Below are positions 1 through 37,063 of a DNA stretch of 37,063 nt, one piece after another; positions within the stretch are counted from its first letter, which is position 1; each line of letters begins with the position of its first letter. A model generated the notes under the pieces. That model ran no database searches and was not told where the DNA came from. It was given only the letters and a program-made list of their open reading frames with translations. The position numbers and the translations under genes are program-made. This stretch comes from Clostridia bacterium (GTDB lineage Bacteria; Bacillota; Clostridia; Peptostreptococcales; Anaerovoracaceae), in assembly GCA_024402995.1 (NCBI GenBank), contig JAKSSR010000006.1, forward strand, positions 1 through 37,063. The letters run 5' to 3'.

Positions 1-45
1 GGATCAACGTTACAATACATAATGATCATTGCAGGAGTAGTTACT

Positions 46-810
46 ATGAAAGAACAAGAATTAATAAAGAATTGGCAAGAAGAAGAAAAGATCGCTCACA
101 TTCACGGTTGGGATTTTTCCCACATTTCCGGAAGATATACGGAAGAGGACGATCTGCCCTGGGACTACAGGGGGATCATACTCGATTATCTGAAGCCGGA
201 AATGAAGCTTCTGGACATTGATACCGGCGGCGGGGAATTTCTCTTATCCCTCGGTCATCCCCATGAAAATATAAGTGCCACGGAAGCCTATCCACCCAAT
301 ATTCAGCTGTGCGAGGAAACACTGTCTCCGATCGGTATCGATTTCCACCCCGCGCACGGAGAGGGAGTCCTTCCCTTTGAAGATGACCGGTTTGACATAG
401 TCATCGACCGTCACGGTGATTTCAACGCTTCAGAGATATACCGTGTACTGAAAAAAGGCGGAGTGTTCATTACCGAACAGGTCGGCGCAGATAACGACCG
501 TAAACTGGTGGAGCTCCTTCTGGAAGAGACCCCACTGCCCTTCCCCGAGCAATACCTTGACATTGCTGAAAGAAAGTTCAGGGACGCAGGCTTTGAGATC
601 TTAGACGGACAGGAATGCTTCAGGCCAATACAGTTCTTTGATATAGGCGCCTTAGTGTGGTTCGCTCGTATCATCGAATGGGAATTTCCCGGTTTTTCAG
701 TGGAAAAATGCAGGGACAATCTCCTCCGCACCCAGGAGCTTTTAGAGCAGAACGGGTATGTAGAAGGGAAAATGCACCGCTTCCTTTTGGTCGCAAGAAA
801 GCCTGAGTAA
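46..810 (+). CDS. Class I SAM-dependent methyltransferase
   Basis: A 254-residue protein with a Rossmann-type methyltransferase core. The SAM-binding motif I appears as LLDIDTGGGEFLLSLG. The later motifs are DDRFDIVIDRHGDFN and YRVLKKGGVFITEQVG, the usual post-motif region of small-molecule methyltransferases. An in-frame ATG lies at 22, but the ATG at 46 is preferred because AGGAG at 33-37 sits eight bases before it. The substrate cannot be read from the sequence; relatives are annotated only as methyltransferase domain proteins. The gene stands alone, followed by a bidirectional terminator before the opposing GNAT gene. A TACAAT at 11-16 could be its -10 box. The family is secure, the specific role unknown. 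Confidence 0.85.
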   Translation: MKEQELIKNWQEEEKIAHIHGWDFSHISGRYTEEDDLPWDYRGIILDYLKPEMKLLDIDTGGGEFLLSLGHPHENISATEAYPPNIQLCEETLSPIGIDFHPAHGEGVLPFEDDRFDIVIDRHGDFNASEIYRVLKKGGVFITEQVGADNDRKLVELLLEETPLPFPEQYLDIAERKFRDAGFEILDGQECFRPIQFFDIGALVWFARIIEWEFPGFSVEKCRDNLLRTQELLEQNGYVEGKMHRFLLVARKPE

Positions 811-824
811 GAAAACAGCAAAAC

Positions 825-860
825 AAAAATATCCGAGGCATAAATGCCCCGGATATTTTG
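825..860. terminator. Bidirectional intrinsic terminator
   Basis: The arms AAAATATCCG (826-835) and CGGATATTTT (850-859) pair perfectly. After one A/C mismatch, an inner GGCA/TGCC stem closes on a TAAA loop. T-rich flanks on both strands suit termination of the converging methyltransferase and GNAT genes. Confidence 0.8.
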
Positions 861-878
861 ACATTACCCGGAATTATT

Positions 879-1418
879 CTAATCGGGATACCACTGGTTG
901 ACCAGGGGCTTAAAGGCATTGGGATACTTGATCACTCCTCTTACGCCTTCCAGAGCACCGGGAACAAGCTCAAGCATGCGGACAACTTCGCCCGGCATTG
1001 GGTTTGGCCTGAAAATGCCCTGTTCGTGAGCTGTTCTGAAACCGAAGCGCTCGTAATAGGGGCCGCCGTAAACCAGCATTATTCTGAACCCTCTTTTCTT
1101 GCAGCGCCTGATCCCTTCGGTGACCAGCGCGCTTCCTGCGCCCAGGCTTCTGTACTCTTCCAGAATGGCGAGGGGAGCAAGGATCACCGCTTCAGCAGAA
1201 CTTACCGGTGTCTCTATGGTGATTTTGCTGAAGCAAATATGGCCGACGGCCTTTCCGTCCAGATCTGCGACCAGGGACATGTCAGGATCAAATGAAGGAT
1301 CCCTGCGGAGATCAAGAATGAGATTAGCTTCCCAGTCATGACCGAAAGCCAGACTGTGAATTCGGCTTATCTGCTCATAGTCTCCGGGAGCTTCGGAACG
1401 TACAACGAATTCCGGCAT
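879..1418 (-). CDS. GNAT family N-acetyltransferase
   Basis: A 179-residue single-domain acetyltransferase. The N-terminal PEFVVRSEAPGDYEQISRIH is the usual beta1-alpha1 start. The acetyl-CoA loop is seen as LAILEEYRSLGAGSALVTEG (R/Q-x-x-G-x-G/A type), followed by MLVYGGPYYERFGFRTA, the conserved GxPxYYxxFGF segment of the YhbS-like subgroup. The acceptor substrate is unknown. The start codon abuts the stop of the upstream phosphodiesterase gene with no spacer (TAA then ATG), so translation is probably coupled. It is the last gene of the leftward HAD-MFS-GDPD-GNAT operon. Confidence 0.9.
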   Translation of the reverse strand: MPEFVVRSEAPGDYEQISRIHSLAFGHDWEANLILDLRRDPSFDPDMSLVADLDGKAVGHICFSKITIETPVSSAEAVILAPLAILEEYRSLGAGSALVTEGIRRCKKRGFRIMLVYGGPYYERFGFRTAHEQGIFRPNPMPGEVVRMLELVPGALEGVRGVIKYPNAFKPLVNQWYPD

Positions 1419-2189
1419 TTACTTCACCCCTTCATCAGGATCAAAGAGTTCAAAAATGGGAATGGAGCCGGATGCCTCGCAGATCTTCAGATCGTTCATA
1501 TTGCGAATGGTCCAGGAAACCTCCTGAACTCCGGCCTTGACCAGTCTTCTGAGAGCCTTGTTGCTTCTGTCGGCAAACTTGTAGGCAATAAAGTCGGGCT
1601 TGTTGATGGGGCTGAACATAAGGTTGGTGGCGGCAATTCTCTTCCACATTTTGAGACCGTCGTCGTCCTTCATGAAGTCTGCTGCCAGCTGACCTCTGCA
1701 GATGTCGGGACGCAGCTCCTTCAGATCCTTGAGAACGTAGGGATCGAAGGATTCGATGCAGAAGTTGCCCTTGTAAGTATCCATGCGCCTGCAGACAGCC
1801 TCGGTCAGCTCACGGTGATTGCCGTTGTGAGTCTTCAGTTCAATGATGAGAGGAGTTGTGTTTTCGAAAAGCTCCAGGACCTCGTCGAAAAGAGGAACGT
1901 GGTTATCAGTTCCCTCAAGGCGAAGAGCTGCCAGCCCTTCTCTGTCAAGATCTTCAACGTTGCCTTCTACACCCATGCAGCGCTTAAGACTGGAATCGTG
2001 ACAGACGGCAAGAGTTCCGTCCTTGAGAAGATGAACGTCAAGTTCTGCGCCCCAGCCGTGCTCAATGGCGCGCTTGAAAGCGGGAAGAGAGTTTTCGGGG
2101 ATCTGAGGCTTGTCATGAAAGCCTCTGTGGGCGAATCTATACTGTTTCAGGATCTGCCATGCAGGGTGACCTGCTCTGCCGTTAATCAT
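1419..2189 (-). CDS. Glycerophosphodiester phosphodiesterase (GDPD)
   Basis: A 256-residue GDPD-family TIM barrel that hydrolyses glycerophosphodiesters to sn-glycerol-3-phosphate and an alcohol. The catalytic pair HR is at 21-22 (FAHRGFHD), PEN at 31-33, the metal ligands of AELDVHL at E49 and D51, and HD at 64-65. LIIELKTH supplies the next conserved acidic strand. No signal peptide is visible, so it should act in the cytoplasm on imported substrate. Length matches bacterial UgpQ-type enzymes. It lies 21 bases behind the MFS transporter gene and is joined without spacer to the GNAT gene. Exact substrate preference is not readable. Confidence 0.92.
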   Translation of the reverse strand: MINGRAGHPAWQILKQYRFAHRGFHDKPQIPENSLPAFKRAIEHGWGAELDVHLLKDGTLAVCHDSSLKRCMGVEGNVEDLDREGLAALRLEGTDNHVPLFDEVLELFENTTPLIIELKTHNGNHRELTEAVCRRMDTYKGNFCIESFDPYVLKDLKELRPDICRGQLAADFMKDDDGLKMWKRIAATNLMFSPINKPDFIAYKFADRSNKALRRLVKAGVQEVSWTIRNMNDLKICEASGSIPIFELFDPDEGVK

Positions 2190-2210
2190 ATTTACCCTTT
2201 CTGATTCAAA

Positions 2211-3539
2211 CTAATCATCCATTTCTTCAAATGCTTCCAGGCCCTTCTTTGCTTCAGCCTTGGAGTCGCCGTGCTTTACGAAGAGCATGGTAACGCCGCT
2301 GAACGCTACGAAGAGAGCCGCATAGGGGAAGAGGACCTTGTAGCTGACGGTCCTCATGAGAGTACCTGCCAGAATGGGAGTAACTACCTGAGCAGCCATG
2401 GAAGCGGTGTAATAGTATCCGGTGAATTTGCCTATATCGCTGCCCTTGCACATTTCAACGACCATGGGCAGAGAGTTGACGTTAATGGCGGCCCATGCAA
2501 GACCTACCAGAGCAAATACTACGAACATGATAATATTGATTTCTTTGTAAGTGGTGGTCAGTACGTAACCCAGACCGAAGCAGACGGCAAGAAGAATGAC
2601 ACCTGCCAGGATGGTCTTCTTACGTCCGATCTTGGAAGCAAGCTGACCGATGGGGATGTAGGAAACGATAGCGCCGGCAGTGGCGATGAGCAGGCACTTG
2701 GAAGCACCGTTGAGTCCCTGTCCCATGACCTGGCTTACGTAGGTGGTGAACCAGGTGGTAACGCCGTTATAACCGATGAACCAGAGAGCTATGGAAGCAA
2801 GAAGGAAGCCGAGAGACTTCTTGACGTCGGCAGGAAGGATTTCATTGCCGCTTCCGTCGTCTTCAGCAAGATTCCATTCGGGATGCAGAGCCTCCAGAGC
2901 CTTGTTTTCCTCAACGAGAGCAGGCTCCTTAATGGTGACGTACAGCAGAGCTACGCCTACGGCCATAATACCGGCGACGACCATGAACAGAGGCTGATAA
3001 TTAATGTGCCCCGCGGCGTCGGGGACCAGTTTGATGACGGCGGCAACGCCCAGATAAATGATCCCGCCAACAGCACCCATTAGATTAATAATGGCATTGG
3101 CCTTGGAGCGGAGAGGCTTGGGAGTTACGTCCGGCATGAGGGCAACGGCAGGAGATCTGTAGGTGCCCATGGCTACCAGAAGCAGTCCGAGGATAACGAT
3201 AAAGGCTGCCATCTTTCCTGTGCTTGCCGCTGCGGCGTAGGAATTATCCAGCAGGGGCAGAAGATTGATGAGGACGACCGCAATGGTAGTTCCCGCAAGG
3301 ATAAAGGGCATACGCTTTCCGATCTTTGTGTTGGTCTTATCGGACAGAGTGCCGAAGAAAGGCAGCAGGAAGAGAGCAAGGACGTTATCAGCGGCCATGA
3401 TGACGCCGGAGAAAGTTTCGTTAAGATGGAAGGTGTTGGTCAGTATTAGGGGCACGATGTTGTCGTACATCTGCCAGAAAGCGCAGATCGAAAGAAACGC
3501 AAGACCGACCAGAATAGTTCTCTTGTTATTAAGCTTCAC
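2211..3539 (-). CDS. MFS transporter, SLC45-like
   Basis: A 442-residue polytopic membrane protein with about 12 hydrophobic segments. The loop after TM2 reads GTLSDKTNTKIGKRMPFILA, the MFS signature in the form common to SLC45/sugar-cation symporter-like Clostridia proteins. A second-half equivalent is GQLASKIGRKKTILAG. The start is GTG at 3539, chosen because AGGAGG lies eight bases upstream, and it overlaps the end of the HAD gene by 11 bases. The substrate is unknown. Its neighbours, a phosphatase and a GDPD, suggest a sugar, polyol or glycerophosphodiester; that is inference. Confidence 0.88.
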   Translation of the reverse strand: MKLNNKRTILVGLAFLSICAFWQMYDNIVPLILTNTFHLNETFSGVIMAADNVLALFLLPFFGTLSDKTNTKIGKRMPFILAGTTIAVVLINLLPLLDNSYAAAASTGKMAAFIVILGLLLVAMGTYRSPAVALMPDVTPKPLRSKANAIINLMGAVGGIIYLGVAAVIKLVPDAAGHINYQPLFMVVAGIMAVGVALLYVTIKEPALVEENKALEALHPEWNLAEDDGSGNEILPADVKKSLGFLLASIALWFIGYNGVTTWFTTYVSQVMGQGLNGASKCLLIATAGAIVSYIPIGQLASKIGRKKTILAGVILLAVCFGLGYVLTTTYKEINIIMFVVFALVGLAWAAINVNSLPMVVEMCKGSDIGKFTGYYYTASMAAQVVTPILAGTLMRTVSYKVLFPYAALFVAFSGVTMLFVKHGDSKAEAKKGLEAFEEMDD

Positions 3540-4341
3540 GGTTTTCCTCCTTTATGATCTCGTCAAGGACCTGACGTATTCCGTTGAAAATATATGCGGG
3601 CTTAATGCCGTATTTATCAATGTCTTCCATGGTTCCTTCGCCGGAGAGAACGAAGATAGTATCAATTCCGGCGTTGACACCGCAGAGAATGTCTGTATAG
3701 AGACGGTCGCCCATGAGAGCGGTCTCTTCTTTGCTGACGCCCACCTTCTGCATGGCGTAGTCAGCCATTTCCGGCTGGGGCTTGCCTATGACCACCGGTT
3801 CTCTTCCCGTTGCCGTCTTCAGCATCTGGATGACGCTTCCGCAGTCGGGAGCGTAGCCGTAGCTTACGGGACAGACCAGGTCGGGGTGAGTGGCAACGTA
3901 GTCACAGCCCCGGTTGAGAAGCCTGCAGCAATTCTCCAGTTTTTCGTAGGTCAGTTCAGTATCATATCCCAGCAGCACGACGCTCACGTAACCTGAAGCG
4001 CTTTCCGCGATGGTAAGACCGGCCTTTCTCAGCTGATCCTTCAGGGATTCGGTGCCGCAGACGTAGAAAACAGTATCGTCGCGGTACTTTTTCTTGAGAT
4101 ACATTATAGTGGCGTCGGCGGACGAGACGAAGTCGTCTGCAGAGGCCTGAATGCCCAGGCGGGCCATTTTAGCAACATATGCATCGGTTCCGCGGGACGA
4201 ATTGTTGGTCAGGAATATGTACCTTCCGCCCTTTTCCTTTACGTGGCGGAGAAAGTCCACCGTCCCGTCAAAGAGGGTGTCGTCAAGGTAAATGGTACCG
4301 TCCATGTCCAGCAGAAACAGTTTTTTTTCTGATAATGACAT
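3529..4341 (-). CDS. HAD-IIA family phosphatase (NagD/PGP-like)
   Basis: A 270-residue haloacid-dehalogenase hydrolase of subfamily IIA. Motif I is LLDMDGTIYLDD, with nucleophile D12 and acid/base D14. Motif II is FLTNNSSRG, and the C-terminal motif III/IV is ALMGDRLYTDILCGVNAG. The intervening C2A cap, residues about 75-190, is complete. Family members dephosphorylate small sugar or polyol phosphates; some, such as mammalian PGP and mycobacterial Rv1692, act on glycerol-3-phosphate. It is the first gene of the leftward operon, with a TGGTACAAT extended -10 at 4387-4395 on its strand. Specificity cannot be assigned from sequence alone. Confidence 0.9.
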   Translation of the reverse strand: MSLSEKKLFLLDMDGTIYLDDTLFDGTVDFLRHVKEKGGRYIFLTNNSSRGTDAYVAKMARLGIQASADDFVSSADATIMYLKKKYRDDTVFYVCGTESLKDQLRKAGLTIAESASGYVSVVLLGYDTELTYEKLENCCRLLNRGCDYVATHPDLVCPVSYGYAPDCGSVIQMLKTATGREPVVIGKPQPEMADYAMQKVGVSKEETALMGDRLYTDILCGVNAGIDTIFVLSGEGTMEDIDKYGIKPAYIFNGIRQVLDEIIKEENREA

Positions 4342-4382
4342 AATAGATCCTCAATATAAAAACAAGGTAAAACTTGCCAACG

Positions 4383-4419
4383 ATATTGTACCATAGCGCC
4401 CATTGCTGTGGTACAATAT
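4383..4419. promoter_or_regulatory. Symmetric divergent promoter, HAD operon / galK operon
   Basis: An 11-bp perfect inverted repeat, ATATTGTACCA (4383-4393) and TGGTACAATAT (4409-4419), separated by 15 bases. Each arm contains an extended -10 (TGGTACAAT) pointing away from the other, towards HAD on the minus strand and galK on the plus strand. No good -35 is visible for either. It could also be a repressor operator. Confidence 0.6.
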
Positions 4420-4435
4420 TTTAAAGGAGTTTCCC

Positions 4436-5548
4436 ATGAACAGAGAAGACGTAAAAATTCTTACGGCGCCGGGAAGGACGGAGATCTGCGGCAATCATAC
4501 AGACCATCAGCACGGCATAGTTCTGGCTGCGGCAGTAGATCTTGAAACCAAGGCAGTAGTAACGAAAAACGATTCAGACAGGATCAATATCAGTTCCCAG
4601 GGCTTCGGCTTTTTCTCACTGAACGTAAACGATACATCCATACGTCCCGATGAGTACGGCACGCCTCAGTCCCTGGTACGAGGAGTTCTCTCCGGCTTCA
4701 AGGCCATAGGCTGCAGAGTCGGCGGTTTTGACGCCCTTATTTCTTCGGGCATACTTCCGGGAAGCGGCCTCAGCTCTTCGGCGGCTTTCGAGGTCATCGT
4801 GGGACGCATACTGAACACCCTCTACAACGGCAATGAGGTCAACGACATAAACATTGCCCGCATAGGCCAGATGGCGGAGAACTTCTGGTACGGAAAACCC
4901 AGCGGTCTTATGGACCAGACGGCGTCGGCCGTAGGCGGCCTTTTAGGCATAGACTTCAAGAGTCCTTCAAGACCTGTGGTTGAAATGCTTAAAAACAGTT
5001 TCGAAAGCAGCAATCACGAAATAGTCATAGTTAATACGGGAAGCAGCCACAGAGGTCTTACCGAGGCTTACGCCGCTATCCCCGAAGATATGAGCGCCGT
5101 AGCCAAGTGCTTCGGCAAAGAATTCCTTCGCGACGTGGATCAGGTGGAATTCTTCTCATCAATAGACCGTGTAGGCCAAAAAACGGGCAGTATCGCCACT
5201 TACAGGGCTGTTCACTTCTTCCTGGAGCAAACACGCGTCAGAGAGGCGATTTCAGCCCTTAAATGCGATGATTTTCCCTACTTCCTGGAGACGATTAACC
5301 AGTCGGGGCGAAGTTCTCAGGAACTTCTGAAAAACATTTCTGTTCCCGACAGCGACGACCCCGGCCTTGCACCTGCTCTGGAGCTTTCACGCAGCATTCT
5401 TTCCGGCTGCGGAGCGACCCGTCCCCACGGCGGCGGATTTGCAGGCACCATTCAGGCAATAGTTCCCGCCGTAATGGTGCCCGAATATACAAGGCAGATG
5501 GAAAGAGTCTACGGTCCCGGATCCACCAAGGTACTTAAAATCAAATGA
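4436..5548 (+). CDS. galK: Galactokinase-like GHMP kinase
   Basis: A 370-residue GHMP-superfamily kinase with all three motifs. The galactokinase signature is PGRTEICGNHTDHQHG at 12-27. The ATP-binding loop is LPGSGLSSSAAFEV. The third motif is RPHGGGFAGTIQAIVP near the C terminus. The catalytic Asp is in GKPSGLMDQTAS. It would phosphorylate galactose (or a related hexose) at C1 in the Leloir pathway. The first motif has Asn where the classical GEHTDY box has Glu, and His for Tyr, a variant I associate with Clostridia homologues. The start at 4436 follows AAAGGAG; an upstream in-frame ATG at 4403 lies inside the promoter. It overlaps the GH2 gene by four bases (ATGA), so the two are co-translated. 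Confidence 0.82.
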   Translation: MNREDVKILTAPGRTEICGNHTDHQHGIVLAAAVDLETKAVVTKNDSDRINISSQGFGFFSLNVNDTSIRPDEYGTPQSLVRGVLSGFKAIGCRVGGFDALISSGILPGSGLSSSAAFEVIVGRILNTLYNGNEVNDINIARIGQMAENFWYGKPSGLMDQTASAVGGLLGIDFKSPSRPVVEMLKNSFESSNHEIVIVNTGSSHRGLTEAYAAIPEDMSAVAKCFGKEFLRDVDQVEFFSSIDRVGQKTGSIATYRAVHFFLEQTRVREAISALKCDDFPYFLETINQSGRSSQELLKNISVPDSDDPGLAPALELSRSILSGCGATRPHGGGFAGTIQAIVPAVMVPEYTRQMERVYGPGSTKVLKIK

Positions 5549-7260
5549 AGACAAAATACGAAAAAAACGTGGACCTGAGCTGTCCTCTTAACGAATATCC
5601 CAGACCTCAGATGGTCAGAGACAACTGGACCTGCCTCAACGGCCCCTGGCAGTGCGCCTTTACGGACACCGCCGAACAGCCTCAGAGATGGGACTATACG
5701 ATCATCGTCCCCTTTTCCCCCGAAAGCGAGATTTCCGGTGTGGGCAAGGCTCTTGAACCGGGCAAATTCCTCTGGTACAGAAGGACCTTTGAGATCAGTG
5801 ACGCTCCCGCATCGTCACACTATATCCTCCACTTCGGAGCAGTAGACCAGATCGCAGCGGTCTACGTCAACGGTGCTTTGGCCGGAGTCCACATGGGCGG
5901 CTATACATGCTTTGAAATGGACGTGGCCCCCTTCCTTGTCAAAGGGACAAATGAAATCACCGTCATGGTCAGCGACGACACTGACATGAGCTGGCAGTCC
6001 CGCGGCAAACAGAAGACCAAGCGGGGCGGTATTTTCTACACTCCCCAGAGCGGGATCTGGCAGACAGTCTGGCTGGAAAAGGTTCCCCAGACCTACGTTC
6101 AGTCCATGCTTATCCTTCCTCTCTTTGACGAAGGCAAGCTTTCCGTCACCGTTAAGACCAACGCTGCGGCAGAGGTCAACATAAAGGCCATGGATGCTTC
6201 CGCAAGCGGAGAAAGCGGCCAGCCCATTATCCTTATTCTTCCCGAAGGCTGGGAGGCCTGGAGCCCTGAAAATCCCAAGCTCTACCCCCTCTACGTCAGC
6301 GCAGGCGAAGATAAGATCACTGCCTATTTCGGCATGCGCAAGTTTTCCGTAGAAACTGCTCCCGACGGCAACAAGCGCCTTTTCCTCAACGGCAAGCCCT
6401 ATTTCCACACAGGAGTACTGGATCAGGGTTATTATGCGGATACCCTTCTGACTCCCCCTTGCGATCAGGCTATGATAGACGATATAACCATGATCAAGGA
6501 CATGGGCTTCAACTGCATAAGAAAACACATCAAGCAGGAACCTCTCCGCTGGTACTACCACTGCGACCGCTTAGGCATTTTGGTCTGGCAGGACATGATC
6601 AACGGCGGGGGCAAACTGAACAAGATCACAGCTCTCGTTCCGGCCAAGTTCCCCGAATTCTCCATCAAGGACAGCAATTATCACATGTTCGGCAGAGAAA
6701 GCGCCGAAGGCCGCGCCCAGTATTACAAAGAGCTGGACGAAATGTTAGACGCTCTCATCAACTGTCCCTGCATAGCCCTGTGGACACCCTTCAACGAAGG
6801 CTGGGGCCAGTTTGACTCGGAAAAGGTCGTTGAATTCATCAAGAGACGTGACACTTCCAGAACCATAGACCATGCCTCCGGCTGGAACGACCAGCACATA
6901 GGTGAACTGAAATCCCTCCACATTTACCTTCGTCCCTACAAGTTCAGCAAGGACAAGCTGGGACGTGCTGTTATTCTTTCCGAATTCGGGGCATATCAGC
7001 TAGTTGAGGAAGGTCACTGCTTCAGCAAGGATATAACAGGCTACAAGGACTGCAGAAGCAGGGAAAAGCTCATAGCGGACTTTACAAGGCTCTACGAAAG
7101 AGACATTATCGCTCAGAAGCCCCTGGGCCTCTGCGCTTCTATCTACACCCAGCTGTCAGACGTAGAAGACGAAGTCAACGGCTTCGTTACCTTCGACAGA
7201 GAAGTAATAAAAATACCTGCGGAGACTGTCCGCAGGCTTAACGAAAAGCTAAAGGATTGA
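5545..7260 (+). CDS. Glycoside hydrolase family 2 (beta-galactosidase/glucuronidase type)
   Basis: A 571-residue GH2 enzyme without a signal peptide, so cytoplasmic. The N-terminal jelly-roll sugar-binding domain covers about residues 20-185 (HYILHFGAVDQIAAVYVNG). A short Ig-like segment follows, about 190-265. The TIM barrel starts near KRLFLNGKPYFHTGVLDQGY. The acid/base is E418 in TPFNEGWGQFD and the nucleophile is E480 in ILSEFGAYQ, both in the expected spacing. The Ig-like region is compact compared with LacZ or GusA. Co-translation with the galactokinase-like gene suggests release of galactose from a beta-galactoside, but glucuronidase or mannosidase activity cannot be excluded. Confidence 0.9.
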   Translation: MKTKYEKNVDLSCPLNEYPRPQMVRDNWTCLNGPWQCAFTDTAEQPQRWDYTIIVPFSPESEISGVGKALEPGKFLWYRRTFEISDAPASSHYILHFGAVDQIAAVYVNGALAGVHMGGYTCFEMDVAPFLVKGTNEITVMVSDDTDMSWQSRGKQKTKRGGIFYTPQSGIWQTVWLEKVPQTYVQSMLILPLFDEGKLSVTVKTNAAAEVNIKAMDASASGESGQPIILILPEGWEAWSPENPKLYPLYVSAGEDKITAYFGMRKFSVETAPDGNKRLFLNGKPYFHTGVLDQGYYADTLLTPPCDQAMIDDITMIKDMGFNCIRKHIKQEPLRWYYHCDRLGILVWQDMINGGGKLNKITALVPAKFPEFSIKDSNYHMFGRESAEGRAQYYKELDEMLDALINCPCIALWTPFNEGWGQFDSEKVVEFIKRRDTSRTIDHASGWNDQHIGELKSLHIYLRPYKFSKDKLGRAVILSEFGAYQLVEEGHCFSKDITGYKDCRSREKLIADFTRLYERDIIAQKPLGLCASIYTQLSDVEDEVNGFVTFDREVIKIPAETVRRLNEKLKD

Positions 7261-7264
7261 TTAT

Positions 7265-7609
7265 ATGGCCTCAAAATTCAGCGTAGTCGCTCTGGGAAGC
7301 GGCGGCATGAGACGCACCGTCGCCTATTACGACGACTTTGCCACTGCCTTTCACGAAATGGACGAAATGACTCTTCGCGGCGCATCTGTGGGTTTTCACG
7401 TACGCTACGATCTTCTCTGCGATGACTGCTCCTTCTTCTGGACTTTGGCCGATGCAAGAACTCCCGAAGAAGTCTGCGAACTTTTAGATGCCTGGGACAT
7501 GTTCGACGATACCATATCCAAAGCTGAAAAGCTTCAGTCCACTAAAGACGGAATGGAAGCCGGCGTCATTTTCGCCAACGGCGAAGTTGTGGCCATACTG
7601 CCCTATTAG
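7265..7609 (+). CDS. Hypothetical protein, 114 residues
   Basis: A small soluble acidic protein that I do not recognise. It begins SKFSVVALGSGGMRRTVAYYDDFATAFHEMDEM and contains CDDCSFFWTLADARTPEEVCELLDAWDMFDD. It has three cysteines but no CxxC pair, so a zinc site is not evident. There is no signal peptide or membrane segment. It starts four bases after the GH2 stop and probably shares that operon. Its stop overlaps the stop of the opposing DUF2500-like gene (positions 7606-7609). Codon use resembles its neighbours, so it is probably a real gene. Confidence 0.7.
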   Translation: MASKFSVVALGSGGMRRTVAYYDDFATAFHEMDEMTLRGASVGFHVRYDLLCDDCSFFWTLADARTPEEVCELLDAWDMFDDTISKAEKLQSTKDGMEAGVIFANGEVVAILPY

Positions 7610-7989
7610 TTGAATCTGGTGTACTTGTCCTTGGGTTTTCCTTCGGGACTGTCGGCCGCTCTTTCAAAACCGATGTATTCAGAACCCTGAAAACTCAGCT
7701 TCCCGGTCCAGCCAGGCTCAATGGCATCGAACTGTTCCTTGGTCAGGAAGAAAGAATACTTGGCGCCTTCGCCTGTAGTCTCGATAAAAAGAGAACGGTA
7801 GAGAGGCTTGCGGTAGCTGTGAGTATCCTCCTGAAGACCGTCGATAACAACATCAACAGTAAGCACAGGCTGCTTGCTGTTTTTATTTTTCTCGTGAGCG
7901 CCGAAAAGCACTGTGGATAAAACTATAATCCCCGCGAGAGCAGCTATACATAAAAAAACAACGCCGATGGGGGTGCCGTAAAGCATCAT
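7606..7989 (-). CDS. DUF2500-like membrane-anchored protein
   Basis: A 127-residue protein with one N-terminal transmembrane helix (VVFLCIAALAGIIVLSTVLF) followed by a soluble beta-rich domain. The ending, LTKEQFDAIEPGWTGKLSFQGSEYIGFER, matches the pattern of the DUF2500 family (a GD/GW-x-G-x-L-x-F-G-x-x-x-x-F end). Function is unknown. The soluble part could sit outside or inside the membrane; the helix followed by basic KNKNSK does not settle it. Two ATG codons lie in tandem, with AGGAGG upstream of the first. It is divergent to the SseB-like gene and convergent with the 114-residue gene. Confidence 0.72.
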   Translation of the reverse strand: MMLYGTPIGVVFLCIAALAGIIVLSTVLFGAHEKNKNSKQPVLTVDVVIDGLQEDTHSYRKPLYRSLFIETTGEGAKYSFFLTKEQFDAIEPGWTGKLSFQGSEYIGFERAADSPEGKPKDKYTRFN

Positions 7990-8011
7990 TGTAGTGTCCT
8001 CCTGAGTAACT

Positions 8012-8040
8012 TGTGGTATAATAACTAAGTTATTGTATCA
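8012..8040. promoter_or_regulatory. Face-to-face extended -10 elements
   Basis: The plus strand carries TGTGGTATAAT at 8012-8022, firing towards the SseB-like gene. The minus strand carries TGATACAAT at 8032-8040, firing towards the DUF2500-like gene. Between them AATAACT (8020-8026) and AGTTATT (8028-8034) form a palindrome around one base. The expected start sites lie inside the palindrome, so the two transcripts' 5' ends would nearly touch or overlap. Confidence 0.55.
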
Positions 8041-8061
8041 TAAAGCAAACGGAGATTCACT

Positions 8062-8673
8062 ATGGAATATGTAACAAGAGAAATGCTGGAGAGCGGAGAG
8101 ACCCTCCTCTCCCTTAAAAATACCTTTCTTGAAGAACAGAGCGGAGGAAATTTCATGGCCATGCTGGCCTGTATCATGGACTCTGTCGTCTGGGTCCCCG
8201 GCAAGCTTGTGTTCAGCGATGACGACCTTTCCAAAATTGTCAGCGGTCAGATCGGAGAGACCCTGAGAAACAGCGACGCCATCCGCTTTGTCCCCACCCT
8301 TTTCGGCACAGAGGAAGGCGGACGCTTCTACCCCATGTTCTCCAACGAGGCTCAGATCCCTCAGGAATTCTCTGACAGCAACTCACTTGTTGCCATGACG
8401 GGAGCCGAGTGCATACGCAGGGCCCGCGGCAGCAAAAACGCTGCGGGAGTAGTCCTTGACCCTCTCACTCAGGTCTGCACCATGCCCATGAACTACGTTG
8501 AGCTTATCGACAAACTGGAAAGCAGACTTTCTCCCGAGCAGCAGGAGGAAGACAAGGCTCATCCCATCAAGAACATGAAGCTTATAGTTCCCAAAGACGA
8601 TCAGGCAGCCGCCGAAGCAGAAGAGATCGCCAGAGCCAAGGCAGCTCAGGCAGGCCCTGTAATGCCCAACTAA
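8062..8673 (+). CDS. SseB-family protein
   Basis: A 203-residue soluble protein resembling the SseB N-terminal domain family (enhanced serine sensitivity). The diagnostic stretches are SVVWVPGKLVFSDDD, the strand before FVPTLFGTEEGGRFYPMFSN, and AAGVVLDPLTQVCTMPMNYV, which match the family's VP...LP.FTS.ea pattern and its hydrophobic closing strand. The tail from about residue 155 is charged and helical and ends in an Ala-rich stretch. The biochemical role of the family is not established. It is expressed from the extended -10 at 8012-8022, with GGAG before the start. Confidence 0.72.
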   Translation: MEYVTREMLESGETLLSLKNTFLEEQSGGNFMAMLACIMDSVVWVPGKLVFSDDDLSKIVSGQIGETLRNSDAIRFVPTLFGTEEGGRFYPMFSNEAQIPQEFSDSNSLVAMTGAECIRRARGSKNAAGVVLDPLTQVCTMPMNYVELIDKLESRLSPEQQEEDKAHPIKNMKLIVPKDDQAAAEAEEIARAKAAQAGPVMPN

Positions 8674-8728
8674 ACCGATGATCCGGCCCAAGGCCTGACC
8701 ATAAATATTTTATTAAGGAGAGTGCTTT

Positions 8729-8764
8729 TTGATTAAGTACGACACACTGGAGATTGTAGGCTGA
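8729..8764 (+). CDS. Putative 11-codon leader peptide
   Basis: AAGGAG at 8715-8720 is followed eight bases later by TTG and an open frame reading MIKYDTLEIVG, ending in TGA at 8762-8764. The stop lies one base before a strong hairpin stem. The good ribosome binding site and the placement suggest a translated leader that controls the GNAT gene at 8842. The short length and TTG start make it tentative. Confidence 0.35.
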   Translation: MIKYDTLEIVG

Positions 8765-8765
8765 C

Positions 8766-8799
8766 CGGGAGGTTTGCTTACGATCAAACAAACCTCCCG
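8766..8799 (+). promoter_or_regulatory. Leader hairpin with anti-Shine-Dalgarno arm
   Basis: An 11-bp perfect stem: CGGGAGGTTTG (8766-8776) with CAAACCTCCCG (8789-8799) and a 12-base loop. No T-run follows, so it is not a standard intrinsic terminator. Its right arm holds CCTCC (8793-8797), which could instead pair with GGAGG (8830-8834) of the GNAT ribosome binding site. Confidence 0.5.
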
Positions 8800-8841
8800 C
8801 CCTTAGGCAATTGACGTCAACAATTTTCAGGAGGAAAAACA

Positions 8842-9468
8842 ATGAATAAAAATGACTATACCATTCGTTTAGAAAGACCCGAAGACTACAGAGAAGTAGA
8901 AAACCTTGTCAGAGAAGCATTCTGGAACGTTTATCACCCCGGATGCAGCGAGCACTACGTTATCCACGTTCTCCGCGACGATCCCGCCTTTATCAGGGAA
9001 CTGGATCTCGTCATGGAGCAGGACGGCAGACTCATAGGCCAGAACATGTTCATGAAGACGGTCATCAACGGCGATGACGGAAGAGTGATCCCCATTCTTA
9101 CCATGGGTCCCATAGGTATTACGCCCGAGCTGAAGCGTAAGGGTTACGGCAAGATCATTCTTGACTATTCTCTGGAGAAAGCAGCTGAAATGGGCTTCGG
9201 AGCAGTTCTCTTTGAGGGGAACATAGGCTTTTACGGACACAGCGGCTTTGATTACGCAAGAAATTTCGGTATCAGATATCACGATCTTCCGGAAGGAGCA
9301 GATGATTCTTTCTTCCTTTGCAGGGAACTGATCCCCGGTTATCTTGATGATGTCACAGGTGTTTATCAGACTCCGGCCGGCTACTATGTAGATCCGGCTG
9401 AGGTCGAAGAGTTCGGCAAGGACTTCCCGGCAAAAGTCAAGCTCAAGCTGCCCGGACAGTTAGACTAA
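8842..9468 (+). CDS. GNAT family N-acetyltransferase
   Basis: A 208-residue acetyltransferase, not closely similar to the GNAT at 879-1418. It begins YTIRLERPEDYREVENLVREAFW. It shows the acetyl-CoA loop in ITPELKRKGYGKIILDYSLE and the YhbS-like GNIGFYGHSGFDYARNFG, so it belongs to the predicted small-molecule N-acetyltransferase group. The C-terminal half, about 155-208, adds a short domain (GYLDDVTGVYQTPAGYYVDP) common in Clostridia homologues. The acceptor is unknown. AGGAGG at 8829-8834 sets the start. The 168-base leader upstream holds the possible regulatory peptide and hairpin, and a terminator follows. Confidence 0.9.
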   Translation: MNKNDYTIRLERPEDYREVENLVREAFWNVYHPGCSEHYVIHVLRDDPAFIRELDLVMEQDGRLIGQNMFMKTVINGDDGRVIPILTMGPIGITPELKRKGYGKIILDYSLEKAAEMGFGAVLFEGNIGFYGHSGFDYARNFGIRYHDLPEGADDSFFLCRELIPGYLDDVTGVYQTPAGYYVDPAEVEEFGKDFPAKVKLKLPGQLD

Positions 9469-9496
9469 ACGAAAGGCCTTTTGCAAAGGCACAGAA

Positions 9497-9545
9497 AAGC
9501 CCCGCCCGAGAGGAACTATGTTCTTCTTGGACGGGGCTTCGTGTT
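9497..9545. terminator. Bidirectional intrinsic terminator
   Basis: Arms at 9497-9516 and 9520-9539 (AAGCCCCG...GAAC with GTTC...CGGGGCTT) pair over about 20 bases with a few mismatches and a three-base loop. T-rich ends on both sides serve the converging GNAT gene and the small coiled-coil gene. Confidence 0.85.
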
Positions 9546-9567
9546 TTCAGGTTCCTGAAGATAAAGA

Positions 9568-9843
9568 CTATTCGGTCTTTTCTCCCTGGAGTTCAGCGAT
9601 CTTTGCCTTGAGCTCCTCGATCTGAGCGTTGCAGCCGGAGAGCTTTTCAATGAGTTCGGGGAACTTTTCTGCTGCCAGTTCGGGGCATTCTGCTACGAGC
9701 TTGGTACCGATCTCGGTGAAGATCTTCTTCATGTCAGCTTCCTGGCTTCCGATCTGGACCTTGCACTTTGCGACTTCTGCAGCTGCCTTGCCCTTATCCA
9801 GTGCTTCCTTGCCCTTTTCGCCTAACTTATCAAAAAATGCCAT
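9568..9843 (-). CDS. Small helical coiled-coil protein, 91 residues
   Basis: A soluble, almost wholly helical protein: MAFFDKLGEKGKEALDKGKAA, then IFTEIGTKLVAECPE, ending in the coiled coil NAQIEELKAKIAELQGEKTE. It resembles the N-terminal helical part of Clostridia proteins that usually finish with a CxxC zinc ribbon, but here the zinc ribbon is absent. The start is the ATG at 9843, preceded by AAAGGAG; a longer frame to 9888 has no such site. It lies downstream of the diaminopropionate ammonia-lyase gene with an 81-base gap that contains a small AAGGG/CCCTT hairpin (about 9889-9903). Function unknown. Confidence 0.75.
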   Translation of the reverse strand: MAFFDKLGEKGKEALDKGKAAAEVAKCKVQIGSQEADMKKIFTEIGTKLVAECPELAAEKFPELIEKLSGCNAQIEELKAKIAELQGEKTE

Positions 9844-9924
9844 TTTTATATCTCCTTTCAAATTTAAAATATTCTTTAACATACTCAAGGGAATACCCCT
9901 TTATTACATTATGTGCTTTTTCTT

Positions 9925-11115
9925 TCATTTTGCAAGGATTTTACGGTAATTTTCTCTGTCGGTTGCGCCTTCTGTTGAGAAAAACAGACAGACGGAGTCA
10001 GGGCCAAGACCCAAATCCCCTCTGATGCCTGCATATTCGTCTTTCTCAGTTATTTCGGTGACAAAGCCAAAGGCGGCTGCGCCGCTTTCGCCAGAAACCA
10101 CCAGAGGATCGTTTCCAACAGGACGTCCGAGAGCACGCATTCCGGATGCGGCCACTTCATCGGTCACAGAGGCAAAGAAATCCCCATGATTTTTCAGGAC
10201 TTCCCAACCTATGGTACAAGGTTCTCCGCAGGCCAGACCGGCCATAATGGTCTGAATGTCGCCGCCGGCATTGTGGATGCTGCCGTCATCGGCGGAAACT
10301 GTACGCCAGTAGCAGTCTGCAACTCTTGCTTCAACTATAGTGATAACGGGGGCGGGGAGGCCCTTCTGCTTGTAGTAATCGGTAAAGAAGCCTGTGACTC
10401 CTCCTGCCATGGCGCCTACGCCGGCCTGAAGAAATATGTGTGTGGGCATTTTGTCAAGAGACTCGGCAGCCTCAAGAGCCATGGTCATGTATCCTTGCAT
10501 GATCCCCAGAGGCAGCTCCTCATAGCCTTCCCAGGCGGTATCCTGGACCATGATCCATCCGTTTTTCTCAGCCTGGCTGTTGGCAAAACGGACAGCGTCA
10601 TCATAATTCATGTCAGTAATGGACGCATCTGCTCCGCAGGCCTTTATATTGTCAAGGCGCTCCTGCGCGCTTCCCTTGGGCATATAGACAACGCTGTTGA
10701 CGCCCATTTGCTGAGCGGTCCAGGCAATTCCCCGACCGTGGTTGCCGTCGGTGCAGGTGACAAAGGTCAGTTCACCGAGCTTTTCCTTAACAGAAGGGTC
10801 AGAAAGTTTTTCAAAAGTGATCTCTGAGGGTTCCAAGCCCAGCTGCTTCGCAATATATCCGGCAATGCAGTAGCTTCCGCCAAGAGCCTTGAACGCATTG
10901 AGACCAAAGCGGTAGCTTTCGTCTTTGACGTAGACTGCGCCAAGTCCGTGGGACTTGGCAAAGCCGTCAAGGCAGGCTAGAGGAGTTTCCTCATAAACCG
11001 GTATGCTTCGGTGGAAATTACGTACCTGACGGGCTTTTTCCAGAGTGAACTCTTTGTCGTAACGGCTTGTATTTTCAACGTCCCTGTTGATTCTGACGAA
11101 CTTGATGTCTTCCAT
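9925..11115 (-). CDS. dpaL: Diaminopropionate ammonia-lyase
   Basis: A 396-residue PLP-dependent fold-type II enzyme, close in length to E. coli YgeX (398). It converts 2,3-diaminopropionate to pyruvate and two ammonia. The PLP lysine is K76 in FGLNAFKALGGSYC. The Asp-containing catalytic segment is FVTCTDGNHGRG, and the phosphate-binding glycine loop is VSGESGAAAFG. These agree with the diaminopropionate lyase family rather than threonine dehydratase. It is the third gene after namZ and mscS, 12 bases behind the latter. No ygeW or ygeY partner is adjacent. The substrate could arise from peptide or cell-wall amino-acid breakdown, which is inference. Confidence 0.93.
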   Translation of the reverse strand: MEDIKFVRINRDVENTSRYDKEFTLEKARQVRNFHRSIPVYEETPLACLDGFAKSHGLGAVYVKDESYRFGLNAFKALGGSYCIAGYIAKQLGLEPSEITFEKLSDPSVKEKLGELTFVTCTDGNHGRGIAWTAQQMGVNSVVYMPKGSAQERLDNIKACGADASITDMNYDDAVRFANSQAEKNGWIMVQDTAWEGYEELPLGIMQGYMTMALEAAESLDKMPTHIFLQAGVGAMAGGVTGFFTDYYKQKGLPAPVITIVEARVADCYWRTVSADDGSIHNAGGDIQTIMAGLACGEPCTIGWEVLKNHGDFFASVTDEVAASGMRALGRPVGNDPLVVSGESGAAAFGFVTEITEKDEYAGIRGDLGLGPDSVCLFFSTEGATDRENYRKILAK

Positions 11116-11127
11116 TTTCGTTCTCTT

Positions 11128-11904
11128 TTACTTTGTATGAATATCGATCTGGGTGAAGGGAATTTCGATTCCTGCTGCGTCCAGAGCAGCCTTCATGCCG
11201 TTCTGCATGGTGAAATAGTTGCTCCAGTAATCGGAGGTAGAGCACCAGCCTCTGAATTCAAGGATAATTGCGCTGTCGGCGTATTCCACTACGTTGACGA
11301 GAGCTGCGGGCTTTTCGAGGAAACTGCCGGTCTTATCGGCCATGTCGAGAATAGCCTTCTTTGCCAGTTCGATGTCGCTTTCGTAAGCAATACCGATGCG
11401 GATATCAACACGTCTGGTCTGCAGCTTAGTAGCGTTGGTAATAGCGTTGCCGGTGAGGACAGCATTGGGGATGCTGATGTGCTGGTTGTCAACTGTGATG
11501 ATAGAAGTGTGGAGCAGGTTGATGGAGTCGACGGAGCCGGCGTTGCCTGCGCAGGTAATGTAGTCACCCTTCTTGAAGGGGGTCGTGATCATGATGAGAA
11601 TGCCGCTGGCCAGGTTGGAGAGGCAGCCCTGAAGAGCGAGGGCGACAGCCGCGCCGCAGGCAGCGAATACGGTAATGACGGAAGTGGTGTCAACGCCGAT
11701 CATCTTGAGAACGGAAACAATAAGAACTGACCAGCCCGCAATTTTAGCGGCATTGATAATGAACTTGTGCAGCATCGGATCCACGCCGGTCTTTTCCAGG
11801 ATCTTTTTAATGACCTTCTGAAGTCCCTTAATAAGAATTGCACCGACGATGAGTACGCCAAGAGCGGGACCAAAGCGCAGAGCGATAGCAGCAAAATTAA
11901 CCAT
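11128..11904 (-). CDS. MscS-family mechanosensitive channel
   Basis: A 258-residue small-conductance mechanosensitive channel of minimal type with three membrane helices. TM1 is FGPALGVLIVGAILIKGL. TM3 is the Gly/Ala-rich pore helix VFAACGAAVALALQG with the following LSNLASGILIMITTPFKKGDYI, the hallmark of MscS. The beta and alpha/beta vestibule domains follow (ISIPNAVLTGNAITNAT). It relieves turgor by opening under membrane tension. The ATG at 11904 is chosen because AGGAGG precedes it; a longer frame to 11970 overlaps the end of namZ. It sits between namZ and dpaL in one leftward operon. Confidence 0.92.
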   Translation of the reverse strand: MVNFAAIALRFGPALGVLIVGAILIKGLQKVIKKILEKTGVDPMLHKFIINAAKIAGWSVLIVSVLKMIGVDTTSVITVFAACGAAVALALQGCLSNLASGILIMITTPFKKGDYITCAGNAGSVDSINLLHTSIITVDNQHISIPNAVLTGNAITNATKLQTRRVDIRIGIAYESDIELAKKAILDMADKTGSFLEKPAALVNVVEYADSAIILEFRGWCSTSDYWSNYFTMQNGMKAALDAAGIEIPFTQIDIHTK

Positions 11905-11935
11905 TTGATTTTCCTCCTGTAAATGTGTATTTAAA

Positions 11936-13075
11936 TTAATATAAAACGTATTTTTTGCGTCTTTCTTCAAAGACTTCCCTTCCCTGACGGTTCATCTCAA
12001 GGACCTCTTCAAGGGACCATTCATTGTTTTCGAAAAGACGGTGACCGGCAAGCAAGCTTATGAAAGGCAGGCTGGTCGTGGACTGTTCAGTGTACTGACG
12101 GAGTCCGAAATCATCGGGATAACTGCGGCGAAGAAGATCCAGCAGGCAGACGCCCACTGTGAGGGGCCTCAAAGCCGCGGCGTCGGTAACGTAAATGCGT
12201 ATGCCGCCGCAGAGGAGTCCCTGATGCTTGCTCCAGGTGGGAGTAAACCAATAGGGGCTTGCAAAGACGCCGGGAAGCTCCATGGCGTTGAAATCCTTTG
12301 CAAAGGTCTCAGCCTTGATATAAGGCGCTCCTATAAGCCTGAAAGGAGCTGATGTACCCCTTCCCTCCGAAACGTTGGTGCCTTCCAGCAGGCACAGCCC
12401 GGCGTAAAGACGCACGCTTTCGATGTCGGGCATAGCAGGACTGGTCATGAGCCAGGGGCGCTTCCAGTCTTCAAAGGTCATTCCCGCAGTATATCCGGCG
12501 CATTTAATTACAGTAAGGTCGAGATCCAGTTTTTCTTCGTCTTTGACCATCAGAGCAAATTCTCCGCAGGTCTGACCGTAAATGGCGGGGATATCATGAA
12601 AACCTACAAAGCTTTCCGTTTCCGGAGTTCTGATGCAGCCCTCCACCAGGTTTCCAAGAGGATTGGGCCTGTCCAGAACCACCAGACGCTTTCCGTGATC
12701 GGCGCACTGCCGCATGGCATGCTTCAGAGTCGAAATAAAGGTATAGAAGCGTGCTCCCACGTCCTGAATATCGTAAACCAGAGTGTCAAAGTAATCGAAG
12801 GCTTCTTCGGGCATATCGTATGAACCCTTGCGGTACATGCTCATCATGGGAAGACCGGATATGGCGTCAACGCCGCTTTCAAAGGGGACGCCGTCGGCAA
12901 GGTCTCCGCGTACACCGTGCTCAGGTGCGAGAAGCAAACGCAGATCAGCGGTCCTTTTAAGGAAATCAATGGAAGATTCGCCTTTGAGGGTCCGTCCGGA
13001 AGGAGCGCTCAGAAGAGCAAGTCTGCCGGAAAGGGCCTTAGGTTCTTCTTCAATTCTGTCAATACCGAAAAGCAT
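11936..13075 (-). CDS. namZ: DUF1343 / NamZ-type exo-beta-N-acetylmuramidase
   Basis: A 379-residue protein of the DUF1343 family, whose characterised member NamZ removes non-reducing-end MurNAc from peptidoglycan fragments. The family signatures are LLLAPEHGVRGDLADG, VYDIQDVGARFYTFISTL, VVLDRPNPLGN and SEGRGTSAPF. No secretion signal is visible, so it may act on imported muropeptides; secreted homologues exist. It heads the operon with mscS and dpaL. TATAAT on the minus strand at 13116-13121, with TTGCCC 18 bases upstream, forms its likely promoter. Activity on MurNAc is inferred from the family. Confidence 0.88.
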   Translation of the reverse strand: MLFGIDRIEEEPKALSGRLALLSAPSGRTLKGESSIDFLKRTADLRLLLAPEHGVRGDLADGVPFESGVDAISGLPMMSMYRKGSYDMPEEAFDYFDTLVYDIQDVGARFYTFISTLKHAMRQCADHGKRLVVLDRPNPLGNLVEGCIRTPETESFVGFHDIPAIYGQTCGEFALMVKDEEKLDLDLTVIKCAGYTAGMTFEDWKRPWLMTSPAMPDIESVRLYAGLCLLEGTNVSEGRGTSAPFRLIGAPYIKAETFAKDFNAMELPGVFASPYWFTPTWSKHQGLLCGGIRIYVTDAAALRPLTVGVCLLDLLRRSYPDDFGLRQYTEQSTTSLPFISLLAGHRLFENNEWSLEEVLEMNRQGREVFEERRKKYVLY

Positions 13076-13115
13076 GTTCCGCCTCCTCTCACTACATGTG
13101 GGTAAATAACGTCTT

Positions 13116-13159
13116 ATTATACACTTGATGTTGTCTTATGGGCAAGTGCGTAATATAAT
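13116..13159. promoter_or_regulatory. Overlapping divergent promoters, namZ / ADP-ribosylglycohydrolase
   Basis: Rightward: TTGTCT (13131-13136), 17 bases, TATAAT (13154-13159). Leftward: TTGCCC, 18 bases, TATAAT (13116-13121 on the minus strand). The two promoters overlap, so simultaneous firing should interfere. Confidence 0.65.
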
Positions 13160-13180
13160 TAGCAAAAAGGAGATTCTGCC

Positions 13181-14962
13181 ATGGGAAAAAATCTTAACAA
13201 ATTCCGCGGCTGCCTTATAGGCGGCGCAGCAGGCGATGCTCTGGGCTACGCAGTCGAGTTCATGTCATCCGAAGATATTTTCATCAAATACGGCGAAAAA
13301 GGGATTACCGCTTTCCAACTTCAGGACGGTAAAGCCCTTATTTCCGACGACACACAGATGACCCTCTTTACCGCCAACGGCCTGCTCTATGCGTCTACCA
13401 TGCAGCAGACAGGCGGCCCCTTTGAGTCTTATCCCGCGTCCATAGCTCTGGCCTACAGAGACTGGCTGCGGACCCAGCAGGCCTCCCAATCAAAAGGAAG
13501 CGTAAGCTGGCTCAACAATATTCCGGAAATGAACAGCAGACGTGCTCCCGGAAACACCTGCCTGACGGCTCTCGGCTCAGGCGTCTGCGGTAAAATAGCC
13601 GCTCCGGTCAATGACAGCAAGGGCTGCGGCGGAATAATGCGTGTTGCTCCCATAGGGCTCTATCTTCAGAGCCTCGGCTTTTCTCTTTACGACAGCGACT
13701 TGATCGCAGCGGAAGCGGCGGCAGTCACCCATGGTCATCCTCTGGGATACATGCCTGCGGCGGCTTTAGCTCAAATCATAGGCTACGCCGTAAACATGCC
13801 CGAATCCCCCCTGCTCTACAGCGTTATGAGCGCCAAGCACGCCCTGGGGAAAATATTCCCGAATGACGTTCATTTGAGCACAATGGCCGGCCTTATAGAC
13901 AAGGCCATCGAACTGTCCCTTATGGACCTGGACGATTTAGATGCCATCAGGCAGCTGGGCGAAGGCTGGACAGGTGAGGAATGCCTTGCCATTGCCATCT
14001 ATTGCTCACTGAAATACAGCGATAATTTCGAAGAAGCCCTCATTGCTTCCGTAAATCACGACGGCGACAGCGACAGCACGGGAGCCGTAACCGGCAATAT
14101 TCTCGGCGCTTATCTGGGAATGGACGCTATTCCGGGAAAATTCATTGAAAACCTGGAGCTGAAGGACGTTATTCTGGAAATAGCAGATGACCTTTACAAC
14201 GACTGCCCCATTTCCTACGATGACGTCATGGAGAACAAGGTCTGGGTAAGCAAATACATTAAGCATGACTACCGTCCCGGGGAAACGCTGCCCTCAGAAA
14301 TATCTGAAAAGGCGGAACTAGCCGAAAAAGAAAACGCCGCGGCAGAGGAGCAGATCCCCCCGGTCCGCGACATGCAGATGACAATAGACCTGGGACTGTT
14401 TGCGCCCATTGAAGAAGAACGGGAGCAGCCCAAAGTTCAGGGGAAACCTAAGCCTGGAGAAAAGGCCGAACTGAAAGAAAAGCATAAGGCTAAGGAAAAA
14501 GCAGAACCAAAGTCAACACCTTTAGTGCTGAAAAAGGCGGAGCGCAAGGAAAAGCCCACTCCTCCTCCGTCTCCCGCTCCAAAGAAAAACACAAAGGCAG
14601 AGCCTGAAGAGAAGCCCGCTCTCAGGCAGACGGCCGTCAAGCCCGCGGATCCCGGCAAAATCAAGTTCTACAAGTGGACCGACGCCACCTTCGGAGGCTA
14701 TGACGTCCTCGCAGTTTGCGATAAAAACGCGTACCTGAACCTATGCTTCAGCTTCGAAGGCTGCCCCATGGACGCCCTGTGCGAAAACGGTCTGTACTAT
14801 TTCCTCGTAGACAGCGACTGGAAGGAGATCACTCCCCTTCGCAAGACCGAATTCCTTCACCCCGATGGAAAACCCAGCCCCCAGGGCGACGAACTGAAGA
14901 AATATGCCTTTAACCCCGCCGCATACGACTACAGGGTGTACACTGATAAAGAACTGAAATAA
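13181..14962 (+). CDS. ADP-ribosylglycohydrolase with charged linker and extra C-terminal domain
   Basis: A 593-residue protein in three parts. Residues 1-350 form a DraG-type ADP-ribosylglycohydrolase. They start GCLIGGAAGDALGYAVEF, with the first metal ligands in ISDDTQMT (D56, D57, T58) and the second cluster in NHDGDSDSTGAVTGN (D294, D296, D298, T300), so the two-Mg site looks intact. Residues about 370-490 are a Lys/Glu/Pro/Ala-rich low-complexity linker (KEKHKAKEKAEPK, PPPSPAPKK). Residues about 494-593 form a compact, unrecognised domain with FYKWTDATFGGYDVLAVCDK and KTEFLHPDGKPSPQGDEL. The family removes ADP-ribose from proteins or nucleic acids; the target here is unknown. It is a single gene with its own promoter and AAAGGAG site. 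Confidence 0.88.
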   Translation: MGKNLNKFRGCLIGGAAGDALGYAVEFMSSEDIFIKYGEKGITAFQLQDGKALISDDTQMTLFTANGLLYASTMQQTGGPFESYPASIALAYRDWLRTQQASQSKGSVSWLNNIPEMNSRRAPGNTCLTALGSGVCGKIAAPVNDSKGCGGIMRVAPIGLYLQSLGFSLYDSDLIAAEAAAVTHGHPLGYMPAAALAQIIGYAVNMPESPLLYSVMSAKHALGKIFPNDVHLSTMAGLIDKAIELSLMDLDDLDAIRQLGEGWTGEECLAIAIYCSLKYSDNFEEALIASVNHDGDSDSTGAVTGNILGAYLGMDAIPGKFIENLELKDVILEIADDLYNDCPISYDDVMENKVWVSKYIKHDYRPGETLPSEISEKAELAEKENAAAEEQIPPVRDMQMTIDLGLFAPIEEEREQPKVQGKPKPGEKAELKEKHKAKEKAEPKSTPLVLKKAERKEKPTPPPSPAPKKNTKAEPEEKPALRQTAVKPADPGKIKFYKWTDATFGGYDVLAVCDKNAYLNLCFSFEGCPMDALCENGLYYFLVDSDWKEITPLRKTEFLHPDGKPSPQGDELKKYAFNPAAYDYRVYTDKELK

Positions 14963-15025
14963 TACATACTGCCTAATAAAGACCTAATATATCTATAGGA
15001 CAATATTCGCTGATCATAGTATTAT

Positions 15026-15061
15026 AAAGCGTTGGAATTCCAATAATTCCAACGCTTTTTT
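15026..15061. terminator. Intrinsic terminator
   Basis: A perfect 14-bp stem, AAAGCGTTGGAATT (15026-15039) with AATTCCAACGCTTT (15045-15058), followed by further Ts. It ends the ADP-ribosylglycohydrolase transcript and may also serve the MATE gene from the other side. The rest of the gap from 14963 shows nothing further. Confidence 0.88.
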
Positions 15062-15081
15062 CATAGCTTTTTCTTTTACAG

Positions 15082-16452
15082 TTATGCGTCCTGTCCACGG
15101 GGAACATCTTTGAAGATCTTCCGAAGAACGACTATGGCAGCTATGGCAAGAATGAACTCAGACGTGGGTTGGGCAGCGGCAAGTCCATTTATGGGGAAGA
15201 TACGGTTCCATATGAAGAGCGCCGGGATCTCCAATACGATTTTGCGCAGAACCGCAAAAATAAGAGATTTCCGTCCCATTCCGCAAGCCTGAAAAACACC
15301 GACGGCGATAAAGTCCATGGCCATGCATGGAATGGTGACCGACGCTATGCGCAGGAATACTTCACCGTACGATACTATATCGGCATCTTTAATGAAAAAG
15401 GTCATAAGCTTTCCGGGGAAGATGAATGTTCCCAGGGCCATAACAATAGCGATCCCCATGGAGATCTTCAGAGTAAAGCGAAATACATCCTTCATGCGCT
15501 TTCTGTCGCCCGAAGAATAGTTGTAGCTGATCAAGGGTGTGATCCCGTTGGAAACGCCGATTGCCATCATGAGGGGCACCATAATGATTTTATGAGAAAT
15601 GCCTACGGCAGACACCACCGCGGGACCGTAAGCTGACGCGAAATTATTGAGCACAGTCTGGCCGGTAACGTTGAGAAGATTCTGTATGGCGGCGGGCACT
15701 CCTACATTAAAAACAGGCTTGGCAATGCCCTTCTGTGCGGCAAAGTCTTTCCACTTAAAGGATACGAAAGTCTTTTCTTTCTTGACAGCTATGAGTATGA
15801 GGAAATACAGCACCGCCACGCTGTTTGAAATAAACGTAGCGAGACCTGCGCCGGCAGCTCCCATTCCGAGAAAACGTGGAAGTATGAAGAAGGGATCCAG
15901 TATCACGTTGAGTATGCAGCCGCTCATGGTGCCTATAGTCGCATGCATTGCTGCCCCTTCAGCTCTTATAAGGTATCCCAGAACGACGTTAAGTATGGAC
16001 GGCACTGCTCCGCAGATGACTGTCCAGAATATGTATTCTGACGTGACTGCATAGGTATCCGCCGTAGCGCCGAGAAGCTTCAGGAAAAATGGTCTGAAAG
16101 CTAAAAACACTCCGGAAAACACAAAGCCGGAAATCAAGGCCCAATATATTCCGAAAGCGCTGGTTCTTCTGGTCGTGTCATGATCTCTTACGCCGAGGCA
16201 GCGGCTCATGTAACTTCCGGTGCCCACACCGAAGAGATTGTTCACGGCATTGAAGGCAAGAAGCACCGGCGACGCGAGAGTTACCGCCGAGCTTTCAATG
16301 GAACTGTTGAGCGCCCCTACAAAATAGGTATCCGCCATGCTGTAAAGCATCATGACAAGGGAACCTATAATGCTTGGTATGCACATTTTGGCAACAGCCT
16401 GGGGAACAGGCATAGTTTCAAATAAATCTTTTTTTGTATTTTCTTCTGACAT
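15082..16452 (-). CDS. MATE-family multidrug/metabolite efflux transporter
   Basis: A 456-residue polytopic membrane protein of the MATE family with about 12 helices. The N-terminal FETMPVPQAVAKMCIPSIIGSLVMMLYSMADTYFVG is the classic MATE start. The second half starts at IAKPVFNVGVPAAIQNLLNVTG. These pumps exchange H+ or Na+ for cationic drugs or metabolites. The gene follows 25 bases behind the truncated MocR regulator on the same strand, so the regulator probably governs it. It differs in sequence from the other MATE protein at 21880-23250. Confidence 0.93.
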   Translation of the reverse strand: MSEENTKKDLFETMPVPQAVAKMCIPSIIGSLVMMLYSMADTYFVGALNSSIESSAVTLASPVLLAFNAVNNLFGVGTGSYMSRCLGVRDHDTTRRTSAFGIYWALISGFVFSGVFLAFRPFFLKLLGATADTYAVTSEYIFWTVICGAVPSILNVVLGYLIRAEGAAMHATIGTMSGCILNVILDPFFILPRFLGMGAAGAGLATFISNSVAVLYFLILIAVKKEKTFVSFKWKDFAAQKGIAKPVFNVGVPAAIQNLLNVTGQTVLNNFASAYGPAVVSAVGISHKIIMVPLMMAIGVSNGITPLISYNYSSGDRKRMKDVFRFTLKISMGIAIVMALGTFIFPGKLMTFFIKDADIVSYGEVFLRIASVTIPCMAMDFIAVGVFQACGMGRKSLIFAVLRKIVLEIPALFIWNRIFPINGLAAAQPTSEFILAIAAIVVLRKIFKDVPRGQDA

Positions 16453-16477
16453 ATATTTTAATTGAACTGTTTTTGTA

Positions 16478-17566
16478 TTATTTTTTTCTGAGTTTTCTGC
16501 GAACTCTGTTTATGTGACGCTCAAAATCTCCGCCGGAGATAAACTCGGCTAAAACGTACTGCTCAAAACTGGGTACAGAGCAGGAATAAAATCCGGCCTT
16601 TTCATCAAAACGCTTCAGCAGCTGCTCCGGCAAGACCATGTATCCGATACGTATGGATGGTGCAATGGTCTTTGAAAAAGTGTTCAGGTAAATCACGTTA
16701 TCGTCCTGAGACAGGGCAAAGACCGTTTCTTCCGGCTTGGTGGACGTTGTGAATTCGGAACCGAAATCGTCTTCTACTATATATCGGCCATTGTTCCTGG
16801 CCCATCTGAGATATTCCCTGCGTTTTGACGCGCTGGCCGTAACACCCGAGGGGAAGCTTCGGTAAGGAGTAATATGAAGGACGTCGGCTGATGACGCGGC
16901 CAGCTCGGAACTTATGATACCGTCGCTGCCGAGGGCAAGAAGCTGACATTTGACACCGTTGGCGCTGTAGATCTGCTCGATTTTCTCATAGGAAGGCTTC
17001 TCTATGGCGTACAACTTATCCCGTCCTATTGTCTGGACAAGGAGGCCGTAGAGATATTCCGCACCGGAGCCTATAACTATGCGTTCCGGAGGCGCGGTTA
17101 TTCCCCTTGATCTGGCAAGGTAGCGGGAAATTGCGTCACGCAGCTGCATGCATCCGCTCCCCGGGCTTTTGACCAATATGTTTTCGCCATATTCAGTAAG
17201 GACCTTTCGCATGGCCCTTGCATAAACGCTGAAGGGGAAATCTTCTATCTCCGCCAAATCCGTCGGTTCGGAGGATTCGGAGACAGAAATATTTCTGTAT
17301 AACTGGTCAAGTTCCTTTTCCGGGCCGCCCACGGCAACAAAACCGTCCTGTTCACGGTAGCACACAAAATAACCGCTTCTCTGGCGGCTTTCCGCGTAGC
17401 CCTCGTCGCAGAGGATCTCATAAGCATGTTCAACGCTGACCAGGCTGATGTCTTCTTTTTCAGCAAGGAGCCTCTTGCTGGGCAGCCTGCTTCCGTAAGG
17501 ATAGACACCGTTTACAATGTCCTTGCGCAGGTCTTCGTATAATTTAAGGTATTTAGTCTTCTTCAT
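16478..17566 (-). CDS. MocR-type GntR/aminotransferase regulator, C-terminally truncated
   Basis: A 362-residue fusion of an N-terminal GntR winged helix (residues 1-70, SRLPSKRLLAEKEDISLVSV) with a fold-type I aminotransferase-like domain. The PLP lysine is K299 in TFSKTIAPSIRIGYMVLP, and the Asp of VEDDFGSEF (about 266) that binds the pyridine nitrogen is present. MocR proteins are normally 440-500 residues. This one stops at FERHINRVRRKLRKK, where the family continues for roughly 90 more residues including the small domain. Only 25 bases separate its stop from the MATE start, so the missing part is absent rather than frameshifted. It may be a shortened but working regulator or a decaying one. 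Confidence 0.82.
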   Translation of the reverse strand: MKKTKYLKLYEDLRKDIVNGVYPYGSRLPSKRLLAEKEDISLVSVEHAYEILCDEGYAESRQRSGYFVCYREQDGFVAVGGPEKELDQLYRNISVSESSEPTDLAEIEDFPFSVYARAMRKVLTEYGENILVKSPGSGCMQLRDAISRYLARSRGITAPPERIVIGSGAEYLYGLLVQTIGRDKLYAIEKPSYEKIEQIYSANGVKCQLLALGSDGIISSELAASSADVLHITPYRSFPSGVTASASKRREYLRWARNNGRYIVEDDFGSEFTTSTKPEETVFALSQDDNVIYLNTFSKTIAPSIRIGYMVLPEQLLKRFDEKAGFYSCSVPSFEQYVLAEFISGGDFERHINRVRRKLRKK

Positions 17567-17602
17567 CTGGTATTACCGTTTCACATTTTACTATTCCCAA
17601 CG

Positions 17603-17613
17603 ATAATACCACA
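17603..17613 (-). promoter_or_regulatory. Extended -10 for the mocR-MATE operon
   Basis: The minus strand reads TGTGGTATTAT, an extended -10 (TGG followed by TATTAT), about 36 bases before the mocR start. No convincing -35 is seen. Confidence 0.5.
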
Positions 17614-17663
17614 TTTGCAATCTATTGAACAGTTCCTTGACTGATCAGCGCATAACTGCACAA

Positions 17664-17694
17664 GAAAATCCCTCCGCACATCTGCTGCGAAGGG
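17664..17694 (-). terminator. Intrinsic terminator of the rlmI-like gene
   Basis: On the minus strand CCCTTCGCA pairs with TGCGGAGGG (one G-T pair), with a seven-base loop, and is followed by ATTTTC. It lies 16 bases past the stop of the methyltransferase gene and insulates it from mocR. Confidence 0.8.
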
Positions 17695-17709
17695 ACCTTT
17701 TATTGTTCA

Positions 17710-18882
17710 TTAAATTACCTGCAATACGTAGAACTTCAGGTAGGTCGTTTCTTCCTGAGCAAGCAGGGCCGGGTGATCGGGAGCCTGAGTCTTATACTCC
17801 GCAAGGCGAAGCTTCTTTCCTGACTCTTTTGCAGCCTCTCTCAGCATTTTCTCAAAGAGGTTCGAAGGCATATAGTGGGAGCAGGACGCAGTCACCAGGA
17901 AACCGCCCTTCTTCACTAATTTCATTCCGAGAATATTTATGTCCTTATACCCGCCGTAAGCGTTCTTTACGTCGGCGGCACTCTTTGTAAAAGCAGGGGG
18001 ATCAAGTACGACCACGTCAAAGCTGCGGCCTTCCTTGCGATATCTGCGCAGGACCTCGAAGACGTCGCCCTGCTCGGTCTTTACGATATTTTCAAAACCA
18101 TTGAGAGCGGCATTATCCCTAACGTCTGCAAGAGCCCTCTCGGAAATATCAAGGGCCGTGACAGACTTAGCGCCGGCAGCTGCAGCGTTTATGGAGAAGC
18201 CTCCCACATTGCAGAAGCAGTCCAGGACCTCGGCATCTTTGCAATAACGGCGAATAGCAAAACGGTTTTCCTTCTGATCAAGGAAATAGCCTGTTTTCTG
18301 ACCGTTTTCCAAATCGGCGATCATTTTCAGACCGTTTTCAGTGATCTCCACTCTTGGGTCAAAATCACCGTAAACAGGGCCTTTTACCAGCTGCAGTCCT
18401 TCCTTGCGGCGAACTTCAACGTCACTGCGCTCATATATGCCGCGGGGATCGAAGAGCTCCACAAGAGCATGGATTATCTCCTGTTTGTGAAGATCCATTC
18501 CCAGAGAAAGTACCTGCATGGAAAAAACGTCGTGGTATTTGTCGATTATCAGGGCCGGGAGCTCATCGGCTTCGGCAAAGACCATGCGATAGCAGTCGTC
18601 GTAGCCCAGACGGCGGCGATAATCGTCGGCAGCCTTAATCCGTTCCTTGAAAAGTTCCTTACCGGGCTCTTCCTCGCCGCGGATGAGAATGCGCACTAAA
18701 ATCTTGGAAAGATGGTTGATGTACCCCTTTCCCACATAAACTCCTGTATGATCGTAAACAGTGGCAAGATCCCCGTTGTGACCTTCCCCTTCAATACGCT
18801 CAACTTCGTTGGCATAGACCCAGGCGTGGCCTTCACGGATGCGCCTGTCTTCTTTTTTCTTTAAATATACTCTGTAGCTCAT
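17710..18882 (-). CDS. Class I SAM-dependent rRNA (cytosine-C5) methyltransferase, RlmI-like
   Basis: A 390-residue protein of the RlmI/YwbD family that methylates C5 of a cytosine in 23S rRNA. The N-terminal PUA domain (about 1-75) includes REGHAWVYANEVERIEG. A linking domain follows, then the Rossmann methyltransferase with motif I VLDCFCNVGGFSINAAAAGA. Motif IV is VVLDPPAFTKS, and LVTASCSHYM carries the conserved Cys after motif V. Length matches E. coli RlmI (396). It is divergent from the M20 gene, with its own extended -10 TGTGATATAAT at 18890-18900. The exact target base is inferred from the family. Confidence 0.9.
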   Translation of the reverse strand: MSYRVYLKKKEDRRIREGHAWVYANEVERIEGEGHNGDLATVYDHTGVYVGKGYINHLSKILVRILIRGEEEPGKELFKERIKAADDYRRRLGYDDCYRMVFAEADELPALIIDKYHDVFSMQVLSLGMDLHKQEIIHALVELFDPRGIYERSDVEVRRKEGLQLVKGPVYGDFDPRVEITENGLKMIADLENGQKTGYFLDQKENRFAIRRYCKDAEVLDCFCNVGGFSINAAAAGAKSVTALDISERALADVRDNAALNGFENIVKTEQGDVFEVLRRYRKEGRSFDVVVLDPPAFTKSAADVKNAYGGYKDINILGMKLVKKGGFLVTASCSHYMPSNLFEKMLREAAKESGKKLRLAEYKTQAPDHPALLAQEETTYLKFYVLQVI

Positions 18883-18889
18883 AGAAAAG

Positions 18890-18912
18890 ATTATATCACA
18901 TTGTGGTATAAT
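18890..18912. promoter_or_regulatory. Back-to-back extended -10 elements
   Basis: ATTATATCACA (18890-18900, reading TGTGATATAAT on the minus strand) and TGTGGTATAAT (18902-18912, plus strand) are divergent and separated by a single base, forming an inverted repeat with one mismatch. They serve the rlmI-like gene and the M20 gene. Each -35 region lies across the opposite -10. Confidence 0.65.
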
Positions 18913-18941
18913 TGCACTACAAAAGCATTAAGGAGGTCGTT

Positions 18942-20054
18942 ATGCAGAAAATATATGAGCTGGCAGCAGAGCTTCGTCATGAGCTGCACCAGCACCCGGA
19001 ATTAGCTGGAGAAGAGGTCTGGACCAAGGCTCGTCTGATCCGTTTCCTTCAGGAAAACACAAAACTGGAGATCGTTGACAAAGGCAAGTGGTTCTATGCA
19101 GCCTACAAGGGTGGCGGAGACAAGGAAGCCGTAGGCTTCCGCGCAGATTTCGACGCACTTCCCTTCCCTGACAATGTAGACGTTCCCTATGTTTCCCTTA
19201 CTCCGGGAAAAGGTCACAAATGCGGCCACGACGGTCACGCAGCCACTCTCTGCGCCTTTGCCATGGCCCTGGAAAAGAAACAGGTCAAGCGCGACGTTTA
19301 CCTGGTCTTCCAGCACGGCGAAGAAGTAGGCATGGGCGGCAGGGAATGCGAAGCTTTCGTTCCCGAAACGGGCGTAAAAGAAATCTATGCATGGCACAAT
19401 ACCAACGGCTACGAATTCGGCACAGTTGAGCTTTTTGAGACCTTCTATGCCTGCGGCTCCGTAGGAATGAACATTACCATGACAGGTGTTCCCAGTCATG
19501 CCAGCAGGCCGGAGGACGGCAATAATCCTGCAGTACCTCTCGCCAAAGTCGTTGCAAAGATTCCCGAGATCGCAGATCAGTCCAAGTTTGAGACCCTTGT
19601 AATGGCGACCATCGTTGAGGTCAGTATAGGCGAACACGCCTTCGGAATTGCTGCGTCAAAGGGCAATATAGGCGTGACTCTCCGTTCCCTCAACGACTCT
19701 GATATGTATGTAATCCGCGACCAGATCGTTGAGTACGCCACATCCGTCGCCAAGGAAGCCGGTCTTCAGGTGGAGTTCTCCTATGAGGACCTTTTCCCCG
19801 ACTGCAAGGGCGACGCTCAGCACTGCGAAAAGATACGTCAGGCAGCAATTAAGTGCGGTCTGCCCTACACCTATGCTCCAGCTCCCAACCGCGGTTCCGA
19901 GGACTTCGGCTGGTTCCTGAAGCAGTGCCCCGGTTCCATGTTCGACCTGGCCTGCGGTGTTGATACCCCGTCCATTCACACCAACGAATTCGACTTTGAC
20001 GACAGACTCATTCCCAGGGCAACTGAAATGATGCTTGCCCTTGCAGAAATGTAG
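18942..20054 (+). CDS. M20-family amidohydrolase (peptidase M20D type)
   Basis: A 370-residue metal-dependent amidohydrolase. Metal and catalytic motifs are HELHQHPELAGEE near the start, RADFDALP, HKCGHDGHAATL (C94, H96), the catalytic Glu in QHGEEVGMGGRE (about 127-128), AWHNTN (H152), and a late His in DTPSIHTNEFDFDD. This pattern fits the M20D group that cleaves N-acyl amino acids or indole-acetyl conjugates. The substrate is not determinable. The start at 18942 follows AAGGAGG; the longer frame from 18912 begins inside the -10 box. It is monocistronic with a strong terminator. Confidence 0.9.
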   Translation: MQKIYELAAELRHELHQHPELAGEEVWTKARLIRFLQENTKLEIVDKGKWFYAAYKGGGDKEAVGFRADFDALPFPDNVDVPYVSLTPGKGHKCGHDGHAATLCAFAMALEKKQVKRDVYLVFQHGEEVGMGGRECEAFVPETGVKEIYAWHNTNGYEFGTVELFETFYACGSVGMNITMTGVPSHASRPEDGNNPAVPLAKVVAKIPEIADQSKFETLVMATIVEVSIGEHAFGIAASKGNIGVTLRSLNDSDMYVIRDQIVEYATSVAKEAGLQVEFSYEDLFPDCKGDAQHCEKIRQAAIKCGLPYTYAPAPNRGSEDFGWFLKQCPGSMFDLACGVDTPSIHTNEFDFDDRLIPRATEMMLALAEM

Positions 20055-20072
20055 TCAAAAGACAAAAGCATT

Positions 20073-20113
20073 AAAAGGCCCCATTCACCAATGCGGTGGA
20101 TGGGGCTTTTTTT
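20073..20113. terminator. Bidirectional intrinsic terminator
   Basis: The stem pairs CCCCATTCACC with GGTGGATGGGG (one T-G pair) and extends through flanking A and T runs. It lies between the converging M20 and trmD genes, with TTTTTTT on the plus side. Confidence 0.88.
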
Positions 20114-20122
20114 GCGTTTGGA

Positions 20123-20839
20123 TCATTTCATGTCTTCTTCCGGGTGGTTTTTAAGCCACCTTTCGTATAGGTCGGGACGCCTTTCTTTCGTTCTGGCTAT
20201 CTGCTGTTCTTTCTTCCACTCTGCAATTTTTCCGTGGTTGCCGGAACGCAAAACTTCGGGCACTTCTCTGCCCTCCCAGACAGCGGGATGAACGTACTGA
20301 GGATATTCAAGAAGTCCGTCCCAGTAGCTTTCGTCCTCGTAGCACTCCGGAGACTTCAGAACGCCGGGCTGGAGGCGGAGAACGCTGTCGGCCACTACAA
20401 GAGCGGCAAGCTCTCCTCCCGTCAGGACGTAATCGCCAATGCTGATTTCCTCATCCGCAGTCTCCTCTATGACTCTTTCGTCAATGCCTTCGTAATGACC
20501 GCAGACTAAAGTCAGACAGGGGTATTCCGCCAGGCGCCTGGCAGCCGCTTCGTCATAGGTCTTTCCTCCGGGTGTGAGGAAAACAACGTGAGGTTTGACC
20601 GGTTCGGTTTCCGCCTGTATGTGACGCAGACAATCATATATGGGCTGAGCGAAGAGGACCTTTCCCTGACCGCCTCCGTAGGGGCAGTCATCAGTCTGCT
20701 TCTGCCTGTTTTTCGTGTAATCCCTTATCTGATGGCAGTGGGTCTCGATAAGGCCCTTTGCCTCTGCCCTGCCGACTATGCTGGTCTTCAGAACGATCTC
20801 GCACATTTCAGGAAAGAGTGTTACGATGTCGACTCTCAT
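20123..20839 (-). CDS. trmD: tRNA (guanine-N1)-methyltransferase TrmD
   Basis: A 238-residue SPOUT methyltransferase that makes m1G37 next to the anticodon and so prevents +1 frameshifting. The trefoil-knot SAM site is visible as VVFLTPGGKTYDEAAARRLAE, VCGHYEGIDERVIE and SIGDYVLTGGELAALVVADS. The N terminus MRVDIVTLFPEM is typical. The catalytic Asp is expected in the C-terminal domain (PECYEDESYWDGLLEYPQYV). It usually lies in an rpsP-rimM-trmD-rplS cluster; here it follows gap with zero spacing (TAA then ATG), which implies translational coupling. Confidence 0.97.
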   Translation of the reverse strand: MRVDIVTLFPEMCEIVLKTSIVGRAEAKGLIETHCHQIRDYTKNRQKQTDDCPYGGGQGKVLFAQPIYDCLRHIQAETEPVKPHVVFLTPGGKTYDEAAARRLAEYPCLTLVCGHYEGIDERVIEETADEEISIGDYVLTGGELAALVVADSVLRLQPGVLKSPECYEDESYWDGLLEYPQYVHPAVWEGREVPEVLRSGNHGKIAEWKKEQQIARTKERRPDLYERWLKNHPEEDMK

Positions 20840-21862
20840 TTATTTTCCCATGAGCTCGCCCATGTAGGTCAGAGTTCTGATCAGCTGGTTGGTATAGCCC
20901 ATTTCGTTATCGTACCATGCAACGATACGGACTTCGTAAATGTGAGTTCCGCAGCGTTCTGCAAGAGTCTGGGTAGCGTCGAAGATGGAACCGAAGGAAG
21001 TTCCGATAATGTCAGAGCTGACGATCTGTTCTTCGTTATATCCGAAGGATTCGCTGGCGGCGGCCTTCATTGCTGCGTTGATGCCTTCAACGGAAACGCT
21101 GTCGGTCTCATCCTTAAGGGTTGCGTCCAGAATAGTGACGGAGCCGGTAGCTACAGGAACTCTCTGAGCAGAACCGATGAGCTTGCCGTCAAGTTCGGGA
21201 ATAACAAGACCGATGGCCTTTGCTGCACCGGTGCTGTTGGGAACGATGTTGATAGCGCCTGCGCGTGCTCTGCGGAAATCGTTCTTCTTGTGAGGACCGT
21301 CCAGGATCATCTGGTCGCCGGTATAGGCGTGAATGGTGGTCATGAAGCCGGTACGTACTTCTCTGTACTCATTGAGGACCTTTGCCATGGGAGCAAGGCA
21401 GTTGGTGGTGCAGCTTGCGCCGGAGACGATGGTATCCTCGTTCTTGAGGACCTGATGGTTTACACCGTAAACGATAGTGGGAAGGTCATTGCCTGCAGGT
21501 GCGGAAATGATGACCTTCTTCGCGCCGGCATCGATATGAGCCTGGCTCTTTGCCTTGCTGGTGTAGAAGCCGGTGCATTCGACGACGATGTCGATGTCCA
21601 GCTCTCCCCAGGGAAGTTTGCTTGCGTCTGCTTCCTTGTAAACGGGGATTTCAGTACCGTCGACAAAGATGGAGCTTTCACCGTTGGTAATGTCATGAGT
21701 GTTATATCCCTTCTGAACACTGTCATACTTAAGGAGATAAGCCAGCATTTCAGGGGAAGTAAGATCGTTGATCGCTACGACCTCGTAACGGGGGTTACCG
21801 AAGATCTGACGGAAGGTAAGTCTTCCGATGCGGCCGAAGCCATTGATTGCAACTCTGATCAT
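20840..21862 (-). CDS. gap: Glyceraldehyde-3-phosphate dehydrogenase
   Basis: A 340-residue phosphorylating GAPDH of glycolysis. The NAD site is INGFGRIGR at 7-15 with Asp33 in VAINDL, indicating NAD rather than NADP preference. The catalytic cysteine is C151 in [10 protein letters not shown], and the conserved [18 protein letters not shown] and [12 protein letters not shown] are present. Length and motifs are standard. RBS GAGG lies upstream. It is 17 bases behind the MATE gene and abuts trmD, so it may be part of a ugd-MATE-gap-trmD transcript; an internal promoter within the MATE gene was not identified. No cggR or pgk neighbour is present. Confidence 0.97.
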
Positions 21863-21879
21863 TTCAAATACCTCTTTCT

Positions 21880-23250
21880 TTACTGCGCCGGTACATTTGT
21901 CCAGGCGCTTTCTATCTTTTTAATTTTTCTTGCAGTATATATTGCCGTCATCACGCAGCAGCACAGCCACGCGAAAGGAAAAGCCAGCATTACGAAGCGG
22001 AAGCTCTGGAAATAGGGCCAAAGCAGCTGCAGATACAGCTGACGGAGAACTACATAGCAGAAAAGCATGATATACATAGGCCCTTTGCTTTCTCCGTACC
22101 CCTGAAGGATCCCGCAGCAGGTGTGGGTTATGGAATTGATGAACTGAAGCGGTATCATCGTTGTGAAGATGAGACAGCCGTATTCGATTACGTCAGGATC
22201 CTGATTGAAGAGTTTTATTATAGGAACTCTGAATACGACAAACAGGATAATGTAGAAGGTACAAAGACCGAAGGTCATTCCCATGCAGATCTTTGAGCCC
22301 TTGCTTATACGCTCGCGTTTTCCCGCTCCAACGTTCTGAGCGACGAAAGTGGTTATAGCCGTGGACATGCTCTGTATGGTAAGGCTTATAAGGGAATCCA
22401 CTCTGTTCTGTATACCCCAGGCGGCCATAGCACCGGAACCAAAGCGGTTTATAAAGGATACGACAACGGTATTGCTGAAAGAAATAACCGATTTGCGTAT
22501 TCCTATGGGCACACCGACAACTGCGATCTGCTTAATGGTATCCTTATCAAAGACAGGCTTTCTGAAGTCCAGAGGCTGGAAGGCTTCAACGTTGAGTATA
22601 AAGCGGAAGAGCACTCCGGCGGAGACGAACTGGGCAATGATAGTGGCGTAAGCAGCCCCTTCTACCCCCATGCCGAAAACCTTTATGAAGAAAAGATCCA
22701 GGCCTATGTTCATTACAGAGCAAAGACCGAGAACCATCATGGGCCTGCGTGAGTCTCCTATTGCCCGCAGAATTCCTCCGCACATATTATAGAGGAACAG
22801 TCCTAATACTCCGGAAAAATATATCCGGAGATAAGCGCTGGCATCAGGAAGAACATCAGCGGGAGTCTTAAGCAGACGGAGCATCATGGGAGTTCCAAGC
22901 AAACCTATGGCAGTGAAGCTGATGCCAATGACCAATGTTATCCAGATAATTGTCCTGAGGGCGATATTCAGACGCTTGAAGTCCTTTGCGCCGAAATTTC
23001 TGGAGACGACGACTGTCGCACCCACTGAGATCCCGGAAAAGAAGCCTACCAGAACATTGACGATATTGGTAGTGGCGCTGACCGCCGCAAGAGCCTGCTT
23101 GCTGACCATGTTGCCCAGTATCATGCTGTCAACAACATTGTAGCCCTGCTGAAGCAGATCTCCCACAAAGAGCGGAATAGCGAAGGTTATAAGCAGACGG
23201 AAGATATTGCCTTCCGTCATATCAAGCTGTTTTTTGCTTAATGATGCCAT
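21880..23250 (-). CDS. MATE-family efflux transporter
   Basis: A 456-residue MATE transporter with about 12 membrane helices. It begins [39 protein letters not shown], a NorM/DinF-like start. The second half starts at [22 protein letters not shown]. The open frame extends to 23367, but that extension lies inside the nucleotide-sugar dehydrogenase gene and has no ribosome binding site. The ATG at 23250, two bases after that gene's stop, is preferred, though its own Shine-Dalgarno is weak, suggesting coupling. The substrate is unknown. Confidence 0.9.
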
Positions 23251-23251
23251 A

Positions 23252-24505
23252 TTACTTTCTGCCCAGGAGATAAGCAGCAAAGCCGGCGGCTTCTGCAGCC
23301 CTGCGATCGGCAAAGTTTCTGGTATCCAGGAAGTTCTTTGTGCGGACCAGCTTTGCCAGAGCGGCAAAATCCAGGTCCTTGTAGAACTTGTGGTTTACTC
23401 CGAGGATGATCAGGTCTGCGCCCTTAACAGCCTCGTCCAGGTCTGCCAGAACTCCGTTTCTTCCGTGAGCAAAGGGATCCTGTACGGCGACGGTGACGCC
23501 GCGTGACTTAAGCTCATCGATGAGATAAAGAATGGGGCTTTCTCTCATGTCATCTACATCAGGCTTGTAGGTTACGCCGAGAATAGTGACCTTGGGGTTT
23601 TCAATACCCCTGAGGATCTCCATGGATCTGTCGGCGACGTATGCGGGCATACCGTCGTTGGTATGACGGGCCAGATCGATGATCTGGGCAAGACCGGGTT
23701 CCTTTTCAACGATGAACCAGGGGTCAACGGCAATGCAGTGGCCTCCGACGCCGGGGCCGGGCTGATGGATATTTACTCTGGGGTGCTTGTTGCATATCTC
23801 AATAAGTTCCCAGACGTTGATGCCCTGAGCTTCGCAGATCTTTGCGAGTTCATTGGCAAAAGCAATATTTACGTCTCGGAAAGTATTTTCGGAAAGCTTG
23901 CACATTTCGGCAGTACGGGCATCGGTCTCGTAGATCTCGCCTTCTACGAAGCTGGAATACAGCTCCTTGATACGGTGAGCAGACTCGGTGTCATAGCCGC
24001 CGGCAATGCGGTTATTGTGGACCAGTTCATAAAGAATGCGTCCGGGAATGACGCGCTCGGGAGAGTGACCCAGAGAGAAGTCCGCACCGGCCTTAAGTCC
24101 GGTCTTTTCCTCAAGAATGGGCTTCATGATACTGTCTACGGTTCCGATGGGAGAGGTGCTTTCCAGAATGACCAGATCGCCCTTCTTGAGAACACCGGCA
24201 ACTTCTTCCGTTGCGCTGATGACGAACTTCATGTCTGCCTTCTTGTCCTCGGTTATGGGAGTGGGGACAGAAATGATAAAGGCATCTGCTTCAACGGCCT
24301 TATCGCAGGCCTTCAGTCTTCCGGTAGCGGTGACTTTTTTGATAAAGTCCGCAAGGCCTTCTTCTTCTATAATGATCTCGCCCTTGTTGAGGGCTTCGAC
24401 GATTGCTGCTTTTTTATCTACGCCTGTTACATCGTGACCTGCATTGGCAAACATTGCCGCAGTGGGAAGCCCGATATATCCAAGGCCTAATACACATAAC
24501 TTCAT
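23252..24505 (-). CDS. UDP-N-acetyl-D-mannosamine-type nucleotide-sugar dehydrogenase
   Basis: A 417-residue member of the UDP-sugar 6-dehydrogenase family. The NAD motif is VLGLGYIGLPTAAMF. K203 and N207 lie in AEMCKLSENTFRDVNIAFANE, and the catalytic cysteine C257 lies in GPGVGGHCIAVDPWFIV. The segment ESTSPIGT and the PWF ending favour the WecC-like (UDP-ManNAc) branch over UDP-glucose dehydrogenase. It oxidises the sugar C6 to a uronate for a surface polysaccharide, yet no glycosyltransferase or epimerase gene is near. TGTGATATAAT at 24537-24547 on the minus strand and GGAGG before the ATG give it its own promoter and RBS. Confidence 0.9.
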   Translation of the reverse strand: MKLCVLGLGYIGLPTAAMFANAGHDVTGVDKKAAIVEALNKGEIIIEEEGLADFIKKVTATGRLKACDKAVEADAFIISVPTPITEDKKADMKFVISATEEVAGVLKKGDLVILESTSPIGTVDSIMKPILEEKTGLKAGADFSLGHSPERVIPGRILYELVHNNRIAGGYDTESAHRIKELYSSFVEGEIYETDARTAEMCKLSENTFRDVNIAFANELAKICEAQGINVWELIEICNKHPRVNIHQPGPGVGGHCIAVDPWFIVEKEPGLAQIIDLARHTNDGMPAYVADRSMEILRGIENPKVTILGVTYKPDVDDMRESPILYLIDELKSRGVTVAVQDPFAHGRNGVLADLDEAVKGADLIILGVNHKFYKDLDFAALAKLVRTKNFLDTRNFADRRAAEAAGFAAYLLGRK

Positions 24506-24536
24506 TGGTGTTTCCTCCGTATTTTACTAAAGGAGT

Positions 24537-24547
24537 ATTATATCACA
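24537..24547 (-). promoter_or_regulatory. Extended -10 for the nucleotide-sugar dehydrogenase
   Basis: The minus strand reads TGTGATATAAT in the 52-base gap behind the nucleoside kinase gene, 32 bases before the ATG. It is the same sequence as the rlmI-like promoter. Confidence 0.6.
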
Positions 24548-24557
24548 TTTCTGCGTT

Positions 24558-26096
24558 TTAAACTATTGTGCTTCCGCCGATAAATTCGCGGAGAATGGAA
24601 TTGCTTGCTACGACTCTGTCATCCTCGATCTCGGTGACGTGGGACAGAAGTCTGAGGAGGCGCTGAGCTTCGCAGTAATCCTCGTCGTCTTCGGGGATAG
24701 CCTCAAGAAGAGGACGGGCATACTTCTTGATAACTGCCAGTTCGTATACCTGAGTACTGTTGAAGAGAACATCGGCGCTGCTGCTGTAAGGGAAGATATT
24801 TACGTCTTCACCGGCGCGGACGTCGGGCCAGGCGTTAATGGTCTGCTTGGCGCTCCAGCCGCGCTTTGCCGCGTCGCGTATAATACGGCGGAGCTTGCGG
24901 ACGTCGGTAAGAGGAACACGGTGGTGCTCGTCGATGCGTATCTGAGTCAGGGGGCTGATGTAGATCTTGAACTTGTCGTCTGCGGAAATTGAAGGAGTCA
25001 TGGCATCGTTGAGGCCGTGGATACCTTCGATGACGACAGGCTGATCGGGGCCGAGCTTTTCTATGCGCTCACCGAAAACCTGCTTGCCGCTCTGGAAATC
25101 GAAACGGGGAATGTCAACTTCTTTTCCGGCAAGAAGATCGTTCATCTGGCGGTTGAACAGTTCAACGTCAATGGAGTCCAGATTTTCAAAGTTCTGCTTT
25201 CCGTCGGGGCCTACGGGGATCTTGTCGCGGTCCAGATAATAGTCATCGGTACCCAGGTAAACAGGCTTGCTTCCGCAGACCCAAAGCTGAGTGCAGAGAC
25301 GCTTTGCGAAGCTGGTCTTTCCTGAGGAAGACGGACCGGCAATGAGTACTATGCGCTTTCCGCTTTCGATTATACGGGAAGCGATCTCCGCAACGTTCTT
25401 CTCGTGAAGTGCTTCGGAAACCAGGATCACGTCCTTGATCCCGCCGGCTTCAATAGTCCTGTTCAGATCTGTGAAATTGCAGATTCCCAGCTTTTCGCCC
25501 CACTGATTCTCAACGGCGAAGGCGTCATAAAGCTTGACGTCATCTCTGTAAGGAGCCAGTCCCTCGGGATGAGTATCTTCGGGTATGCGCACGACAATGC
25601 CGCTGCGGCAGAGTTTAAGGTCAAAGTTGCGTACATAGCCGGTAGTGGGCACTACAAGGTCAGGTCCGTCGTAGATCTCGGTGAAGTCAACAGGGCTCTT
25701 GGACCAGGCACGCATACGCTTTTCAACAGTATCGGCAAATTCCTGAGTGATTTCTCCTGCATTGTGAATAAAGGTGAAAATCCCGCGATTTAAGGAGCTG
25801 CTGATAACTATACCGGCTTCGGGCCTTTCGGCCTTTACAGCGGCCATATAGAGCCTCAGAACGCTATTCTGATAAGCCTCTTTGCCGTCAGGGTCTCTCA
25901 TATCAAGCAGAACGACCTCAGCTCCGGCAGGAACCTGCGCAGTAAGAGGCACGACTTTATTGTTGATGCGGCCGGCGTATACACGGTAGGGAAGCTGTTC
26001 TCTGACCATCTGGACGATTTCGTCTACAGTGGTCCCCTGACTGATCTCCATTGCCATTCCGGCGGTCTTTGGGGCAAGTTTCAAAATGATGTTCAT
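24558..26096 (-). CDS. TGS-domain nucleoside (uridine-type) kinase
   Basis: A 512-residue protein in three parts. The N-terminal TGS-like domain spans residues 1-65. The middle region resembles the editing/second-additional domain of threonyl-tRNA synthetase (FTFIHNAGEITQEFADTVEKRM, RIPEDTHPEGLAPYRDD). The C-terminal kinase of the uridine kinase/phosphoribulokinase fold has its P-loop at 254-262 (GPSSSGKTS) and DDYYLDRDKIP as the substrate region. Clostridia and Thermotoga have such proteins annotated as nucleoside kinase. The substrate is not certain. It follows 11 bases behind the hydroxyacid dehydrogenase gene. Confidence 0.9.
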   Translation of the reverse strand: MNIILKLAPKTAGMAMEISQGTTVDEIVQMVREQLPYRVYAGRINNKVVPLTAQVPAGAEVVLLDMRDPDGKEAYQNSVLRLYMAAVKAERPEAGIVISSSLNRGIFTFIHNAGEITQEFADTVEKRMRAWSKSPVDFTEIYDGPDLVVPTTGYVRNFDLKLCRSGIVVRIPEDTHPEGLAPYRDDVKLYDAFAVENQWGEKLGICNFTDLNRTIEAGGIKDVILVSEALHEKNVAEIASRIIESGKRIVLIAGPSSSGKTSFAKRLCTQLWVCGSKPVYLGTDDYYLDRDKIPVGPDGKQNFENLDSIDVELFNRQMNDLLAGKEVDIPRFDFQSGKQVFGERIEKLGPDQPVVIEGIHGLNDAMTPSISADDKFKIYISPLTQIRIDEHHRVPLTDVRKLRRIIRDAAKRGWSAKQTINAWPDVRAGEDVNIFPYSSSADVLFNSTQVYELAVIKKYARPLLEAIPEDDEDYCEAQRLLRLLSHVTEIEDDRVVASNSILREFIGGSTIV

Positions 26097-26107
26097 ATAT
26101 ACTCCTT

Positions 26108-27073
26108 TTATGCATTGACGACGTTCCGCGGATGTCCTTCAAGGAAGGCCTTCAGGTTTTCTGCCGAGCAGTCCATAATGCGCTGACGGCTTTCCGCAGG
26201 CGCCCACGAAATGTGGGGCGTTATTATGCAGTTTTTTGCGGTAAGCAAAGGATTGTCTCCTCTTACAGGTTCTGTAGACAGAACGTCCAGGCCGGCTCCG
26301 GCCACCTTGCCGCAATTGAGGGCATCGGCCAGATCCTGCTCATTGACCAGCTGACCGCGGCTGTTGTTTATGATTATGACCCCATCCTTCATTTTGCCGA
26401 TGGTGTCTTTATTGATCATCTTTTCCGTATCGGGGAAGAGAGGACAGTGAAGAGCGATGACGTCGCTGCTCTTCAGCAGGGTATCCAGCTCCACGTACTC
26501 AGCGATCTTTGTTCCTTCTTCGCTGCGGTGCTTATCGCAGGCAAGTACCTTCATTCCGAGGGCGGAGGCAACTGCTCCGGTACGCTGTCCTATGCGTCCG
26601 AAGCCTATGATACCAAGGGTCTTTCCGGCCAACTCAATGAGGGGGTAATCCCAGTAACACCAGTCCTTGCTGTTTTCCCATCCGCCTTTATGGACGGAAT
26701 CACTGTGATGACCTATATGATGACAGACCTCAAGAAGCAAAGCAATGGCAAACTGACTTACAGACGCGGTTCCATACGCAGGAACATTGCAGACAGGAAT
26801 GCCCTTCTCTCCGGCATGGTTATAATCTACAACATTGTACCCTGTGGCCAGGACACCTATGAATTTCATATTGGGACAGGCGTCGATCACCTTTGCGGAA
26901 ATGGGAGTCTTATTGGTAAAAACGAGTTCCGCATCCCCTATGCGTTCAATGACCTGAGACTCATCGGTAAGAGACGTTCTGTCGTACACCGTCAGTTCTC
27001 CGTATTTTTCTATCTCGGCCCAGCTGAGATCGCCGGGATTTTCGGTATATCCGTCAAGAATCACTATCTTCAT
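26108..27073 (-). CDS. D-2-hydroxyacid dehydrogenase
   Basis: A 321-residue NAD-dependent dehydrogenase of the D-isomer family (glycerate/hydroxypyruvate-reductase type). The Rossmann motif is LGIIGFGRIGQRTGAVASA with DKHR after the second strand. The catalytic Arg is in IINNSRGQLVNE, the Glu in AGLDVLSTEPVRGDNPL and the His in CIITPHISWAP. The start at 27073 is chosen because GGAGG lies just upstream; the ATG at 27088 sits directly before that site. It reduces a 2-keto acid or oxidises the D-2-hydroxy acid. It is the first gene of a pair with the TGS nucleoside kinase. Confidence 0.92.
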   Translation of the reverse strand: MKIVILDGYTENPGDLSWAEIEKYGELTVYDRTSLTDESQVIERIGDAELVFTNKTPISAKVIDACPNMKFIGVLATGYNVVDYNHAGEKGIPVCNVPAYGTASVSQFAIALLLEVCHHIGHHSDSVHKGGWENSKDWCYWDYPLIELAGKTLGIIGFGRIGQRTGAVASALGMKVLACDKHRSEEGTKIAEYVELDTLLKSSDVIALHCPLFPDTEKMINKDTIGKMKDGVIIINNSRGQLVNEQDLADALNCGKVAGAGLDVLSTEPVRGDNPLLTAKNCIITPHISWAPAESRQRIMDCSAENLKAFLEGHPRNVVNA

Positions 27074-27124
27074 CCTGATTACCTCCATTTTTATATTTTA
27101 CATCAATACATAGATAATCACAAT

Positions 27125-27150
27125 AAAAAGAGGCCCCTGTCGGGACCTCT
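27125..27150 (-). terminator. Intrinsic terminator of the rarA-ispH/S1 operon
   Basis: On the minus strand AGAGGTCCC pairs with GGGGCCTCT (one T-G pair) around GACA, followed by TTTTT. It lies 16 bases past the ispH-S1 stop. Confidence 0.85.
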
Positions 27151-27166
27151 AAATATCTGAAATCTA

Positions 27167-29155
27167 TTATGCTTCAGCAGGTGCTTCTTCAGCGGGAGCT
27201 TCTTCTTCAGCAGGAGCTTCGATAGTTTCCTTGATGGAGAGGGAGATTCTCTTTGCTTCCTTGTCGATCTCGAGGATCTTTACGCTGACTTCCTGGCCGA
27301 TGGTGAGTTCGTCGGAAATCTTGTTGACTCTCTTGTGAGCGACTTCGGAGATGTGTACCAGACCGTCAAGGCCCGGGGACAGTTCTACGAATGCACCGTA
27401 TTCCTTGATCTGGACGACCTTACCGGTAACAACATCACCTTCGTGATACTGTTCGTCGATCACGGACCAGGGTTCAGGCTGATTCTGCTTCATGCCGAGA
27501 GAGATCTTGCCTTTTTCAGCGTTCATGGAAAGGATCTTGACCTGGACGGTCTGACCGATTTCAAGAGCTTCCTGGGGATGTCTGAGCTTGCCCCAGCTGA
27601 TTTCGGAAATGTGGAGGAGTCCGTCGATTCCGCCGATGTCTACGAATGCGCCGTAGTCGGTGAATCTCATGACCTTACCTTCAACGACGTCACCGACGTT
27701 GACGGAATCCCAGATCTCAGCGATTTTCTTTCTCTTTTCTTCAGCAAGGAATGCCTTGTGGGAGAAGACGGCCTTATTTCTCTTCTGGTCAACTCTGGTG
27801 ACCTTGACGGGAAGGGTCTTTCCTACAAACTCAGCTGCGCTTTCAACATAGTGATCAGCAAGCTGGGACATGGGAATGAAGCCGGAAACTTCCTTGTAGG
27901 TAGCGATGACGCCACCCTTGACTTCCTTGACTACTGTTACGTTTACAACTTCCTTATTATCTAAAGCGACGTTGATTTCGTCCCAGTTTTCTCCGGACTG
28001 GAGTCTCTTCTTGGAGAGGAGAATGTTTCCGTCGCCATCATCGGTCTTGAGAACCTTGGCCTGGACTTCATCGCCCTCTGCGAAAGCGTCAGTCATAGCC
28101 TGACCTTCTTCGAGGACAACTTCTTCCTTGGGAAGCATACCGTCCTTCTTGCAGCCTAAGCTTACAACTGCATAGTCGGCTTTTACCAGTACGATGGTAC
28201 CGGTAACAACTTCGCCTCTTCCGGGGAGCTTAAGGGACTTTTCAATTTCGTCCATGTAAGCAGCCATTTCATTGATTTCTTCGTTGGGTGTGTTAGTGAA
28301 AACTTCACTCATGGTAGCAATAACCTCCTTAATTATACGTTCGGGTGCCGAAGCACTCGCCGCAACGCCTATTTTATCGTATTTGGCAAGTTCTTGCAAT
28401 GGTAAATTTCCGATTTTCTCCACAAAATAAACACATTTGCACTCCTTTTGGCAAATTTCGTACAATTTTCTGGAATTGGAACTTGACGAATCGCCTATGA
28501 CCACCATGCAGTCACTTTTGCGGGCCAGCTCCATGGCGCCCTTCTGTCGCTGAGAGGTGGCGCTGCAGATGGTTTTTACGATTTCTAGATCGGAGCATAC
28601 AGACCCGAGAGCCCTGGTGCATTCGTCAAATTTCGCCTCGGTAATAGTGGTCTGAGCGACGGCCGTGACCGCCTTCCCTTCAAGTTTTCTGCCAAGTTCA
28701 AGAGCTTCTTCACGGCTGTAAACGGCACCGGCACCAAGATCCGTGCTTCCCAGTATCCCCTTGACCTCAGGGTGGTTTCCGTCGCCGATGACCACGGTCC
28801 ACCGGCCCTGACGTTCAGCATCTTTTGCGATCCTGTGGATCTTCGCGACGAAGGGACAGGTGGCGTCGATCACATGTATGTCCTTTCTTGCAGCAGCATC
28901 ATAAGTGCTTTGAGGCTCTCCGTGAGCACGGATTATGACCTCAGCCCCGTCGGGAGCCTCTTCCATACTGCTTATGGTGACCATTCCTTTTTTCTCGAGG
29001 TCCTCGAGGACCAGATGATTATGTATCAGCTGACCGAGACAATAGAGGGTACCGCCTTCTTCCGCCAGTTCACACAGTCTTTTTTCAGTTTCGCTGACCG
29101 CGTGGCTCACACCAAAGCAAAAGCCTGCGTTTTCAGCAAGTGTAATAGTCTTCAC
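27167..29155 (-). CDS. ispH: IspH fused to four S1 RNA-binding domains
   Basis: A 662-residue fusion. Residues 1-280 are 4-hydroxy-3-methylbut-2-enyl diphosphate reductase, the last step of the MEP isoprenoid pathway. The [4Fe-4S] cysteines are C13 (GFCFGVSHAV), C100 (DATCPFVAKIH) and C197 (ICSATSQRQ), with the TT of VAQTTITE and DSSSSNSRKL. From about 313 four S1 repeats follow; the last two are the most canonical (TDYGAFVDIGGIDGLLHISE and KEYGAFVELSPGLDGLVHISE). The tail is EAPAEEEAPAEEAPAEA. The fusion is typical of Clostridia. The start is GTG, directly after the rarA stop, so translation is coupled. Confidence 0.96.
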   Translation of the reverse strand: MKTITLAENAGFCFGVSHAVSETEKRLCELAEEGGTLYCLGQLIHNHLVLEDLEKKGMVTISSMEEAPDGAEVIIRAHGEPQSTYDAAARKDIHVIDATCPFVAKIHRIAKDAERQGRWTVVIGDGNHPEVKGILGSTDLGAGAVYSREEALELGRKLEGKAVTAVAQTTITEAKFDECTRALGSVCSDLEIVKTICSATSQRQKGAMELARKSDCMVVIGDSSSSNSRKLYEICQKECKCVYFVEKIGNLPLQELAKYDKIGVAASASAPERIIKEVIATMSEVFTNTPNEEINEMAAYMDEIEKSLKLPGRGEVVTGTIVLVKADYAVVSLGCKKDGMLPKEEVVLEEGQAMTDAFAEGDEVQAKVLKTDDGDGNILLSKKRLQSGENWDEINVALDNKEVVNVTVVKEVKGGVIATYKEVSGFIPMSQLADHYVESAAEFVGKTLPVKVTRVDQKRNKAVFSHKAFLAEEKRKKIAEIWDSVNVGDVVEGKVMRFTDYGAFVDIGGIDGLLHISEISWGKLRHPQEALEIGQTVQVKILSMNAEKGKISLGMKQNQPEPWSVIDEQYHEGDVVTGKVVQIKEYGAFVELSPGLDGLVHISEVAHKRVNKISDELTIGQEVSVKILEIDKEAKRISLSIKETIEAPAEEEAPAEEAPAEA

Positions 29156-30439
29156 TTATTTTCTCTCCCTGTCCTTGCCGTCAAGGGCTTTCAGATTCTT
29201 TGCGAATGCAGCTTCGTTTCCGTGATCAGTAGGATGATAATAGACAGTGCCGGCCTTATGGAGACTATCCGGCAGATACTGCTGCTTTACATAGCCGCCG
29301 AAGGCGTGGGGATATTTATAGTCGCAGCCTCTTCCGAGAGCCGATGCTCCGGCATAATGACTGTCCTTAAGGGTATCGGGGACATCATCTATCTTGCGCA
29401 TCTTCAGGTCTGCAAGAGCATCGTCAATGGCGCAGATGCATGAATTTGATTTGGGGCTGGCCGCAAGAAGTATGGCTGCTTCGGAAAGCATTATTCTGGC
29501 TTCGGGGAAGCCCACCATCTGGGATGCCTGAACACAGGAAGTGACTATGGAAATCGCCTGAGGATAAGCCATGCCTATGTCCTCGCTGGCAATGACCATA
29601 AGACGGCGCCCCACAGTAAGAACGTCGGCATCTGCCTGAATAAGACGGGCAAGGTAATGGACTGCCGCGTCGGGATCGCTTCCGCGAATAGACTTCTGAA
29701 GAGCTGAAAGGAGGTTGTATTTATCCTCACTTCTGTCGTAAAAGGTAGTCTGGCGCTGCATGGCCTCTCCTACCATTTCAAGAGTTATGAGCTTGCCGCT
29801 CATGTTGTCGGCAACAAAGCCAAGAGTATCCAGAGCGACTCTTGCGTCACCGCCGGAACGGTCCGCGATCATTTCAAGAGCGTCATCGTCAATGGAAAGA
29901 CCGCGAACGCCCAGACCTCTTTCCGTATTTGCAAGAGCGCTGCGGATTATATTCTTAATATCCTCGGGGCCGAGCCTTTTGAACTCATAAATTGCCCGCA
30001 CTCTTGAAAGGATTGCGTTGTTTACAGAGAAATAGGGATTCTCGGTGGTACTTCCGATAAATCTGACAGTACCCTCTTCTATGGCCTGAAGGAGACTGTC
30101 CTGCTGAAGTTTGTTCCAGCGGTGAAATTCGTCAACGTAAAGATAGACATTGGCCTTCTGAAGACCAAAAGCTTTTACCTTTGCTTCCTCAAGAACTTCC
30201 TTCAGTTCCTTGGTACCGCAAGTCGACGCATTAAGTTCGTGGAATTCCGCCCCCATTTCTCTGACGATTATTCTTGCAAGAGTTGTCTTGCCGGTACCGG
30301 AAGGACCGAAGAAAATGGCAGACTCAAAGGTCTTGTTTTTAATGGAATTGTAGAGGAGAGAACCTTCGCTCAGAAAATGCTGCTGGCCGAAAAATTCGTC
30401 CAGACCGGAAGGTCTCATACGCGTTGAGAGAGGTGTCAT
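29156..30439 (-). CDS. rarA: Replication-associated recombination protein RarA (MgsA)
   Basis: A 427-residue AAA+ ATPase acting at stalled replication forks. It begins STRMRPSGLDEFFGQQHFL. Walker A is FFGPSGTGKTTLA and Walker B is YLYVDEFHRWNKLQQD, where most members read DEIHRFNK. Sensor 1 is RFIGSTTENPYFSVN. The C-terminal MgsA tetramerisation region includes KSIRGSDPDAAVHYLARL and EDIGMAYPQA. Length is normal. It shares an operon with ispH-S1 with zero spacing. A TGATATAAT extended -10 lies upstream at 30477-30485 on the minus strand. Confidence 0.95.
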   Translation of the reverse strand: MTPLSTRMRPSGLDEFFGQQHFLSEGSLLYNSIKNKTFESAIFFGPSGTGKTTLARIIVREMGAEFHELNASTCGTKELKEVLEEAKVKAFGLQKANVYLYVDEFHRWNKLQQDSLLQAIEEGTVRFIGSTTENPYFSVNNAILSRVRAIYEFKRLGPEDIKNIIRSALANTERGLGVRGLSIDDDALEMIADRSGGDARVALDTLGFVADNMSGKLITLEMVGEAMQRQTTFYDRSEDKYNLLSALQKSIRGSDPDAAVHYLARLIQADADVLTVGRRLMVIASEDIGMAYPQAISIVTSCVQASQMVGFPEARIMLSEAAILLAASPKSNSCICAIDDALADLKMRKIDDVPDTLKDSHYAGASALGRGCDYKYPHAFGGYVKQQYLPDSLHKAGTVYYHPTDHGNEAAFAKNLKALDGKDRERK

Positions 30440-30476
30440 CGGAACAAATTTCCCCCTTCTGGTTTATATTGCAGGA

Positions 30477-30523
30477 ATTATATCATCAAAACATTGAAAA
30501 AAGTGGGTTTCAGGCACTTTTTT
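30477..30523. promoter_or_regulatory. rarA extended -10 and an upstream A/T-tailed hairpin
   Basis: TGATATAAT reads on the minus strand at 30477-30485. Immediately upstream for rarA, AAAAAAGTG (30497-30505) and CACTTTTTT (30515-30523) form a 9-bp hairpin around nine bases. It looks like a terminator, but no gene ends nearby, so it may instead cover the rarA -35 region. The remainder of the 197-base gap to the zinc ribbon gene is AT-rich, with a possible TTGATT/TATTAT promoter (30536-30563). Confidence 0.4.
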
Positions 30524-30636
30524 TGAAAAATTCATTTGATTTTTGGAAAAGAATGTTTATTATTAAATGTAAGTATATCTACATATAAATCGGTTGCAGA
30601 TGTACAGGTTCCATTATTATTTCAAGGAGAAAACAC

Positions 30637-30819
30637 ATGGAAGACAAAATCTTAGTATGCCAGGACTGCGGTAAGGAATTCACCTTCACTGTCGGCGAGC
30701 AGGAATTCTACAAGGAAAAGGGCTTTGACAATGAGCCTAAGCGCTGCAAAGAATGCAGAGACAAGAGAAAGGCACAGAGAAGACAGCCCAAGGAAGAGGC
30801 TCCCGTAACTGAAGCTTAA
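30637..30819 (+). CDS. Small zinc-ribbon protein, 60 residues
   Basis: A 60-residue protein with two CxxC knuckles, C8-x2-C11 (LVCQDCGKEFTFTVGEQEFY) and C37-x2-C40 (PKRCKECRDKRK), followed by a basic segment and an acidic tail. It matches the short zinc-ribbon family found widely in bacteria (trcl-type, probable zinc-binding), whose function is not established; nucleic-acid binding is plausible from the basic KAQRRQ stretch. AAGGAG precedes the ATG. It is monocistronic, divergent from rarA, and closed by the terminator at 30844-30884. Confidence 0.88.
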   Translation: MEDKILVCQDCGKEFTFTVGEQEFYKEKGFDNEPKRCKECRDKRKAQRRQPKEEAPVTEA

Positions 30820-30843
30820 TCTTACCAAATTAAATATGTAGAA

Positions 30844-30884
30844 AAAACGGAAGAGAGATTTCAAGGAATTCTCTCTTCCGTTTT
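30844..30884. terminator. Bidirectional intrinsic terminator
   Basis: A perfect 15-bp stem, AAAACGGAAGAGAGA (30844-30858) with TCTCTCTTCCGTTTT (30870-30884), and an 11-base loop. It serves the zinc-ribbon gene and the converging gmk-rpoZ operon. Confidence 0.9.
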
Positions 30885-30908
30885 GTATTGATTTCCTTTT
30901 GTCTCGAA

Positions 30909-31157
30909 CTAAGCTTCTGCAGCTTCCTCAGCAGCTTCTTCGGTATCTTCAATTAATGCTTCCTCTGCGCGCTCGTAGGAAATGAGATCGTCTGCGATCT
31001 CAGCGGTAGCAATGGAAATAGGCTTGGTATTGTCGGCAATAGTCAACTGGGGTTTTCCGTCAATAAGATCTCTCGCGCGCTTTGCTGCCATAATAGCCAG
31101 AGTGTACTTGCTGTCGACCTTGGTCTTAAGGACATCGATTGCGGGATATAAAAGCAT
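30909..31157 (-). CDS. rpoZ: RNA polymerase omega subunit
   Basis: An 82-residue omega subunit that helps assemble the beta-prime subunit of RNA polymerase. The conserved core reads LYPAIDVLKTKVDSKYTLAIMAAKRARDLI, then KPISIATAEIADDLI. The tail is acidic and Ala-rich (EDTEEAAEEAAEA). Its ATG directly follows the gmk stop (TAA then ATG) without a spacer. The gmk-rpoZ pairing is common in Firmicutes. Confidence 0.95.
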   Translation of the reverse strand: MLLYPAIDVLKTKVDSKYTLAIMAAKRARDLIDGKPQLTIADNTKPISIATAEIADDLISYERAEEALIEDTEEAAEEAAEA

Positions 31158-31772
31158 TTATTTTTCCTCCTCGTATTTTTTTACTAATTCAGCGGCACGC
31201 TCGTCAACTTCCAGACGGCCTGCGGAGATTATGGCATTAACTCTGGCGACTGCGCCTTCGAGTTCGTCGTTTACGACATAATAATCGTAATCGGCTATTT
31301 TTTGTATTTCTTCAAGGGCAGATGCGGTTCTGCGCTGAAGCTGTTCTTCGTTTTCGGTTCCGCGTCCTCTCAAGCGGTTTCTGAGAATATCCAGAGAGGG
31401 AGGAAGAACGAAAATAAGTCTTGCGTCGGGATAAGCCCTTTTGACCTGCATTGCGCCCTGCATTTCGATCTCAAGAATGACATCTATGCCGGATTCCAGC
31501 TTTTCAAGAGCCGGAGCCTTGGGAGTTCCGTAGCAGTTTCCGTAAATTCCCGCATGTTCCAGGAATCCGTCTTCCGCGACGGTTTTGTCATATTCCTCCT
31601 GAGTGACGAAATAGTAGCTTACGCCGTCGATCTCGCCTTCTCTGGGAGCTCTTGTGGTCATTGACACGCTGAGGGCAAGCTCAGGATCTCCCTGAGCCAT
31701 TACTGCCTTGCAAATCGTACCTTTACCGGTTCCCGAAGGGCCCGATAAAACATACAAGCGTCCTTTTCTCAT
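31158..31772 (-). CDS. gmk: Guanylate kinase
   Basis: A 204-residue guanylate kinase converting GMP to GDP with ATP. The P-loop is LSGPSGTGKGTI. The GMP-binding residues lie in SMTTRAPREGEIDGVSYYFV, and the lid follows (ILEIEMQGAMQVKRAYPDARLIFVLPPS). The start at 31772 is set by AGGTG a few bases before it; the frame is open to 31799 without a better site. It lies downstream of rqcH on the same strand (113 bases) and is coupled to rpoZ. Confidence 0.96.
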   Translation of the reverse strand: MRKGRLYVLSGPSGTGKGTICKAVMAQGDPELALSVSMTTRAPREGEIDGVSYYFVTQEEYDKTVAEDGFLEHAGIYGNCYGTPKAPALEKLESGIDVILEIEMQGAMQVKRAYPDARLIFVLPPSLDILRNRLRGRGTENEEQLQRRTASALEEIQKIADYDYYVVNDELEGAVARVNAIISAGRLEVDERAAELVKKYEEEK

Positions 31773-31885
31773 ATTTTCACCTGATATTATCACCATCAAA
31801 TTGCAATAATATAGGATATATCATTCTTTTGTTTTTTTCAAGTGGTAAGCTGAAACATTCAGGAGTAGCGGTTTTATAATGTCAT

Positions 31886-33601
31886 CTATTCGGGATTTTT
31901 GGGATTGACCCAAACGGTTCTGTTATTGGTGAATATGACCATTCCGGGTTTTGCTCCGTTTGGCTTATGAACATATCGAAGAGGAACGTAATCGACCGGA
32001 ACATTTTCGCCGGTCTGCCCCTTTGAGAACCAGGCGGCAATTGCTGCGGCTCCGAAAATTTCTTCTTCACCGACTTCTGCACCTCCCGTTAGGAGTACAC
32101 AGTGAGAACCGTGGATATCCTTAGTATGGAACCAGATGTCCTGCTTTCCTCCCAGTTTAAACGTTATGTAATCGTTTTCCGTATTATTGCGTCCTACAAG
32201 AAGCTCATAGCCGCAGACATCAAAGCGTCTGGGTTTGGGTTTTACTGTTTTTTTGCGGTCAGCAGCCTTGCGGCCTCTAAGATAACCCTGCTGAATAAGT
32301 TCAGTGCGTATAAGTTCCAGTTCCTCATAGCTTTCCGTAAGAGGGATCATGGAGAGAACGGACTCAAGATAATCGATTTCTCCGTTACAGGTCTCCAGCT
32401 GGACCATTTTCTCTTTCTTGGCCGTCTTGGCTTTTCCGTATTTTTTGTAGTAATTCTGGGCATTTTTTGCCGCGGAAAAACGTTCGTCAAGTTCAATGGT
32501 CACTTCCGAACCGTCGTAGTAACTGATGACCTTTACAGACTTGTCGCCGGGCTTTACCAGGTGGATATTTGCAGTGAGCAGTTCACCTTTAAGCCTTAGG
32601 ATATCAGCGTTTTCTGACTTCTTGATATCTTCCAGAAGACGCTGCTTCTTAAGCAGCTGTTTATCAAGAAGAGCATTTACACTGTGAGTCAGGGTTTCTC
32701 CTCTCTGGACGACTCTGTTGCTTTCACGTCTGTGAGAATAGAAATAATCCAAGGCCTGACCCGGACGGTCGAAACGTTCCACGGTGCAGCTTGCTTCAAT
32801 TCCTTTAAGGGGGAAAATATGCACTTCTCTGGGAGTACCGTCTTCGCTGCAGTACACCGCAGGGCTTATACTTCCGTCAGTGAGCAGACTGCGAAGTTTG
32901 ATTATGATAGCGGGCATGCTTTCTGCGGTTCCCAGCTCCGCAAGCTCAGCCGCAGCAGCAGGTCCCAAACCCTGAACCGTATTCATAATAGCCTTATCAA
33001 GTGGAGCCTCTTGGACGTTCTCGCCGTTTTTTGCAAGATTTTCATTGAGTCTCCCGGCAATTTCTTCTTCACTGGCCTGCCAGAAATCAAGCTTGCCCTG
33101 ACTTGGCGGAAGAACGTAATTCAGGCCGGGAAGTATCTGACGGTAGCGGTTGACATCAATGGAGATCCTCTTGATACTGTCCAGTATTTTTCCGCTCTCT
33201 CTGTCAATGAGAATAAGGTTGCTGTGCTTTCCCATGCTCTCGGCAATAAGTCTGCGGCTGACCGTATAACCCATTTCTCCGATAGCATCTATGTCAAAAT
33301 ATATGATCCTTTCTGTTTCGATCTGAGTTACAGCGGAAATCCGGCCGCCCTGAATATGCTTGCGAAGAAGCATGCAGAAATTCGGAGCGACCTGGGGATT
33401 TTCATATGTAAGCTCAGTGAACCAGACACCGGCGCTTCGGGGAGACGCGCTGAGGAGCAGCTTCCTGCGTCCCTCAACTGTGTTGACCTGCAGAATGATC
33501 TGATCGGGTTCCGGCTGAGTAACCTTCTCTATGCGGGAGCCTGCAAGAGCCTCCGCCAGCTGCCGCGCTATAACGCCGGCAAATATTCCGTCATAACCCA
33601 T
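31886..33601 (-). CDS. rqcH: Rqc2 homolog RqcH (NFACT/FbpA family)
   Basis: A 571-residue NFACT protein. In Bacillus the homologue binds stalled 50S-peptidyl-tRNA complexes and adds alanine tails. The NFACT-N domain starts MGYDGIFAGVIARQLAEALAGSRIEKV. Helix-hairpin-helix and coiled-coil regions fill residues about 180-420. The NFACT-R domain is at the C terminus with YELLVGRNNTENDYITFKLGGKQDIWFHTKDIHGSHCVL. Older names are fibronectin-binding protein or FbpA. GAGG lies before the ATG. It is divergent from yicC, and gmk-rpoZ follow downstream. Confidence 0.94.
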   Translation of the reverse strand: MGYDGIFAGVIARQLAEALAGSRIEKVTQPEPDQIILQVNTVEGRRKLLLSASPRSAGVWFTELTYENPQVAPNFCMLLRKHIQGGRISAVTQIETERIIYFDIDAIGEMGYTVSRRLIAESMGKHSNLILIDRESGKILDSIKRISIDVNRYRQILPGLNYVLPPSQGKLDFWQASEEEIAGRLNENLAKNGENVQEAPLDKAIMNTVQGLGPAAAAELAELGTAESMPAIIIKLRSLLTDGSISPAVYCSEDGTPREVHIFPLKGIEASCTVERFDRPGQALDYFYSHRRESNRVVQRGETLTHSVNALLDKQLLKKQRLLEDIKKSENADILRLKGELLTANIHLVKPGDKSVKVISYYDGSEVTIELDERFSAAKNAQNYYKKYGKAKTAKKEKMVQLETCNGEIDYLESVLSMIPLTESYEELELIRTELIQQGYLRGRKAADRKKTVKPKPRRFDVCGYELLVGRNNTENDYITFKLGGKQDIWFHTKDIHGSHCVLLTGGAEVGEEEIFGAAAIAAWFSKGQTGENVPVDYVPLRYVHKPNGAKPGMVIFTNNRTVWVNPKNPE

Positions 33602-33709
33602 ATTAAAAACCTCAGTGGTAAAAAACTTGATGCTGTGTTAAAATTACAGTCAATGATAACACGAAAAGAGTACATAGGGTACTGAATTTTGCGTGTACAA
33701 GGAGATAAA

Positions 33710-34597
33710 ATGGTCAAAAGCATGACAGGCTTCGGCCGCGGCGTCTACGAAGACGAACAGCGCGCCATTACAGCCGAAATCAAATCAGTAAACCACCGCT
33801 ACAGTGAGATCGCCGTCAAAATGCCCCGCAAGTATGCCTTCGCGGAAGACGCAATAAAGGCTCTGGTCAAGGGCATTGCGCCCCGCGGAAAGATCGACGT
33901 CATGATAGGCGTAGACGAAAAAGCATCCGAAGGAACAGAGATCCGCCTCAACACAGAACTGGCAGGTCAGTATTTCGAAAGTCTCAAGACTCTCAAGAGC
34001 GCCTTCCCCGAACTTTCCGGAGATCCCAGTCTCCGCATGGTCGCCACGATGCCCGACGTCATGAAAGCAGCCGCCGCAGAAGAAGACGAAGAACAGATCC
34101 TGGCAGGTCTTTCCGCAGCAGTCAAGGAGGCCGCGGAAAATCTTGACGCAATGCGTCAGACCGAGGGCGGCAAGCTCATCGGCGACATTCTTATGAGAAC
34201 GGATCTCATTGAAAATACCGCTCTGGAAATCGAAAAATATGCTCCCCAGGTAGCGAAGAATTATACGGAAAAACTCAAGGCCCGCATTCAGGACCTGCTG
34301 GGAGACGGCGTTGCCATTCCCGAAGACCGCATTCTTCTGGAAGCAGCAGTATTTGCGGACAAGTCAGACATCACAGAAGAAATCGTCCGCCTCAAGAGCC
34401 ACTGCGCTCACCTGCGCAGCATAGTGGACGGAGCAAAGGAGCCCGTGGGCAAGAAGCTGGACTTCCTTGTCCAGGAAATGAACCGCGAATCCAACACCAT
34501 CGGTTCCAAGGCCAACGATATTTCCATTACCAACCACGTCCTTGTTCTCAAAGCCGAAATCGAAAAAATCAGAGAACAGGTACAGAATATCGAGTAA
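33710..34597 (+). CDS. YicC/YloC family endoribonuclease
   Basis: A 295-residue protein of the YicC family. The N-terminal start VKSMTGFGRGVYEDEQRAITAEIKSVNHRY and the C-terminal DUF1732 block with LDFLVQEMNRESNTIGSKANDISITNHVLVLKAEIEKIREQVQNIE are both diagnostic. Members act as endoribonucleases in RNA turnover. The start at 33710 is chosen because AAGGAG lies six bases before it; the frame is open from a TTG at 33689. In many Firmicutes yicC precedes gmk and rpoZ in one operon; here it is divergent to rqcH-gmk-rpoZ. A perfect 15-bp terminator follows. Confidence 0.94.
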   Translation: MVKSMTGFGRGVYEDEQRAITAEIKSVNHRYSEIAVKMPRKYAFAEDAIKALVKGIAPRGKIDVMIGVDEKASEGTEIRLNTELAGQYFESLKTLKSAFPELSGDPSLRMVATMPDVMKAAAAEEDEEQILAGLSAAVKEAAENLDAMRQTEGGKLIGDILMRTDLIENTALEIEKYAPQVAKNYTEKLKARIQDLLGDGVAIPEDRILLEAAVFADKSDITEEIVRLKSHCAHLRSIVDGAKEPVGKKLDFLVQEMNRESNTIGSKANDISITNHVLVLKAEIEKIREQVQNIE

Positions 34598-34615
34598 AAA
34601 TTACCGGACACAATC

Positions 34616-34656
34616 AAATGGTTACATTTCACATTTCTGAAATGTAACCATTTTTT
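34616..34656 (+). terminator. Intrinsic terminator of yicC
   Basis: A perfect 15-bp stem, AAATGGTTACATTTC (34616-34630) with GAAATGTAACCATTT (34639-34653), an eight-base loop and a T6 tail. Confidence 0.92.
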
Positions 34657-34670
34657 GCTGCAAAAATAAC

Positions 34671-34704
34671 TGTTGACAACTGTTTTATGCTGTTATACAC
34701 TGTT
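34671..34704 (+). promoter_or_regulatory. GntR/ABC operon promoter with four TGTT repeats at 10-bp period
   Basis: TTGACA (34673-34678), 17 bases, TACACT (34696-34701) is the best consensus promoter in the window. TGTT occurs at 34671, 34681, 34691 and 34701, exactly 10 bases apart and on the same face of the helix, in the context AACTGTT or CACTGTT for three of the four. It is the likely operator of the GntR regulator encoded immediately downstream. Confidence 0.7.
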
Positions 34705-34722
34705 TGCGACATGGAGGTCAAT

Positions 34723-35094
34723 ATGCATATCATTCTCAATAACTCATCAATGGTACCCATATATGAGCAGCTGATGTCTCAGATCAAAGCCGCTGTCATC
34801 GGCGGCGAGACCAGGGCGGGGGACGCCCTGCCTTCCGTGAGAGCTCTGGCTGCCGAGCTGAAAATTTCCGCCCTTACAGTAAAAAAAGCCTACGACAAAC
34901 TGGAAGAAGAAGGCTTTATCGTAACGGTACACGGAAAAGGAAGCTACATTGCCGAAACTAATACCGAGCTGGCCGCCGAGGCAAGAAAGCTTGCTGCCGA
35001 AAAGGATCTGGATGAAGCCCTTTCAAAGGCTCTGGCATCCGGAATGAGCAAGGAAGAAATACGCCAGCTGGTGGACATTTTACTGGAGGGATAG
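34723..35094 (+). CDS. GntR-family regulator, YtrA subfamily
   Basis: A 123-residue repressor. The N-terminal winged helix-turn-helix reads VPIYEQLMSQIKAAVIGGETRAGDALPSVRALAAELKIS and LTVKKAYDKLEEEGFIVTVHGKGSYI. A short helical tail follows instead of a ligand domain, which defines the YtrA group. Such regulators sit first in operons with ABC transporters and repress them. The ATG at 34723 is chosen because GGAGG lies six bases before it; the frame extends to 34687 into the promoter. The gene ends two bases before the ABC ATPase gene. Confidence 0.93.
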   Translation: MHIILNNSSMVPIYEQLMSQIKAAVIGGETRAGDALPSVRALAAELKISALTVKKAYDKLEEEGFIVTVHGKGSYIAETNTELAAEARKLAAEKDLDEALSKALASGMSKEEIRQLVDILLEG

Positions 35095-35096
35095 AT

Positions 35097-35948
35097 ATGA
35101 TAAAACTCACCAACGTACAGAAAAATTACGGAAATTTCCGGCTTAATATGACCATGGAACTTCCCGCAGGGAAAGTCAGCGGGATCGTCGGAAGAAACGG
35201 CGCAGGAAAATCAACAACCATAAAGGCAATTCTCGGCCTCATCAGCACCGATGGCGGCAGCGCCGCAGTCCTGGGAAAAAATCCGAGAGAGCTTACTCCC
35301 GAAGACAAAGAACAAATCGGCGTAGCATTCTCCGATTCCGGATTCAGCACCTATCTTTGCGTCAACGACATTGTCCGCATTCTCAGAAACTCCTATAAGA
35401 ACTTTGATGAAGAGTTTTTCCTGGACTACTGCCAGAAGAACAAGCTGCCCATGAGCAAGAGGATCAAAGATTTCTCCACCGGCATGAACGCCAAACTGAG
35501 AGTTCTTACGGCCATCAGCCACAGGGCAAAGCTTCTCATCCTTGACGAGCCTACGGCAGGCCTGGACGTAGTGGCAAGAAACGAAGTTCTGGACATGCTC
35601 AGAAATTATCTGGCGGAAGATCCCGGCCGCGCCCTTCTCATTTCCTCGCATATTTCAACGGATCTGGAAGGACTCTGCGACGATATTTACATGATCAACA
35701 ACGGGGAAATAATCTTCCACGAGGACACCGACGTCATTATGGACGAATACGCAGTCCTCAAACTCAGTGCCGACAGCTACGAGAGAATTGACAAGCAGTA
35801 CATCCTCAAAACCAAGAAGGAAAGCTTCGGATACAGCTGCTTTACGAACCAGAAGAAATACTACACCGAAAACTACCCTGAGATCATAGTTGAAGGCGGA
35901 AGCATAGACGAACTGATCATAATGATGACAGAAGGAGGAAACGACTGA
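35097..35948 (+). CDS. ABC transporter ATP-binding protein
   Basis: A 283-residue ABC ATPase. Walker A is VGRNGAGKSTTIKA, the signature motif is FSTGMNAKLRVL (the relaxed form of LSGGQ seen in YtrB-type subunits), and Walker B is LLILDEPTAGLD. The switch His lies in LLISSHISTDLE. A C-terminal extension of about 60 residues follows. It pairs with the permease encoded next, overlapping by one base (TGATG). The substrate is unknown; related GntR/ABC operons respond to cell-envelope stress or antibiotics. Confidence 0.94.
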   Translation: MIKLTNVQKNYGNFRLNMTMELPAGKVSGIVGRNGAGKSTTIKAILGLISTDGGSAAVLGKNPRELTPEDKEQIGVAFSDSGFSTYLCVNDIVRILRNSYKNFDEEFFLDYCQKNKLPMSKRIKDFSTGMNAKLRVLTAISHRAKLLILDEPTAGLDVVARNEVLDMLRNYLAEDPGRALLISSHISTDLEGLCDDIYMINNGEIIFHEDTDVIMDEYAVLKLSADSYERIDKQYILKTKKESFGYSCFTNQKKYYTENYPEIIVEGGSIDELIIMMTEGGND

Positions 35949-36583
35949 TGAAAGGCTTACTTACCAAAGACTTTGCCCTCTTTTTCCAGAGAAAAAGAAC
36001 GTTCATTTTCCTGGCCTTGTGGGCCGTCGTAATGTCATTTACCGTCAGCGGAAGCTTCGCCATAGGATGGATGACAATAATCGCGTCATTCTTTGCAATC
36101 AGCAGTCTTTCCTACGACGAATATGACAACTGCTATCCTATGCTCATGTCACTGCCCATTGACGGCAAGACCTACGCCATTGAAAAATACCTGTTCGCCT
36201 TCCTCAGCGGCTTTGGGGCATGGCTTTTCTCCTGTGCGGTCAACATAATTGCTTTAGCCGTAAAAGGTGAACTGACAGATCCGGGCACCGACCTGATCCA
36301 GATGGCCATATTCATCCCGGTATTCATGATACTCATCGACATCAGCCTGCCTCTCAACATGAAGTTCGGCAGCGAAAGAGGCCGCATGGCGATTCTCATT
36401 ATCTGGGGCGTGATCTTCGTCGGACTGTTCCTGGTATCCAAACTTCCCGGTCTGGAGATATCCATTGACGAGAGCCTCATTAACGGTCCCGCGGTCATCG
36501 GGATCGCCTACATTGCGGCAATTATACTGACAGTAGTATCAATGTTCATAAGCATTAAAGTCATGAGCAATAAAGAGTACTAA
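35948..36583 (+). CDS. ABC-2 type membrane permease
   Basis: A 211-residue membrane protein with about six helices. It begins MKGLLTKDFALFFQRKRTFIFLALWAVVMSF, the usual start of small ABC-2 permeases from Clostridia, followed by FFAISSLSYDEYDNCYPMLMSLPIDGKTYAIEKYLFAF, which is strongly conserved in this group. The protein would dimerise and pair with the preceding ATPase. It is the last gene of the GntR-ABC operon. Confidence 0.9.
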   Translation: MKGLLTKDFALFFQRKRTFIFLALWAVVMSFTVSGSFAIGWMTIIASFFAISSLSYDEYDNCYPMLMSLPIDGKTYAIEKYLFAFLSGFGAWLFSCAVNIIALAVKGELTDPGTDLIQMAIFIPVFMILIDISLPLNMKFGSERGRMAILIIWGVIFVGLFLVSKLPGLEISIDESLINGPAVIGIAYIAAIILTVVSMFISIKVMSNKEY

Positions 36584-36594
36584 TAAATAATCAT

Positions 36595-36618
36595 CCACCC
36601 GCATAGCGGGTGGTTTTT
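36595..36618 (+). terminator. Intrinsic terminator, possibly the IS200 end hairpin
   Basis: CCACCCGC (36595-36602) and GCGGGTGG (36606-36613) pair around ATA, followed by TTTTT. It terminates the ABC operon. It could also be the subterminal hairpin at the right end of the adjoining IS200/IS605 element; the two roles cannot be separated here. Confidence 0.75.
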
Positions 36619-36693
36619 CATTTTCGGGCATAGCCCTAATACTACTAGCAACGCATAAATGCGCTTAATATTGGCCAGCCAGCCATGCGTAAA

Positions 36694-37063
36694 TTACTTG
36701 CTACCCGTAAACGGGTCATGTGGGTCAAATATGCTTAACTGATCCGCTTCTTTATCTACCTTCAACTGATTGGCTATATACTCTTTAATTGCTTTAGTGT
36801 TCTTACCTACAGTATCGACATAGTATCCCTTACACCAAAATTCGCGGTTTCGGTAAGCGAATTTCATATTGCCGTACTTTTGGAAAATCATCAAACTGCT
36901 TTTCCCTTTCAGATATCCCATAAATCCCGAAACGCTCATTTTGGGCGGGATACTAAGCAGCAGATGGATGTGGTCAGGGCAGATTTCTCCCTCAATGATT
37001 TCTACACCCTTCCACTTGCACAGCGTCCTGATGATCTCACGTATATCCTCACGCTTTTCGTTG
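36694..37063 (-). mobile_element. tnpA: IS200/IS605-type TnpA transposase, 3' part, running off the window
   Basis: The frame stays open to the window edge and reads NEKREDIREIIRTLCKWKG, then ICPDHIHLLLSIPPK, KGKSSLMIFQKYG, FWCKGYYVDTVG and IKEYIANQ. The HUH motif is HIH (codons 36964-36972) and the catalytic tyrosine is in KEYIANQ (codon 36778-36780). These mark a single-strand Y1 transposase that works by peel-and-paste at hairpin ends. About 123 residues are visible; the N terminus lies outside. The 3' part looks intact. The left boundary of the element lies somewhere between 36584 and 36690, where small palindromes (such as CGCATAAATGCG) occur, but no exact end can be fixed. Confidence 0.92.

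Follow-up and report, generated by a model that had tools for sequence, protein, structure and literature searches.

Introduction

Translational attenuators of the ermC and cat type combine a short translated leader with mutually exclusive RNA folds, one of which masks a Shine-Dalgarno sequence, and the position of the ribosome decides which fold prevails. In the repY-repZ system of IncI plasmids, leader translation and a pseudoknot control downstream initiation; the pseudoknot forms after the leader has been translated and is activating. In Listeria, the hflXr/rli80 attenuator carries a 14-codon leader ORF ahead of a gene for a ribosome-associated GTPase, is induced by ribosome inhibitors, and relies on an RLR macrolide motif and on premature termination of transcription (PMC6310831).

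The element described here lies ahead of a GNAT N-acetyltransferase gene in a stretch of 37,063 nucleotides from a Clostridia bacterium, referred to here as the window. As at hflXr/rli80, a short leader ORF can stand before a ribosome-associated GTPase gene, but our element has neither a terminator nor an RLR motif. It has in common with the ermC/cat-type attenuators the short translated leader, the exclusive folds, the masking of a Shine-Dalgarno sequence and the dependence on ribosome position. It differs from them in several respects: the fold predicted to leave the gene open (ON) is the thermodynamic default and includes a pseudoknot to which the leader contributes its own codons, masking is predicted to follow when a ribosome completes the leader, an arrest motif was not seen, and other genes are controlled. 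In both the repY-repZ model and ours, leader translation and a pseudoknot jointly govern downstream initiation; here, however, the pseudoknot uses leader codons and is predicted to be broken by leader translation.

Results

A short leader frame is conserved ahead of a hairpin

A sequence-only reading of this DNA had proposed a translated leader, a hairpin and an anti-Shine-Dalgarno arm upstream of the GNAT gene. All of the features that it named (AAGGAG, a TTG-started frame, TGA, the hairpin, and CCTCC with GGAGG) are present, all on the + strand. The leader Shine-Dalgarno sequence AAGGAG is at 8715–8720, and its GGAG columns are more than 90% conserved in 61 relatives. The leader ORF (8729–8764) starts with TTG, encodes MIKYDTLEIVG and ends with a TGA at 8762–8764, one base ahead of the hairpin. 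No promoter-like site was found in 7900–8860 of the window, and the DNA ahead of the leader yielded no promoter at a consistent position, so a leader-carrying transcript is assumed.

The same reading had called for a conserved frame and a covarying stem in relatives, and on both counts the comparison bears it out. Among 140 distinct GNAT upstream regions compared, 63 loci have the leader, stop and hairpin in register before orthologous YhbS-like genes, and no trace of the element was seen in most of the rest. A first covariance model, built from 61 GNAT-linked elements, detected the element in 64/350 genomes of the family and 56/394 of the order, and a second model detected it in 33/391 genomes of the class and 17/299 of the phylum; E-values from these models are rough, and many of the sequences come from metagenome assemblies. 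It is this conservation, at the GNAT loci and in the covariance-model matches, that makes the observation real, as the hairpin itself is not unique.

Two types of leader can be told apart. In type A, represented by 90 relatives, leaders of 10–12 codons start with TTG (83) or ATG (7) and stop just ahead of the hairpin with TGA (43), TAA (30) or TAG (17), all at one site; among carriers the leader stop is usually 1–2 nt upstream of the hairpin. Type B leaders (e.g. ...EIVANREVCDR*) read through the left arm of the hairpin and stop in its loop. Judged by their frames, both types would place a terminating ribosome on that left arm. The short upstream ORF, with a Shine-Dalgarno sequence of its own, is conserved as an ORF, as is looked for in an attenuator. 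One relative has a 30-nt, frame-keeping insertion within the leader, followed by a GNAT frame of just 15 aa.

The hairpin and the masking helix compete for CCTCC

The hairpin, H1, is formed by a left arm, Hl (CGGGAGGTTTG, 8766–8776), and a right arm, Hr (CAAACCTCCCG, 8789–8799), which pair perfectly over 11 bp. Hl is Shine-Dalgarno-like and occupies the anti-Shine-Dalgarno sequence CCTCC (8793–8797) in Hr. RNA from 8700–8860 folds at z = -3.7 relative to dinucleotide shuffles. The window has perfect hairpins of 11 bp at five sites, compared to 0–2 in order-1 random windows, so the hairpin alone is not unique and proves little; the other long perfect hairpins are at 4383–4419, 15026–15058, 30844–30884 and 34616–34653. 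Across relatives, the GGGAGG/CCTCCC core of H1 is nearly invariant and the inner pairs covary, and a near-invariant CCTCCC core within a covarying stem is expected where CCTCCC has a second partner. In one relative, a long extra hairpin lies inside the loop.

The second partner suggested by the sequence-only reading was the GGAGG (8830–8834) of the GNAT-gene Shine-Dalgarno sequence AGGAGG (8829–8834), and it was precisely this pairing, CCUCC::GGAGG, that RNAalifold chose on 61 aligned relatives. The consensus is a masking fold in which this helix encloses a second stem between S1 (AATTG, 8809–8813) and S2 (CAATT, 8821–8825). H1 was not chosen; the MAFFT alignment misplaces H1 in a few rows, and for this reason it is weaker in the consensus. 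Both-sided changes were seen at two S1-S2 pairs, in 5 and 7 sequences, and once at CCUCC::GGAGG; in relative L078, the anti-Shine-Dalgarno and Shine-Dalgarno sequences are altered together (UA, columns 107/150). Among divergent relatives, which were split into two subsets, S1 against S2 scored z -3.4 in one and -4.2 in the other. For the structure comprising H1, S1-S2 and the pseudoknot described below, 90.3% of cells pair, compared to 30–52% when the structure is slid, and both-sided changes affect 29 cells, compared to 8.7 in shuffles. The locus can thus adopt mutually exclusive folds, H1 or CCUCC::GGAGG with S1-S2, of which the latter masks the gene's Shine-Dalgarno sequence, as in an attenuator.

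Two other pairings should also be noted. S2 can alternatively pair with the end of the leader (segment R, below) in an outer stem (CTGGAGATTGT/ACAATTTTCAG) that dominates the single-sequence fold of the free RNA and was considered as the key alternative; its covariation is weak (z -1.6, -2.8 and -2.7), so it was demoted to a secondary pairing. In one constrained fold, the freed CCTCC pairs with the GGAG of the leader's own Shine-Dalgarno sequence (8715–8720), which could give feedback on leader initiation.

The last leader codons pair with the hairpin loop

Segment R (GATTGTAGG, 8752–8760), which comprises the last leader codons, is complementary to loop segment L (CTTACGATC, 8777–8785), giving an H-type pseudoknot. 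In the window, the core pairs 8752–8757 (GATTGT) with 8780–8785 (ACGATC), and extends to 9 bp if all of 8752–8760 and 8777–8785 are included. The best-duplex score for R and L was 15.18, compared to 13.26 ± 0.31 on re-pairing, and was above all 400 re-pairings. Permutation of duplex energies over 82 cluster representatives gave z -11, a value reached by 0/2000 shuffles, and three separate subsets gave z -8.9, -5.0 and -2.7; these permutation and shuffle tests leave some relatedness among the sequences in. The 5' part of the leader showed no clear signal against the loop (z -1.3). Moreover, a change of the leader Val codon (GTN) to Ala (GCN) goes with a change from A to G at the facing base of the loop (Fisher p 5e-4), with approximately 9 changes of the leader base inferred by parsimony on the protein tree. 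Comparison across relatives therefore shows that the last leader codons and the hairpin loop form a covarying pseudoknot. The hairpin and leader of the sequence-only reading are retained; it lacked the leader-loop pseudoknot, the stem enclosed by the masking helix and any downstream gene other than the GNAT.

The element precedes three gene families

In the window, the gene predicted to be controlled (8842–9468, + strand) encodes a protein with a GNAT domain (Pfam PF13527, E 3.5e-06). Its AlphaFold model has a pLDDT of 90 and matches E. coli YhbS best among PDB entries (4rs2, E 1.8e-11). By sequence, the closest solved structures are 4zbg and 4rs2, and more distant fold matches include Ard1, RimI, Eis and AAC(2'). 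By sequence and predicted fold, the product is YhbS-like, with a fold that would suit a protein, ribosome or antibiotic substrate alike. A second, distant GNAT homologue (28% identity) is encoded at 915–1412 on the - strand of the window. Many genomes of the same family encode close relatives of the GNAT protein, as do rumen and gut Clostridia more widely. GNAT relatives approximately 80% identical occur across differently classified lineages, which suggests that the gene has spread horizontally. Named plasmids that carry the element before a GNAT gene include pSRC1 of the cultured Selenomonas ruminantium TAM6421 and the conjugative pMM59_01 of Pusillibacter faecalis.

Divergent copies, which occur across Bacillota, add two families to the downstream genes: an RsgA-paralogue GTPase and an RNHCP protein. 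Full reading of 58 such copies placed 21 before an RsgA-like gene, 17 before RNHCP and 16 before GNAT, with classes assigned by motif and representatives checked by Pfam; the remaining 4 were unclassified and include one that is masked and one without a readable start. The RsgA-like product scores 167 bits against TIGR00157 (curated cut-off 100). Each of four carriers checked encodes a second, shorter RsgA of ~300 residues at another place in its genome, and the controlled gene is therefore taken to be a paralogue. Three genomes have the element before two families: RNHCP and RsgA-like genes in G621 and G588 (the RsgA-like gene of G588 being partly masked), and GNAT and RsgA-like genes in G688.

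Discussion

We propose, with a probability of roughly 0.6, that the element is a leader-ORF translational switch in which unfinished leader translation induces the gene and a completed leader represses it. In free RNA, or when ribosomes start the leader without finishing it, H1 and the pseudoknot would sequester the anti-Shine-Dalgarno sequence and leave the GNAT start open (ON). A ribosome at the leader end would cover R and Hl and free CCTCC, such that the masking fold closes the gene start (OFF), and type B leaders, which run through Hl into the loop, would be a second way of opening H1. On this proposal, ribosome transit would be sensed and the sequence of the peptide would carry little weight. 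The inducing signal is probably impaired translation, i.e. a blocked or slowed leader, for example under a ribosome inhibitor. We infer both the direction of control and the signal, the evidence being comparative throughout.

Computed energies for the window, which omit kinetics and pseudoknots, are -18.0 kcal/mol for H1, -10.2 for the R-L duplex and -5.7 for the masking fold. Because H1 is so much more stable than the masking fold (about -18 compared to about -6 kcal/mol), the ON fold should be the default and the OFF fold should need a ribosome; completion of the leader should then repress, and a blocked or stalled leader induce. The sequence-only reading had described the usual erm-type logic as reversed. 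That description is not supported, since with the hairpin state thermodynamically dominant it is passage of a ribosome to the leader end that would repress, and the model is one of ordinary attenuator logic with different wiring. Induction would be expected from a stall ahead of the hairpin or from a leader that is no longer translated, and only a stall at the very end would repress.

Modelled accessibility of the gene's Shine-Dalgarno sequence, with ribosome footprints imposed and the pseudoknot ignored, is consistent with this direction. For type A elements, mean accessibility was 0.50 in free RNA and fell from 0.55 to 0.26 when the ribosome was moved from the leader start to the stop (p 6e-11); the change was smaller for type B (0.37, 0.40 and 0.24; p 0.02). 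The corresponding unpaired probabilities for the window were 0.87, 0.92 and 0.33, with the last value ranging from 0.05 to 0.54 for slightly different footprints and longer RNA, and hence sensitive to the exact footprint. Of the earlier proposal, translation of the leader, a function for the hairpin and release of the anti-Shine-Dalgarno arm by a ribosome at the leader end are supported, and the RNAalifold consensus is the very pairing that it had named. After release of the ribosome H1 should re-form, so that OFF would need frequent leader initiation; as a counterpoint, the leader start is mostly a weak TTG. In two variants ahead of an RsgA-like gene (L243, 1501–1600, and L272, 1542–1641), Hl is lost while the leader start, CCTCC and GGAGG are kept; by the model, these should be locked OFF or differently controlled.

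Other explanations account for parts of the same evidence. The leader could encode an arrest peptide: in response to a small molecule, the ribosome would stall on the EIVG or EIVA end or at the stop, holding H1 open and the gene OFF, or an earlier peptide-specific stall would turn the gene ON, as in systems of the erm, cat or TnaC type. This would fit the position of the stop, 1–2 nt ahead of H1, and the Glu-Ile-Val/Ala-small C-terminus conserved in 90 leaders. However, the conserved end codons are those that form R, and it is their bases that are conserved (GAG in 68/90, ATT in 76/90), and type B leaders end in different peptides. Across the whole leader, 31/84 changes are synonymous (23 expected, p 0.04); within R, which is also base-paired, the count is 12/19 (6 expected), and outside R it is 19/65 (17 expected). 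As the synonymous excess is modest and located in R, we see little to suggest a conserved arrest peptide, and we regard this explanation as unlikely. With the peptide showing little sign of constraint outside the pairing segment, the element would seem to sense ribosome transit and not to work through an arrest peptide. A ligand- or protein-binding RNA, i.e. a riboswitch-like pseudoknot to which the leader frame is secondary, seems slightly less probable still. A covarying H-type pseudoknot with conserved bases in the loop is what such an RNA might present, but the loop is highly variable in length and sequence, the start, stop and frame are kept in leaders of 10, 11 and 12 codons, and a terminating ribosome would reach H1 with either of the two leader endings. 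Nor was an Rfam family matching the element found: Rfam 15 gave only chance-level, sub-threshold hits in 8500–9600, all outside the element, and no match on the elements of 11 relatives. Guanidine-II (mini-ykkC), suggested by the loop ACGA, was rejected, as relatives do not keep the loop as an ACGR tetraloop.

We place even less weight on coupled or standby translation, in which leader ribosomes or the GGGAGG arm would feed the GNAT start and leader translation would activate. While GGGAGG is Shine-Dalgarno-like and directly follows the leader stop, the GNAT start is 77 nt past that stop, and the covarying masking helix would then be without a role. It is very improbable that the strong stem, which is downstream of an SseB-domain gene, serves as a transcription terminator or attenuator of that gene: no T-run follows the stem in the window, a T-run is present in only 3/111 relatives, a scan of the + strand gives no terminator, and the leader frame and masking helix would be left unexplained. 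We therefore favor the leader-ORF switch.

More tentatively, and at slightly less than even odds, these elements may constitute a class of ribosome-transit switches that is uncatalogued, spans the phylum Bacillota and marks a hidden translation-stress set, comprising the YhbS-like GNAT, the RsgA-paralogue GTPase and the unstudied RNHCP protein, with roles in ribosome protection or repair. If this is correct, an uncatalogued class of translational attenuator would be widespread in gut and environmental Bacillota, and also present on plasmids. Three poorly understood families would be linked to ribosome status, which would offer a direct, testable lead to what they do, and the element could serve as a ready-made reporter of impaired translation. 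In the open-licence literature we found nothing specific on the GNAT, RsgA or RNHCP families with leaders or attenuation, and a description elsewhere is possible.

Some further occurrences were noted. The element and its GNAT gene are present on three contigs of a viral collection. A truncated match before a DNA alkylation repair gene and a weak match before an unrelated 285-aa protein were set aside as remnants or chance. In one order-level relative (L219), a strong Rfam match to Enterococcus sRNA 1300 (RF02862, E 1.3e-48) is found at 2558–2785, downstream of an RsgA-like gene.

Follow-up and report, generated by a model that had tools for sequence, protein, structure and literature searches.

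A predicted single-gene ADP-ribosylhydrolase of the ARH/DraG family with a long charged linker and an unplaced C-terminal tail

Introduction

Among the closest described systems to the gene presented here are those laid out by Iyer and colleagues, in whose paper ARG domains are described as coupled to phosphatases, Macro domains, NADAR domains and chaperones without a transferase, an arrangement proposed to undo viral ADP-ribosylation (PMC9503650). Actinobacteria, planctomycetes and proteobacteria are among the various lineages in which these ARG-centred systems have been reported, and the operons carry a Nudix or WYL one-component regulator in more than 42% of cases and a coupled phosphatase in slightly more than 55%; peptide-binding chaperones with an SseB domain are also linked to them (PMC9503650). 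Related enzymes are known from toxin immunity. In gut Bacteroides the ART toxin Bxa is countered by the ARH immunity protein BAH, which stands beside the blocker Bsi (PMC11699363), and Imm-ARG occurs with RSE-type ART toxins, with Imm35 sometimes fused to an ADP-ribosyl glycohydrolase (PMC3482391).

Here we describe a 593-residue ADP-ribosylhydrolase from a Clostridia bacterium, encoded within a 37,063-nucleotide stretch of DNA that was analysed as a whole and is called the window below. The protein joins an ARH/DraG catalytic domain to a charged linker and a C-terminal tail, and no report of an ARH with such a linker and tail was found in the literature searched.

Results

Gene and surroundings

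The gene, comprising catalytic domain, linker and tail (13181..14962, + strand), was called as a single open reading frame with a PF03747 match, an ATG start and, as seen in the sequence, an AAGGAG-type ribosome site ahead of it. A sigma-70-type promoter-like site, TTGTCT-17-TATAAT, lies at 13131..13159 (+) and agrees with the consensus at 10 of 12 positions; it is a consensus match only, from a scan that returned five such sites in 13000-15200 against 1.7 in shuffles. Both neighbours, NamZ (11936-13075) and a MATE transporter (15082-16452), are on the opposite strand, so that the ARH gene stands alone, and other ordinary genes (TrmD, GAPDH and IspH-S1) are also nearby in the window. At 15028-15061, inspection by eye revealed a perfect inverted repeat, with 12-base arms around a 5-base loop and a run of five T after it, which is likely a terminator between the ARH gene and the convergent MATE gene; the consensus scan has no entry for this repeat. 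The source genome is a draft assembly whose 120 contigs total 1.69 Mb, with a completeness of 83.73%, and contains one copy of the ARH gene in a search at E 0.01.

The catalytic domain

On sequence evidence, residues 1-345 (13181..14215, +) belong to the ARH/DraG family of ADP-ribosylhydrolases, with predicted activity. The initial annotation had named the protein an ADP-ribosylglycohydrolase that retains both acidic metal clusters, and both points held up. The PF03747 match spans residues 10-318, with E 2.1e-62 (211.8 bits against a cut-off of 26.2), and motif reading and alignment place the first cluster at SDDT (residues 55-58; 13343..13354, +) and the second at HDGDSDST (residues 293-300; 14057..14080, +), both intact, as is GCGGIMR (148-154); THGH is present at 183-186. 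Across a 42-row alignment R154, H184 and G295 are invariant and position 56 is D in 40 rows, with a gap in the remaining two. Position 57 is D in 29 of the 42 rows, and position 296 is split between D (26 rows) and N (16 rows); because these metal-site positions vary, the same activity is not required of all relatives.

The AF2 model built with the 42-row alignment has block pLDDT values of at least 82 over residues 1-370, except for residues 101-110 (75), and the catalytic blocks are mostly above 90. Its catalytic part adopts the all-helical ARH fold, superposing on ARH3 2qty with Z 38.1 and rmsd 2.6 over 302 residues. Structural comparison by VIA-align, in which the full-length model probes residues 1-344 only, gave Z scores of 36-38 for ARH3, about 36 for ARH1, near 34.7 for 6dre (Tri1) and for Lmo0067, and 33-34 for DraG, with 276-310 residues aligned at rmsd 2.3-3.0. 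According to their entry titles, 6dre and 8za7 (Lmo0067) are members of toxin-immunity pairs; nothing on lmo0067 was found in the literature searched. The scores against the DraG equivalog TIGR02662 (77.8 bits against 337.05) and the Tri1 immunity equivalog NF041672 (60.7 bits against 490) lie far below their cut-offs, which places the protein in the family with neither named function.

The linker

A long charged Lys/Glu/Pro linker had been claimed, and composition bears this out: residues 371-493 (14291..14659, +) are 63% K/E/P/A and 0.8% aromatic. In the full-length AF2 run residues 371-390 form a helix, with block pLDDT values of 62 and 78, and the values over residues 391-490 are 30-43. 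Post hoc motif reading picked out one hydrophobic patch in the linker, DLGLF (residues 403-407; 14387..14401, +), which differs by one letter from QLGLF, given as the Pol II clamp-binding peptide in PMC3716654. Across 26 window proteins, which total 9545 aa, the pattern xLxLF occurs four times; when residues 346-493 were shuffled 20,000 times, it arose in 0.23% of the shuffles.

The C-terminal tail

Residues 494-593 (14660..14959, +) form a tail that is 18% aromatic and 35% hydrophobic and contains four cysteines and two tryptophans. This composition is that of a folded domain, sharply unlike the linker. The GC3 of residues 489-593 is 0.70, compared with 0.55-0.66 in nine other genes of the window, a slightly higher value that fits coding sequence. 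The only candidate start codons between residues 441 and 545 are GTG at 449 and ATG at 530, leaving the tail without an obvious start of its own. Modelled alone from a single sequence, the tail reached a mean AF2 pLDDT of 43.1, and the full-length AF2 model shows strands and a helix from residue 494 on with block pLDDT values of 41-62. Single-sequence AF2 runs often yield a poor model. As both runs had one sequence for the tail, they do not decide between fold and disorder, and neither of the outcomes that the initial annotation had named as refuting it, a known domain or predicted disorder, is established or excluded.

The initial annotation had been unable to place this segment and had proposed profile and structure searches with it. 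The tail proved just as unplaceable here: Pfam, NCBIfam, PHROGs and PADLOC gave no match above the cut-off, plasmids, phages and viral contigs gave none, and nothing in any search was better than chance. The proposed profile search thus returned no trustworthy match; the structure search did not succeed, since Foldseek, run on the model of the tail by itself (pLDDT 43.1), found none at E 0.001, had a best E of 0.43 and is not interpretable. With the Pfam threshold relaxed to E 10, PF20494 was the sole match and no Pfam immunity domain was found; PF20494 itself, with E 0.088-0.14 over 21-22 residues and a score of 12.7-13.3 bits where the cut-off is 27, was rejected as chance. A single weak match to a PDB sequence, 5coz at E 0.59, was also rejected.

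Genome samples of the family, order and phylum, which overlap and each represent part of a larger group, gave a similar picture. The tail was found at E 0.001 in one of 197 family genomes and in one of 398 phylum genomes, namely itself in both cases, and at E 0.05 in seven of 393 order genomes, which are itself and six chance-level matches (E 0.005-0.04). The longest of the six (L034) runs antisense within a 739-aa ORF, and the five others span only 30-54 residues at 24-40% identity; all six were rejected. The C-terminal extensions of three viral-contig ARHs (L060, L064 and L079; 139-169 residues) have no phmmer match to the tail at E 10, and a BLASTP match of the L064 extension to linker plus tail was rejected at E 0.60. 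Among the 99 nearest genomes (the full list) there is no other from the same genus, so the closest possible tail carriers lie outside the sample.

Distribution of the catalytic domain

The catalytic domain was found, counting the genome's own copy, in 29 of the 99 nearest genomes at E 1e-20 and in 15 of 391 genomes of the class at E 1e-60; in the family of the best match it was present in 3 of 206 genomes at E 1e-80. A named record, Clostridia bacterium UC5.1-1D10, contains a 58% match in two frames. Past position 345 the open frame continues for -5 to 32 residues (median 9) in all 44 cellular homologues, compared with 248 residues here. The tail is therefore absent from 44 of 44 and looks like a lineage-restricted add-on, judged from these sequences.

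A tree of 42 rows, built without L045, L053 and L054, places the gene beside the UC5.1-1D10 copy and a copy from family f51 at a support of 85/86, below the 95/80 mark, and other f1 genes are scattered over several places. With one of its two nearest neighbours from another family and the other, UC5.1-1D10, of unstated family, the placement weakly fits horizontal transfer. The nearest viral-contig relative (L055:512-1651) comes from an IMG/VR contig and is 57% identical; a single 106-aa ORF separates this ARH from a serine recombinase, which makes carriage of the subfamily by mobile elements probable.

Fusion partners of relatives

PARG_cat_microb (PF10021) lies N-terminal to ARH in a 691-aa protein (L043:544-2616), and the same order recurs at L045:2041-3534 (-), broken by one in-frame stop. 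At L004:817-1519 a PARG piece is upstream of ARH and adjacent, in two frames. PARG is thus fused in two of the 44 cellular homologues, both from the same class, and adjacent in one, and PF10021 was found in no other of 54 loci nor in the window (most flanks 1.5 kb). The PARG-ARH fusion is a predicted two-eraser protein.

The viral-contig set comprises 26 loci, of which four long proteins were Pfam-scanned, with L060, also long, outside the scan. A dual-specificity-type phosphatase is N-terminal to ARH in two of the four (L064:2398-4497 and L072:2422-4008) and C-terminal in a third (L079:2926-4383), and the fourth, L062, has an ARH domain alone. These phosphatase fusions on viral contigs agree with PMC9503650.

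Transferase and other partner genes

The lack of an adjacent ADP-ribosyltransferase gene, also claimed at the outset, was upheld: no ART domain was detected among the 30 window ORFs scanned (20 by Pfam, 10 by NCBIfam; 86 ORFs of at least 80 aa are listed, the rest mostly overlapping), and no DraT or ART toxin gene was seen there. The same 30 ORFs gave no Nudix or WYL match, and Pfam found no phosphatase domain in the ARH gene or its direct neighbours; a HAD-type hydrolase is encoded at 3529-4341, about 9 kb from the ARH gene. An ORF with an SseB N-terminal domain lies at 8062-8673, 4.5 kb from the ARH gene with four genes between, and a search of 80 loci at E 0.01, most with flanks of 1.5-3 kb, returned no SseB. 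DarT was not found in the source genome, in a search whose control was positive in one of 14 genomes, and the zero matches in the source genome to PF03496 and PARG_cat_microb are uninformative since the control genomes also gave zero. With the genome a draft that is 83.73% complete, a missing transferase is weak evidence. One Macro-domain gene is present in this genome (L052; G000:C1:45968-46306).

Discussion

The reading that we prefer, tentatively and with rather less than even confidence, is that the gene encodes a stand-alone eraser of ADP-ribose laid down from outside, tethered through its tail to the target or to the invading transferase. An outside enzyme, such as a toxin from a competitor or a transferase from a phage, would ADP-ribosylate a macromolecule, most likely on a protein side chain, and the single-gene, metal-dependent ARH/DraG hydrolase would strip the ADP-ribose off again. 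The charged linker would act as a flexible tether, and the tail of 100 residues would be a binding module, specific to this lineage, that holds the enzyme near the target or the invading transferase. We infer the enzymatic activity, the outside source of the modification, the folding of the tail and its role, and a recognition domain that would steer the enzyme to its target is a plausible view of the tail. Neither a partner gene nor a tail homologue was found and AF2 gave no confident model of the tail, so tethering is a guess drawn from the architecture. The PF03747 match with intact motifs, the superposition on solved ARH structures, the 30 scanned ORFs without an ART domain, the DarT search, the patchy distribution of the catalytic domain and the fusion of relatives to other modules count in favour of a stand-alone eraser, with precedents in BAH (PMC11699363) and in the ARG-centred systems (PMC9503650); a mobile conflict gene would also be expected to turn up near a serine recombinase, as the 57% identical copy does. 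That neither a Nudix or WYL regulator nor a coupled phosphatase was seen beside the gene counts against it.

We considered two other functions. The enzyme could be a housekeeping ADP-ribosylhydrolase that reverses the cell's own modifications, in DraG-like regulation or clean-up, with a recently recruited tail that is inert or merely stabilising. The ordinary genes around it (NamZ, MATE, TrmD, GAPDH and IspH-S1), a promoter-like site of its own and the 44 of 44 homologues found without a tail would all suit this role, which we nevertheless consider somewhat unlikely given that neither an ART partner among the 30 window ORFs nor DarT in the source genome was seen, that the family is patchy rather than core, and that the DraG equivalog score is 77.8 against 337.05. 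Slightly less favoured again, and in our judgement unlikely, is an enzymatic immunity protein offering two-way protection, in which ARH would reverse a toxin's ADP-ribosylation and the linker and tail would block the toxin physically. Such a role has precedents in known ARH immunity proteins, including Imm-ARG and the Imm35 fusions (PMC3482391), in 6dre and Lmo0067 as members of toxin-immunity pairs by their entry titles, and in BAH beside the blocker Bsi (PMC11699363); set against these are the 30 scanned ORFs without an ART toxin gene and a tail without a Pfam immunity domain up to E 10.

The tail could be disordered or decayed sequence rather than a domain, as the AF2 pLDDT of 43.1 alone and 41-62 by block in context might suggest, together with the lack of a tail homologue in any collection searched. 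We regard this as improbable, since 18% aromatic and 35% hydrophobic residues set the tail apart from the linker, its GC3 is 0.70, strands are modelled from residue 494 on, and single-sequence AF2 runs are often poor. A far more speculative idea, which we consider very improbable, is that linker and tail form a new targeting module in which DLGLF docks the hydrolase on the replication sliding clamp and the tail reads the modified substrate, so that DNA or replication proteins at the fork would be cleared of ADP-ribose under toxin or phage attack; with a motif chosen post hoc and a linker absent from the 44 cellular homologues, this stays a lead.

A separable, apparently lineage-restricted tail on a single-gene enzyme would provide a clean test of how bacterial ADP-ribosylhydrolases that lack a partner transferase select their substrates. 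Our survey also shows same-class relatives with a PARG domain and distant viral-contig relatives with a phosphatase.

Compared with known systems, the protein shares its catalytic fold and the SDDT and GDSDST-type motifs with the solved PF03747 members ARH3, ARH1, DraG, 6dre, Lmo0067 and MJ1187, whose best-matching stretches lie within its residues 4-343, none reaching the linker or tail. The PARG-ARH fusion L043 belongs to the same ARH subfamily and is 50% identical over the catalytic domain; in both L043 and L045, however, the second module is an N-terminal PARG and there is no C-terminal tail. With the ARG-centred systems, as PMC9503650 describes them, the gene has in common an ARG domain that has no transferase next to it and comes with an additional, variable module, whereas their Nudix or WYL regulator, phosphatase and chaperone do not adjoin it and its own module is the unplaced tail. 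The pairing of BAH and Bsi, likened here by its description in PMC11699363, shares the idea of an enzymatic eraser with a physical blocker, carried there by two separate proteins, unlike the single 593-aa protein. The enzyme itself is of a known kind; neither a report nor a homologue with its linker and tail was found, which makes it a variant of that kind, not a new system.
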